Shown: in pieces, positions 1 through 41,377 of the stretch
Layout: every line of letters starts with the position of its first letter
How positions within the stretch are numbered: position 1 is the first letter of the stretch
Source: Pseudanabaenaceae cyanobacterium SKYG29
GTDB lineage: Bacteria; Cyanobacteriota; Cyanobacteriia; Pseudanabaenales; Pseudanabaenaceae
DNA length: 41,377 nucleotides
Direction: 5' to 3'
NCBI GenBank assembly: GCA_025055675.1
Contig: JANWWT010000009.1
Coordinates: 1 to 41,377, forward strand
Translations under genes and position numbers: made by a program
The notes under the pieces: generated by a model
Seen by the model: the letters and a program-made list of their open reading frames with translations, nothing else
Database searches by the model: none
Told to the model about the DNA's origin: nothing

Positions 1-153
1 TATTTGTTTGTCTTGGTTCTGGGTGGTTGCGCAAAAGGCGCTTTATTAATATGCACCACCCCCTCAACCCCTGTCAAGTACTTACCTAAAAAATCTTTTC
101 CCTGTTGGCGAGGGGGGAGGGTTGGGCTAGAATGGGGCTGTCTCATAATCGGA

Positions 154-1068
154 ATGAAAGTGATTGTAGTCAGTGATCTGGAGTGGCTGCACAAACCTAC
201 AGCGATCGCTCTGGGTAACTTTGACGGGGTGCACCGTGGACATCAACGGGTGATTACGTCGGTTTTGCACCGAGAGGGTTTGATCTCTACAGTTGTAACT
301 TTTAATCCCCACCCCAGGGATTTTTTCAGTGGAAGAATGTCTTCGTTCCTTACTCCTTTGGCGGAGAAGATGGCTCTGTTGCAGGCAATGGGGGTGGAAC
401 AGTTGGTGGTGTTGCCCTTTACCAGGGAGTTAGCCAGTCTAAGGGCGGAAAATTTTGTCGCGGAGATTCTGCAGCAGGGGTTGGATGCGCAGTTGGTTAG
501 TGTGGGGTGTGATTTTCGCTTTGGTTGGCAGCGGCAGGGAGATGTGCAATTGCTCCGATCGTTTTTTGGGGATAGGGTCTTGGTGGTGGCGGAGCAGAGG
601 TTGGAGGGGGCTAGCTCGATTAGGATAAGTAGCTCTGCTATCAAGACTGCGCTAGGGGAAGGGAATGTGGCTCTTGCCAATGATTTGTTGGGCAGACGTT
701 ATAGTATTACGGGTCATGTGGTAACAGGGCAACAACTGGGTCGGGAATTGGGCTTCCCTACGGCTAATTTGCAAGTTGATCCGCAAAAGTATCTACCCAG
801 GGATGGGGTCTATGCTGTTTTGTGGCGGGGACAGCCAGGGGTGATGAACATTGGGGTACGCCCAACAGTGGCAGGGGAACGGAAGCGAACGGTGGAAGTT
901 CATTTACTGAACTGGGAGGGAAATTTGTATGGTCAGGAAATGACAGTGGAGTTGCTTCGCTTCATTAGGGAAGAGAAGAAATTTGCTAGCTTGGCTGAAT
1001 TGCAAAACCAGATTCAAAGAGATTGTGAGGTGGCTCTAGGCTGTTCGGAGTTGGCGCAGAATTGTTAG
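154..1068 (+). CDS. ribF: Bifunctional riboflavin kinase / FAD synthetase RibF
   Basis: Makes FMN from riboflavin and then FAD from FMN and ATP in the cytoplasm. The N-terminal nucleotidyltransferase half shows the family signature ALGNFDGVHRGH and the C-terminal flavokinase half shows GRELGFPTAN (the PTAN motif), in the usual order; about 304 residues is the normal length. The frame is open further upstream to position 4, but that extension has no family likeness. I place the start at the ATG at 154, giving MKVIVVSDLE just before the first strand of the nucleotidyltransferase fold. The 3' end overlaps the convergent peroxiredoxin gene by 33 bases. Confidence 0.95.
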   Translation: MKVIVVSDLEWLHKPTAIALGNFDGVHRGHQRVITSVLHREGLISTVVTFNPHPRDFFSGRMSSFLTPLAEKMALLQAMGVEQLVVLPFTRELASLRAENFVAEILQQGLDAQLVSVGCDFRFGWQRQGDVQLLRSFFGDRVLVVAEQRLEGASSIRISSSAIKTALGEGNVALANDLLGRRYSITGHVVTGQQLGRELGFPTANLQVDPQKYLPRDGVYAVLWRGQPGVMNIGVRPTVAGERKRTVEVHLLNWEGNLYGQEMTVELLRFIREEKKFASLAELQNQIQRDCEVALGCSELAQNC

Positions 1069-1494
1069 CAGTTCGCTATCTTCCCGCTTGAAGATAGGTA
1101 AAAATTCAATGTGCTTGTAGCGAATGATGCCGTTGATGTCAACGATAAAATAAGCTCTCTTGCTGCCGAAAAGACTGTCTGCCACTCCGTATAATTTACT
1201 TACTTCTTGGTTACGGTCGCTGAGGAGGGGAAACTGTAGCCCTAATTTGCGGGAGAATTCTATGTGTTTCTCGATCGGGTCTTTGCTAATTCCCAAAATC
1301 TCTGCCCCTAATTCCCGAAACTTGCTCCAGTCATCGGCAAAACATTGCATTTCATTGGTGCACACTGGGGTAAAATCGGCAGGGTAAAAAGCAAGAAGGA
1401 CAGTCTGTTTACCTCTGTAACTACTGAGAGAGATGTTGCCCTTGTCACTGGGCAGGGTGAAATCAGGAGCAGGTTGACCAACTTCAGCAGGCAT
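1036..1494 (-). CDS. Peroxiredoxin (AhpC/TSA, BCP/PrxQ/AhpE-like)
   Basis: Thiol peroxidase of the thioredoxin fold that reduces hydrogen peroxide and organic peroxides. The peroxidatic site is visible as FTPVCTNE with Cys45, within the context FYPADFTPVC typical of the family. A second cysteine at residue 51 lies in the same helix and could resolve the sulfenic acid, though the spacing (six residues) is one longer than in E. coli BCP. At 152 residues there is no signal peptide, so it is cytoplasmic. It overlaps the 3' end of ribF tail to tail. Subfamily assignment between BCP/PrxQ and AhpE is uncertain. Confidence 0.92.
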   Translation of the reverse strand: MPAEVGQPAPDFTLPSDKGNISLSSYRGKQTVLLAFYPADFTPVCTNEMQCFADDWSKFRELGAEILGISKDPIEKHIEFSRKLGLQFPLLSDRNQEVSKLYGVADSLFGSKRAYFIVDINGIIRYKHIEFLPIFKREDSELLTILRQLRTA

Positions 1495-1544
1495 AGTCTT
1501 GCTTAGATTGAGTAGTTAAATCCTAGCAGAAAGTACCCCCCTTG

Positions 1545-1569
1545 GTGAAAGAGGCAGAGGTTATCTGCC
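1545..1569 (-). terminator. Probable intrinsic terminator of the RTX lipase gene
   Basis: On the minus strand a perfect 6-bp stem (GGCAGA / TCTGCC, plus positions 1553-1558 and 1564-1569) with a 5-base loop is followed by TCTTTC. It lies just beyond the stop codon of the lipase gene at 1582. The T run is short, so termination efficiency is a guess. Confidence 0.45.
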
Positions 1570-1581
1570 CCTGGAGTATTG

Positions 1582-2901
1582 TTAGACAGTGACGAAGTAA
1601 CCAGCGCTTAGGTTCAGTCCTGTACTGCCCTGGATGATAGCAATGAGGTCGCTACCTCCCTGGTTGTGAAAGAGGGCGGTGCCACTGGGGAAACCTGCAG
1701 GGGGATTGCCGAGGCTGTAGTTGGTTTTGCTGCCAAAGAGTTGGATGAGGTCTTCGCTGGTGTTGAAGTCCAGAATGAGAGCATAGTCACTGTTGCCTTG
1801 CCCACGATAGAACACTCCTTGGGGTGTGCCTAGCACAAACCGATCGCGCCCTACCCCGCCGAACAGTCTGTCCACTTCCCCTGTTCCTCTGCCTGTCAAG
1901 GGGTCTGCCCCCGTGAGAGTGTCATCACCAGCATCACCAAAGAGCCGATCGTTACCTGTACCACCAGTTAACACATCATTGCCTCTGCCACCGTAGAGAA
2001 GGTCGTTCCCTGTTTCACCCAGGACTGTATCATTCCCATCACCAGCAGAGATGAAGTCATTGTCTGCTCCCCCTCTGAGGTTGTCGTTGCCTGCGCCACC
2101 AGCGATCGTGTCAGCACCAGCAGTGCCAGTAAAGGACAGGTTTTCAGTGGTTTGATTATTTTTCGTGGAGCTGTCCGTGCGACCAGCAAAACCAGCGTTG
2201 ACTACAGAATTGAGGTTGAGGAAGGTGCCATTGCCCTGGCGGAAGCTGGAACCTTGCAGGAGCTGGGTGTATAGGGTGTGGGCGTAGCTGTGATTGCCAG
2301 CGAAATTCCACTGCCCCGGTTGAAACATATCCCGCCAGTTAACATAGACATCGTAGGTAGCCAGGGGATCGTCGTAGCCGAGGGTTTGGCTAGTGTGAAA
2401 AACAGTTACTCTTCTGGCATCAGTGGGGTCAAGTCTCTGGCTAGCATTTTTGCCCTCAAAGGATGGACCAGCGGGGTCAAGTCCCACAATTTGTCCGATT
2501 TGTCTACCTGTGAGGTTGCGGTAGTCAGTGCCAGCAAAACCAGCAATGTGTGCACCCAAGCTGTGCCCAATGATTGTGGTCAGGGCAGGATTAACATTGA
2601 TGTTGCGCAGATAGTTAGCAATTTGATTACCTACATTGGGGGTGTTACCAGCAGCAGTGGGATACCACCAGCTACTTGCCCCTTTTTCCCAGTCCACGAG
2701 AATAATGTTGGCGTTGCTTTCTCTCTGTCTGATAGTGTTGGCAATGTTAGCCATCCAGTCGGCGGGCTTGAAGCCATTGTCTGCGTTGCCGCCTGTGCTC
2801 TGATAACCATGCACAATAATATAGGTAGGTGCGTCCCGATCGATAGCACGGTTTCTATCAATTCCTGTGCTGCCCCAGGGGTTAAAATTGACCTGAACCA
2901 T
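1582..2901 (-). CDS. Secreted lipase with RTX calcium-binding repeats
   Basis: An alpha/beta-hydrolase of the pancreatic-lipase type (PF00151 family) joined to a C-terminal hemolysin-type calcium-binding region, 439 residues. The catalytic serine is in IIGHSLGAHIAG (Ser114), the acid in GLDPAGP (Asp142), and the histidine is probably in NHSYAHTLY. The strand HGYQSTGG near residue 31 supplies the oxyanion region. From about residue 260 come glycine-aspartate nonapeptides (GGAGNDNLRGG, GGRGNDVLTGG, FGDAGDDTL) that bind calcium and normally go with type I secretion through a C-terminal signal; there is no N-terminal signal peptide. No ABC or membrane-fusion secretion genes are nearby, so the exporter is encoded elsewhere. 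Confidence 0.9.
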   Translation of the reverse strand: MVQVNFNPWGSTGIDRNRAIDRDAPTYIIVHGYQSTGGNADNGFKPADWMANIANTIRQRESNANIILVDWEKGASSWWYPTAAGNTPNVGNQIANYLRNINVNPALTTIIGHSLGAHIAGFAGTDYRNLTGRQIGQIVGLDPAGPSFEGKNASQRLDPTDARRVTVFHTSQTLGYDDPLATYDVYVNWRDMFQPGQWNFAGNHSYAHTLYTQLLQGSSFRQGNGTFLNLNSVVNAGFAGRTDSSTKNNQTTENLSFTGTAGADTIAGGAGNDNLRGGADNDFISAGDGNDTVLGETGNDLLYGGRGNDVLTGGTGNDRLFGDAGDDTLTGADPLTGRGTGEVDRLFGGVGRDRFVLGTPQGVFYRGQGNSDYALILDFNTSEDLIQLFGSKTNYSLGNPPAGFPSGTALFHNQGGSDLIAIIQGSTGLNLSAGYFVTV

Positions 2902-3008
2902 AACCTGCTCTACGCTACAAGGCTAATGTTCCCCCATGGCTGAGGCGCTGTAGCAAGTTTAACCAAAGACCAAAATATGCATCAATTCCTAGCGAAATAT
3001 CCGTCAGT

Positions 3009-3710
3009 TTAGCGGTTGAGAAAATTGAACAAGGTTTGTAACTGGTCGAGGAAGGAAAATTTTTTCCCTGTTTGGGGGGCAAAGATGCGCTGCAGCTCCT
3101 CGGGGGTCGGTTTACTCAATAGCTCTCGCAAACATTGTCCCTCTGCCCATACTTGCCAGGTTTGGGGATAGCATCGCCAGACAAATCCTGCTTCCAGGGG
3201 TTGTAAATAATAGGCAGTCTCAAAGGTATTGAGGAAACGCTCCCGCATTCTTCTGGTTGCTAAGCCTATCCCTACTTCCATGTTTTCTAACTGGGGATTC
3301 AGCATAATCAAAGGGCGGTCACTCACCAGCTGCGCCAATTTTTCCACTTGCTCGAGTTCTACAGAACTGGGAGCAATTAGTAAAAACAAGTCCTTGTCTT
3401 CGGCGGTTAGTCTTCTTCCTTCGTTTACCCCCCGTAGTTTGATGGGAATGTCTGACCAGTCCCGCTGTGCTAGCGCTGCCGCCCCCGCATCAGGAAATAT
3501 ACCCTGCCACCGATCGCCATACCGCTCTGTCAAAGCTCTGGCAAACTGGTAAGCAATGGGCATCTGTCGCAGTTCCGGAAACCGTAAATCCACTACAAGG
3601 CGATAAGTACTGCGCTCAATTGCGCTAAAACAGGCAGCGATCGCTTGACTGACTGCTACCTCTAAACTGTCGGGTGGCTGCTGAGTTTCGCTGAACGGAG
3701 GGGTGTTCAC
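3009..3710 (-). CDS. DUF1995 family protein
   Basis: A 233-residue soluble protein resembling the DUF1995 family (PF09353), shared by cyanobacteria and plastids, where some plant members (LPA3-like) act in photosystem assembly. The start is GTG at 3710. The family features I recognise are the N-terminal segment around VVDLRFPEL and the LLIAPSSVELEQVEKL stretch near the middle, a pattern like an adenylate-binding Rossmann sheet. The specific role in this organism is unknown. It stands alone between the lipase and DUF429 genes on the same strand. Confidence 0.8.
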   Translation of the reverse strand: MNTPPFSETQQPPDSLEVAVSQAIAACFSAIERSTYRLVVDLRFPELRQMPIAYQFARALTERYGDRWQGIFPDAGAAALAQRDWSDIPIKLRGVNEGRRLTAEDKDLFLLIAPSSVELEQVEKLAQLVSDRPLIMLNPQLENMEVGIGLATRRMRERFLNTFETAYYLQPLEAGFVWRCYPQTWQVWAEGQCLRELLSKPTPEELQRIFAPQTGKKFSFLDQLQTLFNFLNR

Positions 3711-3767
3711 TGTATCGCAACTTTCTAGGGCAAGGATAGTTTAGCAAAAGCTAGGAAATTGTTATTT

Positions 3768-4493
3768 CTATGGTATCAGCTGGGGAACGATTATGTATCC
3801 TGTTTCTCGGTTACCTAGAGTCAAGTTCTTCGCACTGCCCCAATACCACCAGTGGGCACCGACATAGGCGCAAATTAAACTATCCAGTTGGTCTTCCAGG
3901 ATTTTTAGGTCTGTTCCCTTATCAGGGATAGCTGGTAACGATCGGGTAAGTTTTAACTGTGGCTCTCTGTGACAGAGAATAGTCTCAATGTAGTATTTTA
4001 ACTTGCTTAGTTCCTGCTTTCTCTCATTTAGCTTGCCCTTTTTATACTTCAAAATCCGATCGAGACCAAACAAATGCACGATGGCAGGATGGGGAAATAC
4101 TTCAATCTGATATTTGCCACTAGACTGGGGCTCAATTTGCGGGGCATGGGCAAATCCCCGCGCTTCTAATGCCCTGCCAAAACTGACTGTACGATGGGCA
4201 AAGGGTCTGCCCAAATTGGCAGGATAACAACCTGCATGATACTGGCGGAAGTATCGATGGGTAAGGCGATCGGGTAGTCGCATCCCCGTCGGATTGTTGA
4301 TAATTGTCGGCGCATCGACAGCAATTAAAGTTGTGGTAATTGTCCAGCAGTCTACCCAATGCAAAATCGCTGCTATTTCTGCTAAGCGATCGAGATTGAG
4401 TAGGTATAAACTATCCCCTTGCCATTCCAAACAACAGACTCCACTTGGTTGGGACCGCCAACCCAAATCTATACCTAAGAAACGAGCAATCAC
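3768..4493 (-). CDS. DUF429 family RNase H-fold protein
   Basis: A 241-residue protein that starts MIARFLGIDLGW, the first strand of an RNase H-like/actin-like fold with a conserved aspartate, and has LIAVDAPTII in the middle, as in the DUF429 family (PF04250). The biochemical function is not established. It starts with GTG at 4493, which overlaps the TGA stop of smtB (GTGA), so the two are almost certainly co-transcribed and translationally coupled. This places it under SmtB control and suggests, by inference only, a link with zinc or metal stress. Confidence 0.8.
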   Translation of the reverse strand: MIARFLGIDLGWRSQPSGVCCLEWQGDSLYLLNLDRLAEIAAILHWVDCWTITTTLIAVDAPTIINNPTGMRLPDRLTHRYFRQYHAGCYPANLGRPFAHRTVSFGRALEARGFAHAPQIEPQSSGKYQIEVFPHPAIVHLFGLDRILKYKKGKLNERKQELSKLKYYIETILCHREPQLKLTRSLPAIPDKGTDLKILEDQLDSLICAYVGAHWWYWGSAKNLTLGNRETGYIIVPQLIP

Positions 4494-4861
4494 TCCTGTT
4501 CTTCGTCAATATGGTCTGCTACAGCATTGTATAAATCTAAAACATGATGGTCTTGTAACTGATAATAAACTTTGCGCTTTTCTTTGCGATAACTAACTAA
4601 CCGTAAATTGCGCAACACCCGTAACTGATGAGAAACCGCCGATTCTGTCATGCCCAGCACGCTGGCAATATCGTGTACACACAGCTCCTGCTGCGACAAC
4701 ACCGACAAAATCCGCAACCGATTGGCATCCCCCAGTAAGCTAAAAAATTCCGCCATCCGCTGCGCCTTCTCTACCCCCAATGGCTCCACACCCTCCAACC
4801 GATCAGCAGTACAGGGTAAGCCCTCACACTCAGGTAATATCTTGGACTCTACTATTGACAT
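4490..4861 (-). CDS. smtB: Zinc-sensing repressor SmtB (ArsR/SmtB family)
   Basis: A 123-residue winged-helix repressor that releases DNA when zinc binds. The sequence aligns with Synechococcus SmtB without gaps in the core: the recognition helix is TESAVSHQLRVLRNLRLVSYRK. The alpha5 zinc site is complete (Asp104, His106, His117, Glu120 in the same numbering) and so is the alpha3 part of the second site (Cys61, Asp64 in ELCVHDIA). N-terminal Cys12 and Cys17 could complete the alpha3N site. It is divergent from smtA with an inverted repeat right next to its start codon, and its stop overlaps the DUF429 start. Confidence 0.95.
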   Translation of the reverse strand: MSIVESKILPECEGLPCTADRLEGVEPLGVEKAQRMAEFFSLLGDANRLRILSVLSQQELCVHDIASVLGMTESAVSHQLRVLRNLRLVSYRKEKRKVYYQLQDHHVLDLYNAVADHIDEEQE

Positions 4862-4880
4862 ATGAACATACGTTCAGGTA
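4860..4880. promoter_or_regulatory. SmtB operator between smtB and smtA
   Basis: Perfect inverted repeat TGAAC-ATAC-GTTCA (4863-4867 and 4872-4876), flanked by imperfect ATA/GGT arms. This matches the core of known ArsR/SmtB-family 12-2-12 operators (TGAA...TTCA). It directly abuts the smtB start codon and lies about 35 bases upstream of smtA, as expected for joint repression of both genes. Confidence 0.75.
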
Positions 4881-4911
4881 TTGTAGATGTATTGAATTTG
4901 GGTAAGAGAAT

Positions 4912-5073
4912 ATGGTTACGGTTAAGCAGATGAAGTGTGCTTGTCCCCAGTGCCTGTGCATTGTGGAGATTGAGACAGCGGTATGTGTCAATGGTCGGTA
5001 CTACTGTAGCGAAGCCTGCGCCCAGGGTAACTGTGGCAACGGTGGCTGTGGTCACAAAGGTTGTCCTTGCTAA
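4912..5073 (+). CDS. smtA: Bacterial metallothionein SmtA
   Basis: A 53-residue cysteine-rich zinc-binding protein. It keeps the SmtA hallmarks: KCACPQCLC (Cys9, 11, 14, 16), NGRYYCSEAC (Cys32, 36) and GCGHKGCPC at the end (Cys46, His48, Cys51, Cys53). It has 11 cysteines where Synechococcus PCC 7942 SmtA has 9: the extra ones are Cys25 and Cys41, the latter at about the place of the zinc-ligand His40 of PCC 7942. The start ATG at 4912 begins MVTVKQMKC. It is divergent from smtB across the operator. The stop codon overlaps that of the convergent 39-residue gene (shared CTAA). Confidence 0.95.
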   Translation: MVTVKQMKCACPQCLCIVEIETAVCVNGRYYCSEACAQGNCGNGGCGHKGCPC

Positions 5074-5189
5074 GAGCGCCGACGACGATCGCGCCAGTCT
5101 AGGAAGGTGAGGTAGCCCACTCCTAGGGTTACCCCCCCCAGCAAGATGATCGCTAACCAGAAGACGGCTGTGATCAAATAGTCAGCCAT
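5070..5189 (-). CDS. 39-residue single-pass membrane protein coupled to petN
   Basis: Not recognised. The protein begins MADYLITAVFWLAIILLGG, has one hydrophobic helix (about residues 4-29) and ends in a strongly basic tail WRDRRRRS, so the tail is probably cytoplasmic. Its ATG follows the petN stop after a single base (TAG-T-ATG), so translation is likely coupled. Length and layout are like low-molecular-mass subunits of photosynthetic or NDH complexes, but it does not match PetG, PetL, PsbX or PsbM as I know them. The real-gene call rests on coupling, amino-acid composition and exact tail-to-tail packing with smtA. Confidence 0.75.
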   Translation of the reverse strand: MADYLITAVFWLAIILLGGVTLGVGYLTFLDWRDRRRRS

Positions 5190-5190
5190 A

Positions 5191-5280
5191 CTAGAGACCG
5201 CTACGCCCCCAGACAACAAAGGCGATAGTGAGGGTGAACATGGCAGCTAGACCGACCCAGCCCAGTGTGAGAATATCCAT
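5191..5280 (-). CDS. petN: Cytochrome b6f complex subunit PetN (subunit 8)
   Basis: A 29-residue single-helix subunit of the thylakoid cytochrome b6f complex. The sequence runs [10 protein letters not shown] and ends VVWGRSGL, the conserved start and end of PetN; the length is exactly that of the family. The hydrophobic helix spans nearly the whole protein. It lies 26 bases downstream of rbfA on the same strand and one base upstream of the 39-residue membrane protein gene, so the three probably share a transcript. Confidence 0.96.
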
Positions 5281-5306
5281 TTTTCCTTAGTGATAATTGC
5301 CACTTG

Positions 5307-5693
5307 TTATTCTAGCTCAGGGGAGGCTTGTTTAGCTGCTCGTTCAGCGCTCAGGCGATTGATGAGAGAGAGAACCCTTACCCCCTGCTCTAGGGAGCGG
5401 TCTTCCTTGATGAGGACTTCAGGCACTCGGCGCAAACTGAGGCGTTGCCCTAACTCACGACGGATAAACCCTGTGGCAGCTGTTAGTCCCGCCATGGTTT
5501 CTTGGCGAGCTTCTTCCGTCCCGTAGATGCTGACAAAGATACGGGCGTGCTGTAAATCTCCCGATACTTCCACTGCGGTAACACTAACCATACCTGCTCC
5601 CACGCGGTCATCTTTTATATCTCGCATAATCATAGCGCTGACTTCCCGTTTGATTAACTCCGCCACGCGCTCCACACGCCGACTGGTAGCCAT
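5307..5693 (-). CDS. rbfA: Ribosome-binding factor A
   Basis: Small KH-fold protein that binds the 30S subunit and helps mature the 5' end of 16S rRNA, important in the cold. At 128 residues it has the normal length. The start [19 protein letters not shown] and the later segments [13 protein letters not shown] and [18 protein letters not shown] are typical of RbfA. It is the first gene of a minus-strand group with petN. The start region is divergent from the histidine phosphatase gene. Confidence 0.96.
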
Positions 5694-5772
5694 AGGACTG
5701 TTCCTCCCCTGGGTAGCTTGTTAATTTTACCATTAGCCCCTAGGATAAGAAAGGGTTTTTGGAGTTACGTAT

Positions 5773-7095
5773 CTGAACACGCGGGTAATTTTGGTGCGGC
5801 ATGGGGAGAGCACTTCTAACCTGCAGGGACTGGTTCAGGGGCGGGGTTTTTTGGATGATCCAGCGCGCCAGTCTGCTCTTACGGAAAAAGGGGTAAATCA
5901 GGCTCTGGCAGTGGGAAAGGCTCTGTTGGACATAGAAATAGACTACATGCTTGTCAGTCCGCTTAAACGTGCTCAACAAACGGCAGAATTGATCAACTCT
6001 CTGCGGTCCTATCCCCTACCCACCACTACTGTTGCTAATCTCTGTGAAATTGATTTGCCTGGGTGGGAAGGGGTTAGCTTTGAGGAAGTTAAGCGCACTA
6101 GTCCCGATCGTTATCACTGTTGGCACAACACTCCCCACTTGTTGGAGATGCAGGGGAAGTATCCTGTTTTGGATTTATTTGCCCAAGCGCAAGCCTTTTG
6201 GCAGGAGTTGTTACCTAGTTATCAGGGCAAAACGGTTTTATGTATTGGTCACAGTGGTATCAATCGTGCTTTGATTTTTACGGCGTTAGGTATTACTCCC
6301 GATCGCTATCACTGTCTCTCCCAGGGCAACTGTTGTGTTAGCGTCATCAACTTTAAGCCGGATGGTACCGCCCAACTGGAGTCTGCTAACCTAACCCAAC
6401 ACCACAATCACATTCTCTATCCCCTGCGCTCGGGGTGGACGGGTCCGCGCATTCTTTTGGTCAGGCACGGCGAAACCCAGTGGAATCGGGAGCAGCGCTT
6501 TCAGGGACAGATCGATGTCCCCCTCAATCAAACGGGTCTTGCCCAAGCCCAGAAGACAGCGGAATTTTTGCGGTCAGTTAAAATCGATCGGGCTTTTGCC
6601 AGTCCCCTCCTGCGCCCTAAACAAACGGCAGAGGCAATCTTAGCGGGGCGGGATGTCCCTCTTACTCTACTAGATGACCTTAAGGAAATCTCCCACGGGT
6701 TATGGGAAGGGAAGTTAGAGACAGAAATTGCCCAAGAATTCCCAGGGGAGTTAGAGCGTTGGCAAAGGGAACCCCAAAATGTGCAAATGCCCCAGGGGGA
6801 AAATCTGCAGCAGGTGTGGCAACGGGCAAAGCGGGCTTGGCAGGAAATTATCACTGTATCCCAACCAGGGGAGACTGTTTTAGTCGTAGGACACGATGCC
6901 ATCAACAAAGCTCTGTTGTGTCAGTTGTTTGACCTAAAGCCCGATCGGTTTTGGGCATTTAAGCAGGGTAATGGGGGCATTAGCGTGGTCGATTTTCGGG
7001 AAGGCAAAGAGTCTGCCCCTGTTCTCACCACCGCCAACATCACCTTTCATCTATCGGGCAGTATCCTGGACACTACAGCCAAGGGGGCTCTATAG
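5773..7095 (+). CDS. Tandem two-domain histidine phosphatase (phosphoglycerate mutase-like)
   Basis: Two complete histidine-phosphatase domains in one chain of about 440 residues. Domain 1 has RHGEST and the second histidine in CIGHSG; domain 2 has RHGETQWN and VVGHDA. Both therefore look catalytic. Family members include cofactor-dependent phosphoglycerate mutases and phosphoserine phosphatases (cyanobacterial GpmB-like proteins), so the substrate is open. Starting at the TTG at 5791 would cut the first beta strand. An in-frame CTG at 5773, eight bases after GGAG, gives LNTRVILVRHGE, so I propose this non-standard start; no ATG, GTG or TTG lies between it and the upstream in-frame stop at 5746. 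Confidence 0.88.
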   Translation: MNTRVILVRHGESTSNLQGLVQGRGFLDDPARQSALTEKGVNQALAVGKALLDIEIDYMLVSPLKRAQQTAELINSLRSYPLPTTTVANLCEIDLPGWEGVSFEEVKRTSPDRYHCWHNTPHLLEMQGKYPVLDLFAQAQAFWQELLPSYQGKTVLCIGHSGINRALIFTALGITPDRYHCLSQGNCCVSVINFKPDGTAQLESANLTQHHNHILYPLRSGWTGPRILLVRHGETQWNREQRFQGQIDVPLNQTGLAQAQKTAEFLRSVKIDRAFASPLLRPKQTAEAILAGRDVPLTLLDDLKEISHGLWEGKLETEIAQEFPGELERWQREPQNVQMPQGENLQQVWQRAKRAWQEIITVSQPGETVLVVGHDAINKALLCQLFDLKPDRFWAFKQGNGGISVVDFREGKESAPVLTTANITFHLSGSILDTTAKGAL

Positions 7096-7121
7096 TGGTA
7101 GGTGGGAGAAGGAGGAGGACT

Positions 7122-7268
7122 ATGGCAGAGGACAGAACATTTCAGGTTACGGTTAGGGCAGAACTGCTTCCCAAAATTGAGTACCTAGCTGCTAGGGAGG
7201 GTTGTTCCCTAGAAGCCATGATTGAGCTGCTACTGGAAGAGAAACTCAGCGAAGTGAAAACTCCCTAA
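7122..7268 (+). CDS. 48-residue ribbon-helix-helix-like protein
   Basis: A short gene with a strong ribosome-binding site (GGAGGAGGA at 7111-7119, just before the ATG at 7122). The protein reads MAEDRTFQVTVRAELLPKIE, then two predicted helices ending LLLEEKLSEVKTP. One strand (FQVTVR) followed by two helices is the layout of ribbon-helix-helix DNA-binding proteins such as CopG, but no operator or partner is evident. It follows the histidine phosphatase by 26 bases and is probably in its operon. Its stop overlaps that of the convergent gene (shared CTAA). Confidence 0.65.
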   Translation: MAEDRTFQVTVRAELLPKIEYLAAREGCSLEAMIELLLEEKLSEVKTP

Positions 7269-7612
7269 ATGTCAATATCCCACAATTCAGGGACAAGAAT
7301 ATTGGGGCTAGGAGCGATCGAGCCATCACTGTTGACCTTCCAAGTAGCGGGCAGAGACACAGTCTTGCCATTTCTGGTTCTATAGAGATTAGCCACTGGC
7401 TCTTTTGGTGGAGTAGGTGAAGTAGTAGGTTTGCTGGGGGTTTGGGGGGTAGAAGGCTTCCCAGGAGTAGCCCCGCATATCCTAGTCAAATCTTGGGTAC
7501 GACCATCTTTAGTTTGAATAAAGCATTCAGGCGGCGTTTGGCTGTAGCTACCCAATGCCATTACCAAGAACACCGACAGCACAAATAAAACACAAGCCCA
7601 AACGTACTTCAT
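7265..7612 (-). CDS. Exported protein with proline/threonine linker, function unknown
   Basis: About 115 residues from the ATG at 7612, which has GAGG five bases upstream; the frame extends to 7633 without support. The N-terminus MKYVWACVLFVLSVFLVMALG is a signal peptide or membrane anchor. It is followed by a short cysteine-containing part (PECF, RICG), a linker rich in Pro, Thr and Ser (TPQTPSKPTTSPTPP), and a small C-terminal segment with GKTVSLPATWKVNSDGS. I recognise no family. It is presumably periplasmic or outer-face. Confidence 0.65.
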   Translation of the reverse strand: MKYVWACVLFVLSVFLVMALGSYSQTPPECFIQTKDGRTQDLTRICGATPGKPSTPQTPSKPTTSPTPPKEPVANLYRTRNGKTVSLPATWKVNSDGSIAPSPNILVPELWDIDI

Positions 7613-7775
7613 AAGTTCCTCAGAAAAAGACAACTCCAGCTTATCCTAGTACAGATGGGATAGTGAACAAAATACGTCTAACCAAACCTTAACTAGTCCT
7701 TAACCATTCGTTAAAGATAAAAACAAGTTGGGGTTGAAATAATAGGAGTCTGTACCTGTTACGGAATCGTTGTCT

Positions 7776-9551
7776 ATGTTTCTGCGATTTATATCACTAA
7801 TTCTGTGTTTATTGCTAGTGGGAGTGCCAGTAATTTTAGGGCAGTCCGTTCAAGCTTCCACAGCTCTACCTTGTTCTGCCACTGGGGGCACTTGGACAAA
7901 AGGGGAACTGAACGTTTATGTGTTTGATGTAGAACAAGGTGACAGTATGCTGGTCGTTGGACCCAACGCTAAGACCATCTTGATTGACCTGGGAGAGACA
8001 AGATTTAATACTACAGGGTCTGCTACTAACGCCACTTCTGTTGCCAACAAGATCAAACAAATTTGTGGCACGGGACAGAACCCTGTGCTCTTGGATTATT
8101 TCATTGCTACTCACTTGCACCTTGACCATATTGGCTATGCTGCTAATCCCAGCGACACTACCAGTTACGGTAATGGCATTTATCAACTGTTGAATGGATT
8201 GGGTTTTAGAGTTAATCAGTTTATCACCAGGGATGCCGGTACATGGACAGATAGAAACGGCAACGGCAGATGCGAACCTGGTAAATCCAACGAGCCTACC
8301 AATGAAATTAACTGGACAAATGTCGGTACTATTTCCACTACTGCTACGCGGTTCCTTTGTTGGGTTTATGGACCTGACAGCCAACCCGATCGGGCTAGTA
8401 TTCGGGGTCGCGTATTGACTGTGCGCAACAATGCCCCTTGGCCCGTCATTGATTTAGGGTCGGGTGCGAAAGCTGAAATCGTCAATGCCAATGGCAAGGG
8501 GTCTTTCATGGTTGATGGAGTGACTCCTATCAGTGGTAATTACGCCAACTTATCAGCACCACCCTCTGACAGCGACTATGCTGGGAGTAGTTCTGGGGGG
8601 CGACTACCTCCTTCAGAAAATGACTACAGTATTGCGGTGAAGCTATCCTACGGCAAGTACGTCATGGCTACCTCTGGTGATACGGATGGGGAATATAGCA
8701 CCAGCAGATTTGGCTATACCTACAACGACATTGAAGCCAGACTGGGTCCCCTCTTTGGCAACGTGGACACTTATCGTGTCAATCACCATGGTAGTCAACA
8801 TTCTTCTAATGCCCAGTTCTTGGCTACCCTACGTCCAGAAACAGCGATTATTTCCTGCGGGGCTAATACCTATGGTCACCCCACCAACCCCGTCCTCGAT
8901 CGGCTGAGGAGAGTGCCCAATGACCGCGGTACAGGAGCAGATATATTTTTAACTAACAATCCCTGTTCCCCTACCCAGTCTGATGGTTCTGCCACCAACT
9001 ACAGCGGTGTGTTTGGGAGCAATGGGGATGTAGTGGTGGTTACAACTAACCAAGGAGCAGGCTATCGCATTTCCTATCCAGGGGGCAGCAGGACTTACAC
9101 TGCCTACGGTAACGCTTCTTCCTCTGGTGGGACAGCGGGTGATCCCTCCAAGGTAGTAATTAATGAATACATGATGGCTCCTAATTCGGGCAATGAATGG
9201 GTAGAACTATACAACCCCACCAATAGCCCCGTAACGATCGGTGGTTTATATGTGGACGACATTCCTGGCGGCACTGCTCCTAAACAAATTCCCAGTGGTA
9301 CTACCATTCCTGCTAAGGGGTACTACGTATTAGAGGTTGGTAGTGCCATGCTCAACAACACGGGCTATGAAGAGGTTAGATTCCTGAAGCTAGAGAACGG
9401 TACAGAAACAGTCTATGACAAGACTAGCTATAATCTCTCGACAGCTAGAAACAACCAAGTCTTCTTCCGTACGGGAGATGGGGGTAGCTGGTGTAACCAA
9501 ATTTCCAGCCGCATAACTAGGGGAACAGCTAATCCTACTACCTGTCCCTAG
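7776..9551 (+). CDS. Secreted ComEC-like metallo-beta-lactamase with lamin-tail domain
   Basis: About 591 residues: signal peptide (MFLRFISLILCLLLVGVPV), a metallo-beta-lactamase fold of the ComEC/Rec2 type, then a C-terminal lamin-tail (LTD) domain beginning near VVINEYMMAPNSGNEWVELY. Metal ligands show as THLHLDH, and the ComEC signature HHGSQHSS with ISCGANTYGHP follows. The family in ComEC degrades one DNA strand during uptake, and LTD domains often go with secreted nucleases, so an extracellular nuclease or phosphodiesterase is likely but unproven. An in-frame TTG lies two codons upstream at 7770; I prefer the ATG. An insertion in the beta-lactamase domain (NGNGRCEPGKSNEP) resembles a calcium-binding loop. 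Confidence 0.85.
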   Translation: MFLRFISLILCLLLVGVPVILGQSVQASTALPCSATGGTWTKGELNVYVFDVEQGDSMLVVGPNAKTILIDLGETRFNTTGSATNATSVANKIKQICGTGQNPVLLDYFIATHLHLDHIGYAANPSDTTSYGNGIYQLLNGLGFRVNQFITRDAGTWTDRNGNGRCEPGKSNEPTNEINWTNVGTISTTATRFLCWVYGPDSQPDRASIRGRVLTVRNNAPWPVIDLGSGAKAEIVNANGKGSFMVDGVTPISGNYANLSAPPSDSDYAGSSSGGRLPPSENDYSIAVKLSYGKYVMATSGDTDGEYSTSRFGYTYNDIEARLGPLFGNVDTYRVNHHGSQHSSNAQFLATLRPETAIISCGANTYGHPTNPVLDRLRRVPNDRGTGADIFLTNNPCSPTQSDGSATNYSGVFGSNGDVVVVTTNQGAGYRISYPGGSRTYTAYGNASSSGGTAGDPSKVVINEYMMAPNSGNEWVELYNPTNSPVTIGGLYVDDIPGGTAPKQIPSGTTIPAKGYYVLEVGSAMLNNTGYEEVRFLKLENGTETVYDKTSYNLSTARNNQVFFRTGDGGSWCNQISSRITRGTANPTTCP

Positions 9552-9562
9552 GTTGTTTACAG

Positions 9563-9582
9563 AGGGGGAAAATGCTCCCCCT
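9563..9582. terminator. GC-rich hairpin between the lactamase gene and tRNA-Cys
   Basis: Perfect 7-bp stem AGGGGGA (9563-9569) with TCCCCCT (9576-9582) and a 6-base loop. It sits 11 bases after the stop of the plus-strand gene and just beyond the 3' end of the minus-strand tRNA, so it could end transcription from either side. Neither side has a T run. Confidence 0.4.
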
Positions 9583-9583
9583 A

Positions 9584-9655
9584 AGGCGGCACCCAGATTC
9601 GAACTGGGGAATGAAGGTTTTGCAAACCTCTGCCTTACCACTTGGCTATGCCGCC
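9584..9655 (-). tRNA. trnC-GCA: tRNA-Cys (anticodon GCA)
   Basis: Read on the minus strand the sequence begins GGCGGCATAGCCAAG and folds as a cloverleaf: acceptor GGCGGCA with TGCCGCC, anticodon loop TTGCAAA with anticodon GCA, T-arm CCCAG-TTCGAAT-CTGGG. The discriminator base is T, the identity element of cysteine tRNAs. CCA is not encoded (TTAG follows). Total 72 bases, no intron. Confidence 0.96.
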
Positions 9656-9677
9656 ACTTCTCTCTATGTTATCACAG

Positions 9678-10286
9678 CTAGGAGCGGTTTTTGCTGAGGA
9701 AGGAAGGCAACTCAACACGGGCGGGTAATTCCGCCTTTTGCCATTCCCGGTGTTCTTCCAGTAACCGATCGATCGCCTTACTGAGGCGCAGAGCGTAGTT
9801 ATGGAAATGCAAGGCTTGTTCCTGGAGATATTGCAGGGCAGTTTCGTATTCGTGTTTTTGTTTAGCCTGAGCAATAATTTGTTCCTGTAATTCTGCTACC
9901 TGTTGTTCCAATTCTTGAATGCGTTTTTGTCCTTGTTTATATTCCGCTTCCATAATATGGAGAGCTTCTTGCCAGGCAGACTGTAAAAGAAGGTGCTTTT
10001 GCTGTTGATATTCTTGCAATTGCTGTTCTAATTTTTGTTTTTCCTGCTGCAGGATATTAATTTGTTGTTTTTGTACCTGTAACTGACTTTGATATTCTTC
10101 TTGTAGCGCCAATAACTCTTGCATTTTGCGCAATAGAACCCCCTCGTTCTGCAACTTTTCCAACTGGTGGCATTTCTCTTGGTACTTCTTCCTGAGATTT
10201 TCTAGCTCTCGTTTTAGCTTTCCTATTTCTTCATCCCTTGTTGGTTTCCTTGGTGTTCTCGTGCCTCTTCTACTTCCGTTTGCCAC
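9678..10286 (-). CDS. Glutamine-rich coiled-coil protein, putative ParA partner
   Basis: No catalytic domain is visible. The roughly 202 residues start with a basic, probably disordered tail (RRGTRTPRKPTRDEE). A long coiled coil very rich in Gln follows (for example QKQQINILQQEKQKLEQQLQ). The C-terminal part has a lone Trp (HREWQKAELPARVELP). The gene overlaps the 3' end of parA and is clearly its operon partner. I prefer the GTG at 10286, nine bases after AGAGG, over the TTG at 10295. The layout (disordered basic N-terminus, Q-rich coiled coil, Trp near the end) recalls McdB carboxysome-positioning proteins, but this is a resemblance of architecture, not demonstrated homology. Confidence 0.8.
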   Translation of the reverse strand: MANGSRRGTRTPRKPTRDEEIGKLKRELENLRKKYQEKCHQLEKLQNEGVLLRKMQELLALQEEYQSQLQVQKQQINILQQEKQKLEQQLQEYQQQKHLLLQSAWQEALHIMEAEYKQGQKRIQELEQQVAELQEQIIAQAKQKHEYETALQYLQEQALHFHNYALRLSKAIDRLLEEHREWQKAELPARVELPSFLSKNRS

Positions 10287-11070
10287 TGCCCACAACCTCT
10301 TGCTTGAACAACTCCTGAATGCGCTTGGCGGCTATTTCCTTGGGTCTGTGTTCCATCACTGTTAACCCCCGATCGAAAGCTGTACGAATGTCATTACTTT
10401 CGGGGATAGTGATAGGGGAAAGCAGTGCCCCGAAAGTTTCCTGTGCCTGCAAGTACAGCCTACCCAGATGGGAACCTGCCCAAATAGTTTTATAGCGATC
10501 GTCTAACATATTGATAATTACTTTGACTTCCTTGTGACCGATGATGGGTGCAACTTCCTCTATGAATTGGATCATAGTTTCTGTGCACTGAAAGTCAGTG
10601 CGGTTAACACGGGTAGGTACTAGAATTTTGTGGGCACAAACCAGAGCGTTGGAAGTAATTTGGTTTAGTTCCCCTGGGCTGTCGATGAAGATGAAGTCGT
10701 AGCGGTCACTGATTTGCTGGATGTGACGATCGAGGACTTTCTCTGCTCCAATGGGAATTGCCGATAGTTCCACCACTGCCTGTGCCATAGAGACACTAGC
10801 GGGAATGATGTCTAGGTTTTTGTGGCTACGATGACACACTTCTATGACAGAACGATCGGGTTTTTTCTTCAGCAAAGCTAGGACAGTCTCTGTTTCATCT
10901 AGGGTGTCGCCCTGTTCCAAAAATAAGGTCGTACAAGTAATCTGGGAAGTCAGGTCAATGATGAGGACGCGATGACCAGCTAAAGCGGCACAGTGGGCAA
11001 CATTAGAACATAGCGTTGACTTGCCTGTCCCCCCCTTGTTGTTGGTAAATGCAAATACCCTGGCCGTCAT
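10270..11070 (-). CDS. ParA/MinD-family partition ATPase
   Basis: A 266-residue deviant Walker ATPase. The N-terminus carries NNKGGTGKST with the signature lysine of the ParA family (Lys12) and the P-loop lysine, and Walker B is YDFIFIDSPGEL. Such ATPases bind DNA as ATP dimers and pull or space cargo (plasmids, chromosomes, carboxysomes, receptors) through a partner that stimulates ATP hydrolysis. No ParB or centromere-like repeats are seen; instead the next gene, overlapping by about 17 bases, encodes a Q-rich coiled-coil protein. The cargo is unknown. Type-1 McdA proteins lack the signature lysine, so if this is an McdA it would be of the other type. Confidence 0.93.
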   Translation of the reverse strand: MTARVFAFTNNKGGTGKSTLCSNVAHCAALAGHRVLIIDLTSQITCTTLFLEQGDTLDETETVLALLKKKPDRSVIEVCHRSHKNLDIIPASVSMAQAVVELSAIPIGAEKVLDRHIQQISDRYDFIFIDSPGELNQITSNALVCAHKILVPTRVNRTDFQCTETMIQFIEEVAPIIGHKEVKVIINMLDDRYKTIWAGSHLGRLYLQAQETFGALLSPITIPESNDIRTAFDRGLTVMEHRPKEIAAKRIQELFKQEVVGSGKRK

Positions 11071-11151
11071 AACTGCATGGAAAATTTTTTAGGACAGCGT
11101 AGCAGAAATAATGCTATTTGTCCCCCTCCTTTTCTAAGTTTATGATTTTTT

Positions 11152-11637
11152 CTAGGTTTTGTGTTGCAATGCCAGTTGATAGTAAGACTTGGCGTGGTGG
11201 ATCAATTCCGATTGTTCTGCCTCTGTCACTTCCCTTACCACTCGTGCTGGCACTCCTGCTACTACCACCCCATCTGCTACATCCTTCGTCACTACTGCTC
11301 CCGCCCCGACGATACTACCACTGCCAATGGTCACCCCTTCTAAGATCACTGCCCCCATACCGATCAAACTCCCTGCACCAATCTTAACCCCATGCACAAC
11401 AGCGCGATGCCCGATCGTGACATGATCACCAATTACTAAATCTTTCCCCGGGTCACCGTGTAAAATTGCACCATCTTGGATGTTAGTGTAGGCTCCAATC
11501 GTGATGTGATTGAGGTCAGCCCGAATAACCACCTGGTACCAAATATTTACTCCCTCTGCAACAACCACATCCCCCAGAACTGTGGCATTGGGAGCAACAA
11601 ATGCACAAAGAGATAGATCAGGAGTATGCATATACAT
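11152..11637 (-). CDS. Gamma-carbonic-anhydrase-like hexapeptide protein
   Basis: A 161-residue left-handed beta-helix protein built of hexapeptide repeats. The three zinc histidines of gamma carbonic anhydrases appear to be present (one in AILHG, two in IGHRAVVHG), as do the active-site Arg/Asp (VIRAD) and Gln (IQDG). Members of this group include carbonic anhydrase homologues and CaiE/PaaY-type thioesterase-like proteins, so activity must be shown. Two start codons are possible: ATG 11637, or ATG 11631, which has AGG six bases upstream. It is separated from parA by about 80 bases on the same strand. Confidence 0.88.
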   Translation of the reverse strand: MYMHTPDLSLCAFVAPNATVLGDVVVAEGVNIWYQVVIRADLNHITIGAYTNIQDGAILHGDPGKDLVIGDHVTIGHRAVVHGVKIGAGSLIGMGAVILEGVTIGSGSIVGAGAVVTKDVADGVVVAGVPARVVREVTEAEQSELIHHAKSYYQLALQHKT

Positions 11638-11661
11638 CCTAATGATAATAGGGGGTCTGGA

Positions 11662-12483
11662 TTATTGTTGGTGTAAGGCTATAACCCGATCGAGTCGGTC
11701 GACGAGGCTCCCGAGGCGTCGGTCGACGAGGCTCCCGAGGCGTCGGTCGACGAGGCTCCCGAGGCGGGGCAGCCCTGTTATGTCAGCAACCTGCTCTGGG
11801 GGCATAGCTAGTTTGAGGAGATTGCGACCTATTTTAGCGGCTTCCTCCTGCTTGCCAAGTTGAAATCCTTCCTCCTTTGCCTCCTGATAAACCTTCGTCT
11901 GCTTCAAGTCCCCCAAACTAAACATCCTCTCTATCTCCTCCCTGCTTCTGTCCTTTAGCTTGTATACCAAAATTGTTAGTACGAATTCTAGCAAATCTGG
12001 CTGTTTCTCTACCACTTGCTTAGCTAATTCCACGGCTTCAAACTCTGAACAAATCATCAGTTTTGTTAATCCCACCAGGGGAGATTTGTGCTCAGATAAC
12101 TCATCTAGGTAAATAACTCTAACCCTACCACTGCTATACAACTCCTGATAGTGTTTACCTACCTCCGGTTCTACCTTGCGACTGGGGAAAATAACTGCCG
12201 CCCGCCAATCTGACACAGGTCGATATTGATTGAGATAGATGAAAATCTCGGTAAACAACTCACTGTAGAATGTCTCAACTTTCTGAAACTGCACCTCGAC
12301 AAACCACAGGCAGTTATCGGGATGGTCAGGTACAAACACCCCGTCAAATCTAAAGGCTTTTTCTTTGACTTCTACGGAGGTAAACTGGTAGGTAGAAGCG
12401 ATTTCAGGGGACAGCCCCAGCAACTCAAACAACAGTTGAGGGTAGGATTGAAACAGTTGATAAAAGATAGTGTCAGTCCGCAT
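11662..12483 (-). CDS. Rpn/DUF2887-type PD-(D/E)XK nuclease-like protein with C-terminal repeats
   Basis: A 273-residue member of the cyanobacterial Rpn-like family (DUF2887), starting MRTDTIFYQLFQSYPQLLFE. The putative nuclease core is visible as FRFDGVF...FVEVQFQK (Asp, then Glu-x-Gln in place of Glu-x-Lys). Relatives of this kind are called recombination-promoting nucleases, but native activity here is untested. The C-terminus holds three perfect in-frame copies of the octapeptide RLGSLVDR encoded by a 24-bp tandem repeat. A decayed relative lies immediately upstream on the same strand. No terminal inverted repeats or target duplications mark it as a mobile element. Confidence 0.82.
   Translation of the reverse strand: MRTDTIFYQLFQSYPQLLFELLGLSPEIASTYQFTSVEVKEKAFRFDGVFVPDHPDNCLWFVEVQFQKVETFYSELFTEIFIYLNQYRPVSDWRAAVIFPSRKVEPEVGKHYQELYSSGRVRVIYLDELSEHKSPLVGLTKLMICSEFEAVELAKQVVEKQPDLLEFVLTILVYKLKDRSREEIERMFSLGDLKQTKVYQEAKEEGFQLGKQEEAAKIGRNLLKLAMPPEQVADITGLPRLGSLVDRRLGSLVDRRLGSLVDRLDRVIALHQQ
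11694..11765 (-). repeat. Three 24-bp tandem repeats inside the Rpn-like gene
   Basis: Three identical units at 11694-11717, 11718-11741 and 11742-11765, each starting GTCGGTCGACGAGG on the plus strand. Each contains the palindrome GGTCGACC across or near unit joins and the near-palindrome CGAGGCTCCCGAGG, so single strands could fold into a series of hairpins. The array encodes RLGSLVDR three times. Confidence 0.95.
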
Positions 12484-12484
12484 G

Positions 12485-12700
12485 CTTTTGTTGTAAGGCT
12501 GTGACCCGATTGAATCAGTCGACGAGGCTCCCGAGTCGTCGGTCGACGAGGCTCCCGAGGCGTCGGTCGACGAGGCTCCCGAGTCGGGGTAGTCCTGTCA
12601 CGGCGTTGAAATCCCTCCTATCTTAGCTGTTGATAAACCTTTGTTTGCCTCAAGCCTTGCAAATTAAACATCCCTGGTATGTCTTGGTATACCAAACCTT
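12485..12700 (-). pseudogene. Remnant of a second Rpn-like gene (C-terminal part)
   Basis: The minus strand reads MFNLQGLRQTKVYQQLR, then a TAG stop, then EGFQ, matching MFSLGDLKQTKVYQEAKEEGFQ in the intact neighbour. About 30 residues are then missing and, in a shifted frame, VTGLPRLGSLVDR follows with the same repeat before a TGA. Similarity continues upstream to about 12697 (LVY). With a nonsense codon, an internal deletion and a frameshift it cannot encode the protein. It is the 3' part of a tandem copy of the intact gene. Confidence 0.85.
12514..12585 (-). repeat. Second array of the 24-bp repeat, in the Rpn remnant
   Basis: Three units (12514-12537, 12538-12561, 12562-12585) of the same 24-mer found in the intact gene. 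The middle unit is identical; the last unit ends AGTC instead of AGGC, and the first unit has that change plus an altered start. Copy number (three) is the same in both arrays. Confidence 0.93.
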
Positions 12701-12749
12701 AGTTCAGTTTCCCAGGGGAATTTAGATCATGCCTGTTCCCTAGATTAGA

Positions 12750-13949
12750 ATGGGGCAAGGGTGGTTAGACAGATTTATGGCTCTCACTTGTCGATGGATA
12801 ACTAGGATGGCGGATGTGGCACCCCAAATGTGGAATGAATTAGCAGTGCCTCTAGCCACGCCGTTTCTGGAGTGGGAATGGTTGCACAATCTGGAGGTAT
12901 CGGGTAGTGCTGTCCGCCAGGCAGGATGGGTACCGCAACACTTAACTGTGTGGGAGGGGCAGGAGCTAGTAGGGGTAGCGCCGCTTTATATCAAGGGTCA
13001 TAGTCAGGGAGAGTTTGTCTTTGACCATCAGTTTGCTGATTTAGCCCATCGCTTGGGAGTCAGATACTATCCTAAGTTGCTGGGTATGTCCCCTTTCACG
13101 CCAGCGGGAGGGTACCAATTTATATTCAGAGAAGGTTTTACCGATCGGTCTCGCGCTCTTGACCTGATGGTAGAAGAAATCGATCGTTTTTGTCTGCGCC
13201 ACAATCTTTCTAGTTGTCATTTTTTGTATGTGGATACCCAGTGGCAGAGGGAGATGGTGGAGAGAGGGTTTGCGGAGTGGATGCACCACAGTTTTATTTG
13301 GACAAATCAGGATTTTCACAGTTTTGATCAATTTTTGCAGACATTTAATGCCAATCAACGGCGCAATATTAAACGGGAACGAAAAGCCATAGGTAATGGG
13401 GGAATTACAGTTGTGCCCTATACAGGGGAGCATATTCCACATTTCCTGTTTGGACTGATGTATGACTTTTATAGCGACCACTGTGATAAGTTTGGCTGGT
13501 GGGGTAGTAAATATCTGACACGGCGATTTTTTGAGAATCTCTATGATTGTTTTCGGGACAAGGTAGTATTTTTTGCAGCGGAACGGGAGGGGGAAAAGAA
13601 ACCAATAGCTATGTCTTTTTGTATTAGAAAAAATGACCGACTCTATGGTAGGTACTGGGGCTGTTTTGAGGAAATTAATTGCCTACATTTTGAAGCTTGT
13701 TACTACAAACCGATCGAGTGGTCGATTCAGGAAGGTATTAAAATCTTTGATCCAGGAGCGGGGGGGGGACACAAGAAAAGGAGGGGTTTCCCTGCTACAC
13801 CTAACTTTAGTTTGCATAGATTTTACCACCCTGTATTAGCTAAAATTATTTTGCCCTATATGGAGGAGTACAATGTTTATGAGGCAAAGGAAATAGAAGC
13901 AATTAACCAAGAACTACCTTTTGACATCCCTGCCCCTACTATTAGCTAA
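12750..13949 (+). CDS. FemAB-like GNAT acyltransferase (PF04339 family)
   Basis: A 399-residue protein of the family named 'peptidogalycan biosynthesis' / FemAB-like N-acyltransferases. Recognisable parts are ATPFLEWEWLHNLEVSG near the N-terminus, FTPAGGYQF before the middle, TFNANQRRNIKRERK and the C-terminal block FDPGAGGGHKKRRGF. Related enzymes transfer amino acids or acyl groups to wall or lipid precursors, but the substrate of this branch is not known. Start choice is open between ATG 12750 and ATG 12777; neither has a good ribosome-binding site. It faces away from the Rpn remnant. Confidence 0.85.
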   Translation: MGQGWLDRFMALTCRWITRMADVAPQMWNELAVPLATPFLEWEWLHNLEVSGSAVRQAGWVPQHLTVWEGQELVGVAPLYIKGHSQGEFVFDHQFADLAHRLGVRYYPKLLGMSPFTPAGGYQFIFREGFTDRSRALDLMVEEIDRFCLRHNLSSCHFLYVDTQWQREMVERGFAEWMHHSFIWTNQDFHSFDQFLQTFNANQRRNIKRERKAIGNGGITVVPYTGEHIPHFLFGLMYDFYSDHCDKFGWWGSKYLTRRFFENLYDCFRDKVVFFAAEREGEKKPIAMSFCIRKNDRLYGRYWGCFEEINCLHFEACYYKPIEWSIQEGIKIFDPGAGGGHKKRRGFPATPNFSLHRFYHPVLAKIILPYMEEYNVYEAKEIEAINQELPFDIPAPTIS

Positions 13950-14022
13950 ATCCCTAGTTGTATTGATTAGACATGATGGGGTACTATAACAACCAGTTTC
14001 CTGATTTGAGGTAAGAAATGTA

Positions 14023-14916
14023 TTGTTAGACACACTTTTGAAACTCTATTTGCCCTTAGTAACCGTGGTCACACTGGGGGTAATTGTAGTCAGATATTTG
14101 CCTGCCTCTGTACCTCTACGTATTGGTCAGTTTCTTTACTATTTGGGTATTCCTATTAGTATTGTGGCATTTTTGCAGCAGGCAAATTTAGCAGGGAAAG
14201 TGTGGTTAGCACCGATCGTGGCTTGGGGGGGAATTTTAGGCGGCTTGACGATCGCATGGCTATCTATAAAAGACAGAAACTGGGAAATAAAAAGTAAGGC
14301 CAGCTTTCTACTGGCGGCGATGGTAGGCAACACTGGCTACATCGGTTATCCTGTGGCATTGGCGGTTGGGGGAGAAAAGCATTTCGCCTGGGCATTGTTC
14401 TATGATTTGTTGGGCACTTTGTTTGGCTCCTTTGGTTTGGGGGTAGTAATTGCCTCCCAATGTGGGGCAAAACAGTCCTACCCTTGGTGGCGGGAGTTAC
14501 TACAAAATCCCACTTTATGGAGTTTAGGATTGGGGCTAATTTTACGCCGCTGGTCTCTGCCTACAATAGTTTTACTACCCCTCAAAACGATCGGTTGGGG
14601 GATGGTATGGTTTTCTTTACTCCTAATCGGCATGCGGCTTGGGGGTGTCAAGCATCTCGCCTACTGGGGAAGAGCCTGGGGGAGCGTAGTAATCAAAATG
14701 GCAATCGTACCCTTGATATTTGCAGTAGTTTCCCACTTCATTGCCATAGAAACTATGCCCCGTCGGATTTTATTATTGGAAATGGCTATGCCCCCTGCCT
14801 TTGCCACAGTCGTTTTAGCAGAAGTCTACGAACTCGATCGAGAATTAACCGTTAGCGCTCTATCGGTTGGTACCATACTACTGATGTTCACTTTGCCCCT
14901 GTGGTTACTTCTCTAA
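14023..14916 (+). CDS. AEC-family (auxin efflux carrier type) permease
   Basis: A 297-residue inner-membrane protein with about ten hydrophobic helices, including the conserved helix pair with MVGNTGYIGYPVAL, where the family has its helix-breaking Asn-Thr/Gly motif. AEC proteins export small organic anions or related solutes; the substrate cannot be read from the sequence. The start is TTG at 14023 with GAGG about 11 bases upstream; the nearby ATG at 14018 is out of frame. Its stop shares the bases CTAA with that of the convergent DUF192 gene. Confidence 0.88.
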   Translation: MLDTLLKLYLPLVTVVTLGVIVVRYLPASVPLRIGQFLYYLGIPISIVAFLQQANLAGKVWLAPIVAWGGILGGLTIAWLSIKDRNWEIKSKASFLLAAMVGNTGYIGYPVALAVGGEKHFAWALFYDLLGTLFGSFGLGVVIASQCGAKQSYPWWRELLQNPTLWSLGLGLILRRWSLPTIVLLPLKTIGWGMVWFSLLLIGMRLGGVKHLAYWGRAWGSVVIKMAIVPLIFAVVSHFIAIETMPRRILLLEMAMPPAFATVVLAEVYELDRELTVSALSVGTILLMFTLPLWLLL

Positions 14917-15416
14917 ATCCCTTGCAGTTTGATTTTGTCCCCCACCTGTAGGTTTAATTTCTCGATCGTGCCAGCTCTCAACTCAATTACCAAATCTCCC
15001 ACCACACCGCCAGGGGGATAGACAGGACAAGGGTCAGTAGTACAGGGGGGCACATTAGGAGCAAGAGCTTTGACTACACCCCGTTCCAGAAAGATCATAT
15101 CCAAGGGGACAGGAGTGTTGTACATCCAAAAAGCTAGGGGGCGGGGGGTAGGGTAGGGAAATGCCATGCCCTGATCCGGTGCTAGGGGGGGACGGAACAT
15201 CAACCCCCGTGCTTGCTGCTGGGGTGTGCGGGCTACTTCCAGGCGAAACCTTCTGCCCTTGATTTCCGCTGTGGCACTGAGGGGTAAAAACTGGGCGCGT
15301 TGGGGGTCGATAACAGGGGCTTGTCCTACCACAGGGAGACAGCTTGCCAGTGTAATTACCAACAAAACAATTGTTAAAGGTATGCCACAATTTGTATAGG
15401 TATTGCCAGTCTTCAC
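14913..15416 (-). CDS. DUF192 lipoprotein
   Basis: A DUF192 family protein (PF02643), around 167 residues. Conserved blocks are RGLMFRPPLAPDQGMAF, PLAFWMYNTPVPLDMIFL and GDLVIEL. The N-terminal hydrophobic stretch ends in LASC, a lipobox, so it is probably a lipid-anchored envelope protein. The frame is open to ATG 15437, but that start would run into the start of the divergent GH57 gene (ATG 15420). GTG at 15416 avoids this and still gives a full signal peptide. The family function is unknown. Confidence 0.85.
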   Translation of the reverse strand: MKTGNTYTNCGIPLTIVLLVITLASCLPVVGQAPVIDPQRAQFLPLSATAEIKGRRFRLEVARTPQQQARGLMFRPPLAPDQGMAFPYPTPRPLAFWMYNTPVPLDMIFLERGVVKALAPNVPPCTTDPCPVYPPGGVVGDLVIELRAGTIEKLNLQVGDKIKLQGI

Positions 15417-15419
15417 CCT

Positions 15420-17600
15420 ATGTCCTTTCCTCTCCATGTTGCGTTAGTCTGGCACCACTACCACCCCGTCTGCAGAGATTTTCCCATCGGAAGATACCGT
15501 CAGCCCTGGGCACGACTTTACGGTGTGAAAGATTACCTCCATGTCCTGCGCCCTGTAGAGCTTTATCCCGAACTGCGCCAAACCATCAATATTCTACCTA
15601 GTTCTATTTTGCAGTTACAAGACTATGCCCTCGGTACAGGTTTTGATCCGCTTTTGGAAGTTCTCCTTTCCCCCCATTTCACGGATAAGCACAAGCGGCT
15701 AGCACTGGCACATTGCTTTACTGCCCACCCCGCCCATCTTATTTTTCCCTACCCTCGCTACCAAGAACTGTGGGAGCAGCACTACTACTGGGGAGTAGAG
15801 GGTTGTTTACAACGCTGGCAGGAACAGGACTACAGTGACCTGGTAGCTTGGCATAACCTCTGTTGGCTGGTGACGGCATTACCCGATCGGCAAGTGCAAA
15901 CCTGGTTAGAGCAGGGCAAAAACTTTAGTCTGAGCGATCGACAATTTATCTACGCCAAACAGCGGCAGATTTTGGGTCAGATCATTCCCAAACATCGGCA
16001 ACTACAAGACCAAGGTAGGATTGAAATTTTGGGTAGCTCCTACACCCATGCGCTTCTACCCCTCCTCTGGGATACCCAGGCTGGCAAGGCGGCTCATCCC
16101 CAACTATTAACACCAGGAACAAAAGTGCGCTGGGACGTGGATATAGGGGGTCAATTACAACGGGGTCGGCAAATCTATGAACAGCATTTTTACCGCCGTC
16201 CCCTGGGTTTTTGGGCAGCGGAACAGGGGGTTAGCCCTGGCATCCTATGCCCTATTGCGAAACAGGGTTATCGCTGGCTAATTACAGATGAGAGTATCCT
16301 GGGCTGGACACTGGGTCATTATTTCTGGCGGGATGCCCAGGGCAACGTACTTAGCCCCCACCTTCTCTACCAGCCGTATCGCTTGGAGACCAATCAGGGG
16401 GAATTGGCAATTGTATTCCGCGACCAACGCCTATCGGATTTAATCCGTTATAGCTACCCCACCCTGTCTGCCCAGGCTGCTTGTCAAGATTTGATGGACC
16501 ACCTCAAGGTTATCTATCGTGCCCAGCAACGCCACAGAAGCGATCGTCCCTGGCTAGTCACTATTTCCCCTGGGGAAACCTGCTGGGATGCCTACCCCGA
16601 TCAGGGGCAGGAATTTTTAACCCTGCTAGGCTACTGTCTCACCCAAGCACCCTGGCTGAAAACCACCACCATTTCGGAATTTATTGACCGCTATCCCCCC
16701 AAAGAACGTATTCCTCCCCACCAACTCCACAGTGGTTCTTGGGTAGAAGCGGGTTTTACCCCCTGGATTGGGACATTGGGGCAAAATCGAGCTTGGGAAC
16801 TCCTGCATGGAACGCGGCAACTCCTCTCCCAACACCCAGAAGCTACTCCTACCAACAATCCAGAAGCTTGGGAACGTCTCTACGAAGCGGAAAACAGTAG
16901 CTGGTTTCTCTGTTTTGGACAACACACCTGCCCTGATCCTGAGTTCGAGTGTTTGTTCCGCGAGCACCTGCAGGCAGTCTATCGAGCAGTGAATGAAAGC
17001 ATCCCTGTCAGTTTACTCTACCCCCTGCCGCCGGAAGACAGTTCCCACCCCTGGCACAAATACCTTACGCCTACTCTTGATGGTCTAGGCAATGACTGCT
17101 ATTGGCGCCATGGCTACCACCGAGACATCAACATCATTAGCGGTGACCCCACCCACAATGTCACCCTGAGGAAACTCTGGTATGGCTATAACCACTTTTA
17201 CTTCTATCTGCGTCTGGATTTCGTCAGTACGGAACTGGGGAAATTGCCCCATGTCCATCTGTGCTTCTTTTACCCCGGTCGCATTCACTTCATCAGCCCC
17301 ATTCCCCTCCACCATGTCCCTGATGTTGCCCCCGCTAACTACCTCTTCCATCACCACTTGGCGATTGTGCCCCAATCTGAGCAAGCCACACTTTGGCAAG
17401 CTGTTCCTTTTCACCAATGGCAAAGGCGGGAAACGAAGACAATAGTAAAACTAGCGAACTGCTTAGAAGTTGCTGTGCCTTGGCAGGACCTAATCCCAGA
17501 GACAGGGTTGAGTTTACGCTGTATTATCTTCTTCAGTCAAGATGGGACTTTCCAAACCTGCCTTGACCAAAAAGGGATTATTTCAGTAGAAGTCCCCTAG
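15420..17600 (+). CDS. Glycoside hydrolase family 57 protein
   Basis: A 726-residue GH57 protein. The N-terminal beta/alpha-barrel begins HVALVWHHYHPV and includes GRYRQPWARLYGVKDY; the catalytic nucleophile motif is intact as GFWAAEQGVSPG (Glu268). The next motif, normally LDGENCWE with the acid Asp, reads ISPGETCWD here, so the general-acid position carries Pro384. Family members hydrolyse or transfer alpha-glucan chains; this one may be impaired, specialised or use another acid. The C-terminal third (from about residue 540) is a beta-rich domain with LRKLWYGYNHFYFYLRLDF, usual for these long GH57 proteins. It is divergent from the DUF192 gene with almost no intergenic space. Confidence 0.9.
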   Translation: MSFPLHVALVWHHYHPVCRDFPIGRYRQPWARLYGVKDYLHVLRPVELYPELRQTINILPSSILQLQDYALGTGFDPLLEVLLSPHFTDKHKRLALAHCFTAHPAHLIFPYPRYQELWEQHYYWGVEGCLQRWQEQDYSDLVAWHNLCWLVTALPDRQVQTWLEQGKNFSLSDRQFIYAKQRQILGQIIPKHRQLQDQGRIEILGSSYTHALLPLLWDTQAGKAAHPQLLTPGTKVRWDVDIGGQLQRGRQIYEQHFYRRPLGFWAAEQGVSPGILCPIAKQGYRWLITDESILGWTLGHYFWRDAQGNVLSPHLLYQPYRLETNQGELAIVFRDQRLSDLIRYSYPTLSAQAACQDLMDHLKVIYRAQQRHRSDRPWLVTISPGETCWDAYPDQGQEFLTLLGYCLTQAPWLKTTTISEFIDRYPPKERIPPHQLHSGSWVEAGFTPWIGTLGQNRAWELLHGTRQLLSQHPEATPTNNPEAWERLYEAENSSWFLCFGQHTCPDPEFECLFREHLQAVYRAVNESIPVSLLYPLPPEDSSHPWHKYLTPTLDGLGNDCYWRHGYHRDINIISGDPTHNVTLRKLWYGYNHFYFYLRLDFVSTELGKLPHVHLCFFYPGRIHFISPIPLHHVPDVAPANYLFHHHLAIVPQSEQATLWQAVPFHQWQRRETKTIVKLANCLEVAVPWQDLIPETGLSLRCIIFFSQDGTFQTCLDQKGIISVEVP

Positions 17601-17676
17601 GCCTAACCCGACATTTACAGAGGTCTACTATATTATTATTGCTAAGATAAATAAAACTGCTAGGGGATTGGCTGCA

Positions 17677-18213
17677 GTGCAACCAAAGCGAATTATCAAA
17701 ATCGTGGATCAAGCCCTCAAAGACGGTTACCTAACTCCCGCTATGGAAGCAGAGGTGGGCAGGATTTGTGACAGCGATGAGGAACTGTCGGTTGAGGAGT
17801 ACATGGCTCTCGATCGGTTAATGGGTGCGCTGTTGACAGGGGAAGTTGTGGCAGTGCCCCGCAAACAGTTTGTGAACATCATGGAAGAGCTAGTTTTAGA
17901 CTATGCCATTCGGCGAATTGCGGAACTGGAAACCAACGGGCTGTCCCTCAACCTCAGTGACATTGCTGCCTATGCCCTCAATCGCCTTCCCCCCCTTTAC
18001 GCCACTACCCAAGAGGGTGCACGCTACCAAGAGGAACGGGCGCAAAAAGAACTCTACGACGTGATTGTACAGCGAGTCGAGGAGGCAATCCTCCTCAACC
18101 AGCAACGCCCTCGCCCAGAGGATCGAGTTGCCCTCACCCCCCAAAAGCAAGCTGACCTGGTCACCCAGATCAGCGAACTCCTCAAAGCTTACGCCCCTGC
18201 TATGGAAACCTAA
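17677..18213 (+). CDS. ComFB-family protein
   Basis: About 178 residues with a central ComFB domain (PF10719): [18 protein letters not shown] and [21 protein letters not shown]. In cyanobacteria, proteins of this family have been described as cyclic-di-nucleotide receptors that affect competence or cell size; whether this one binds a nucleotide is not visible here. Start options are TTG 17668 or GTG 17677; I prefer GTG because AGGGG lies ten bases upstream. The stop shares CTAA with rpsI tail to tail, so there is no room for a terminator between them. Confidence 0.9.
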
Positions 18214-18617
18214 CGTTTGGAGTATTGGGGAGCTTTGCGGGCTTTCTTTAAGCCGTATTTCCGCCTTTCTTTGGAACGGGGGTCACGCCGCAGATAACCT
18301 TCCACCTTGAGGGGCTTGCGATGGTCAGGACTGAGTTCACAGAGTGCTCGCGCTACTCCTAGACGAATAGCATCTGCCTGCCCCGTCACACCGCCACCGT
18401 GGGCGTTCACCAGCACATCGTATTCATTTTCCAACCCCAGGGTTGCTAAGGGAGCTTTTACACCCTCAATGTGAATGGGATTAAACTGCAAATATTGATC
18501 CCCAGGACGACCGTTGATAATTACTTGCCCTGTACCCGGCACCAAACGCACCCGCGCGACCGCTGCTTTCCGTCGTCCCGTCCCCCAGTACACAACGCGA
18601 TTTGTTGCCTGTGCCAT
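18210..18617 (-). CDS. rpsI: 30S ribosomal protein S9
   Basis: A 135-residue S9 with the classic C-terminal basic tail [18 protein letters not shown], whose last residues reach the P-site tRNA. The start [23 protein letters not shown] is typical. Its ATG overlaps the rplM stop by one base (TAATG), so the two are translationally coupled. Last gene of the rpsM operon; rpmE does not follow, as the next gene is convergent comFB. Confidence 0.98.
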
Positions 18618-19066
18618 TACTTACCTCCTGGAATGGTGTTAATTTGCAAAACTTCGGGTTGCTGAGCGCTGTGGGGGTGATGGGGTCCAGCATAGACTTT
18701 GAGTTTGGTAAATAGATGCCGTCCTAGGGTCCCCTTGGGCAACATCCCTTTAACAGCATGTTCCAACACCCTAGCTGGTAACCGTTCTATTAACTTGGCA
18801 AAAGTCTCCATCTTCATCCCCCCTGGACGACCAGAGTGACGGCGATAGATTTTTTGCGTCCGCTTTTTACCCGTGACTACCACCTTGTCAGCATTAATCA
18901 CAATCACATAGTCACCCGTATCTAGGTGGGGCGTGTAGGTCGGTTTATCCTTGCCCCGCAAAATCATGGCAATTCTGGCTGCCAGACGACCGAGGCGTTG
19001 TCCCTCGGCATCAATGAGATACCACTTGGGCGTAATTTCTTTGGGTAAATAGGTTTTGTTGTCCAT
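18617..19066 (-). CDS. rplM: 50S ribosomal protein L13
   Basis: A 149-residue L13 starting [20 protein letters not shown] from the ATG at 19066. The frame continues upstream to 19144 inside truA, but that extension is not L13. Typical blocks are [15 protein letters not shown] and [15 protein letters not shown]. It begins only about five bases after the truA stop. Confidence 0.98.
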
Positions 19067-19071
19067 AGCAG

Positions 19072-19857
19072 TTATATAAGATAAGCAAAAGGTTGATCTT
19101 GCCATTGAAAGGGAGATTCGGGATACCCTACTCCCAACAAGCACAAGCCTTGGGGTGGAGCCGCATATTTTACCGCACTGCGCCGCTGCTGTTGCCAGAT
19201 GTCAGTAAACTCCTGCAGGGATTTGCGCCCTGACCCTACTTCCACCAACATCCCCACTAATAAACGCATCATACCGTAGAGAAACCCACTGGCTTTTACT
19301 TCCACGAGGACAAAGTCGCGGTCTTGCCAGCACTTGGCTTCCTTCACCTCTAGGCGGGCATGGGGACGACGGGAACCCGATCGTTGAAATGCTTTTAACT
19401 CCCGTTCCCCCACTAGCGGGGCAAGAGCTGCCTGCATCCGCTCCACATCTAGGGGATAGTAATAATAGTGCCAACTGAGGGGACGGACAAAGATGTTGGG
19501 GATAGCTGCGGTGAAGAGGGTATAGCGATATTTGCGCCAGAGGGCAGAAAACCTGGCGTGCCAAGTCAGAGGAACTTCTGCCGACTCCCTTACCAAAATG
19601 TCCTTGGGCAGACGAGCATTGAGAATGCGGGCCCACCGATCGGCAGGAATCGTAGAGGTAGTGTCAAAGTGTGCCACCTGACCCGCTGCATGTACCCCTG
19701 TATCCGTACGCCCTGCTCCGTGTAGGGTGACAGGATGACCGCAGACAGAAGCGATCGTGTCCTCTAGTACCTCTTGAATACTGGGGTCATGGGGCTGTCG
19801 TTGCCATCCACAGTAATTTGTACCCACATACTGCAGCAGCAGAGCAATCCTCGCCAT
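19072..19857 (-). CDS. truA: tRNA pseudouridine synthase A
   Basis: Converts uridines 38-40 in the anticodon stem of many tRNAs to pseudouridine. The catalytic aspartate is in GRTDTGVHA, and [11 protein letters not shown] and [17 protein letters not shown] are further family blocks. I start at ATG 19857 ([12 protein letters not shown]) because GGAG lies six bases upstream; a second ATG at 19872 is less likely. Its place between rplQ and rplM is the normal cyanobacterial order. Confidence 0.97.
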
Positions 19858-19874
19858 GACCCACTCCAGCATAC

Positions 19875-20255
19875 TTAGACCAGCTCGATGATTGCCATCT
19901 CAGCGTTATCCCCCCGGCGGGACACAGTGCGGTAAATACGGGTATAGCCTCCCTGGCGATCACCATAGCGTTCCTGGGCTTTATCAAAGAGCAACTGTAC
20001 CAGTGTCCGTACTTGGTCGTTCTCCTGTTTCACTTCCCTAGGGTAGAGATAGGCAATCACTTGCCGCCGCGCGTGGAGTGTGCCTTCTTTGGCTAACCCA
20101 ATCATCTTGTCCACCCAGGGGCGCATGGCATCAGCCCTTGCCCTTGTGGTTTTTATTTGCCCCCGCAGGAGCAACTCCGTCACCAGGGAGCGCAGGAGGG
20201 CTTTCCGCTGGTCCGCAGCTTTGCCTAACTTGGGTACTTTACGACGATGACGCAT
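19875..20255 (-). CDS. rplQ: 50S ribosomal protein L17
   Basis: A 126-residue L17, starting [20 protein letters not shown], of normal bacterial length without a C-terminal extension. It is one base downstream of rpoA and about 18 bases upstream of truA, in operon. Confidence 0.98.
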
Positions 20256-20256
20256 G

Positions 20257-21201
20257 TTAGTTTCCTTTCTGTGATTTGGTTTCCGGTAGAGTCAGACCGA
20301 GCTTGTTTTTGAGGGCTTCTACTACTTCTTCAGCCGACTTTTGCCCAAAATTTTTGATCTCCAGCAGGTCTTCCTGGCTATACACCATCAGGTCTGCCAC
20401 TGTGTTGATCTGGGCACGCTTGAGGCAGTTGTATGCCCGTACCGATAGACCCAGTTCCTCGATGTGGATGTGCTTAATTTCGCTGTCCTCTTGCTCTGCC
20501 TTGCCCTGGGGCTGAATCAGCGTGATCTCCTGCAAGGGACTAAATAGCCCCACCAAAATTTGCGCTGCCTGGGATAGGGACTCTTGGGGGGTGATACTGC
20601 CATCTGTTGTAATTTCCATAACCAGCTTGTCCTTGGTTACTCCCCCCACCCGTGTATCTTCCACAAAGTAGCGCACGTTTTTAACCGGCATGAATACGGC
20701 ATCAATCTGGAGAAAGTCAATGGACAGTCCATCTTCCTTGTTCCGATTGACCATCCGATAGCCTACTCCGGTTTCAATCTTGCATTCCAGTTCCAGTACC
20801 GCTCCCTCCGCTACCGTGGCAATGTACTGGGCGGGATTGACCACTTCTACTTCCGAGGGTAGGTTGAAGTCCCCTGCTGTCACGGTACAGGGACCCCGCG
20901 CCACAATGCGCCCAATTTGGGGGTCAGAACTGTGGGACTTGAGGGTAATCTGCTTGAGGTTGAGCATCAAATCCATGACATCTTCCCTGACCCCAGGTAC
21001 GGTAGAATACTCATGGCTCACCCCCGCAATCCGTACTGCCGTAATCCCCGCTCCCGGCAAGTTACCCAGGAGAACCCGCCGCAAAGCATTGCCCACTGTG
21101 AGCCCCTGCCCCCGATCGAGGGGACTGATGACAAAGCGACTGTACTGGGACTTGGATTTGTCAGTGTAGGACTCTACACATTCCACCTGAAAGTTAGCCA
21201 T
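20257..21201 (-). CDS. rpoA: RNA polymerase alpha subunit
   Basis: A 314-residue subunit. The N-terminal dimerisation domain begins [20 protein letters not shown] and includes [16 protein letters not shown]; the C-terminal DNA- and activator-binding domain has [20 protein letters not shown] and [13 protein letters not shown] start at the ATG at 21201; the open frame to 21240 lies in the rpsK-rpoA gap and adds a non-conserved leader. Confidence 0.98.
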
Positions 21202-21209
21202 AGCCCGAT

Positions 21210-21605
21210 CTATACTCTTCTCCGTTTGGGAGGACGACAACCATTGTGGGGAATAGGAGTAATATCGCGAATGAGGGTGATCTCTAAGCCCGCTGCCTGC
21301 AGAGCACGAATTGCTGTTTCCCGCCCCGCCCCTGGACCAGATACCATCACCTCAATTTGGCGCATCCCCTGCTCGATCGCCCGTTTTGCTGCACTTTCTG
21401 CTGCTGTTTGCGCGGCAAAGGGTGTTCCTTTTTTCGCTCCCTTGAAGCCACTTGACCCCGCCGATGCCCAGGAAATTACGTCCCCAGCAGTGTCGGCAAT
21501 AGTGACAATCGTATTATTGAAGGTGGACTGAATATATGCCACCCCATTGGGCACATTGCGTTTGGGTTTGCGCGGTCCTGATTTCCGCCCTTGCCGAGTA
21601 GCCAT
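21210..21605 (-). CDS. rpsK: 30S ribosomal protein S11
   Basis: A 131-residue S11 with [21 protein letters not shown] and the C-terminal [18 protein letters not shown], both highly conserved. It lies 18 bases after rpsM and 8 bases before rpoA. Confidence 0.98.
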
Positions 21606-21623
21606 ACCTTTCCTACATCCTTT

Positions 21624-22007
21624 CTACTTCTTACTTGGAGCCTTTTTCTTGCCAGCAACTGTGCGTCTTACCCCCTTACGGGTGCGGGCATTGGTACGCG
21701 TCCGCTGTCCTCGCACAGGTAGACCCATACGGTGGCGACGACCTCGATAGCAGCCAATATCCATCAAGCGCTTGATACTCAAGCCCACTACCCGCCTTAG
21801 GTCCCCCTCCACTTGGTAGTTCTCCTCTATTTCCTGCCTCAGAGCCGCTACCTCCTGGTCACTTAAATCCTTAACGCGGGTGTCGGGATTTACCCCCGTT
21901 GCCGCTAAAATCTTACGGGAACTGGTCAAACCAATCCCATAAATATAGGTCAAACCAATTTCCACGCGCTTATCCCTGGGTAGGTCAACGCCTGCAATCC
22001 GAGCCAC
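21624..22007 (-). CDS. rpsM: 30S ribosomal protein S13
   Basis: A 127-residue S13, [20 protein letters not shown], ending in the basic tail that contacts tRNA ([13 protein letters not shown]). The start codon is GTG at 22007, supported by AGGAGA six bases upstream. First gene of the operon; rpmJ and infA, which often precede rpsM, are absent and the region upstream is divergent. Confidence 0.98.
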
Positions 22008-22075
22008 TATCTATCTCCTTACAAACAACTAGCAGGGGTGCTGCTAAATGACGAAAAATTTGTCGCAAAAATCAT

Positions 22076-22104
22076 AATATACTGATTAAGCCCTGTCATG
22101 TCAA
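22076..22104 (-). promoter_or_regulatory. Sigma70-type promoter of the rpsM-rpsI operon
   Basis: On the minus strand a perfect -35 TTGACA (plus 22099-22104), a 17-base spacer and -10 TATATT (22076-22081), about 70 bases before the rpsM start. This is the clearest promoter in the window. The leader contains a small hairpin (AGCAG at 22031-22035 with CTGCT at 22041-22045) of unknown use. Confidence 0.75.
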
Positions 22105-22114
22105 GTAAGATTGC

Positions 22115-23176
22115 ATGGTTTCCAGCGCCGAAATTAGAGCACTACGCCACGCCACGGAGAGGTTACTCGATCGCTTAGAGGACATGCCCCACCGTAAGTT
22201 TATTTTCCGCGCCCTGCGGGTGATTACGGAGTTGAGTCAGCGGGAAGTAGAGCGCCTAGACTGGAAGCTGATGAGTGGTGCCCTGGAGGACATGGAGAGG
22301 GGATTAAAAGTCTTCCATCCCTATCGGCGTGTGAGGAAGGTGAGCATTTTTGGGTCAGCGCGCATGGGGAGGGAAGAGCCAGAATATCAGCAGGCAGTAA
22401 ATTTTGCCCGTTGTATCACGGAGTGCGGGTTTATGGTGCTGACAGGGGCAGGGGGGGGTATCATGGCGGCAGGCAATGAAGGGGCGGGGCAGGAACATTC
22501 CTTTGGGCTAAATATTTCTTTACCCTTTGAGCAGTCCCACAACGAATTTATTGATGGCTCCGATCGGTTGATTGAGTTTCGCTATTTCTTCACGCGCAAA
22601 TTATTTTTCTTAAAGGAAAGTGATGCTATTGCTTTGTTCCCAGGGGGATTTGGTACCCAGGATGAATTTTTTGAGTGTTTAACTTTGTGTCAGACAGGCA
22701 AATCAACACCAAAACCCCTAGTTTTAATTGATAAGGTAGGGGGGGATTACTGGCGACAGTGGGACGCTTATATTGCCAACCATCTGGTCAAGCGCAACTT
22801 AATCAGTCCTGAAGATCGATATTTGTACTACATCACTGATGATGTGGGGGATGCCTGTGAGAGTATCAAGAATTTCTATAAAGTTTACCACTCCAGCCGC
22901 TGGGTGGACGATTTATTAGTAATTCGGCTGTGCCAGGATATTAGCGATGCGGATTTGCGCCGTCTCAACCGTGAATTTAGTGATATTGTGGTGAAGGGGG
23001 AAATTGAGAAATCTAAGGCCCTGGCAAAGGAAAAGAATGAACCCCATCTCCTGGAACTGCCGCGACTATTGCTATACTTTGACCAACGCAGTTATGGGCG
23101 ATTACAACAGCTAATTCTTGCCTTAAATGCCTGTGCTACGACTCATTCTCCCACTATGCCCTGTTTTAAGAAATGA
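22115..23176 (+). CDS. LOG-family (lysine decarboxylase-like) Rossmann protein, long form
   Basis: A 353-residue protein with the LOG signature FPGGFGTQDEFFE and the dinucleotide-binding-like LTGAGGGIMAAGNEGA. LOG enzymes release cytokinin bases or nucleobases from nucleotide monophosphates, but this long form has about 100 extra residues on each side and its substrate is unknown. The N-terminal region (RATERLLDRLEDMPHRKFIFRALRV) is helical. The start is the ATG at 22115, divergent from the rpsM promoter region. Its TGA overlaps the galE start. Confidence 0.88.
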   Translation: MVSSAEIRALRHATERLLDRLEDMPHRKFIFRALRVITELSQREVERLDWKLMSGALEDMERGLKVFHPYRRVRKVSIFGSARMGREEPEYQQAVNFARCITECGFMVLTGAGGGIMAAGNEGAGQEHSFGLNISLPFEQSHNEFIDGSDRLIEFRYFFTRKLFFLKESDAIALFPGGFGTQDEFFECLTLCQTGKSTPKPLVLIDKVGGDYWRQWDAYIANHLVKRNLISPEDRYLYYITDDVGDACESIKNFYKVYHSSRWVDDLLVIRLCQDISDADLRRLNREFSDIVVKGEIEKSKALAKEKNEPHLLELPRLLLYFDQRSYGRLQQLILALNACATTHSPTMPCFKK

Positions 23177-24159
23177 TGAAAATATTAGTTACTGGTGGTG
23201 CGGGTTACATTGGTTCTCACTGTGTGCTAGCACTACAGGAACGAGGTTATGATGTCTTGGTCCTAGATAACTTAGTGTATGGACATCGCGATTTTTTAAC
23301 GGATGTATTACAGGTGGATTGGGTCCAGGGGGATGTCAACGATCGGGTTTTACTAGATGAAATTTTTACTAACTATAAAATCGGTGCAGTTCTCCATTTT
23401 GCCGCCTACGCCTATGTGGGGGAATCTGTGCAATTACCTGCTAAGTATTATCGCAATAATGTGGGGGGAAGTCTCACCCTGTTAGAAGCAATGGTAGCCC
23501 ATCGTGTCCCCTACTTTATCTTCTCTTCTACCTGTGCTACCTATGGAGTTCCCCAAGTAATTCCCATCCCTGAAACTCACCCCCAGCAACCAATTAATCC
23601 CTACGGTAAATCAAAACTAATGGTGGAACAAATGCTAACGGACTTGGAAGGTGCCTATGGCATCCGATCGGTGATTTTCCGTTATTTTAATGCGGCTGGT
23701 GCTGACCCCCAAGCCCGCCTTGGTGAAGACCACAATCCTGAAACTCACCTCATTCCTTTGGTGTTCTATGCCGCTTTGGGCAAACGATCGGCAATTTCGA
23801 TTTACGGCACGGATTACCCTACTCATGATGGTACTTGTATTAGGGACTATGTTCATGTAATGGATTTAGCAGAAGCCCATGTTTTAGGATTAGAGTATCT
23901 GTTAGCGGGTAATCCTAGTGATGCCTTTAATCTGGGTAACGGCAATGGTTTTTCTGTGAAAGAAGTGATTGACTGTGCGCAAACGGTGTGTAGCAAATCA
24001 ATTACTGTAGTGATGACCGATCGGCGACCTGGTGATCCCCCTATCCTAGTGGGCAGTAGTGACAAGGCTAAGCAAATTTTAGGTTGGCAACCCCGCTACT
24101 ATGAGTTAAAACAAATTTTGACCGATGCGTGGCGGTGGCATCAAAAACGACATGGTTAG
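23173..24159 (+). CDS. galE: UDP-glucose 4-epimerase
   Basis: Interconverts UDP-glucose and UDP-galactose for polysaccharide and glycolipid synthesis. The 328 residues begin with the NAD site ILVTGGAGYIGSH; the active-site Ser and Thr are in SSTCATYG and the catalytic Tyr-x3-Lys in NPYGKSKL. The C-terminal sugar-binding part reads FNLGNGNGFSVKEV. Two ATGs overlap the LOG stop: 23173 (MMKI) and 23176 (MKIL); either may be used. Same operon as the LOG gene. Confidence 0.95.
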   Translation: MMKILVTGGAGYIGSHCVLALQERGYDVLVLDNLVYGHRDFLTDVLQVDWVQGDVNDRVLLDEIFTNYKIGAVLHFAAYAYVGESVQLPAKYYRNNVGGSLTLLEAMVAHRVPYFIFSSTCATYGVPQVIPIPETHPQQPINPYGKSKLMVEQMLTDLEGAYGIRSVIFRYFNAAGADPQARLGEDHNPETHLIPLVFYAALGKRSAISIYGTDYPTHDGTCIRDYVHVMDLAEAHVLGLEYLLAGNPSDAFNLGNGNGFSVKEVIDCAQTVCSKSITVVMTDRRPGDPPILVGSSDKAKQILGWQPRYYELKQILTDAWRWHQKRHG

Positions 24160-24169
24160 TTAGACAATC

Positions 24170-24823
24170 ATGGTAACTTTTGCACCTAGTGTCAAGCAAA
24201 TAATAGGAGAGAAACGGGTTACCCTCCATCACTTAACTTGGCAATCCTATCAACAAATTTTACAGGCTTTACCGCTAACTAGAGCCGCGCGGTTGACCTT
24301 CGATCGGGGTGTTTTAGAAATTACTATGCCTTTACAAGACCATAAGTTTTTTATGCGCTTGATTGAGCGGTTTATCATCATCCTTGTGGTGGAAATGGGC
24401 ATGAAAGTGAAAACCATGGGGTCAACAACGATCGAGCGACCGGACTTAAATCGCGCTGCTGAGCCTGACTGTGCTTACTACATCCAAAACTACGCCCAAG
24501 TGGCGGGACGCAAGGTAAACTTTGCTATCGATCCCCCCCCTGATTTGGTGGTGGAAGTAGACATTACTCACACTGATATTGATAAGAACCTCTTCTATGC
24601 CACTTTGGGTGTGCCAGAATTCTGGCGTTTTAATGGCAAGGAGTGGCGGATTTTCCAGCTGAAGGAAGGGAGTTACCAGAAGTGCGATCGGTCACCGACT
24701 TTTCCTTGGGTTAAAAAAGAATACCTGTACAATTTTCTGGCAGAGGCAGAACGGGATGAAGTGTTAGCAGAGCAAAACTGGCGGCAGTTTGTACGAGATT
24801 ACTTGGGGCAGCAAACACTATGA
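24170..24823 (+). CDS. Uma2 family PD-(D/E)XK nuclease-like protein, copy 1
   Basis: A 217-residue member of the Uma2 (DUF820) family, which has a restriction-endonuclease-like fold and is greatly expanded in cyanobacteria with no settled role. Visible parts are the early RGVLEITMPL, the first active-site Asp in AEPDCAYY, and DLVVEVDITH with the catalytic Glu, followed by GVPEFWRF. It is the first of three tandem copies spaced exactly 650 bases apart. It starts at ATG 24170, ten bases after galE. Confidence 0.88.
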   Translation: MVTFAPSVKQIIGEKRVTLHHLTWQSYQQILQALPLTRAARLTFDRGVLEITMPLQDHKFFMRLIERFIIILVVEMGMKVKTMGSTTIERPDLNRAAEPDCAYYIQNYAQVAGRKVNFAIDPPPDLVVEVDITHTDIDKNLFYATLGVPEFWRFNGKEWRIFQLKEGSYQKCDRSPTFPWVKKEYLYNFLAEAERDEVLAEQNWRQFVRDYLGQQTL

Positions 24824-25473
24824 AAACAACCACCCTACCCCTAACAGAAGTGATAGGAGAAAAACGGGTTACCCTCCATCATTTATCTTGGCAGTCCTAT
24901 CAGCAAATTTTGCGGGCTTTACCCCTGACTAGAGCCGCGCGGCTGACTTACGATCGTGGTGTTTTGGAAATTACTATGCCCCTAGAAGAACATGAATTCT
25001 ATCGCTGCCTCATTGAATTATTTATTCGCATTCTTGTGGTGGAAATGGGCATGAAAGTGAAAACCATGGGGTCAACAACGATCGACCGAGCGGACTTAAA
25101 TCGCGGTGCTGAGCCTGACTGTGCCTACTACATCCAAAATTACGCCCAAGTGGCAGGACGCAAGGTAAATTTTGCTATCGATCCCCCCCCTGATTTAGTG
25201 GTGGAAGTGGACATCACTCACTCTGATATTGATAAAAACCTCTTCTATGCCACTTTGGGTGTGCCAGAATTCTGGCGTTTTGATGGCAAGGAGTGGCGGA
25301 TTTTGCAGCTAGGGGAAGGGAGTTATCAAGAGTGCGATCGGTCACCGACTTTTCCCTGGGTTAAGAAAGAATACCTGTACAATTTCCTAGCAGAGGCAGA
25401 GCAGGATGAAGTAGTAGCAGAGCAAAACTGGCGCCAGTTTGTACGAGATTACTTGGGGCAACAAGCACAATGA
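24820..25473 (+). CDS. Uma2 family protein, copy 2
   Basis: 217 residues, same layout and active-site residues as copy 1 (AEPDCAYY, DLVVEVDITH). The ATG overlaps the copy-1 stop (ATGA). Its central part is nearly identical to copy 1 at the DNA level (a shared stretch around 25030-25082), while its first 59 bases are identical to those of copy 3. This mosaic pattern points to gene conversion between copies. Confidence 0.88.
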   Translation: MKTTTLPLTEVIGEKRVTLHHLSWQSYQQILRALPLTRAARLTYDRGVLEITMPLEEHEFYRCLIELFIRILVVEMGMKVKTMGSTTIDRADLNRGAEPDCAYYIQNYAQVAGRKVNFAIDPPPDLVVEVDITHSDIDKNLFYATLGVPEFWRFDGKEWRILQLGEGSYQECDRSPTFPWVKKEYLYNFLAEAEQDEVVAEQNWRQFVRDYLGQQAQ

Positions 25474-26123
25474 AAACAACCACCCTACCCCTAACAGAAG
25501 TGATAGGAGAAAAACGGGTTACCCTCCACCATTTAACCTGGCAATCCTATCAACAAATTTTGCAGGCTTTACCGCAAACTAGAGCCGCGCGTCTGACTTA
25601 CGATCGTGGTGTTCTCGAAATTACTATGCCCCTAGAAGAACATGAGTCCTTTAGGGAACTACTTGGTTTATTTGTGCGCATTTTGGTGGGGGAAACAGGC
25701 TTGAAATTAAAATCCCTGCGCTCTACTACCCTAGATCGGCAAGACCCACAACTGGGAGCAGAACCTGACAATGCCTATTACATACAAAATCAACCCCAGG
25801 TAGCAGGGTGTAAAGTAGATTTGCAGTCCGATCCTCCCCCTGACTTAGTTATAGGGGTGGACATTACCCACTCTGATATTGACAAAAACAATCTGTATGC
25901 TGCCCTGGGTGTGCCAGAGTTTTGGCGTTTCGATGGTCAAGAATGGCGAATTTTCCAGTTAAGGGCAGAAGTCTATCAAGAGTGCGATCGGTCACCAAAT
26001 TTTCCCTGGGTAAGAAAAGAATATCTCTACAATTTCCTCGCGGAAGCACAACAGGATGAAATTATGGCAGAACGTAATTGGCGTAAGTTTGTGCAGAATT
26101 ATTTAGCAACTACCTCAAACTAA
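25470..26123 (+). CDS. Uma2 family protein, copy 3, altered active site
   Basis: 217 residues, ATGA overlap with copy 2 and the same first 25 residues. The middle has diverged: ELLGLFVRILVGETGLKLKS replaces the copy 1/2 sequence, and the active-site strand reads DLVIGVDITH, with Gly in place of the catalytic Glu. The first Asp is kept (AEPDNAYY). It may be catalytically dead or act as a non-catalytic partner. Its stop overlaps the convergent maf gene by nine bases. Confidence 0.87.
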   Translation: MKTTTLPLTEVIGEKRVTLHHLTWQSYQQILQALPQTRAARLTYDRGVLEITMPLEEHESFRELLGLFVRILVGETGLKLKSLRSTTLDRQDPQLGAEPDNAYYIQNQPQVAGCKVDLQSDPPPDLVIGVDITHSDIDKNNLYAALGVPEFWRFDGQEWRIFQLRAEVYQECDRSPNFPWVRKEYLYNFLAEAQQDEIMAERNWRKFVQNYLATTSN

Positions 26124-26732
26124 ATACACTTTTCTATCACTGGTGAAGCTCAAACTATAGCCCAATTCTTTTAGCATCTGCCGCAGCAGGGGTAAGCTTA
26201 AACCCAAAATGTTGCTAGAACAACCCTCAATCCGATCGATAAACCAGCCCCCCAAGCCTTCCAAAGTGAAACAACCAGCGCAGTGCAGCGGCTCCTTGGT
26301 GTGGATGTATTCCTCAATTTCCCGATCGGTGGCATTAGCGAAATAGACAGTACTGCGCTTGGCTTTGACGACACGGCGGTTATGCAGGACATCAATTAAA
26401 CAATGTCCCGTGACCAATGTCCCTTTGCCCCCCCGCATCTGTTCCCACATCTTGAGCGCATTAGCGATAGTTTCGGGTTTGCCGTAGACACCTGAACTTA
26501 ACTCTAGGACAGAGTCGCATCCCAACACTAAAGCCGCTTGTCCCACAAACTTGGGGGCTACCATTTCTGCCTTACTCTGGGCAAGGATAGTCACGAGGGT
26601 ATCGGCATCTTCCGCCTTCACTTGGTCTTCGTCGAAGTTGCTGGGCCACACGATGGGGTCAATCCCCGCCTGTTGTAGAATGCGGCGACGAGAAGTAGAA
26701 GCAGAGGCAAGGACAATAAAGGGACGGCTCAA
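26115..26732 (-). CDS. maf: Maf-family nucleotide pyrophosphatase
   Basis: A 205-residue Maf protein, a house-cleaning pyrophosphatase acting on non-canonical or modified nucleoside triphosphates. Family blocks are LASASTSRRRIL at the N-terminus, LGCDSVLEL with the active-site Asp, and GYSLSF near the C-terminus. The start is TTG at 26732, overlapping the TGA of the upstream E2 gene (TTGA), so the two are coupled. Confidence 0.92.
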   Translation of the reverse strand: MSRPFIVLASASTSRRRILQQAGIDPIVWPSNFDEDQVKAEDADTLVTILAQSKAEMVAPKFVGQAALVLGCDSVLELSSGVYGKPETIANALKMWEQMRGGKGTLVTGHCLIDVLHNRRVVKAKRSTVYFANATDREIEEYIHTKEPLHCAGCFTLEGLGGWFIDRIEGCSSNILGLSLPLLRQMLKELGYSLSFTSDRKVYLV

Positions 26733-27952
26733 AGGGTCAATTGCTCCACTTGGTTTTCTATGAGGTCGGCGAGGTCTTTGAGGAACTGGGCAGCTTGGGC
26801 ACCATAGATTGTGCGGTGGTCACAGGTGAGATTAACTTCCATCTGGGTCCTGACTATGATTGCTCCCTCTGGAGTTGCCACTACCCTGGGTTGGGATGCC
26901 CCCACAGCTAAAATTGCCCCCGTGCCCGGCGGCAGAATGGCTGTAAACCGATCGACTCCATACATTCCCAAGTTCGATATAGTAAAAGTTCCCGTTGTGT
27001 ATTCCTGGGGCTGGAGCTGCTTCTGTCTTGCCCGTTCTACCAAGGACTGCCACTGCCGCCCAAGGGAGTAAATATCCGTCTTGTCTGCATCCTTTAACAC
27101 AGGGGTAATCAGACCCCCATCCTCCATTGCTACCGCCACGGCAATATTGATTTCCCCGCGATAGGCGATCCCCCGATCGGTATAGTAGGCATTGATAATA
27201 GGATGCTTCTGGAGGGTGAGTGCTGCTGCCTTAGCTAATAACACCGTCATAGTCACGCCCTTGGATTTGACCTGCTTATACAAACGATCGAGGGCAGTCG
27301 TGGTGATTGTATAGCCGACGTAGAAAACAGGTACCTCCAGGCTAGCATTCATATTCCGTACTACCGCCTGCTGCAAGGTTGTCAGGGGCTTAACTTCTGC
27401 CTTGGTTGCAGGAGCAGTTGCTACTGGGACAGAGGGGGGAGCTGTAACTACCTTGGCTGCCTCAGGTGGACGAGATTGTAAGACATCCGCTGCCGTGATT
27501 CTGCCGTGGGGTCCTGTCCCCACGATCGTGGCTAGATCAACTCCCTGTTCCTTTGCCAACTTCTTTGCCCTAGGGCTAGCAATCACCCGGCCCCGCTCGC
27601 CATTGCGCTCTTCCACAGTAGCGGTTGTCGCTACCTCGGTACTAACAGCAACTTTAGCTGGTGTTGTCGTGGTGTTAGCGGGAGAGGCAGATGGTAAATT
27701 TTGTAACTCTGCTTCCGTGTCAGCAATGTAGGCTAGAACCGCACCGACAGGCGCATTACTGCCAGCAGGGACTAGAATCTGCCCTAGATAGCCGTCATAA
27801 AAACTCTCCACATCCATGTCAGCTTTGTCCGATTCCACCACCAGGACTGTCTCCCCCTTTTTCACCTTATCCCCAGGGGATTTAAGCCAAGCGGTGATCT
27901 TCCCTTCCGTCATCGTCGAGCTAAGGGCAGGCATGAAAACTTCGTGGATCAT
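26729..27952 (-). CDS. Dihydrolipoamide acetyltransferase (E2) of pyruvate dehydrogenase
   Basis: A 407-residue E2 chain that moves the acetyl group to CoA. Domains in order: one lipoyl domain with VVESDKADMDVE (lipoylated Lys near residue 43), an Ala/Pro/Thr linker, the peripheral subunit-binding domain RVIASPRAKKLAKEQGVDL...VGTGPHGRI, and the acyltransferase core from about residue 185. The core active site reads DHRTIYGAQAAQ: the His is present but the usual Asp of HRxxDG is Tyr, as in other cyanobacterial and plastid-type E2 proteins. Single lipoyl domain, normal for this group. Followed by coupled maf. Confidence 0.95.
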   Translation of the reverse strand: MIHEVFMPALSSTMTEGKITAWLKSPGDKVKKGETVLVVESDKADMDVESFYDGYLGQILVPAGSNAPVGAVLAYIADTEAELQNLPSASPANTTTTPAKVAVSTEVATTATVEERNGERGRVIASPRAKKLAKEQGVDLATIVGTGPHGRITAADVLQSRPPEAAKVVTAPPSVPVATAPATKAEVKPLTTLQQAVVRNMNASLEVPVFYVGYTITTTALDRLYKQVKSKGVTMTVLLAKAAALTLQKHPIINAYYTDRGIAYRGEINIAVAVAMEDGGLITPVLKDADKTDIYSLGRQWQSLVERARQKQLQPQEYTTGTFTISNLGMYGVDRFTAILPPGTGAILAVGASQPRVVATPEGAIIVRTQMEVNLTCDHRTIYGAQAAQFLKDLADLIENQVEQLTL

Positions 27953-28096
27953 GGCAGCAATTTGTGAGAACTTCCCTATGATAACCTAGCTAGCCCCGGA
28001 GCGATCTGCCAACTCTTTATACTGATGCCTGGGGACTAGACAGAGGGGAAAAGTGTGCTACGATTAAGGAACAATATTTAGATTTTCACAGCGAGG

Positions 28097-28381
28097 ATGT
28101 ACTGGGAAAGCGTTTTATTACTGACCTCCATGGCAGTAGTCGTACCCTACGCCTGTTTTTCCCTTGTCAACTCTCTAATGAATGAAGATGCAGAGCGCAA
28201 GTATGGCAGTAAGGCGAAAACTGTTGCCACAACCCTGGTCATCCCCAAAGCAAAGGTTAGTCGGCAAGAGGAGAAAAAGGGTGGCAGTGCCCTGGTTAAG
28301 CTGAGTAAGCAAGAAAGTGCCCTAGTGAAGACTAGCATCTACAGATTTGCCACCCGTAGTTCCGACCCCAAAAACACCTAA
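28097..28381 (+). CDS. 94-residue single-pass membrane protein, unknown
   Basis: Not recognised. One hydrophobic segment (about residues 5-26, LLLTSMAVVVPYACFSLVNSL) is followed by a basic, lysine-rich soluble tail of about 65 residues (ERKYGSKAKT, VSRQEEKKGG). GAGG lies directly against the ATG, which is too close for a normal ribosome-binding site. It is divergent from the E2 gene and ends four bases before the convergent NB-ARC gene. Confidence 0.6.
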   Translation: MYWESVLLLTSMAVVVPYACFSLVNSLMNEDAERKYGSKAKTVATTLVIPKAKVSRQEEKKGGSALVKLSKQESALVKTSIYRFATRSSDPKNT

Positions 28382-28384
28382 GCT

Positions 28385-29962
28385 CTACACTGCGAGGTTA
28401 GCGGTAGTAGAAGTTACTTGCAACTGTTGCAAGAGCAGCCTTAGATTCATCGAGCAGTAGTTAGACAGATTTTGGTCATTACCAGTCAGGAGGTTAGTGA
28501 GATGGGCAGCCAGGAGGTCGCGGCTAGCAAAGCTAGTGGTCAGTCGCTGTACTAGGGGATACATGATAAATCGCACCTGGCGTTCACGGATGGGCGGAGG
28601 AGAACTGGGACGGATCAACAAATATTGGGAGAGAAAACTCAGATTGCCTGTGGTGATAGAAATAAAGGCTTCACTCACCAAGTGCTCCAAGATGTAGGTC
28701 ATCACTACGGGCTGCAGCGTGAACCCCCCCGATCGTTTTTCAATCAACGACCGCCACTTCAGAGAATAGAGAGCTTCCAACAGCCCTGGGCAATTGCCAT
28801 TAACGGACATATCTGACTGTAGCTGCTTGTGGGAGACAGGAGTTTGATTGATAGCCAGCCAAAACATGATCTGCTGCTCCACCTCTGTCAGCCGTTGCCA
28901 TTGTTGGTCTAGTAGCTGACGGATACTGCTAAAGACAGGGGTATTCTGGGCAAGGAATTCGGCAATATTGCCGTCGAACAGTTCTTGAATCGAGCGGAAG
29001 ACAACCTTGAGTGCCATGGGATTACCGCCATAGAACTCCATCAGTTCCCTAGCAGCACTGGGGTCAGACAGACCTTTGGCAAAAATACTGAGAGCCTCCT
29101 CTTCTAACCCCTGCAGTTGAATAGAGCGGACCGTTTCCCCTTCGAGGGGAGCAAGTTCGTCGGGTTTTTCCCTACCGTTGAGCAACAGACAGCTTTGGTG
29201 TTTGACTTCTCCCACCTGGCGGAAAATTTCGCCAAAAGCCTCATAGCCAGGTAAGTAGGTACCTGTAGTTTTCCCCCCTGCCATTATTCCTTCTACCCCA
29301 TCTAAGATCAGCAGACAGCGGTGCTGCCGCAAATGATTCATCAAGAGGGAAAGCAGAGTGTCTAAATTGCCATTACTGGCCTGCCCGAAGAAGTAAAGCA
29401 GGTCAAGGAGGAGTTCTTGGGGTGTGGGGGCATGGGTCAGGGAGCGCCAAATAATATACTGAAAATCCCCTTGTACCTGTTCCGCTAACTTGATGGTAAA
29501 GAGAGTCTTGCCTATGCCACCAATGCCAAAGATACCGATCAGTCTCAATTGGTCAGCTTGAATCCATTGGGTTAATTCCCCTAGCTCCTTGCCCCTGCCA
29601 AAGAAGAGACTGGTATCAGGGGCTTTGCCCCAATCAATATAGCGCCCATCGGGGGTAGGGGGGACAAAGCGTATTTCTGGGGTGGTGGTGGGTGTACTCT
29701 GCTGCTGCCGCCGCGCTAATTGGCGACGGAATACTACTTGTAAGTTATTTTTGGACACTCTTTCCCCTAATGCCTTAGAGAGGGACTGCCAGAGTTTGTA
29801 GCCCACATCTCTTATGTAGGAAGCATCATAGCCGGAAGCTTCGGCGATCTCTACGTAGGTTTTACCCTCCCAGGCTTGGCGAAATAACAGTTCCTGGACG
29901 TTGCTTAACCGTTTTTGCTGTAACACAGCATCGACAATTACTAAGGCATCTTCCACACTCAT
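28385..29962 (-). CDS. NB-ARC STAND ATPase with N-terminal helix-turn-helix
   Basis: About 525 residues. The N-terminal part (SNVQELLFRQAWEGKTYVEIAEASGYDASYIRDVGYKLW) looks like the helix-turn-helix domain that precedes NB-ARC in many cyanobacterial STAND proteins. The NTPase has P-loop GIGGIGKT, Walker B LLILDGVEG, the arginine sensor in NGREKPDEL and the GxP motif YGGNPMAL. A winged-helix region follows (SHKQLQSDM...SLKWRSLIEKRSGGFTLQP). Most relatives continue into WD40 or TPR sensor repeats; this one stops after a short helical tail. I prefer ATG 29962, with GAGG six bases upstream. Role in regulation or defence is unknown. Confidence 0.88.
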   Translation of the reverse strand: MSVEDALVIVDAVLQQKRLSNVQELLFRQAWEGKTYVEIAEASGYDASYIRDVGYKLWQSLSKALGERVSKNNLQVVFRRQLARRQQQSTPTTTPEIRFVPPTPDGRYIDWGKAPDTSLFFGRGKELGELTQWIQADQLRLIGIFGIGGIGKTLFTIKLAEQVQGDFQYIIWRSLTHAPTPQELLLDLLYFFGQASNGNLDTLLSLLMNHLRQHRCLLILDGVEGIMAGGKTTGTYLPGYEAFGEIFRQVGEVKHQSCLLLNGREKPDELAPLEGETVRSIQLQGLEEEALSIFAKGLSDPSAARELMEFYGGNPMALKVVFRSIQELFDGNIAEFLAQNTPVFSSIRQLLDQQWQRLTEVEQQIMFWLAINQTPVSHKQLQSDMSVNGNCPGLLEALYSLKWRSLIEKRSGGFTLQPVVMTYILEHLVSEAFISITTGNLSFLSQYLLIRPSSPPPIRERQVRFIMYPLVQRLTTSFASRDLLAAHLTNLLTGNDQNLSNYCSMNLRLLLQQLQVTSTTANLAV

Positions 29963-30115
29963 GGACATCCTCACACTCCCGCAAAAGCTCTCTGGTACCA
30001 CATTTGTCTAAACCCGGCAACTATAAGTCGCTTTGGATGAACATAAAATAGCAGAATTTCTTAAATATGCAAGGGTAAGACCTTAGAATATTGGTGCTTT
30101 GTGCAAATTTCATCT

Positions 30116-31309
30116 ATGGTCAATCAGCGAAGATGGCTGGTCATTCCCCTGGGTATGATAGTCATGCTGTGCCTGGGGACTGTCTATGCCTGGAGTATTT
30201 TTCGAAAACCCCTGGAACAGGAAATTGGTCTGAATGCCACAGCTAGTCTCTTGCCCTATACCTTTGCTTTGTTTTTCTACTCTCTGTTGATGCCGATTAC
30301 AGGATTTTACATCCCCCGCCTGGGCACAAGACGGGTAACAGCGATCGGGGGGGGACTTGTGGGACTGGGGTATATTCTCGCCAGCTTTGCCGACAGTTTG
30401 CCCCTTTTGCTTCTCTCCTATGGGGTGATCACAGGCTCAGGCATTGGTATTACCTACGGTGTGCCCCTGTTGGTATCGTCGCGGTGGTTTCCCGACCGCA
30501 AAGGCTTGGCGGTAGGATTGACGATCGTGGGCTTTGGTCTTTCCCCTATTATTACGGCTCCCCTGGCCAATTGGCTCATTACTACCTATGGTGTCCGTCT
30601 GACGTTGCGGGTATTGGGGGTAGTGTTTATGGCAGTGATTCTGAGGATTGCCGCTGCTATGGGCTTACCCCCTAGGAATTGGTCTCCCCCTAGCAAAGTA
30701 AGCGAGGTGGTGGGGTCTACCACTGTCTATCCCTCTAGTCTGTGGCAAAGTCGGGCATTTTATGGTCTGTGGCTCTGTTACAGCATTGGTACTTTGATTG
30801 GCTTGAGTGCGATCGGTATTTCTAGTCCCGTTGGACAGGAAGTGATTAAAATTAGTCCTACTGTAGCCGCTGGCAGTGTAGCGCTGTTTGCTGTGTTTAA
30901 CGGGGTAAGCCGTCCTCTGTTTGGCTGGTTGGCTGACCGCTTTCCCCCTCGTTATGTGGCTATTTTCTCCTACGTTTTAATTTTGCTTGCCTGTATTCTA
31001 ATGGCAAACAGCACCGTTGGACAGGTGATCAATTATCTGGTGGCTTTTTGTCTATTTTGGTTTTGTTTGGGGGGCTGGCTGGCGATGGCTCCTACGATTA
31101 CTCTACAGTTTTTTGCGCCAGAGCAGTATGCCCAAAATTATGGTATTGTCTTTACTGCCTATGGCTGTGGTGCCCTAGTAGGGACGCTGCTAGCAGGGCG
31201 TATTCGCGATCTGTTTGGCTCCTATAATTTGGTCTTCTCCGCTATGGCAGTAGGGGCAATTGTTGGCATTCTGCTAGCTTGGACAATGCTGAAGCCCGAT
31301 CGGGTATAG
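30116..31309 (+). CDS. OFA-type major facilitator (oxalate/formate antiporter family)
   Basis: About 397 residues with twelve likely membrane helices in the MFS pattern. The N-terminus MVNQRRWLVIPLGMIVMLCLGTVYAWSIFRKPLE is typical of the OFA family, as is GSGIGITYGVPL in helix 4 and the DRFPPR loop between helices. The substrate is unclear: OFA proteins carry oxalate, formate, pyruvate or other organic anions. I start at ATG 30116 rather than the upstream GTG at 30101. The gene ends 14 bases before the convergent lptB-like gene. Confidence 0.9.
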   Translation: MVNQRRWLVIPLGMIVMLCLGTVYAWSIFRKPLEQEIGLNATASLLPYTFALFFYSLLMPITGFYIPRLGTRRVTAIGGGLVGLGYILASFADSLPLLLLSYGVITGSGIGITYGVPLLVSSRWFPDRKGLAVGLTIVGFGLSPIITAPLANWLITTYGVRLTLRVLGVVFMAVILRIAAAMGLPPRNWSPPSKVSEVVGSTTVYPSSLWQSRAFYGLWLCYSIGTLIGLSAIGISSPVGQEVIKISPTVAAGSVALFAVFNGVSRPLFGWLADRFPPRYVAIFSYVLILLACILMANSTVGQVINYLVAFCLFWFCLGGWLAMAPTITLQFFAPEQYAQNYGIVFTAYGCGALVGTLLAGRIRDLFGSYNLVFSAMAVGAIVGILLAWTMLKPDRV

Positions 31310-31323
31310 CAAATGATTGGTTG

Positions 31324-32052
31324 CTAAAAGTGAAACCGCTCCCCCAAGTAGTATTTCCGCACTTGGGGATTTGCTGATAACTCTTGACTATTGCCCGCTG
31401 CCAAAATTTCCCCGTCTCGCATGATGTAAGCCCGATCGATTACTGCTAGGGTCTCTCGCACGTTGTGGTCGGTAATTAGAATGCCTATGTTTCTTTGTTT
31501 GAGCACTGCCATAATTTCTTGAATTTCCGCAACGGCGATCGGGTCAACACCAGCAAAAGGTTCATCCAGTAATAAGAACTTAGGGCCCTCTATGCCCACA
31601 GCCAAAGCTCTAGCAATTTCAGTACGGCGACGTTCCCCCCCGGAGACCTGAATACCCAAGCTATGGGCAACATGTTCCAGGCGAAATTCCTGCAGGAGTT
31701 GATACAGGCGTTCCCGCCGTTTCCCTAGGGGTACCTGGGTTTGTTCCATAACTAGGAGGAGATTTTCTGCCACGGTCAAATGACGAAAGATGGTTGGTTC
31801 CTGTGCCAGGTAAGCAATCCCCAGGCGGGCACGGCGATGGATAGGTAGGCGGGTAATATCTCTGCCCCCCAAACAGACATAACCTTCATCGGGTTGTACC
31901 AAGCCCGTAGCAATATAGAAAGTCGTGGTCTTGCCCGCGCCATTCGGTCCCAATAGCCCTACAATTTCCCCTTGGGCAACGGACACACTCACCTGCTGTA
32001 CTACTCGCCGTCGACCATAGGTCTTACTGACACTGCGTAGGCAAATTTCCAT
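31324..32052 (-). CDS. lptB: LptB-type ABC transporter ATPase
   Basis: A 242-residue ATPase of the lipopolysaccharide-export complex (LptB2FG) or a close relative. Walker A is GLLGPNGAGKTTTFY, the signature VSGGERRR, Walker B FLLLDEPFAGVDPIA and the H-loop ITDHNVRE, all as in LptB. I start at ATG 32052 (MEICLRSVSKTYG). The frame extends to 32166 but that part lies inside folK and is not ABC-like. It overlaps the folK 3' end by 29 bases. The lptF/lptG permease is not in the window. Confidence 0.92.
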   Translation of the reverse strand: MEICLRSVSKTYGRRRVVQQVSVSVAQGEIVGLLGPNGAGKTTTFYIATGLVQPDEGYVCLGGRDITRLPIHRRARLGIAYLAQEPTIFRHLTVAENLLLVMEQTQVPLGKRRERLYQLLQEFRLEHVAHSLGIQVSGGERRRTEIARALAVGIEGPKFLLLDEPFAGVDPIAVAEIQEIMAVLKQRNIGILITDHNVRETLAVIDRAYIMRDGEILAAGNSQELSANPQVRKYYLGERFHF

Positions 32053-32569
32053 AGGGTATAGGGGCACATAAAGGATGGCTAAGGGACTGAGCAAGGTGTA
32101 AAACCGATCGTTTTGCCACGGGATGCCACCAGTCCGGAGCGATTTCTGCCAAGGGAAACAGGACAAACCCCCGATCGGTCATTCTGGGATGGGGCACCTG
32201 CAGCGTCGGGGTATTGATAATCGCATCGCCGTAAAATAACAAGTCCAAATCTAAAGTCCGTGCCCCCTTATCTGCTGTGCGTACTCTGCCAAAGGACTGC
32301 TCCACCTGTAACAAAAACTCCAGTAGCTCTGCCGCTGACAAACAGGTAGTGCCAACGACACAGCCATTAATAAAGTCAGGTTGGTCAACTATCACTGGTT
32401 TGCCGTTCTGATAACCGATCGGTTTGGTTTTATACCAGCGCGACACCGCTGTAATTGCCACCTCTCTTTGCAATGTGCACACCGCCTGGTTGACAATTGC
32501 TAGGGAATCCCCCAGGTTACTGCCTAGGGCAATAGCACACCGTACCTTATTTCTTTTTACCAAAGCCAA
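32024..32569 (-). CDS. folK: 6-hydroxymethyl-7,8-dihydropterin pyrophosphokinase
   Basis: Folate pathway enzyme HPPK, 181 residues. The pterin/ATP site shows as ALGSNLGDS, the Mg-binding and catalytic stretch as KGARTLDLDLLFYGD, and VPHPRMTDRGFVLFPL follows. It overlaps the J-domain gene upstream by 23 bases and the lptB-like gene downstream by 29, so three tightly packed genes share a transcript. An alternative TTG at 32563 would shorten the N-terminus by two residues. Confidence 0.95.
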   Translation of the reverse strand: MALVKRNKVRCAIALGSNLGDSLAIVNQAVCTLQREVAITAVSRWYKTKPIGYQNGKPVIVDQPDFINGCVVGTTCLSAAELLEFLLQVEQSFGRVRTADKGARTLDLDLLFYGDAIINTPTLQVPHPRMTDRGFVLFPLAEIAPDWWHPVAKRSVLHLAQSLSHPLCAPIPYGNLPTQCQ

Positions 32570-33413
32570 ACCAACCCTTTTTCTCTTCCTGTTTGGGTGC
32601 TGCCATCTTTCTTTCTACTTCCGTCAGCATCTTTTTCGCCTCTTGATGATTGGGGTCAATTTTCAGCGCCCTTTGCAGGGAACTCCTCGCTATAGTCAAA
32701 GACCCCTGGTTCATGTACACCACCCCCATCAAATAATGGAGAGTTGCACTCTCGGCGGTTTTCTTCTCTGCTGCTTTCAACTCCTTGAGGGCATCCGTCC
32801 ATTGCTTCTTGCCGATAAACAGCTCTGCCATCTGTAACTCACGGCGGATTTTGCTATCGTAATCTACTGGGTCACTAGCATAGGAATTACCAGTAGTGAT
32901 TGGTTCTGCCTTCTTCGGCACAGTAATCGTCTCTTGAGATAGTAGGTAAATCAAATTCACTTCACTCAAATCAGCCACTGTCTCTAGCGCCTTATTTACA
33001 TTTTGGTAGAGATTAGTCGCTAAACTAGCTACCACCCTAGGATAAAAAGTGGGATGGAACTCTCTCTGGAATTTTTGCGCCACAGGACTGACGATTTCCA
33101 CCTGCTCGTCTTTCTTCTTGATATTTTGCACCACTAATTTGAGGGTAGCCCAATATTCACCCCTAGCTCGGTCATTCGTTAACAACTGGTAAGCGGGACT
33201 GATAAGGCGGGCAAAGAGCATCGTGGCAAGGAGGCGCTCGCGGTCACTGCCCTGAAACGTATCGGGGTGAAGAGTTTTAGCAATAACTAGGAAGCAGCTT
33301 CTGATTTCCTCTGGTTCTGCTGTCAGCGGTGCACCTAAAACTGCATAGTGATCAGTCACCTGGTACTTGGCTAGTCCTCTGTTAATTTTCAGTTGTTGTG
33401 GTAATTGCACCAC
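32547..33413 (-). CDS. J-domain protein with C-terminal TPR
   Basis: A 288-residue protein. The N-terminal J domain (about residues 20-75) keeps the Hsp70-activating HPD motif (LHPDTF, residues 49-51) though it is otherwise divergent (DHYAVLGAPLTAEPEEI). The middle is helical. Near the C-terminus are two TPR units (WTDALKELKAAEKK and ARSSLQRALKIDPNHQEA), and the chain ends in a short basic tail GFGKKK. Start GTG at 33413. It lies 54 bases downstream of an Hsp70-like ATPase gene on the same strand, suggesting a dedicated chaperone pair. Confidence 0.85.
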   Translation of the reverse strand: MVQLPQQLKINRGLAKYQVTDHYAVLGAPLTAEPEEIRSCFLVIAKTLHPDTFQGSDRERLLATMLFARLISPAYQLLTNDRARGEYWATLKLVVQNIKKKDEQVEIVSPVAQKFQREFHPTFYPRVVASLATNLYQNVNKALETVADLSEVNLIYLLSQETITVPKKAEPITTGNSYASDPVDYDSKIRRELQMAELFIGKKQWTDALKELKAAEKKTAESATLHYLMGVVYMNQGSLTIARSSLQRALKIDPNHQEAKKMLTEVERKMAAPKQEEKKGWFGFGKKK

Positions 33414-33467
33414 GACTACCTCTCCAACCCCCTGTCCTAATCATACACCAGAGCTCGGAAAGACCGA

Positions 33468-35579
33468 TCAATGCAGGGGAGAAAATACCATCGGCTCCCG
33501 AATTGATTGTTGTAAATTATTACACAGTTGGGAGAGGTAACTTTCCAGCCAAGCCAATTGCTGGGGCACCACCTGATAGAAACCGTTGGCAAGGCGCTGG
33601 AACAGTCCCCCCCCTTGGCGAAATACTTCAATGCCACTGTCGGGAATGACTAGAGGGTCTTCAGGAATAACGCCCTTGGGCAGGTTGTTTTGCAGGATGC
33701 TGATCACCCGATTGACGCAGGCATGGACATTGATCCCCCGCTGTTGCAGCTGTTGCAGGACAGTAGCTGGGTGCATGGGCTGGCTCCAGTCCAGTTGACA
33801 AATTTCATGGAGCAGGAAAAAGTCAGAATACTGCTGTTGACTGAGGTCTAAGAGAGCATAGAACCGGGGTGCTACTGCTAAACCATTGGCACTGCAGGAG
33901 AATTCTGCCACAGAGGCTTGGGGAAACTTTTGCTTCACCCATTCCTGCATTACCCTGCTGGTCATGACCCCCCCTCCACAGACAACGGCTTTGACATTGT
34001 CCGCAAATAAACCCGATCGGATCAGCAAGCTATTCACCTGGCGATTCAGTAGCTGCACATAGGGCTGACATACCCGCTGGATATAGGCACTGCGCCCTAG
34101 GGAGAGTTTATAACCCCGCCATTCCTCTAGCCAGATGTCCTCCCGATCGAGGTGATGCTTGGCGCGGTCTGCTAAATCCAAGAAAGCTTGGACTTGGGGA
34201 TGATAGGGCGGTGCATCGGGGAGAACAGCCCCTGGCATTTGGGGTAATAAAAAATCCCGCACCAAGGTCATAGACAGATTTTCCCCCCCCTGATCAACGC
34301 TTTGGTAGAACAATTGTTCATGGCTAAGGGGTTGACCCACCACTGGCTTAACCAGGAGTAACTCTGTGGTATTTGCCCCCCCGTCTATAAACAGTGTGAC
34401 CTCCGTAATGCTGTCCCCGCGGTGTAATCGTTCTAGGAGAGGGGCAATAGTTTGGGGAACAGCTATGACTTGCTCTGGACGCTGACAAAAGCCACAGTTG
34501 AGAATTACCTCCCGCAGATTAAAGATATAAGCATCGTCCCACTGGGGTGGATAACCAAATACTACACCGCTGAGGTGCTGGAACAACAAGGGCAAACTCT
34601 TCAAGTTAGGATGATGTAACCGATAGCGCGCCTCTTGCATGATCCCCCGCATGCCACTCAATAACGCCAGCAAAGGCAGGGGTTGCCCTTCTCGCCATTG
34701 CAACAGTGGTCGCCATTGTCCATTACTGAGATAGGGTAAACCTACCTGTAAAACTGACTTGTAACGGCGGACAGGTGTATCCTCAATTAGTAATTCCCCT
34801 GTCAAAGAACCGAGGTCATAAACGCGATTGGTAGTTAGGTTGCTCAAACTCAGGCGAATAGCAGTATTACCAAAGTCGATGCCCAAAAACCAAGAATCAT
34901 TGACATCCTCGAGGGACAAACTAGGCAAACTAGGACTGGCGACCGCTCCCTGGGCTCCAGGAATCTTAAAGGAAATCTCCAGCCGATCGGCAAAATCGTT
35001 TAACTTATCCTCGATCGTTTGCACAGCAATAGTTGTGATGGTTGTGGGGGCAGGGGGTTGGAACGAGAGTTGTGCCTCCCAATCCTCTGCAACCTCCGTT
35101 AGCCACCGATCTAAGTCCGCCTTCTCCTGGGAGGGGGCAATGCTAGTTGGTTCCTTGAGCTGAGCTAGACGCTGGTCAATCCAGTTTAAGAGCTGCTCAT
35201 CTTGGTATATCGCAGGTGAGACTGGTCGATAGCTGCTCAAGAGTTGGTCTAGGTGTTCTTTGATCAGAGTAAAGGTATGGGCGACTGTTAGGGCACTGAG
35301 AGTTTTCGCTAATTCAAAAGTGGCATATTCTACCTGGGGGGGAACGGGAAACAAATTACTATTGGCAGCGGCTAATCGACTTTGAATTTGGGCAATCACT
35401 TGCCGGCAACTTTCCTCTAGCAAACGCCGTTCTAATTCTGCTGTAACTGTGGTTAAACGCTGGCGTAGCTGGGCTAATTCCCCCTGCCACTTTTCTAGTT
35501 CCTCTGCCACTGACCGATCGGTAGTACAAAAAGGCTGACTCAAAAGGGCATCGATCGTGTCAATTAGATTGTCCGCCAT
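33468..35579 (-). CDS. Divergent Hsp70-like ATPase with N-terminal helical domain
   Basis: A 703-residue protein. About 230 residues of helical, partly coiled-coil sequence come first (EELEKWQGELAQLRQRLTTV). Then follows an actin/Hsp70-type ATPase: phosphate-1 FLGIDFGNTAIRLSL (residues 231-245), phosphate-2 LFIDGGANTTELLLV (about 396-410), the Hsp70-like GGENLSMTLV (431-440), and the adenosine motif AVVCGGGVMTS. No standard substrate-binding domain or EEVD-like tail is recognisable after it; the last roughly 130 residues are of unknown type. It is upstream of a J-domain/TPR gene and in the same orientation. The client and role are unknown. Confidence 0.8.
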   Translation of the reverse strand: MADNLIDTIDALLSQPFCTTDRSVAEELEKWQGELAQLRQRLTTVTAELERRLLEESCRQVIAQIQSRLAAANSNLFPVPPQVEYATFELAKTLSALTVAHTFTLIKEHLDQLLSSYRPVSPAIYQDEQLLNWIDQRLAQLKEPTSIAPSQEKADLDRWLTEVAEDWEAQLSFQPPAPTTITTIAVQTIEDKLNDFADRLEISFKIPGAQGAVASPSLPSLSLEDVNDSWFLGIDFGNTAIRLSLSNLTTNRVYDLGSLTGELLIEDTPVRRYKSVLQVGLPYLSNGQWRPLLQWREGQPLPLLALLSGMRGIMQEARYRLHHPNLKSLPLLFQHLSGVVFGYPPQWDDAYIFNLREVILNCGFCQRPEQVIAVPQTIAPLLERLHRGDSITEVTLFIDGGANTTELLLVKPVVGQPLSHEQLFYQSVDQGGENLSMTLVRDFLLPQMPGAVLPDAPPYHPQVQAFLDLADRAKHHLDREDIWLEEWRGYKLSLGRSAYIQRVCQPYVQLLNRQVNSLLIRSGLFADNVKAVVCGGGVMTSRVMQEWVKQKFPQASVAEFSCSANGLAVAPRFYALLDLSQQQYSDFFLLHEICQLDWSQPMHPATVLQQLQQRGINVHACVNRVISILQNNLPKGVIPEDPLVIPDSGIEVFRQGGGLFQRLANGFYQVVPQQLAWLESYLSQLCNNLQQSIREPMVFSPLH

Positions 35580-35732
35580 AGGTAATTAGGATGCAACCTA
35601 ATAATTTCAGTGGGAGTTTAGCACCAAAATTCAGTCCTGGTAAGGGATAGAAAAAAGAAACGACTTTTGCCTGTAATTACTGACTTTTCCTGATTTTGCA
35701 AGCAGGGGTAAAGCAACCGATAATAGAGTTGA

Positions 35733-37655
35733 GTGTCCCTTTCCTCGATCGTGGTTCCTCCCAAACTACACCCTGACATGATTGCCCAGGTAAACCAGCG
35801 GGTGGACTTGGTGGATATTGTGGCAGAGTATGTGCCCTTGCGTAAAAGCGGTAGAACCTATCGCGGGGCTTGTCCTTTCCACAAGGGGAGTAATCAAACC
35901 GCTCTCAGTGTGGACCCTGACAGGAAAGTGTATCACTGCTTTAGTTGTGGCGCAAAGGGCAATGCTATCAAATTTTTAATGGAAATAGGGCAACGCTCCT
36001 TTAGCGAAGTCGTCCTCGACCTAGCTCAGCGCTATAGCGTACCTGTGCGCACCCTGGATGACAATTATGCCCGTAATTACCAAACCCAACTGCATTGGCG
36101 GCAACAACTCCAGGCAGTGCTAGCCCTGGCAGCCAACTTTTATCACCATGCCCTGTTTACCCCCTCAGGTGCCCCTGCCCTCGCCTATCTCAGGGACAAG
36201 CGCCGCCTACCCCTAGAGGCAATTAAAGATTTCCAGCTGGGTTATGCCCCCCCGGGATGGGATGCCCTCTACAGCTACTTAGTCAAACAGCGGGGTATGG
36301 CAGTTGCCCTGGTGGAACAAGCAGGTTTGATTGTGCCCCGGTCGGACGGCAGGGGGTATTATGACCGCTTTCGCCACCGTATTATGATCCCTATCTGGGA
36401 CAGTCAGGGAAACGTTATAGCCTTTGGCGGCAGAGCTTTAGGGGAAGAACAGCCTAAATATCTCAACTCCCCCGAAACAGAACTTTTTCATAAGGGCAGT
36501 ACCCTATTTTTACTCCATCGGGCTAAACAAGCGATCCAGGCAACAGACCAAGCGATCGTAGTAGAAGGCTATTTTGATGCCATTAGGTTACACGTAGCGG
36601 GATTCCAGCAGACAGTCGCCAGTCTCGGTACTGCTCTGAGTAAAGAACAAATCCTCCAACTTGCCCGCTATACCCCCTCCAAGCGCCTTTACTTTAATTT
36701 CGATAGTGACCAAGCAGGCACCAAAGCGGCAGAACGAGCGATCGGAAACTTCCGTGACCTGGTCTATCAAGGCGCAATTCAGCTGCGGGTTCTCACGCTG
36801 CCGGGGGGAAAAGATGCCGACGAATTCTTACAATCCCACTCCCCTGCTGTTTACCAACAAGCCCTTGACTCCAGCCCCCTATTTTTGGACTGGCTAATTG
36901 ACCTCTCCCTGCAAAACAGAAATCTGCAGCTAGCTGATCAGTTCTTGCAAGCACACCAAGCCCTCCTGGCTATTTTACAAAATCTCCCCGATGCCCCTAT
37001 CAGGAATCACTACCTCCATCTCTGTGCTTACCGCCTTGCCCAGGGCAATGCCCACCGCGCCCTGCAGCTGGAAAGAGACCTCCGCCGTCAACTGCGCCAC
37101 GCCCGCTGGCAAACTCCCCCTCCCCCCCCTACTCCCACCTCCACTCTGCAATTGGCAGAACTGCAGCTCCTACAGATTTTTCTCCATTTCCCTGACTATC
37201 GCGACCAGGTCTATGCTGCCCTAGTTGACCATGACATAGAGTTTAGTTTGTCCCACCATCGGCAGTTGTGGCAAATCATCCTTGACCTCCTAGAGGGGCG
37301 GACACTACAAGACAGCTACCCCGGGGAACTCCTAGAGCAGGTACAAGCCCAGTGCGCCAACCAACCCCAACTCCTCTCCTCCCTGGACTCCCTCCTTTGG
37401 TTGAACGAAAGCAGTAAAGTCGCTCTCCTACGCCCCCAATTTGTAATTACATCGGCAGTTACCCGTATTCAGCTGATTATGGCGGAAAAAGCCTACCACC
37501 ACTGGCGCAACCTCTGGGAAAAAACCGATGTAAAACAACACCCTGACCTCGCCCGCTACTACCAGAGTAAACTGCAGGAGCAAAAACAAAAGATCACTCA
37601 CCTGCAGCACCAGCTCGCTACCTCTAACCAAGTCCTACAACAGGAGTCCCAGTAA
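35733..37655 (+). CDS. dnaG: DNA primase DnaG
   Basis: Makes RNA primers for replication. Domains: CHC2 zinc finger (CPFHKGSNQ...YHCFSC), the TOPRIM-containing polymerase core (VVEGYFDAIRLH with the Glu, and FDSDQAG), and a C-terminal DnaB-binding helical region. The zinc-finger loop reads CPFHKGSNQTALSVDP where most primases have CPFHxxKxPSF. The start is either GTG 35733 or GTG 35751; the second gives MVPPKLHPDMIAQV, which looks closer to other cyanobacterial DnaG proteins. 640 residues at most, normal length. It is divergent from the Hsp70-like gene. Confidence 0.95.
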   Translation: MSLSSIVVPPKLHPDMIAQVNQRVDLVDIVAEYVPLRKSGRTYRGACPFHKGSNQTALSVDPDRKVYHCFSCGAKGNAIKFLMEIGQRSFSEVVLDLAQRYSVPVRTLDDNYARNYQTQLHWRQQLQAVLALAANFYHHALFTPSGAPALAYLRDKRRLPLEAIKDFQLGYAPPGWDALYSYLVKQRGMAVALVEQAGLIVPRSDGRGYYDRFRHRIMIPIWDSQGNVIAFGGRALGEEQPKYLNSPETELFHKGSTLFLLHRAKQAIQATDQAIVVEGYFDAIRLHVAGFQQTVASLGTALSKEQILQLARYTPSKRLYFNFDSDQAGTKAAERAIGNFRDLVYQGAIQLRVLTLPGGKDADEFLQSHSPAVYQQALDSSPLFLDWLIDLSLQNRNLQLADQFLQAHQALLAILQNLPDAPIRNHYLHLCAYRLAQGNAHRALQLERDLRRQLRHARWQTPPPPPTPTSTLQLAELQLLQIFLHFPDYRDQVYAALVDHDIEFSLSHHRQLWQIILDLLEGRTLQDSYPGELLEQVQAQCANQPQLLSSLDSLLWLNESSKVALLRPQFVITSAVTRIQLIMAEKAYHHWRNLWEKTDVKQHPDLARYYQSKLQEQKQKITHLQHQLATSNQVLQQESQ

Positions 37656-37681
37656 AAGCTGCAAAAAATTAGCTTGACCTA

Positions 37682-37710
37682 TTTACAAATTATTTGCAGT
37701 AGGCTATGTT
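37682..37710 (+). promoter_or_regulatory. Possible promoter of the futA cluster
   Basis: TTTACA (37682-37687), a 17-base spacer, then TATGTT (37705-37710), 33 bases before the ATG at 37743. Each box has about two mismatches from the sigma70 consensus. No Fur box is evident to me. Confidence 0.4.
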
Positions 37711-37742
37711 ACTATGGGTGATGAAAATATCTAGCAATAGCT

Positions 37743-37991
37743 ATGGAAACGAATGTGGCTGTCCCTACTGCTAAAGGGGGAGAAGTTATCGTGATGGAGT
37801 TAGTCTCTTTGGAGTTTTTCCAGACTCCCAGGGGAGAGCGGCTCTATGCCCTCTTTCGCAAGGCAGATGGACAAAGCTTTGGTATTTGGACAGAGGCTGA
37901 TGACTTAATATCGCAGTTGCAGCCAGGGGATAGGGCTTACTTTCGCCGTATTGGCAGGAATAGTTATGAATTTTTTGCAAGAGCAGACTAA
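37743..37991 (+). CDS. 82-residue small protein, unknown
   Basis: Not recognised as a named family. The protein METNVAVPTAKGGEV... has alternating hydrophobic strands (VIVMELVSLEFF, RLYALFRKADG, FGIWTEADD, DRAYFRRIG), consistent with a small beta barrel. It starts a run of three overlapping genes ending with futA. Its last 26 bases overlap the next gene. Confidence 0.7.
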   Translation: METNVAVPTAKGGEVIVMELVSLEFFQTPRGERLYALFRKADGQSFGIWTEADDLISQLQPGDRAYFRRIGRNSYEFFARAD

Positions 37992-38202
37992 AATAGACAG
38001 GGTTCAGTGTTGGGAAATATACCACCGTCTGGGAGAGTTGGGTATTGCTTGCCAGTGTCCTCCCCTCACGATCGGGGTAGGGGACGTAGGTACAGCAATT
38101 CAGGTTTGGTGTGTAGCCAAAGCTACTCTGGCTAACAGAGCAGCAAAGATCAAATTTTTAGAACGTTGTTGGAGGCTAGACAGTGAGTCACAAGTGGACT
38201 AG
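37966..38202 (+). CDS. 78-residue conserved-looking protein upstream of futA
   Basis: From ATG 37966 the protein begins MNFLQEQTKIDRVQCWEIYH. The features WEIYHRLGELGIACQC, a hydrophobic middle ending IQVWCVAK, and a C-terminal FLERCWRL look like a short cyanobacterial family of unknown function, but I cannot name it. Five cysteines in 78 residues is notable. It overlaps the gene before it by 26 bases and futA after it by 20, so translation of all three may be linked. Confidence 0.7.
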   Translation: MNFLQEQTKIDRVQCWEIYHRLGELGIACQCPPLTIGVGDVGTAIQVWCVAKATLANRAAKIKFLERCWRLDSESQVD

Positions 38203-39220
38203 AAGAGCAATCATCTTCGGCATTAGTGCAGGGGCAGCCAACTACCTAGGACGATCGGCAGCCCAGAGTGGGGTAGTCAATCTCTATTCTGCTCGTCACT
38301 ACGACTCGGACAATATTCTGTATGAAAACTTTCGACGACAGACTGGTTTCCGCATCAACCTGATTGAGGCAAAGGCAGACGAGTTAATTGCTCGGATCAA
38401 AGCAGAGGGGGCTAACAGTCCTGCGGATGTGATTATTACTGTCGATGCAGGTAACCTCTATCGTGCTCAGCAGGAGGGGTTACTCCGTCCTATCCAGTCG
38501 AACATCCTGAATGCTGCTATCCCCAGTTATCTCCGCGAACCAGGGGGACATTGGTACGGCTTGACTAAGCGGGCGCGGGTGATTATTTACAACAAAGAGA
38601 AAGTTAATCCCAACGAACTTTCCACCTACGAGGATTTAGCAAATCCCAAGTGGCGCGGTCGTTTGATTTCCCGTACTTCTAACCATGTGTACAACCAATC
38701 TTTGATGGGTTCGATCATTGCTGCCCTGGGCAGGGAAAAGGCAGAAGCATGGGCACGGGGGATAGTAGCCAACTTCGCTCGTCCACCCCAGGGGAATGAT
38801 ACAGCCCAAATCCGTGATGTGGCAGCGGGAGTAGCTGATTTAACCTTTGTCAACCATTATTACCTCCCCCGTCTGATCAAATCCAACAAGCCAGAGGACA
38901 GGGAAGTAGCCCAGAAGGTAGGGGTGTTTTTCCCCAATCAGAGGGATCGGGGAACTCATGTCAACATCAGTGGGGCAGGGGTAGCGCGCAATGCCCCCAA
39001 CCTTGAGGGTGCCATCAAATTCATTGAATATCTTGCTTCCAGGGAAGCCCAGGACTCTCTTGCCCGCGTCAACAATGAATATCCCGTTGTGTCAGGGACG
39101 GCAATTGATTCAGTGGTACGAGGATTTGGTGCCTTCCGAGAAGACCGTTTGAATGCTGCTGAATATGCTCGTTTGAACCCTGAGGCAGTCAGGATAATGG
39201 ACAGAGCTGGCTGGCGCTAG
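38183..39220 (+). CDS. futA: Ferric iron ABC transporter substrate-binding protein (FutA-like)
   Basis: A 345-residue periplasmic iron-binding protein. The N-terminus WTRRAIIFGISAGAANYLG carries a twin arginine and a hydrophobic segment, so Tat export is likely, as for Synechocystis FutA2. Iron-site landmarks of the family are present: LYSARHYDSD at the start of the mature part and the tyrosine pair in VNHYYLPRL. The last conserved block is FIEYLASREAQDSLA. The start is GTG at 38183, inside the upstream gene. No permease (futB) or ATPase (futC) genes are in the window. Confidence 0.93.
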   Translation: MSHKWTRRAIIFGISAGAANYLGRSAAQSGVVNLYSARHYDSDNILYENFRRQTGFRINLIEAKADELIARIKAEGANSPADVIITVDAGNLYRAQQEGLLRPIQSNILNAAIPSYLREPGGHWYGLTKRARVIIYNKEKVNPNELSTYEDLANPKWRGRLISRTSNHVYNQSLMGSIIAALGREKAEAWARGIVANFARPPQGNDTAQIRDVAAGVADLTFVNHYYLPRLIKSNKPEDREVAQKVGVFFPNQRDRGTHVNISGAGVARNAPNLEGAIKFIEYLASREAQDSLARVNNEYPVVSGTAIDSVVRGFGAFREDRLNAAEYARLNPEAVRIMDRAGWR

Positions 39221-39232
39221 CAAGGGGGATCT

Positions 39233-40627
39233 CTATCCTTCTCTGTAGAGGCTTTTGAACTTTTTCTGTTGTTCATTGTGATCAACAAGGGGCAGGGGAT
39301 AGTCCCTTGCTTTACATTTGCTGGGGGGGATCGTACCTGTTACTAGTTCAACTGTGGAGAGGTCAGCTAGTTCAGGCAGCCAGGTTCTGATGTATTGGCC
39401 ATGGGGGTCATAGTTCTTTGCTTGGGTAGCGGGGTTAAAGATACGCAGAGGACGGGGGTCCATCCCACTAGAGGCACTCCACTGCCAGCCACCGTTGTTA
39501 GCGGTTTGATCGCCATCGATCAATTTCTGCATGAAGTAGCGCTCTCCCCATTGCCAACTAACCAATAAATCCTTGGTCAAGAAACTGGCAACAATCATCC
39601 GACAGCGGTTGTGCATCCACCCTGTCTGATTCAGCTGACGCATAGCAGCATCGACAATCGGATAGCCAGTCCTCCCTTCACACCAAGCGTGGAAATAGTC
39701 TTCCCGATTTTCCCAGGGAAAGTTGAGCATCCTGGGTTGATAAGCGCGCTCTGCTAGTTCAGGAAAGAAAAATAACACGTGTTGATAAAACTCCCGCCAA
39801 GCTAATTCCTGTCGCCAGGTAGTTAAACTAGCTTTTTCCTCTTCTGTGCGTACGTCTACTTCTATTTCCTCTGTCATCTGCCAAACCCGCCGAATGCCGA
39901 TCGTGCCAAACCGCAAATGGGGACTCAACCGTGAGGTGCCTTCTACGGCAGGAAAATCCCGTTGTTGTCTGTACTGCAGTATTTTCTTGGGATGACTAAA
40001 CTCCTCTAACAATCTTTGGGCTTCTTTTTCCCCTGATTGGGGAATTATTTGATTGTGGCTAAATTTTAGTTCCGCTAGGGTCGGCAAGGTCATTGTCCCA
40101 ACCTGAGATAGATGTATCCTACGAGTAGGTCGATCGTAGGGCTTGGGCTTGGTTAAACTCTGCCAATTCTTCCAATAGGGGGTAAAAACCTTGTAGGGTT
40201 CTTTTGTTTTGGTTTGTAACTCTTGGGGAGCATGGAGACCAATATCCCAAAATGACCTCACTTCTACCCCCAACTCCTGCAGAACTGCTCTTACTTTGTT
40301 ATCTCGATCGAGGGCTGATGGCTCTACATCCTCATTAAAGAACACCCGTTGGGGCTGACATAAAGCAACAATTTGTCGCCATACTTCAGGAGGTGAACCG
40401 AAGAAGAATAGTAAATCACTGCCCAGTTCTCGGTAGCTCTCCCGTAATTCCTGCAGGCAGCCAAGCATGAATTCTACCTTTCCTCCGCCTGTCTCAGGGC
40501 TATATAGAATGGCAGGGTCAAAGATGAATACTCCCGCAACCGTATCTCCTTGCCAAGCCCAGTATACAGCAGGATTGTCGTCTAACCTCAGGTCGCGGCG
40601 ATGCCATACCAGATTAAGGCTCTTCAT
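39233..40627 (-). CDS. phrA: Deoxyribodipyrimidine (CPD) photolyase
   Basis: A 464-residue photolyase that uses blue light and reduced FAD to split cyclobutane pyrimidine dimers. The N-terminal antenna domain begins LNLVWHRRDLRLDDN. The FAD domain has WRQELAWREFYQHVL, the conserved RTGYPIVDAAMRQL, WMHNRCRMIVASFL, and GGWQWSASSGMDPRPLRIFNP. Start ATG 40627 (MKSLNLVW) is preferred to an upstream TTG at 40636. The antenna chromophore cannot be decided by eye. It is convergent with futA, 12 bases apart. Confidence 0.95.
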   Translation of the reverse strand: MKSLNLVWHRRDLRLDDNPAVYWAWQGDTVAGVFIFDPAILYSPETGGGKVEFMLGCLQELRESYRELGSDLLFFFGSPPEVWRQIVALCQPQRVFFNEDVEPSALDRDNKVRAVLQELGVEVRSFWDIGLHAPQELQTKTKEPYKVFTPYWKNWQSLTKPKPYDRPTRRIHLSQVGTMTLPTLAELKFSHNQIIPQSGEKEAQRLLEEFSHPKKILQYRQQRDFPAVEGTSRLSPHLRFGTIGIRRVWQMTEEIEVDVRTEEEKASLTTWRQELAWREFYQHVLFFFPELAERAYQPRMLNFPWENREDYFHAWCEGRTGYPIVDAAMRQLNQTGWMHNRCRMIVASFLTKDLLVSWQWGERYFMQKLIDGDQTANNGGWQWSASSGMDPRPLRIFNPATQAKNYDPHGQYIRTWLPELADLSTVELVTGTIPPSKCKARDYPLPLVDHNEQQKKFKSLYREG

Positions 40628-40712
40628 AGGAAACAACTGCTACTTACTAGCCTAGTATCCTAACTCATGGGTTCATTTCCTCTGAGTTTATCAATAACCA
40701 TCCTAGATGATA

Positions 40713-40729
40713 TTGCTAAAGATTAGCAA
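40713..40729. promoter_or_regulatory. 7-bp inverted repeat downstream of Uma2 and upstream of phrA
   Basis: TTGCTAA-AGA-TTAGCAA, a perfect palindrome in the 223-base gap between the photolyase start and the Uma2 stop. It is 86 bases upstream of the phrA start. It could be an operator or a weak hairpin. The rest of this gap is AT-rich with no other structure that I can see. Confidence 0.3.
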
Positions 40730-40850
40730 ATAGTTCTCACAGACTATCAGTGTAAATTCTCAAATATTCCCGTTTTTTTTCTAGCAGAACTGTTTGTTTT
40801 TGCCTGCTGTATCACTGCTGTGTTGTACTAGATAGGTGTTTATCCGCTTG

Positions 40851-41377
40851 TCAAGCGATCGTGTCAGGGTCTAGTCCCAACTCCCGCAGTTTGGCAGCGA
40901 AGCGATCGGCTCTGAGTTTTTCCTGTTCTGCCCGTTGAGCCTCCTGCTCAGCTCTCAGCCTCTCTTGTTCTGCTCTGAGTCTTTCTTGCTCTGCCCGCTC
41001 CCGTACCTGCACAGGGGTCAAAAATACCTCCCCCTGCGGGTCATACAAATTCAATGTCTCCTCCGTCAACTCAAACCTGATACCCAATCTAGGACTCACC
41101 CACCCGTTCATTTCTTCAATGTCTCTCAACTCACACCCCTGCCGCTGCAATCCAGCCAGGTCGTTAGTATCAGGATTGTAGATGTAGTACTCCTCCACAC
41201 CGTAGTGGTTGTAGAAGAATAATTTGCGGTTCATCTCTCTGATGGTGTTGCCTGGGGACAAAACTTCAAACACAACTTGAGGAGCAATGTTGTCTTCTTC
41301 CCACTGTTTGTAGGAACCTCTGTCGCCTTTGGGTCTGCCGAACACAACCATGACATCAGGAGCGGTGCGGATGTCGG
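40851..41377 (-). CDS. Uma2 family protein with coiled-coil tail, 5' end cut by window
   Basis: The frame stays open to the right edge (DIRTAPDVMVVFGRPKGDRG), so the start lies outside. The active-site strand is PQVVFEVLSPGNT with the catalytic Glu, and RKLFFYNHYGVEEYYIYNP follows, typical Uma2. The C-terminus is a coiled coil made of RAEQERL-like heptads (about four), then AAKLRELGLDPDTIA. This type differs from the three copies at 24-26 kb, which lack the tail and have DITH instead of LSPGN. Confidence 0.9.
   Translation of the reverse strand, partial: DIRTAPDVMVVFGRPKGDRGSYKQWEEDNIAPQVVFEVLSPGNTIREMNRKLFFYNHYGVEEYYIYNPDTNDLAGLQRQGCELRDIEEMNGWVSPRLGIRFELTEETLNLYDPQGEVFLTPVQVRERAEQERLRAEQERLRAEQEAQRAEQEKLRADRFAAKLRELGLDPDTIA

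Follow-up and report, generated by a model that had tools for sequence, protein, structure and literature searches.

A ParA-type ATPase and a coiled-coil adaptor with an FtsZ-like tail in cyanobacteria: a candidate link between chromosome and division machinery

The locus described here, part of a 41,377-nucleotide stretch of DNA from Pseudanabaenaceae cyanobacterium SKYG29 that was analysed as a whole (hereafter the window), raises the question of which cargo is served by a ParA-type ATPase whose gene overlaps that of a glutamine-rich coiled-coil protein. The preliminary description, made from the window sequence, had suggested a cargo-positioning system with the carboxysome or a bicarbonate-related structure as a cargo worth considering. 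A positioning system composed of ParA and an adaptor is well supported by the comparisons reported below. The carboxysome reading fails, and the conserved C-terminal tail of the adaptor resembles that of the division protein FtsZ.

The ATPase and its coiled-coil partner

The parA gene (10270-11070, minus strand) encodes a ParA/MinD-family ATPase of 266 amino acids with the deviant Walker A sequence NNKGGTGKST and its signature lysine, Lys12. The family assignment and the signature lysine in KGGTGKS, both recognised in the preliminary description, are borne out: AAA_31 is the top Pfam match (E 1.7e-33; the MipZ Pfam family scores 1.2e-11) and KGGTGKS is invariant across 12 window-type ParA orthologues. 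The AlphaFold2 model (mean pLDDT 90) shows a confident ParA fold whose nearest PDB folds are those of Soj/ParA (TM 0.79-0.89), with Cyanothece McdA ranking lower. The window ATPase thus combines the deviant Walker A motif, the signature lysine and the ParA fold by which ParA/MinD positioning ATPases are recognised. An IQ-TREE phylogeny of 50 ATPases places the window-type ParA proteins in one clade (support 100/100), and the type 2 McdA clade (100/100), type 1 McdA and MinD all fall outside it; some long branches meet in this tree, which leaves its deeper branching uncertain, whereas the distinctness of the window clade has good support. By ATPase profile search, window-type ParA is present in 20 of 388 genomes of the class, a sharply bounded group made up of family f1 (among the Pseudanabaenaceae) minus genus g4, family f5 (near Synechococcus sp. 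M44_DOE_062) and a single genome of family f21 (G037).

The adaptor gene (9678-10286, minus strand) yields 202 amino acids from a GTG start and overlaps the end of parA by 17 bases; a TTG codon at 10295, 9 bases before the GTG, is an alternative start that would lengthen the protein to 205 amino acids. Glutamine makes up 17% of the protein. AlphaFold2 predicts a disordered basic start followed by a single long helix spanning residues 17-185 (9732-10238, minus strand); this helix contains the conserved core RIQELEQQ..LQEQ..EYE.A.Q, and a further, short helix is predicted in the tail. The overlapping partner with a basic disordered N-terminus and a Q-rich coiled coil is therefore as first described, and so is the absence of ParB, since no ParB gene adjoins the window parA. 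A search of the PDB with the adaptor returned weak coiled-coil matches and nothing stronger, and Pfam, NCBIfam and PHROGs gave no name to it or to its wider family beyond coiled-coil noise. A coiled-coil gene directly follows window-type parA at every relative locus read, and the pairing is conserved among orthologues from 19 other genomes and therefore exceeds chance; in one relative (G012, locus L020) the adaptor frame is broken. A tRNA-Cys(GCA) gene (9584-9655, minus strand) lies immediately downstream of the adaptor gene in the window.

The disordered basic N-terminus of the adaptor, MANGSRRGTRTPRKPTRDEE (10227-10286, minus strand), is a candidate ParA-docking or ATPase-activating segment. 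In ParB, MinE and PomX, N-termini of this basic kind act as activators of the ATPase, and McdB has one as well (PMC7993993). The N-termini of ParA-linked adaptors resemble VSESNLARSLFSGK...RRK in f1 and MTEPDIARSLFSGK...RRRK in f5, and in the window genus they consist of a K/R-rich stretch; homologues from genomes lacking ParA have starts resembling VSEPDLATGHES or VSELKREAALREV...NDDDDLDALL. More specifically, LARSLFSGK with a K/R tract (in the window genus, the K/R-rich start) is found only where ParA is present, and SLFS followed by a basic segment occurs in none of the approximately 46 ParA-less homologues read. Adaptors of the window genus have the basic tract alone, the SLFS motif being missing, and in the adaptors at loci L014 and L015 the motif is weak. 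An adjacent adaptor with a positively charged N-terminal extension, as expected of a positioning system, is thus present, the N-termini of L014 and L015 being weakly charged. The covariation of the N-terminus with ParA, as read from these sequences, is compatible with a role in docking on the ATPase.

An FtsZ-like tail and a wider adaptor family

The conserved C-terminus of the adaptor follows the pattern [IV][DE]LP[SA]FL-x-R-x-R. Comparison with relatives and with FtsZ delimits an FtsZ-like tail in the window protein, RVELPSFLSKNRS (9681-9719, minus strand), whose final residues are VELPSFLSKNRS; relatives end in VDLPSFLVKNRP, IDLPSFLVRQR or VDLPSFLIRNR, and the G037 adaptor in VDLPAFLTRRR. 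The C-terminal peptide of FtsZ in the same genomes is LDIP[DE]FLQRRR, followed by P in the fuller form LDIP[DE]FLQRRRP. The window tail has the arrangement that defines the FtsZ peptide, [DE]-h-P-x-F-L and then R/K at the extreme C-terminus. The likeness to the FtsZ peptide (IPDFL) consists of the hPxFL core and the basic residues at the very end of the protein; the difference is that the peptide is carried here by a coiled-coil protein, whereas in FtsZ it is carried by a tubulin-like GTPase. The adaptors of f5 (L076-L079, L162-L168) end in MP[TSP][FY][LM]LD (MPPYLLD, MPTFLLD, MPSFMLD), without the basic end of FtsZ.

Within the last 30 residues, a strict FtsZ-type motif is present in all 25 FtsZ proteins and in 49 of 56 adaptor-family proteins, but in none of approximately 840 other predicted proteins. 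These counts are weakened because the motif was drawn up with the tails already in view; the conservation of the tail is itself independent of the motif definition. A looser motif was found in one unrelated protein, its other matches being the f5 adaptors and one unsorted FtsZ. The background for these comparisons comprised 931 predicted proteins from the retrieved loci and a DNA-pattern scan of 12 genomes. In that scan, a degenerate DNA pattern for the tail gave 29 matches across the 12 whole genomes, 20 of which were ftsZ or the adaptor gene, each at the C-terminal end. The core IPDFL of the cyanobacterial FtsZ tail binds ZipN/Ftn2; FtsZ of algae and plants likewise binds the ZipN homologue ARC6, for which the tail phenylalanine is essential (PMC11285052). 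The window adaptor keeps the corresponding phenylalanine, and a ZipN homologue is encoded by the window genome.

The family to which the adaptor belongs is considerably wider than the group of genomes with window-type ParA. A profile of the adaptor core and tail matched 146 of 291 genomes of the class, nearly all of them once, mostly in proteins of 320-540 amino acids, and this coiled-coil family is nameless in Pfam and NCBIfam. Among the 20 members read, frequent endings are VDLPEFLMRRR, IDLPEFLMRRR, VDLPDFLARRR and IDIPEFLVRRR, against LDIPEFLQRRR in FtsZ; the tail is absent from some members (L328-L330, L338, L341). Many of these genes adjoin trpC and a gene for a DUF5340 protein. In G037 the order is DUF5340, window-type ParA and adaptor, at the usual locus of the family, so that the adaptor is most simply an orthologue of the wide family and ParA an additional member of the locus. 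Genus g4, which belongs to the same family as the window genome, has no ParA, having lost it or never had it, and retains the adaptor core and tail.

Carboxysomes and other possible cargoes

Published type 2 McdAB systems are defined by the signature lysine, a Q-rich region and an invariant C-terminal tryptophan (PMC8262871; PMC11321042). The preliminary description had taken the signature lysine of the window ATPase as a difference from type 1 McdA, and hence as a sign of a different type or another cargo; because type 2 McdA also carries it (PMC8262871), the lysine does not separate the window ATPase from McdA. When the ParA genes were examined in ten relatives, type 2 McdAB pairs were recognised by a ParA of approximately 220 amino acids with NGKGGVGKTTT, followed by an McdB with an MTRKxLxDLLR-like start and an NIGW[MFV]D end. 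The search for another McdAB that had been proposed as a check of the carboxysome cargo found such a standard type 2 system in the window genome itself, with McdA at G000:C2:91410-92045, beside ccmM-ccmN, and McdB, ending in NIGWFD, at G000:C4:217651-218142. Type 2 McdA (E <1e-40) occurs in 9 of the 20 genomes with window-type ParA and in none of the f5 genomes. The type 2 mcdA of the window genome (L217:5908-6600) is convergent to ccmN and its mcdB (L248:3152-3643) is on a different contig; the two genes are adjacent in G001, a genome of the same genus (L250). At locus L258 (G008:C21, approximately 6330-8978) a type 2 McdAB adjoins, and is convergent with, a window-type ParA-adaptor pair; the McdB there ends in NIGYID, with tyrosine replacing the invariant tryptophan, and the McdA match has an in-frame TAG.

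That the pair is itself a carboxysome-positioning McdAB system is highly unlikely. It shares with beta-McdAB type 2 a ParA with the signature lysine and an adjacent adaptor with the McdB-like layout of charged N-terminus and Q-rich coil; moreover, type 2 McdA is missing from the f5 genomes, whose adaptors, like McdB-like proteins (PMC11321042), have an aromatic residue in an acidic setting at the end of the tail. Set against this, the window ATPase falls in its own clade and joins neither McdA type, and a separate type 2 McdAB is present in the window genome and in many relatives that have the window-type system. The tryptophan that had suggested McdB is present, but it stands 21st from the C-terminal end, is conserved within the genus alone and has no McdB-type tail around it; the motif that relatives conserve at the C-terminus is the one ending the window protein and contains no tryptophan. 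The gamma-carbonic-anhydrase-like hexapeptide protein, which had been the other pointer to carboxysomes, is indeed encoded upstream (11152-11637, minus strand), but it is retained in the three genomes of the window genus and nowhere else, and the gene probably lies outside the ParA-adaptor system. No carboxysome structural gene was recognised at the locus in the relatives read. Membership in McdAB was rejected on the ATPase tree, the adaptor tail and the coexistence with standard McdAB. A profile comparison of the adaptor with McdB gave a probability of 60% over the coil region only, which was not counted as homology.

The pair could also be read as a DNA segregation system of the ParAB type whose adaptor is a divergent centromere-binding protein, but this is extremely improbable. 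In both fold and sequence the window ATPase is closest to Soj/ParA, but no DNA-binding domain appears in the adaptor above Pfam cut-offs and adaptor homologues occur in many genomes without ParA. The ATPase does not group with plasmid ParA either, a grouping that would have counted against the preliminary reading; the best plasmid matches reach approximately 30% identity. A rather more serious alternative, though still an unlikely one, is that the pair positions a different cargo, such as a pilus or chemoreceptor cluster, polyphosphate or a filament, in which case the LPxFL tail would bind that cargo and the likeness to FtsZ would be convergent. Short linear motifs converge easily, the tails in f5 are acidic and resemble FtsZ less closely, and no constant neighbour gene across the relatives read names a cargo; however, the likeness covers 8-10 residues at the very C-terminal end, is most pronounced in the wide ParA-less family and is absent from the background proteins. 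Given these weaker resemblances in f5 and the absence of type 2 McdA from its genomes, the f5 systems in particular may serve a different cargo.

A possible connection to cell division

On the evidence of sequence, the reading we favour, and consider reasonably probable, is that the pair constitutes a ParA/MinD-type system in which the adaptor links ParA to division proteins that read the FtsZ tail, in a manner resembling PomZ-PomX. The window ParA would be a nucleoid-surfing ATPase, and the basic disordered N-terminus of the adaptor would dock on the ATP-bound ParA dimer and trigger hydrolysis. The long coiled coil would provide oligomerisation and spacing, and the tail, by copying the FtsZ peptide, would dock on readers of that peptide, for which ZipN/Ftn2, SepF and MinC are candidates. 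The output of such a system may be to position FtsZ-anchoring factors relative to the nucleoid or to compete for them locally; the effect on division could be positive, through placing of the Z-ring, or negative, through competition with FtsZ for its anchors. A broader proposal, which we offer tentatively, is that this is a cyanobacterial division-placement system in which ParA drives an FtsZ-peptide mimic, and that it was ancestral to deep-branching cyanobacteria, most others keeping the adaptor alone, still competing for or recruiting the readers of the FtsZ tail.

The comparison with PomXYZ concerns architecture alone (PMC7993993). The PomZ-PomX(-PomY) system of Myxococcus xanthus likewise joins a ParA/MinD ATPase to a coiled-coil adaptor, PomX, in which a basic N-terminal peptide activates the ATPase and the coiled coil is self-interacting, and its output is placement of the Z-ring; an FtsZ-like tail does not form part of the description of PomX in the passages considered. 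MipZ is similar in being a member of the ParA/MinD family of ATPases through which control of FtsZ is tied to the nucleoid (PMC7766704), but it acts via ParB and on FtsZ itself, whereas in the window system a dedicated coiled-coil adaptor bears the FtsZ-type peptide. CyDiv and SepT were set apart from the adaptor by their descriptions: the papers on them give transmembrane segments for both, none of which showed in the adaptor, and a tail of this type is described for neither.

According to a review, SlmA and Noc are absent from cyanobacteria, and its authors detected no MipZ in three model strains (PMC7766704), so that the group has no known control of the Z-ring through the nucleoid. The ParA-adaptor pair points to an undescribed link between chromosome and division machinery; if the proposed function is correct, ParA with its FtsZ-tailed adaptor would be a first candidate for nucleoid-linked Z-ring control in cyanobacteria. 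More generally, about half of the sampled cyanobacteria have an unannotated coiled-coil protein with an FtsZ-type tail, which suggests a missing division factor. In G009 and its counterpart L073 (L073:1-4014) the ParA-adaptor operon is divergent from minC-minD-minE, a neighbourhood that is suggestive, yet confined to a single genus and possibly due to chance. Elsewhere in the window, a nearly identical 24-base unit is repeated in tandem at both ends of a DUF2887/Rpn-type nuclease gene (11662-12483), one array (11694-11766) falling within the 3' end of the gene and the other (12518-12586) immediately preceding its start.
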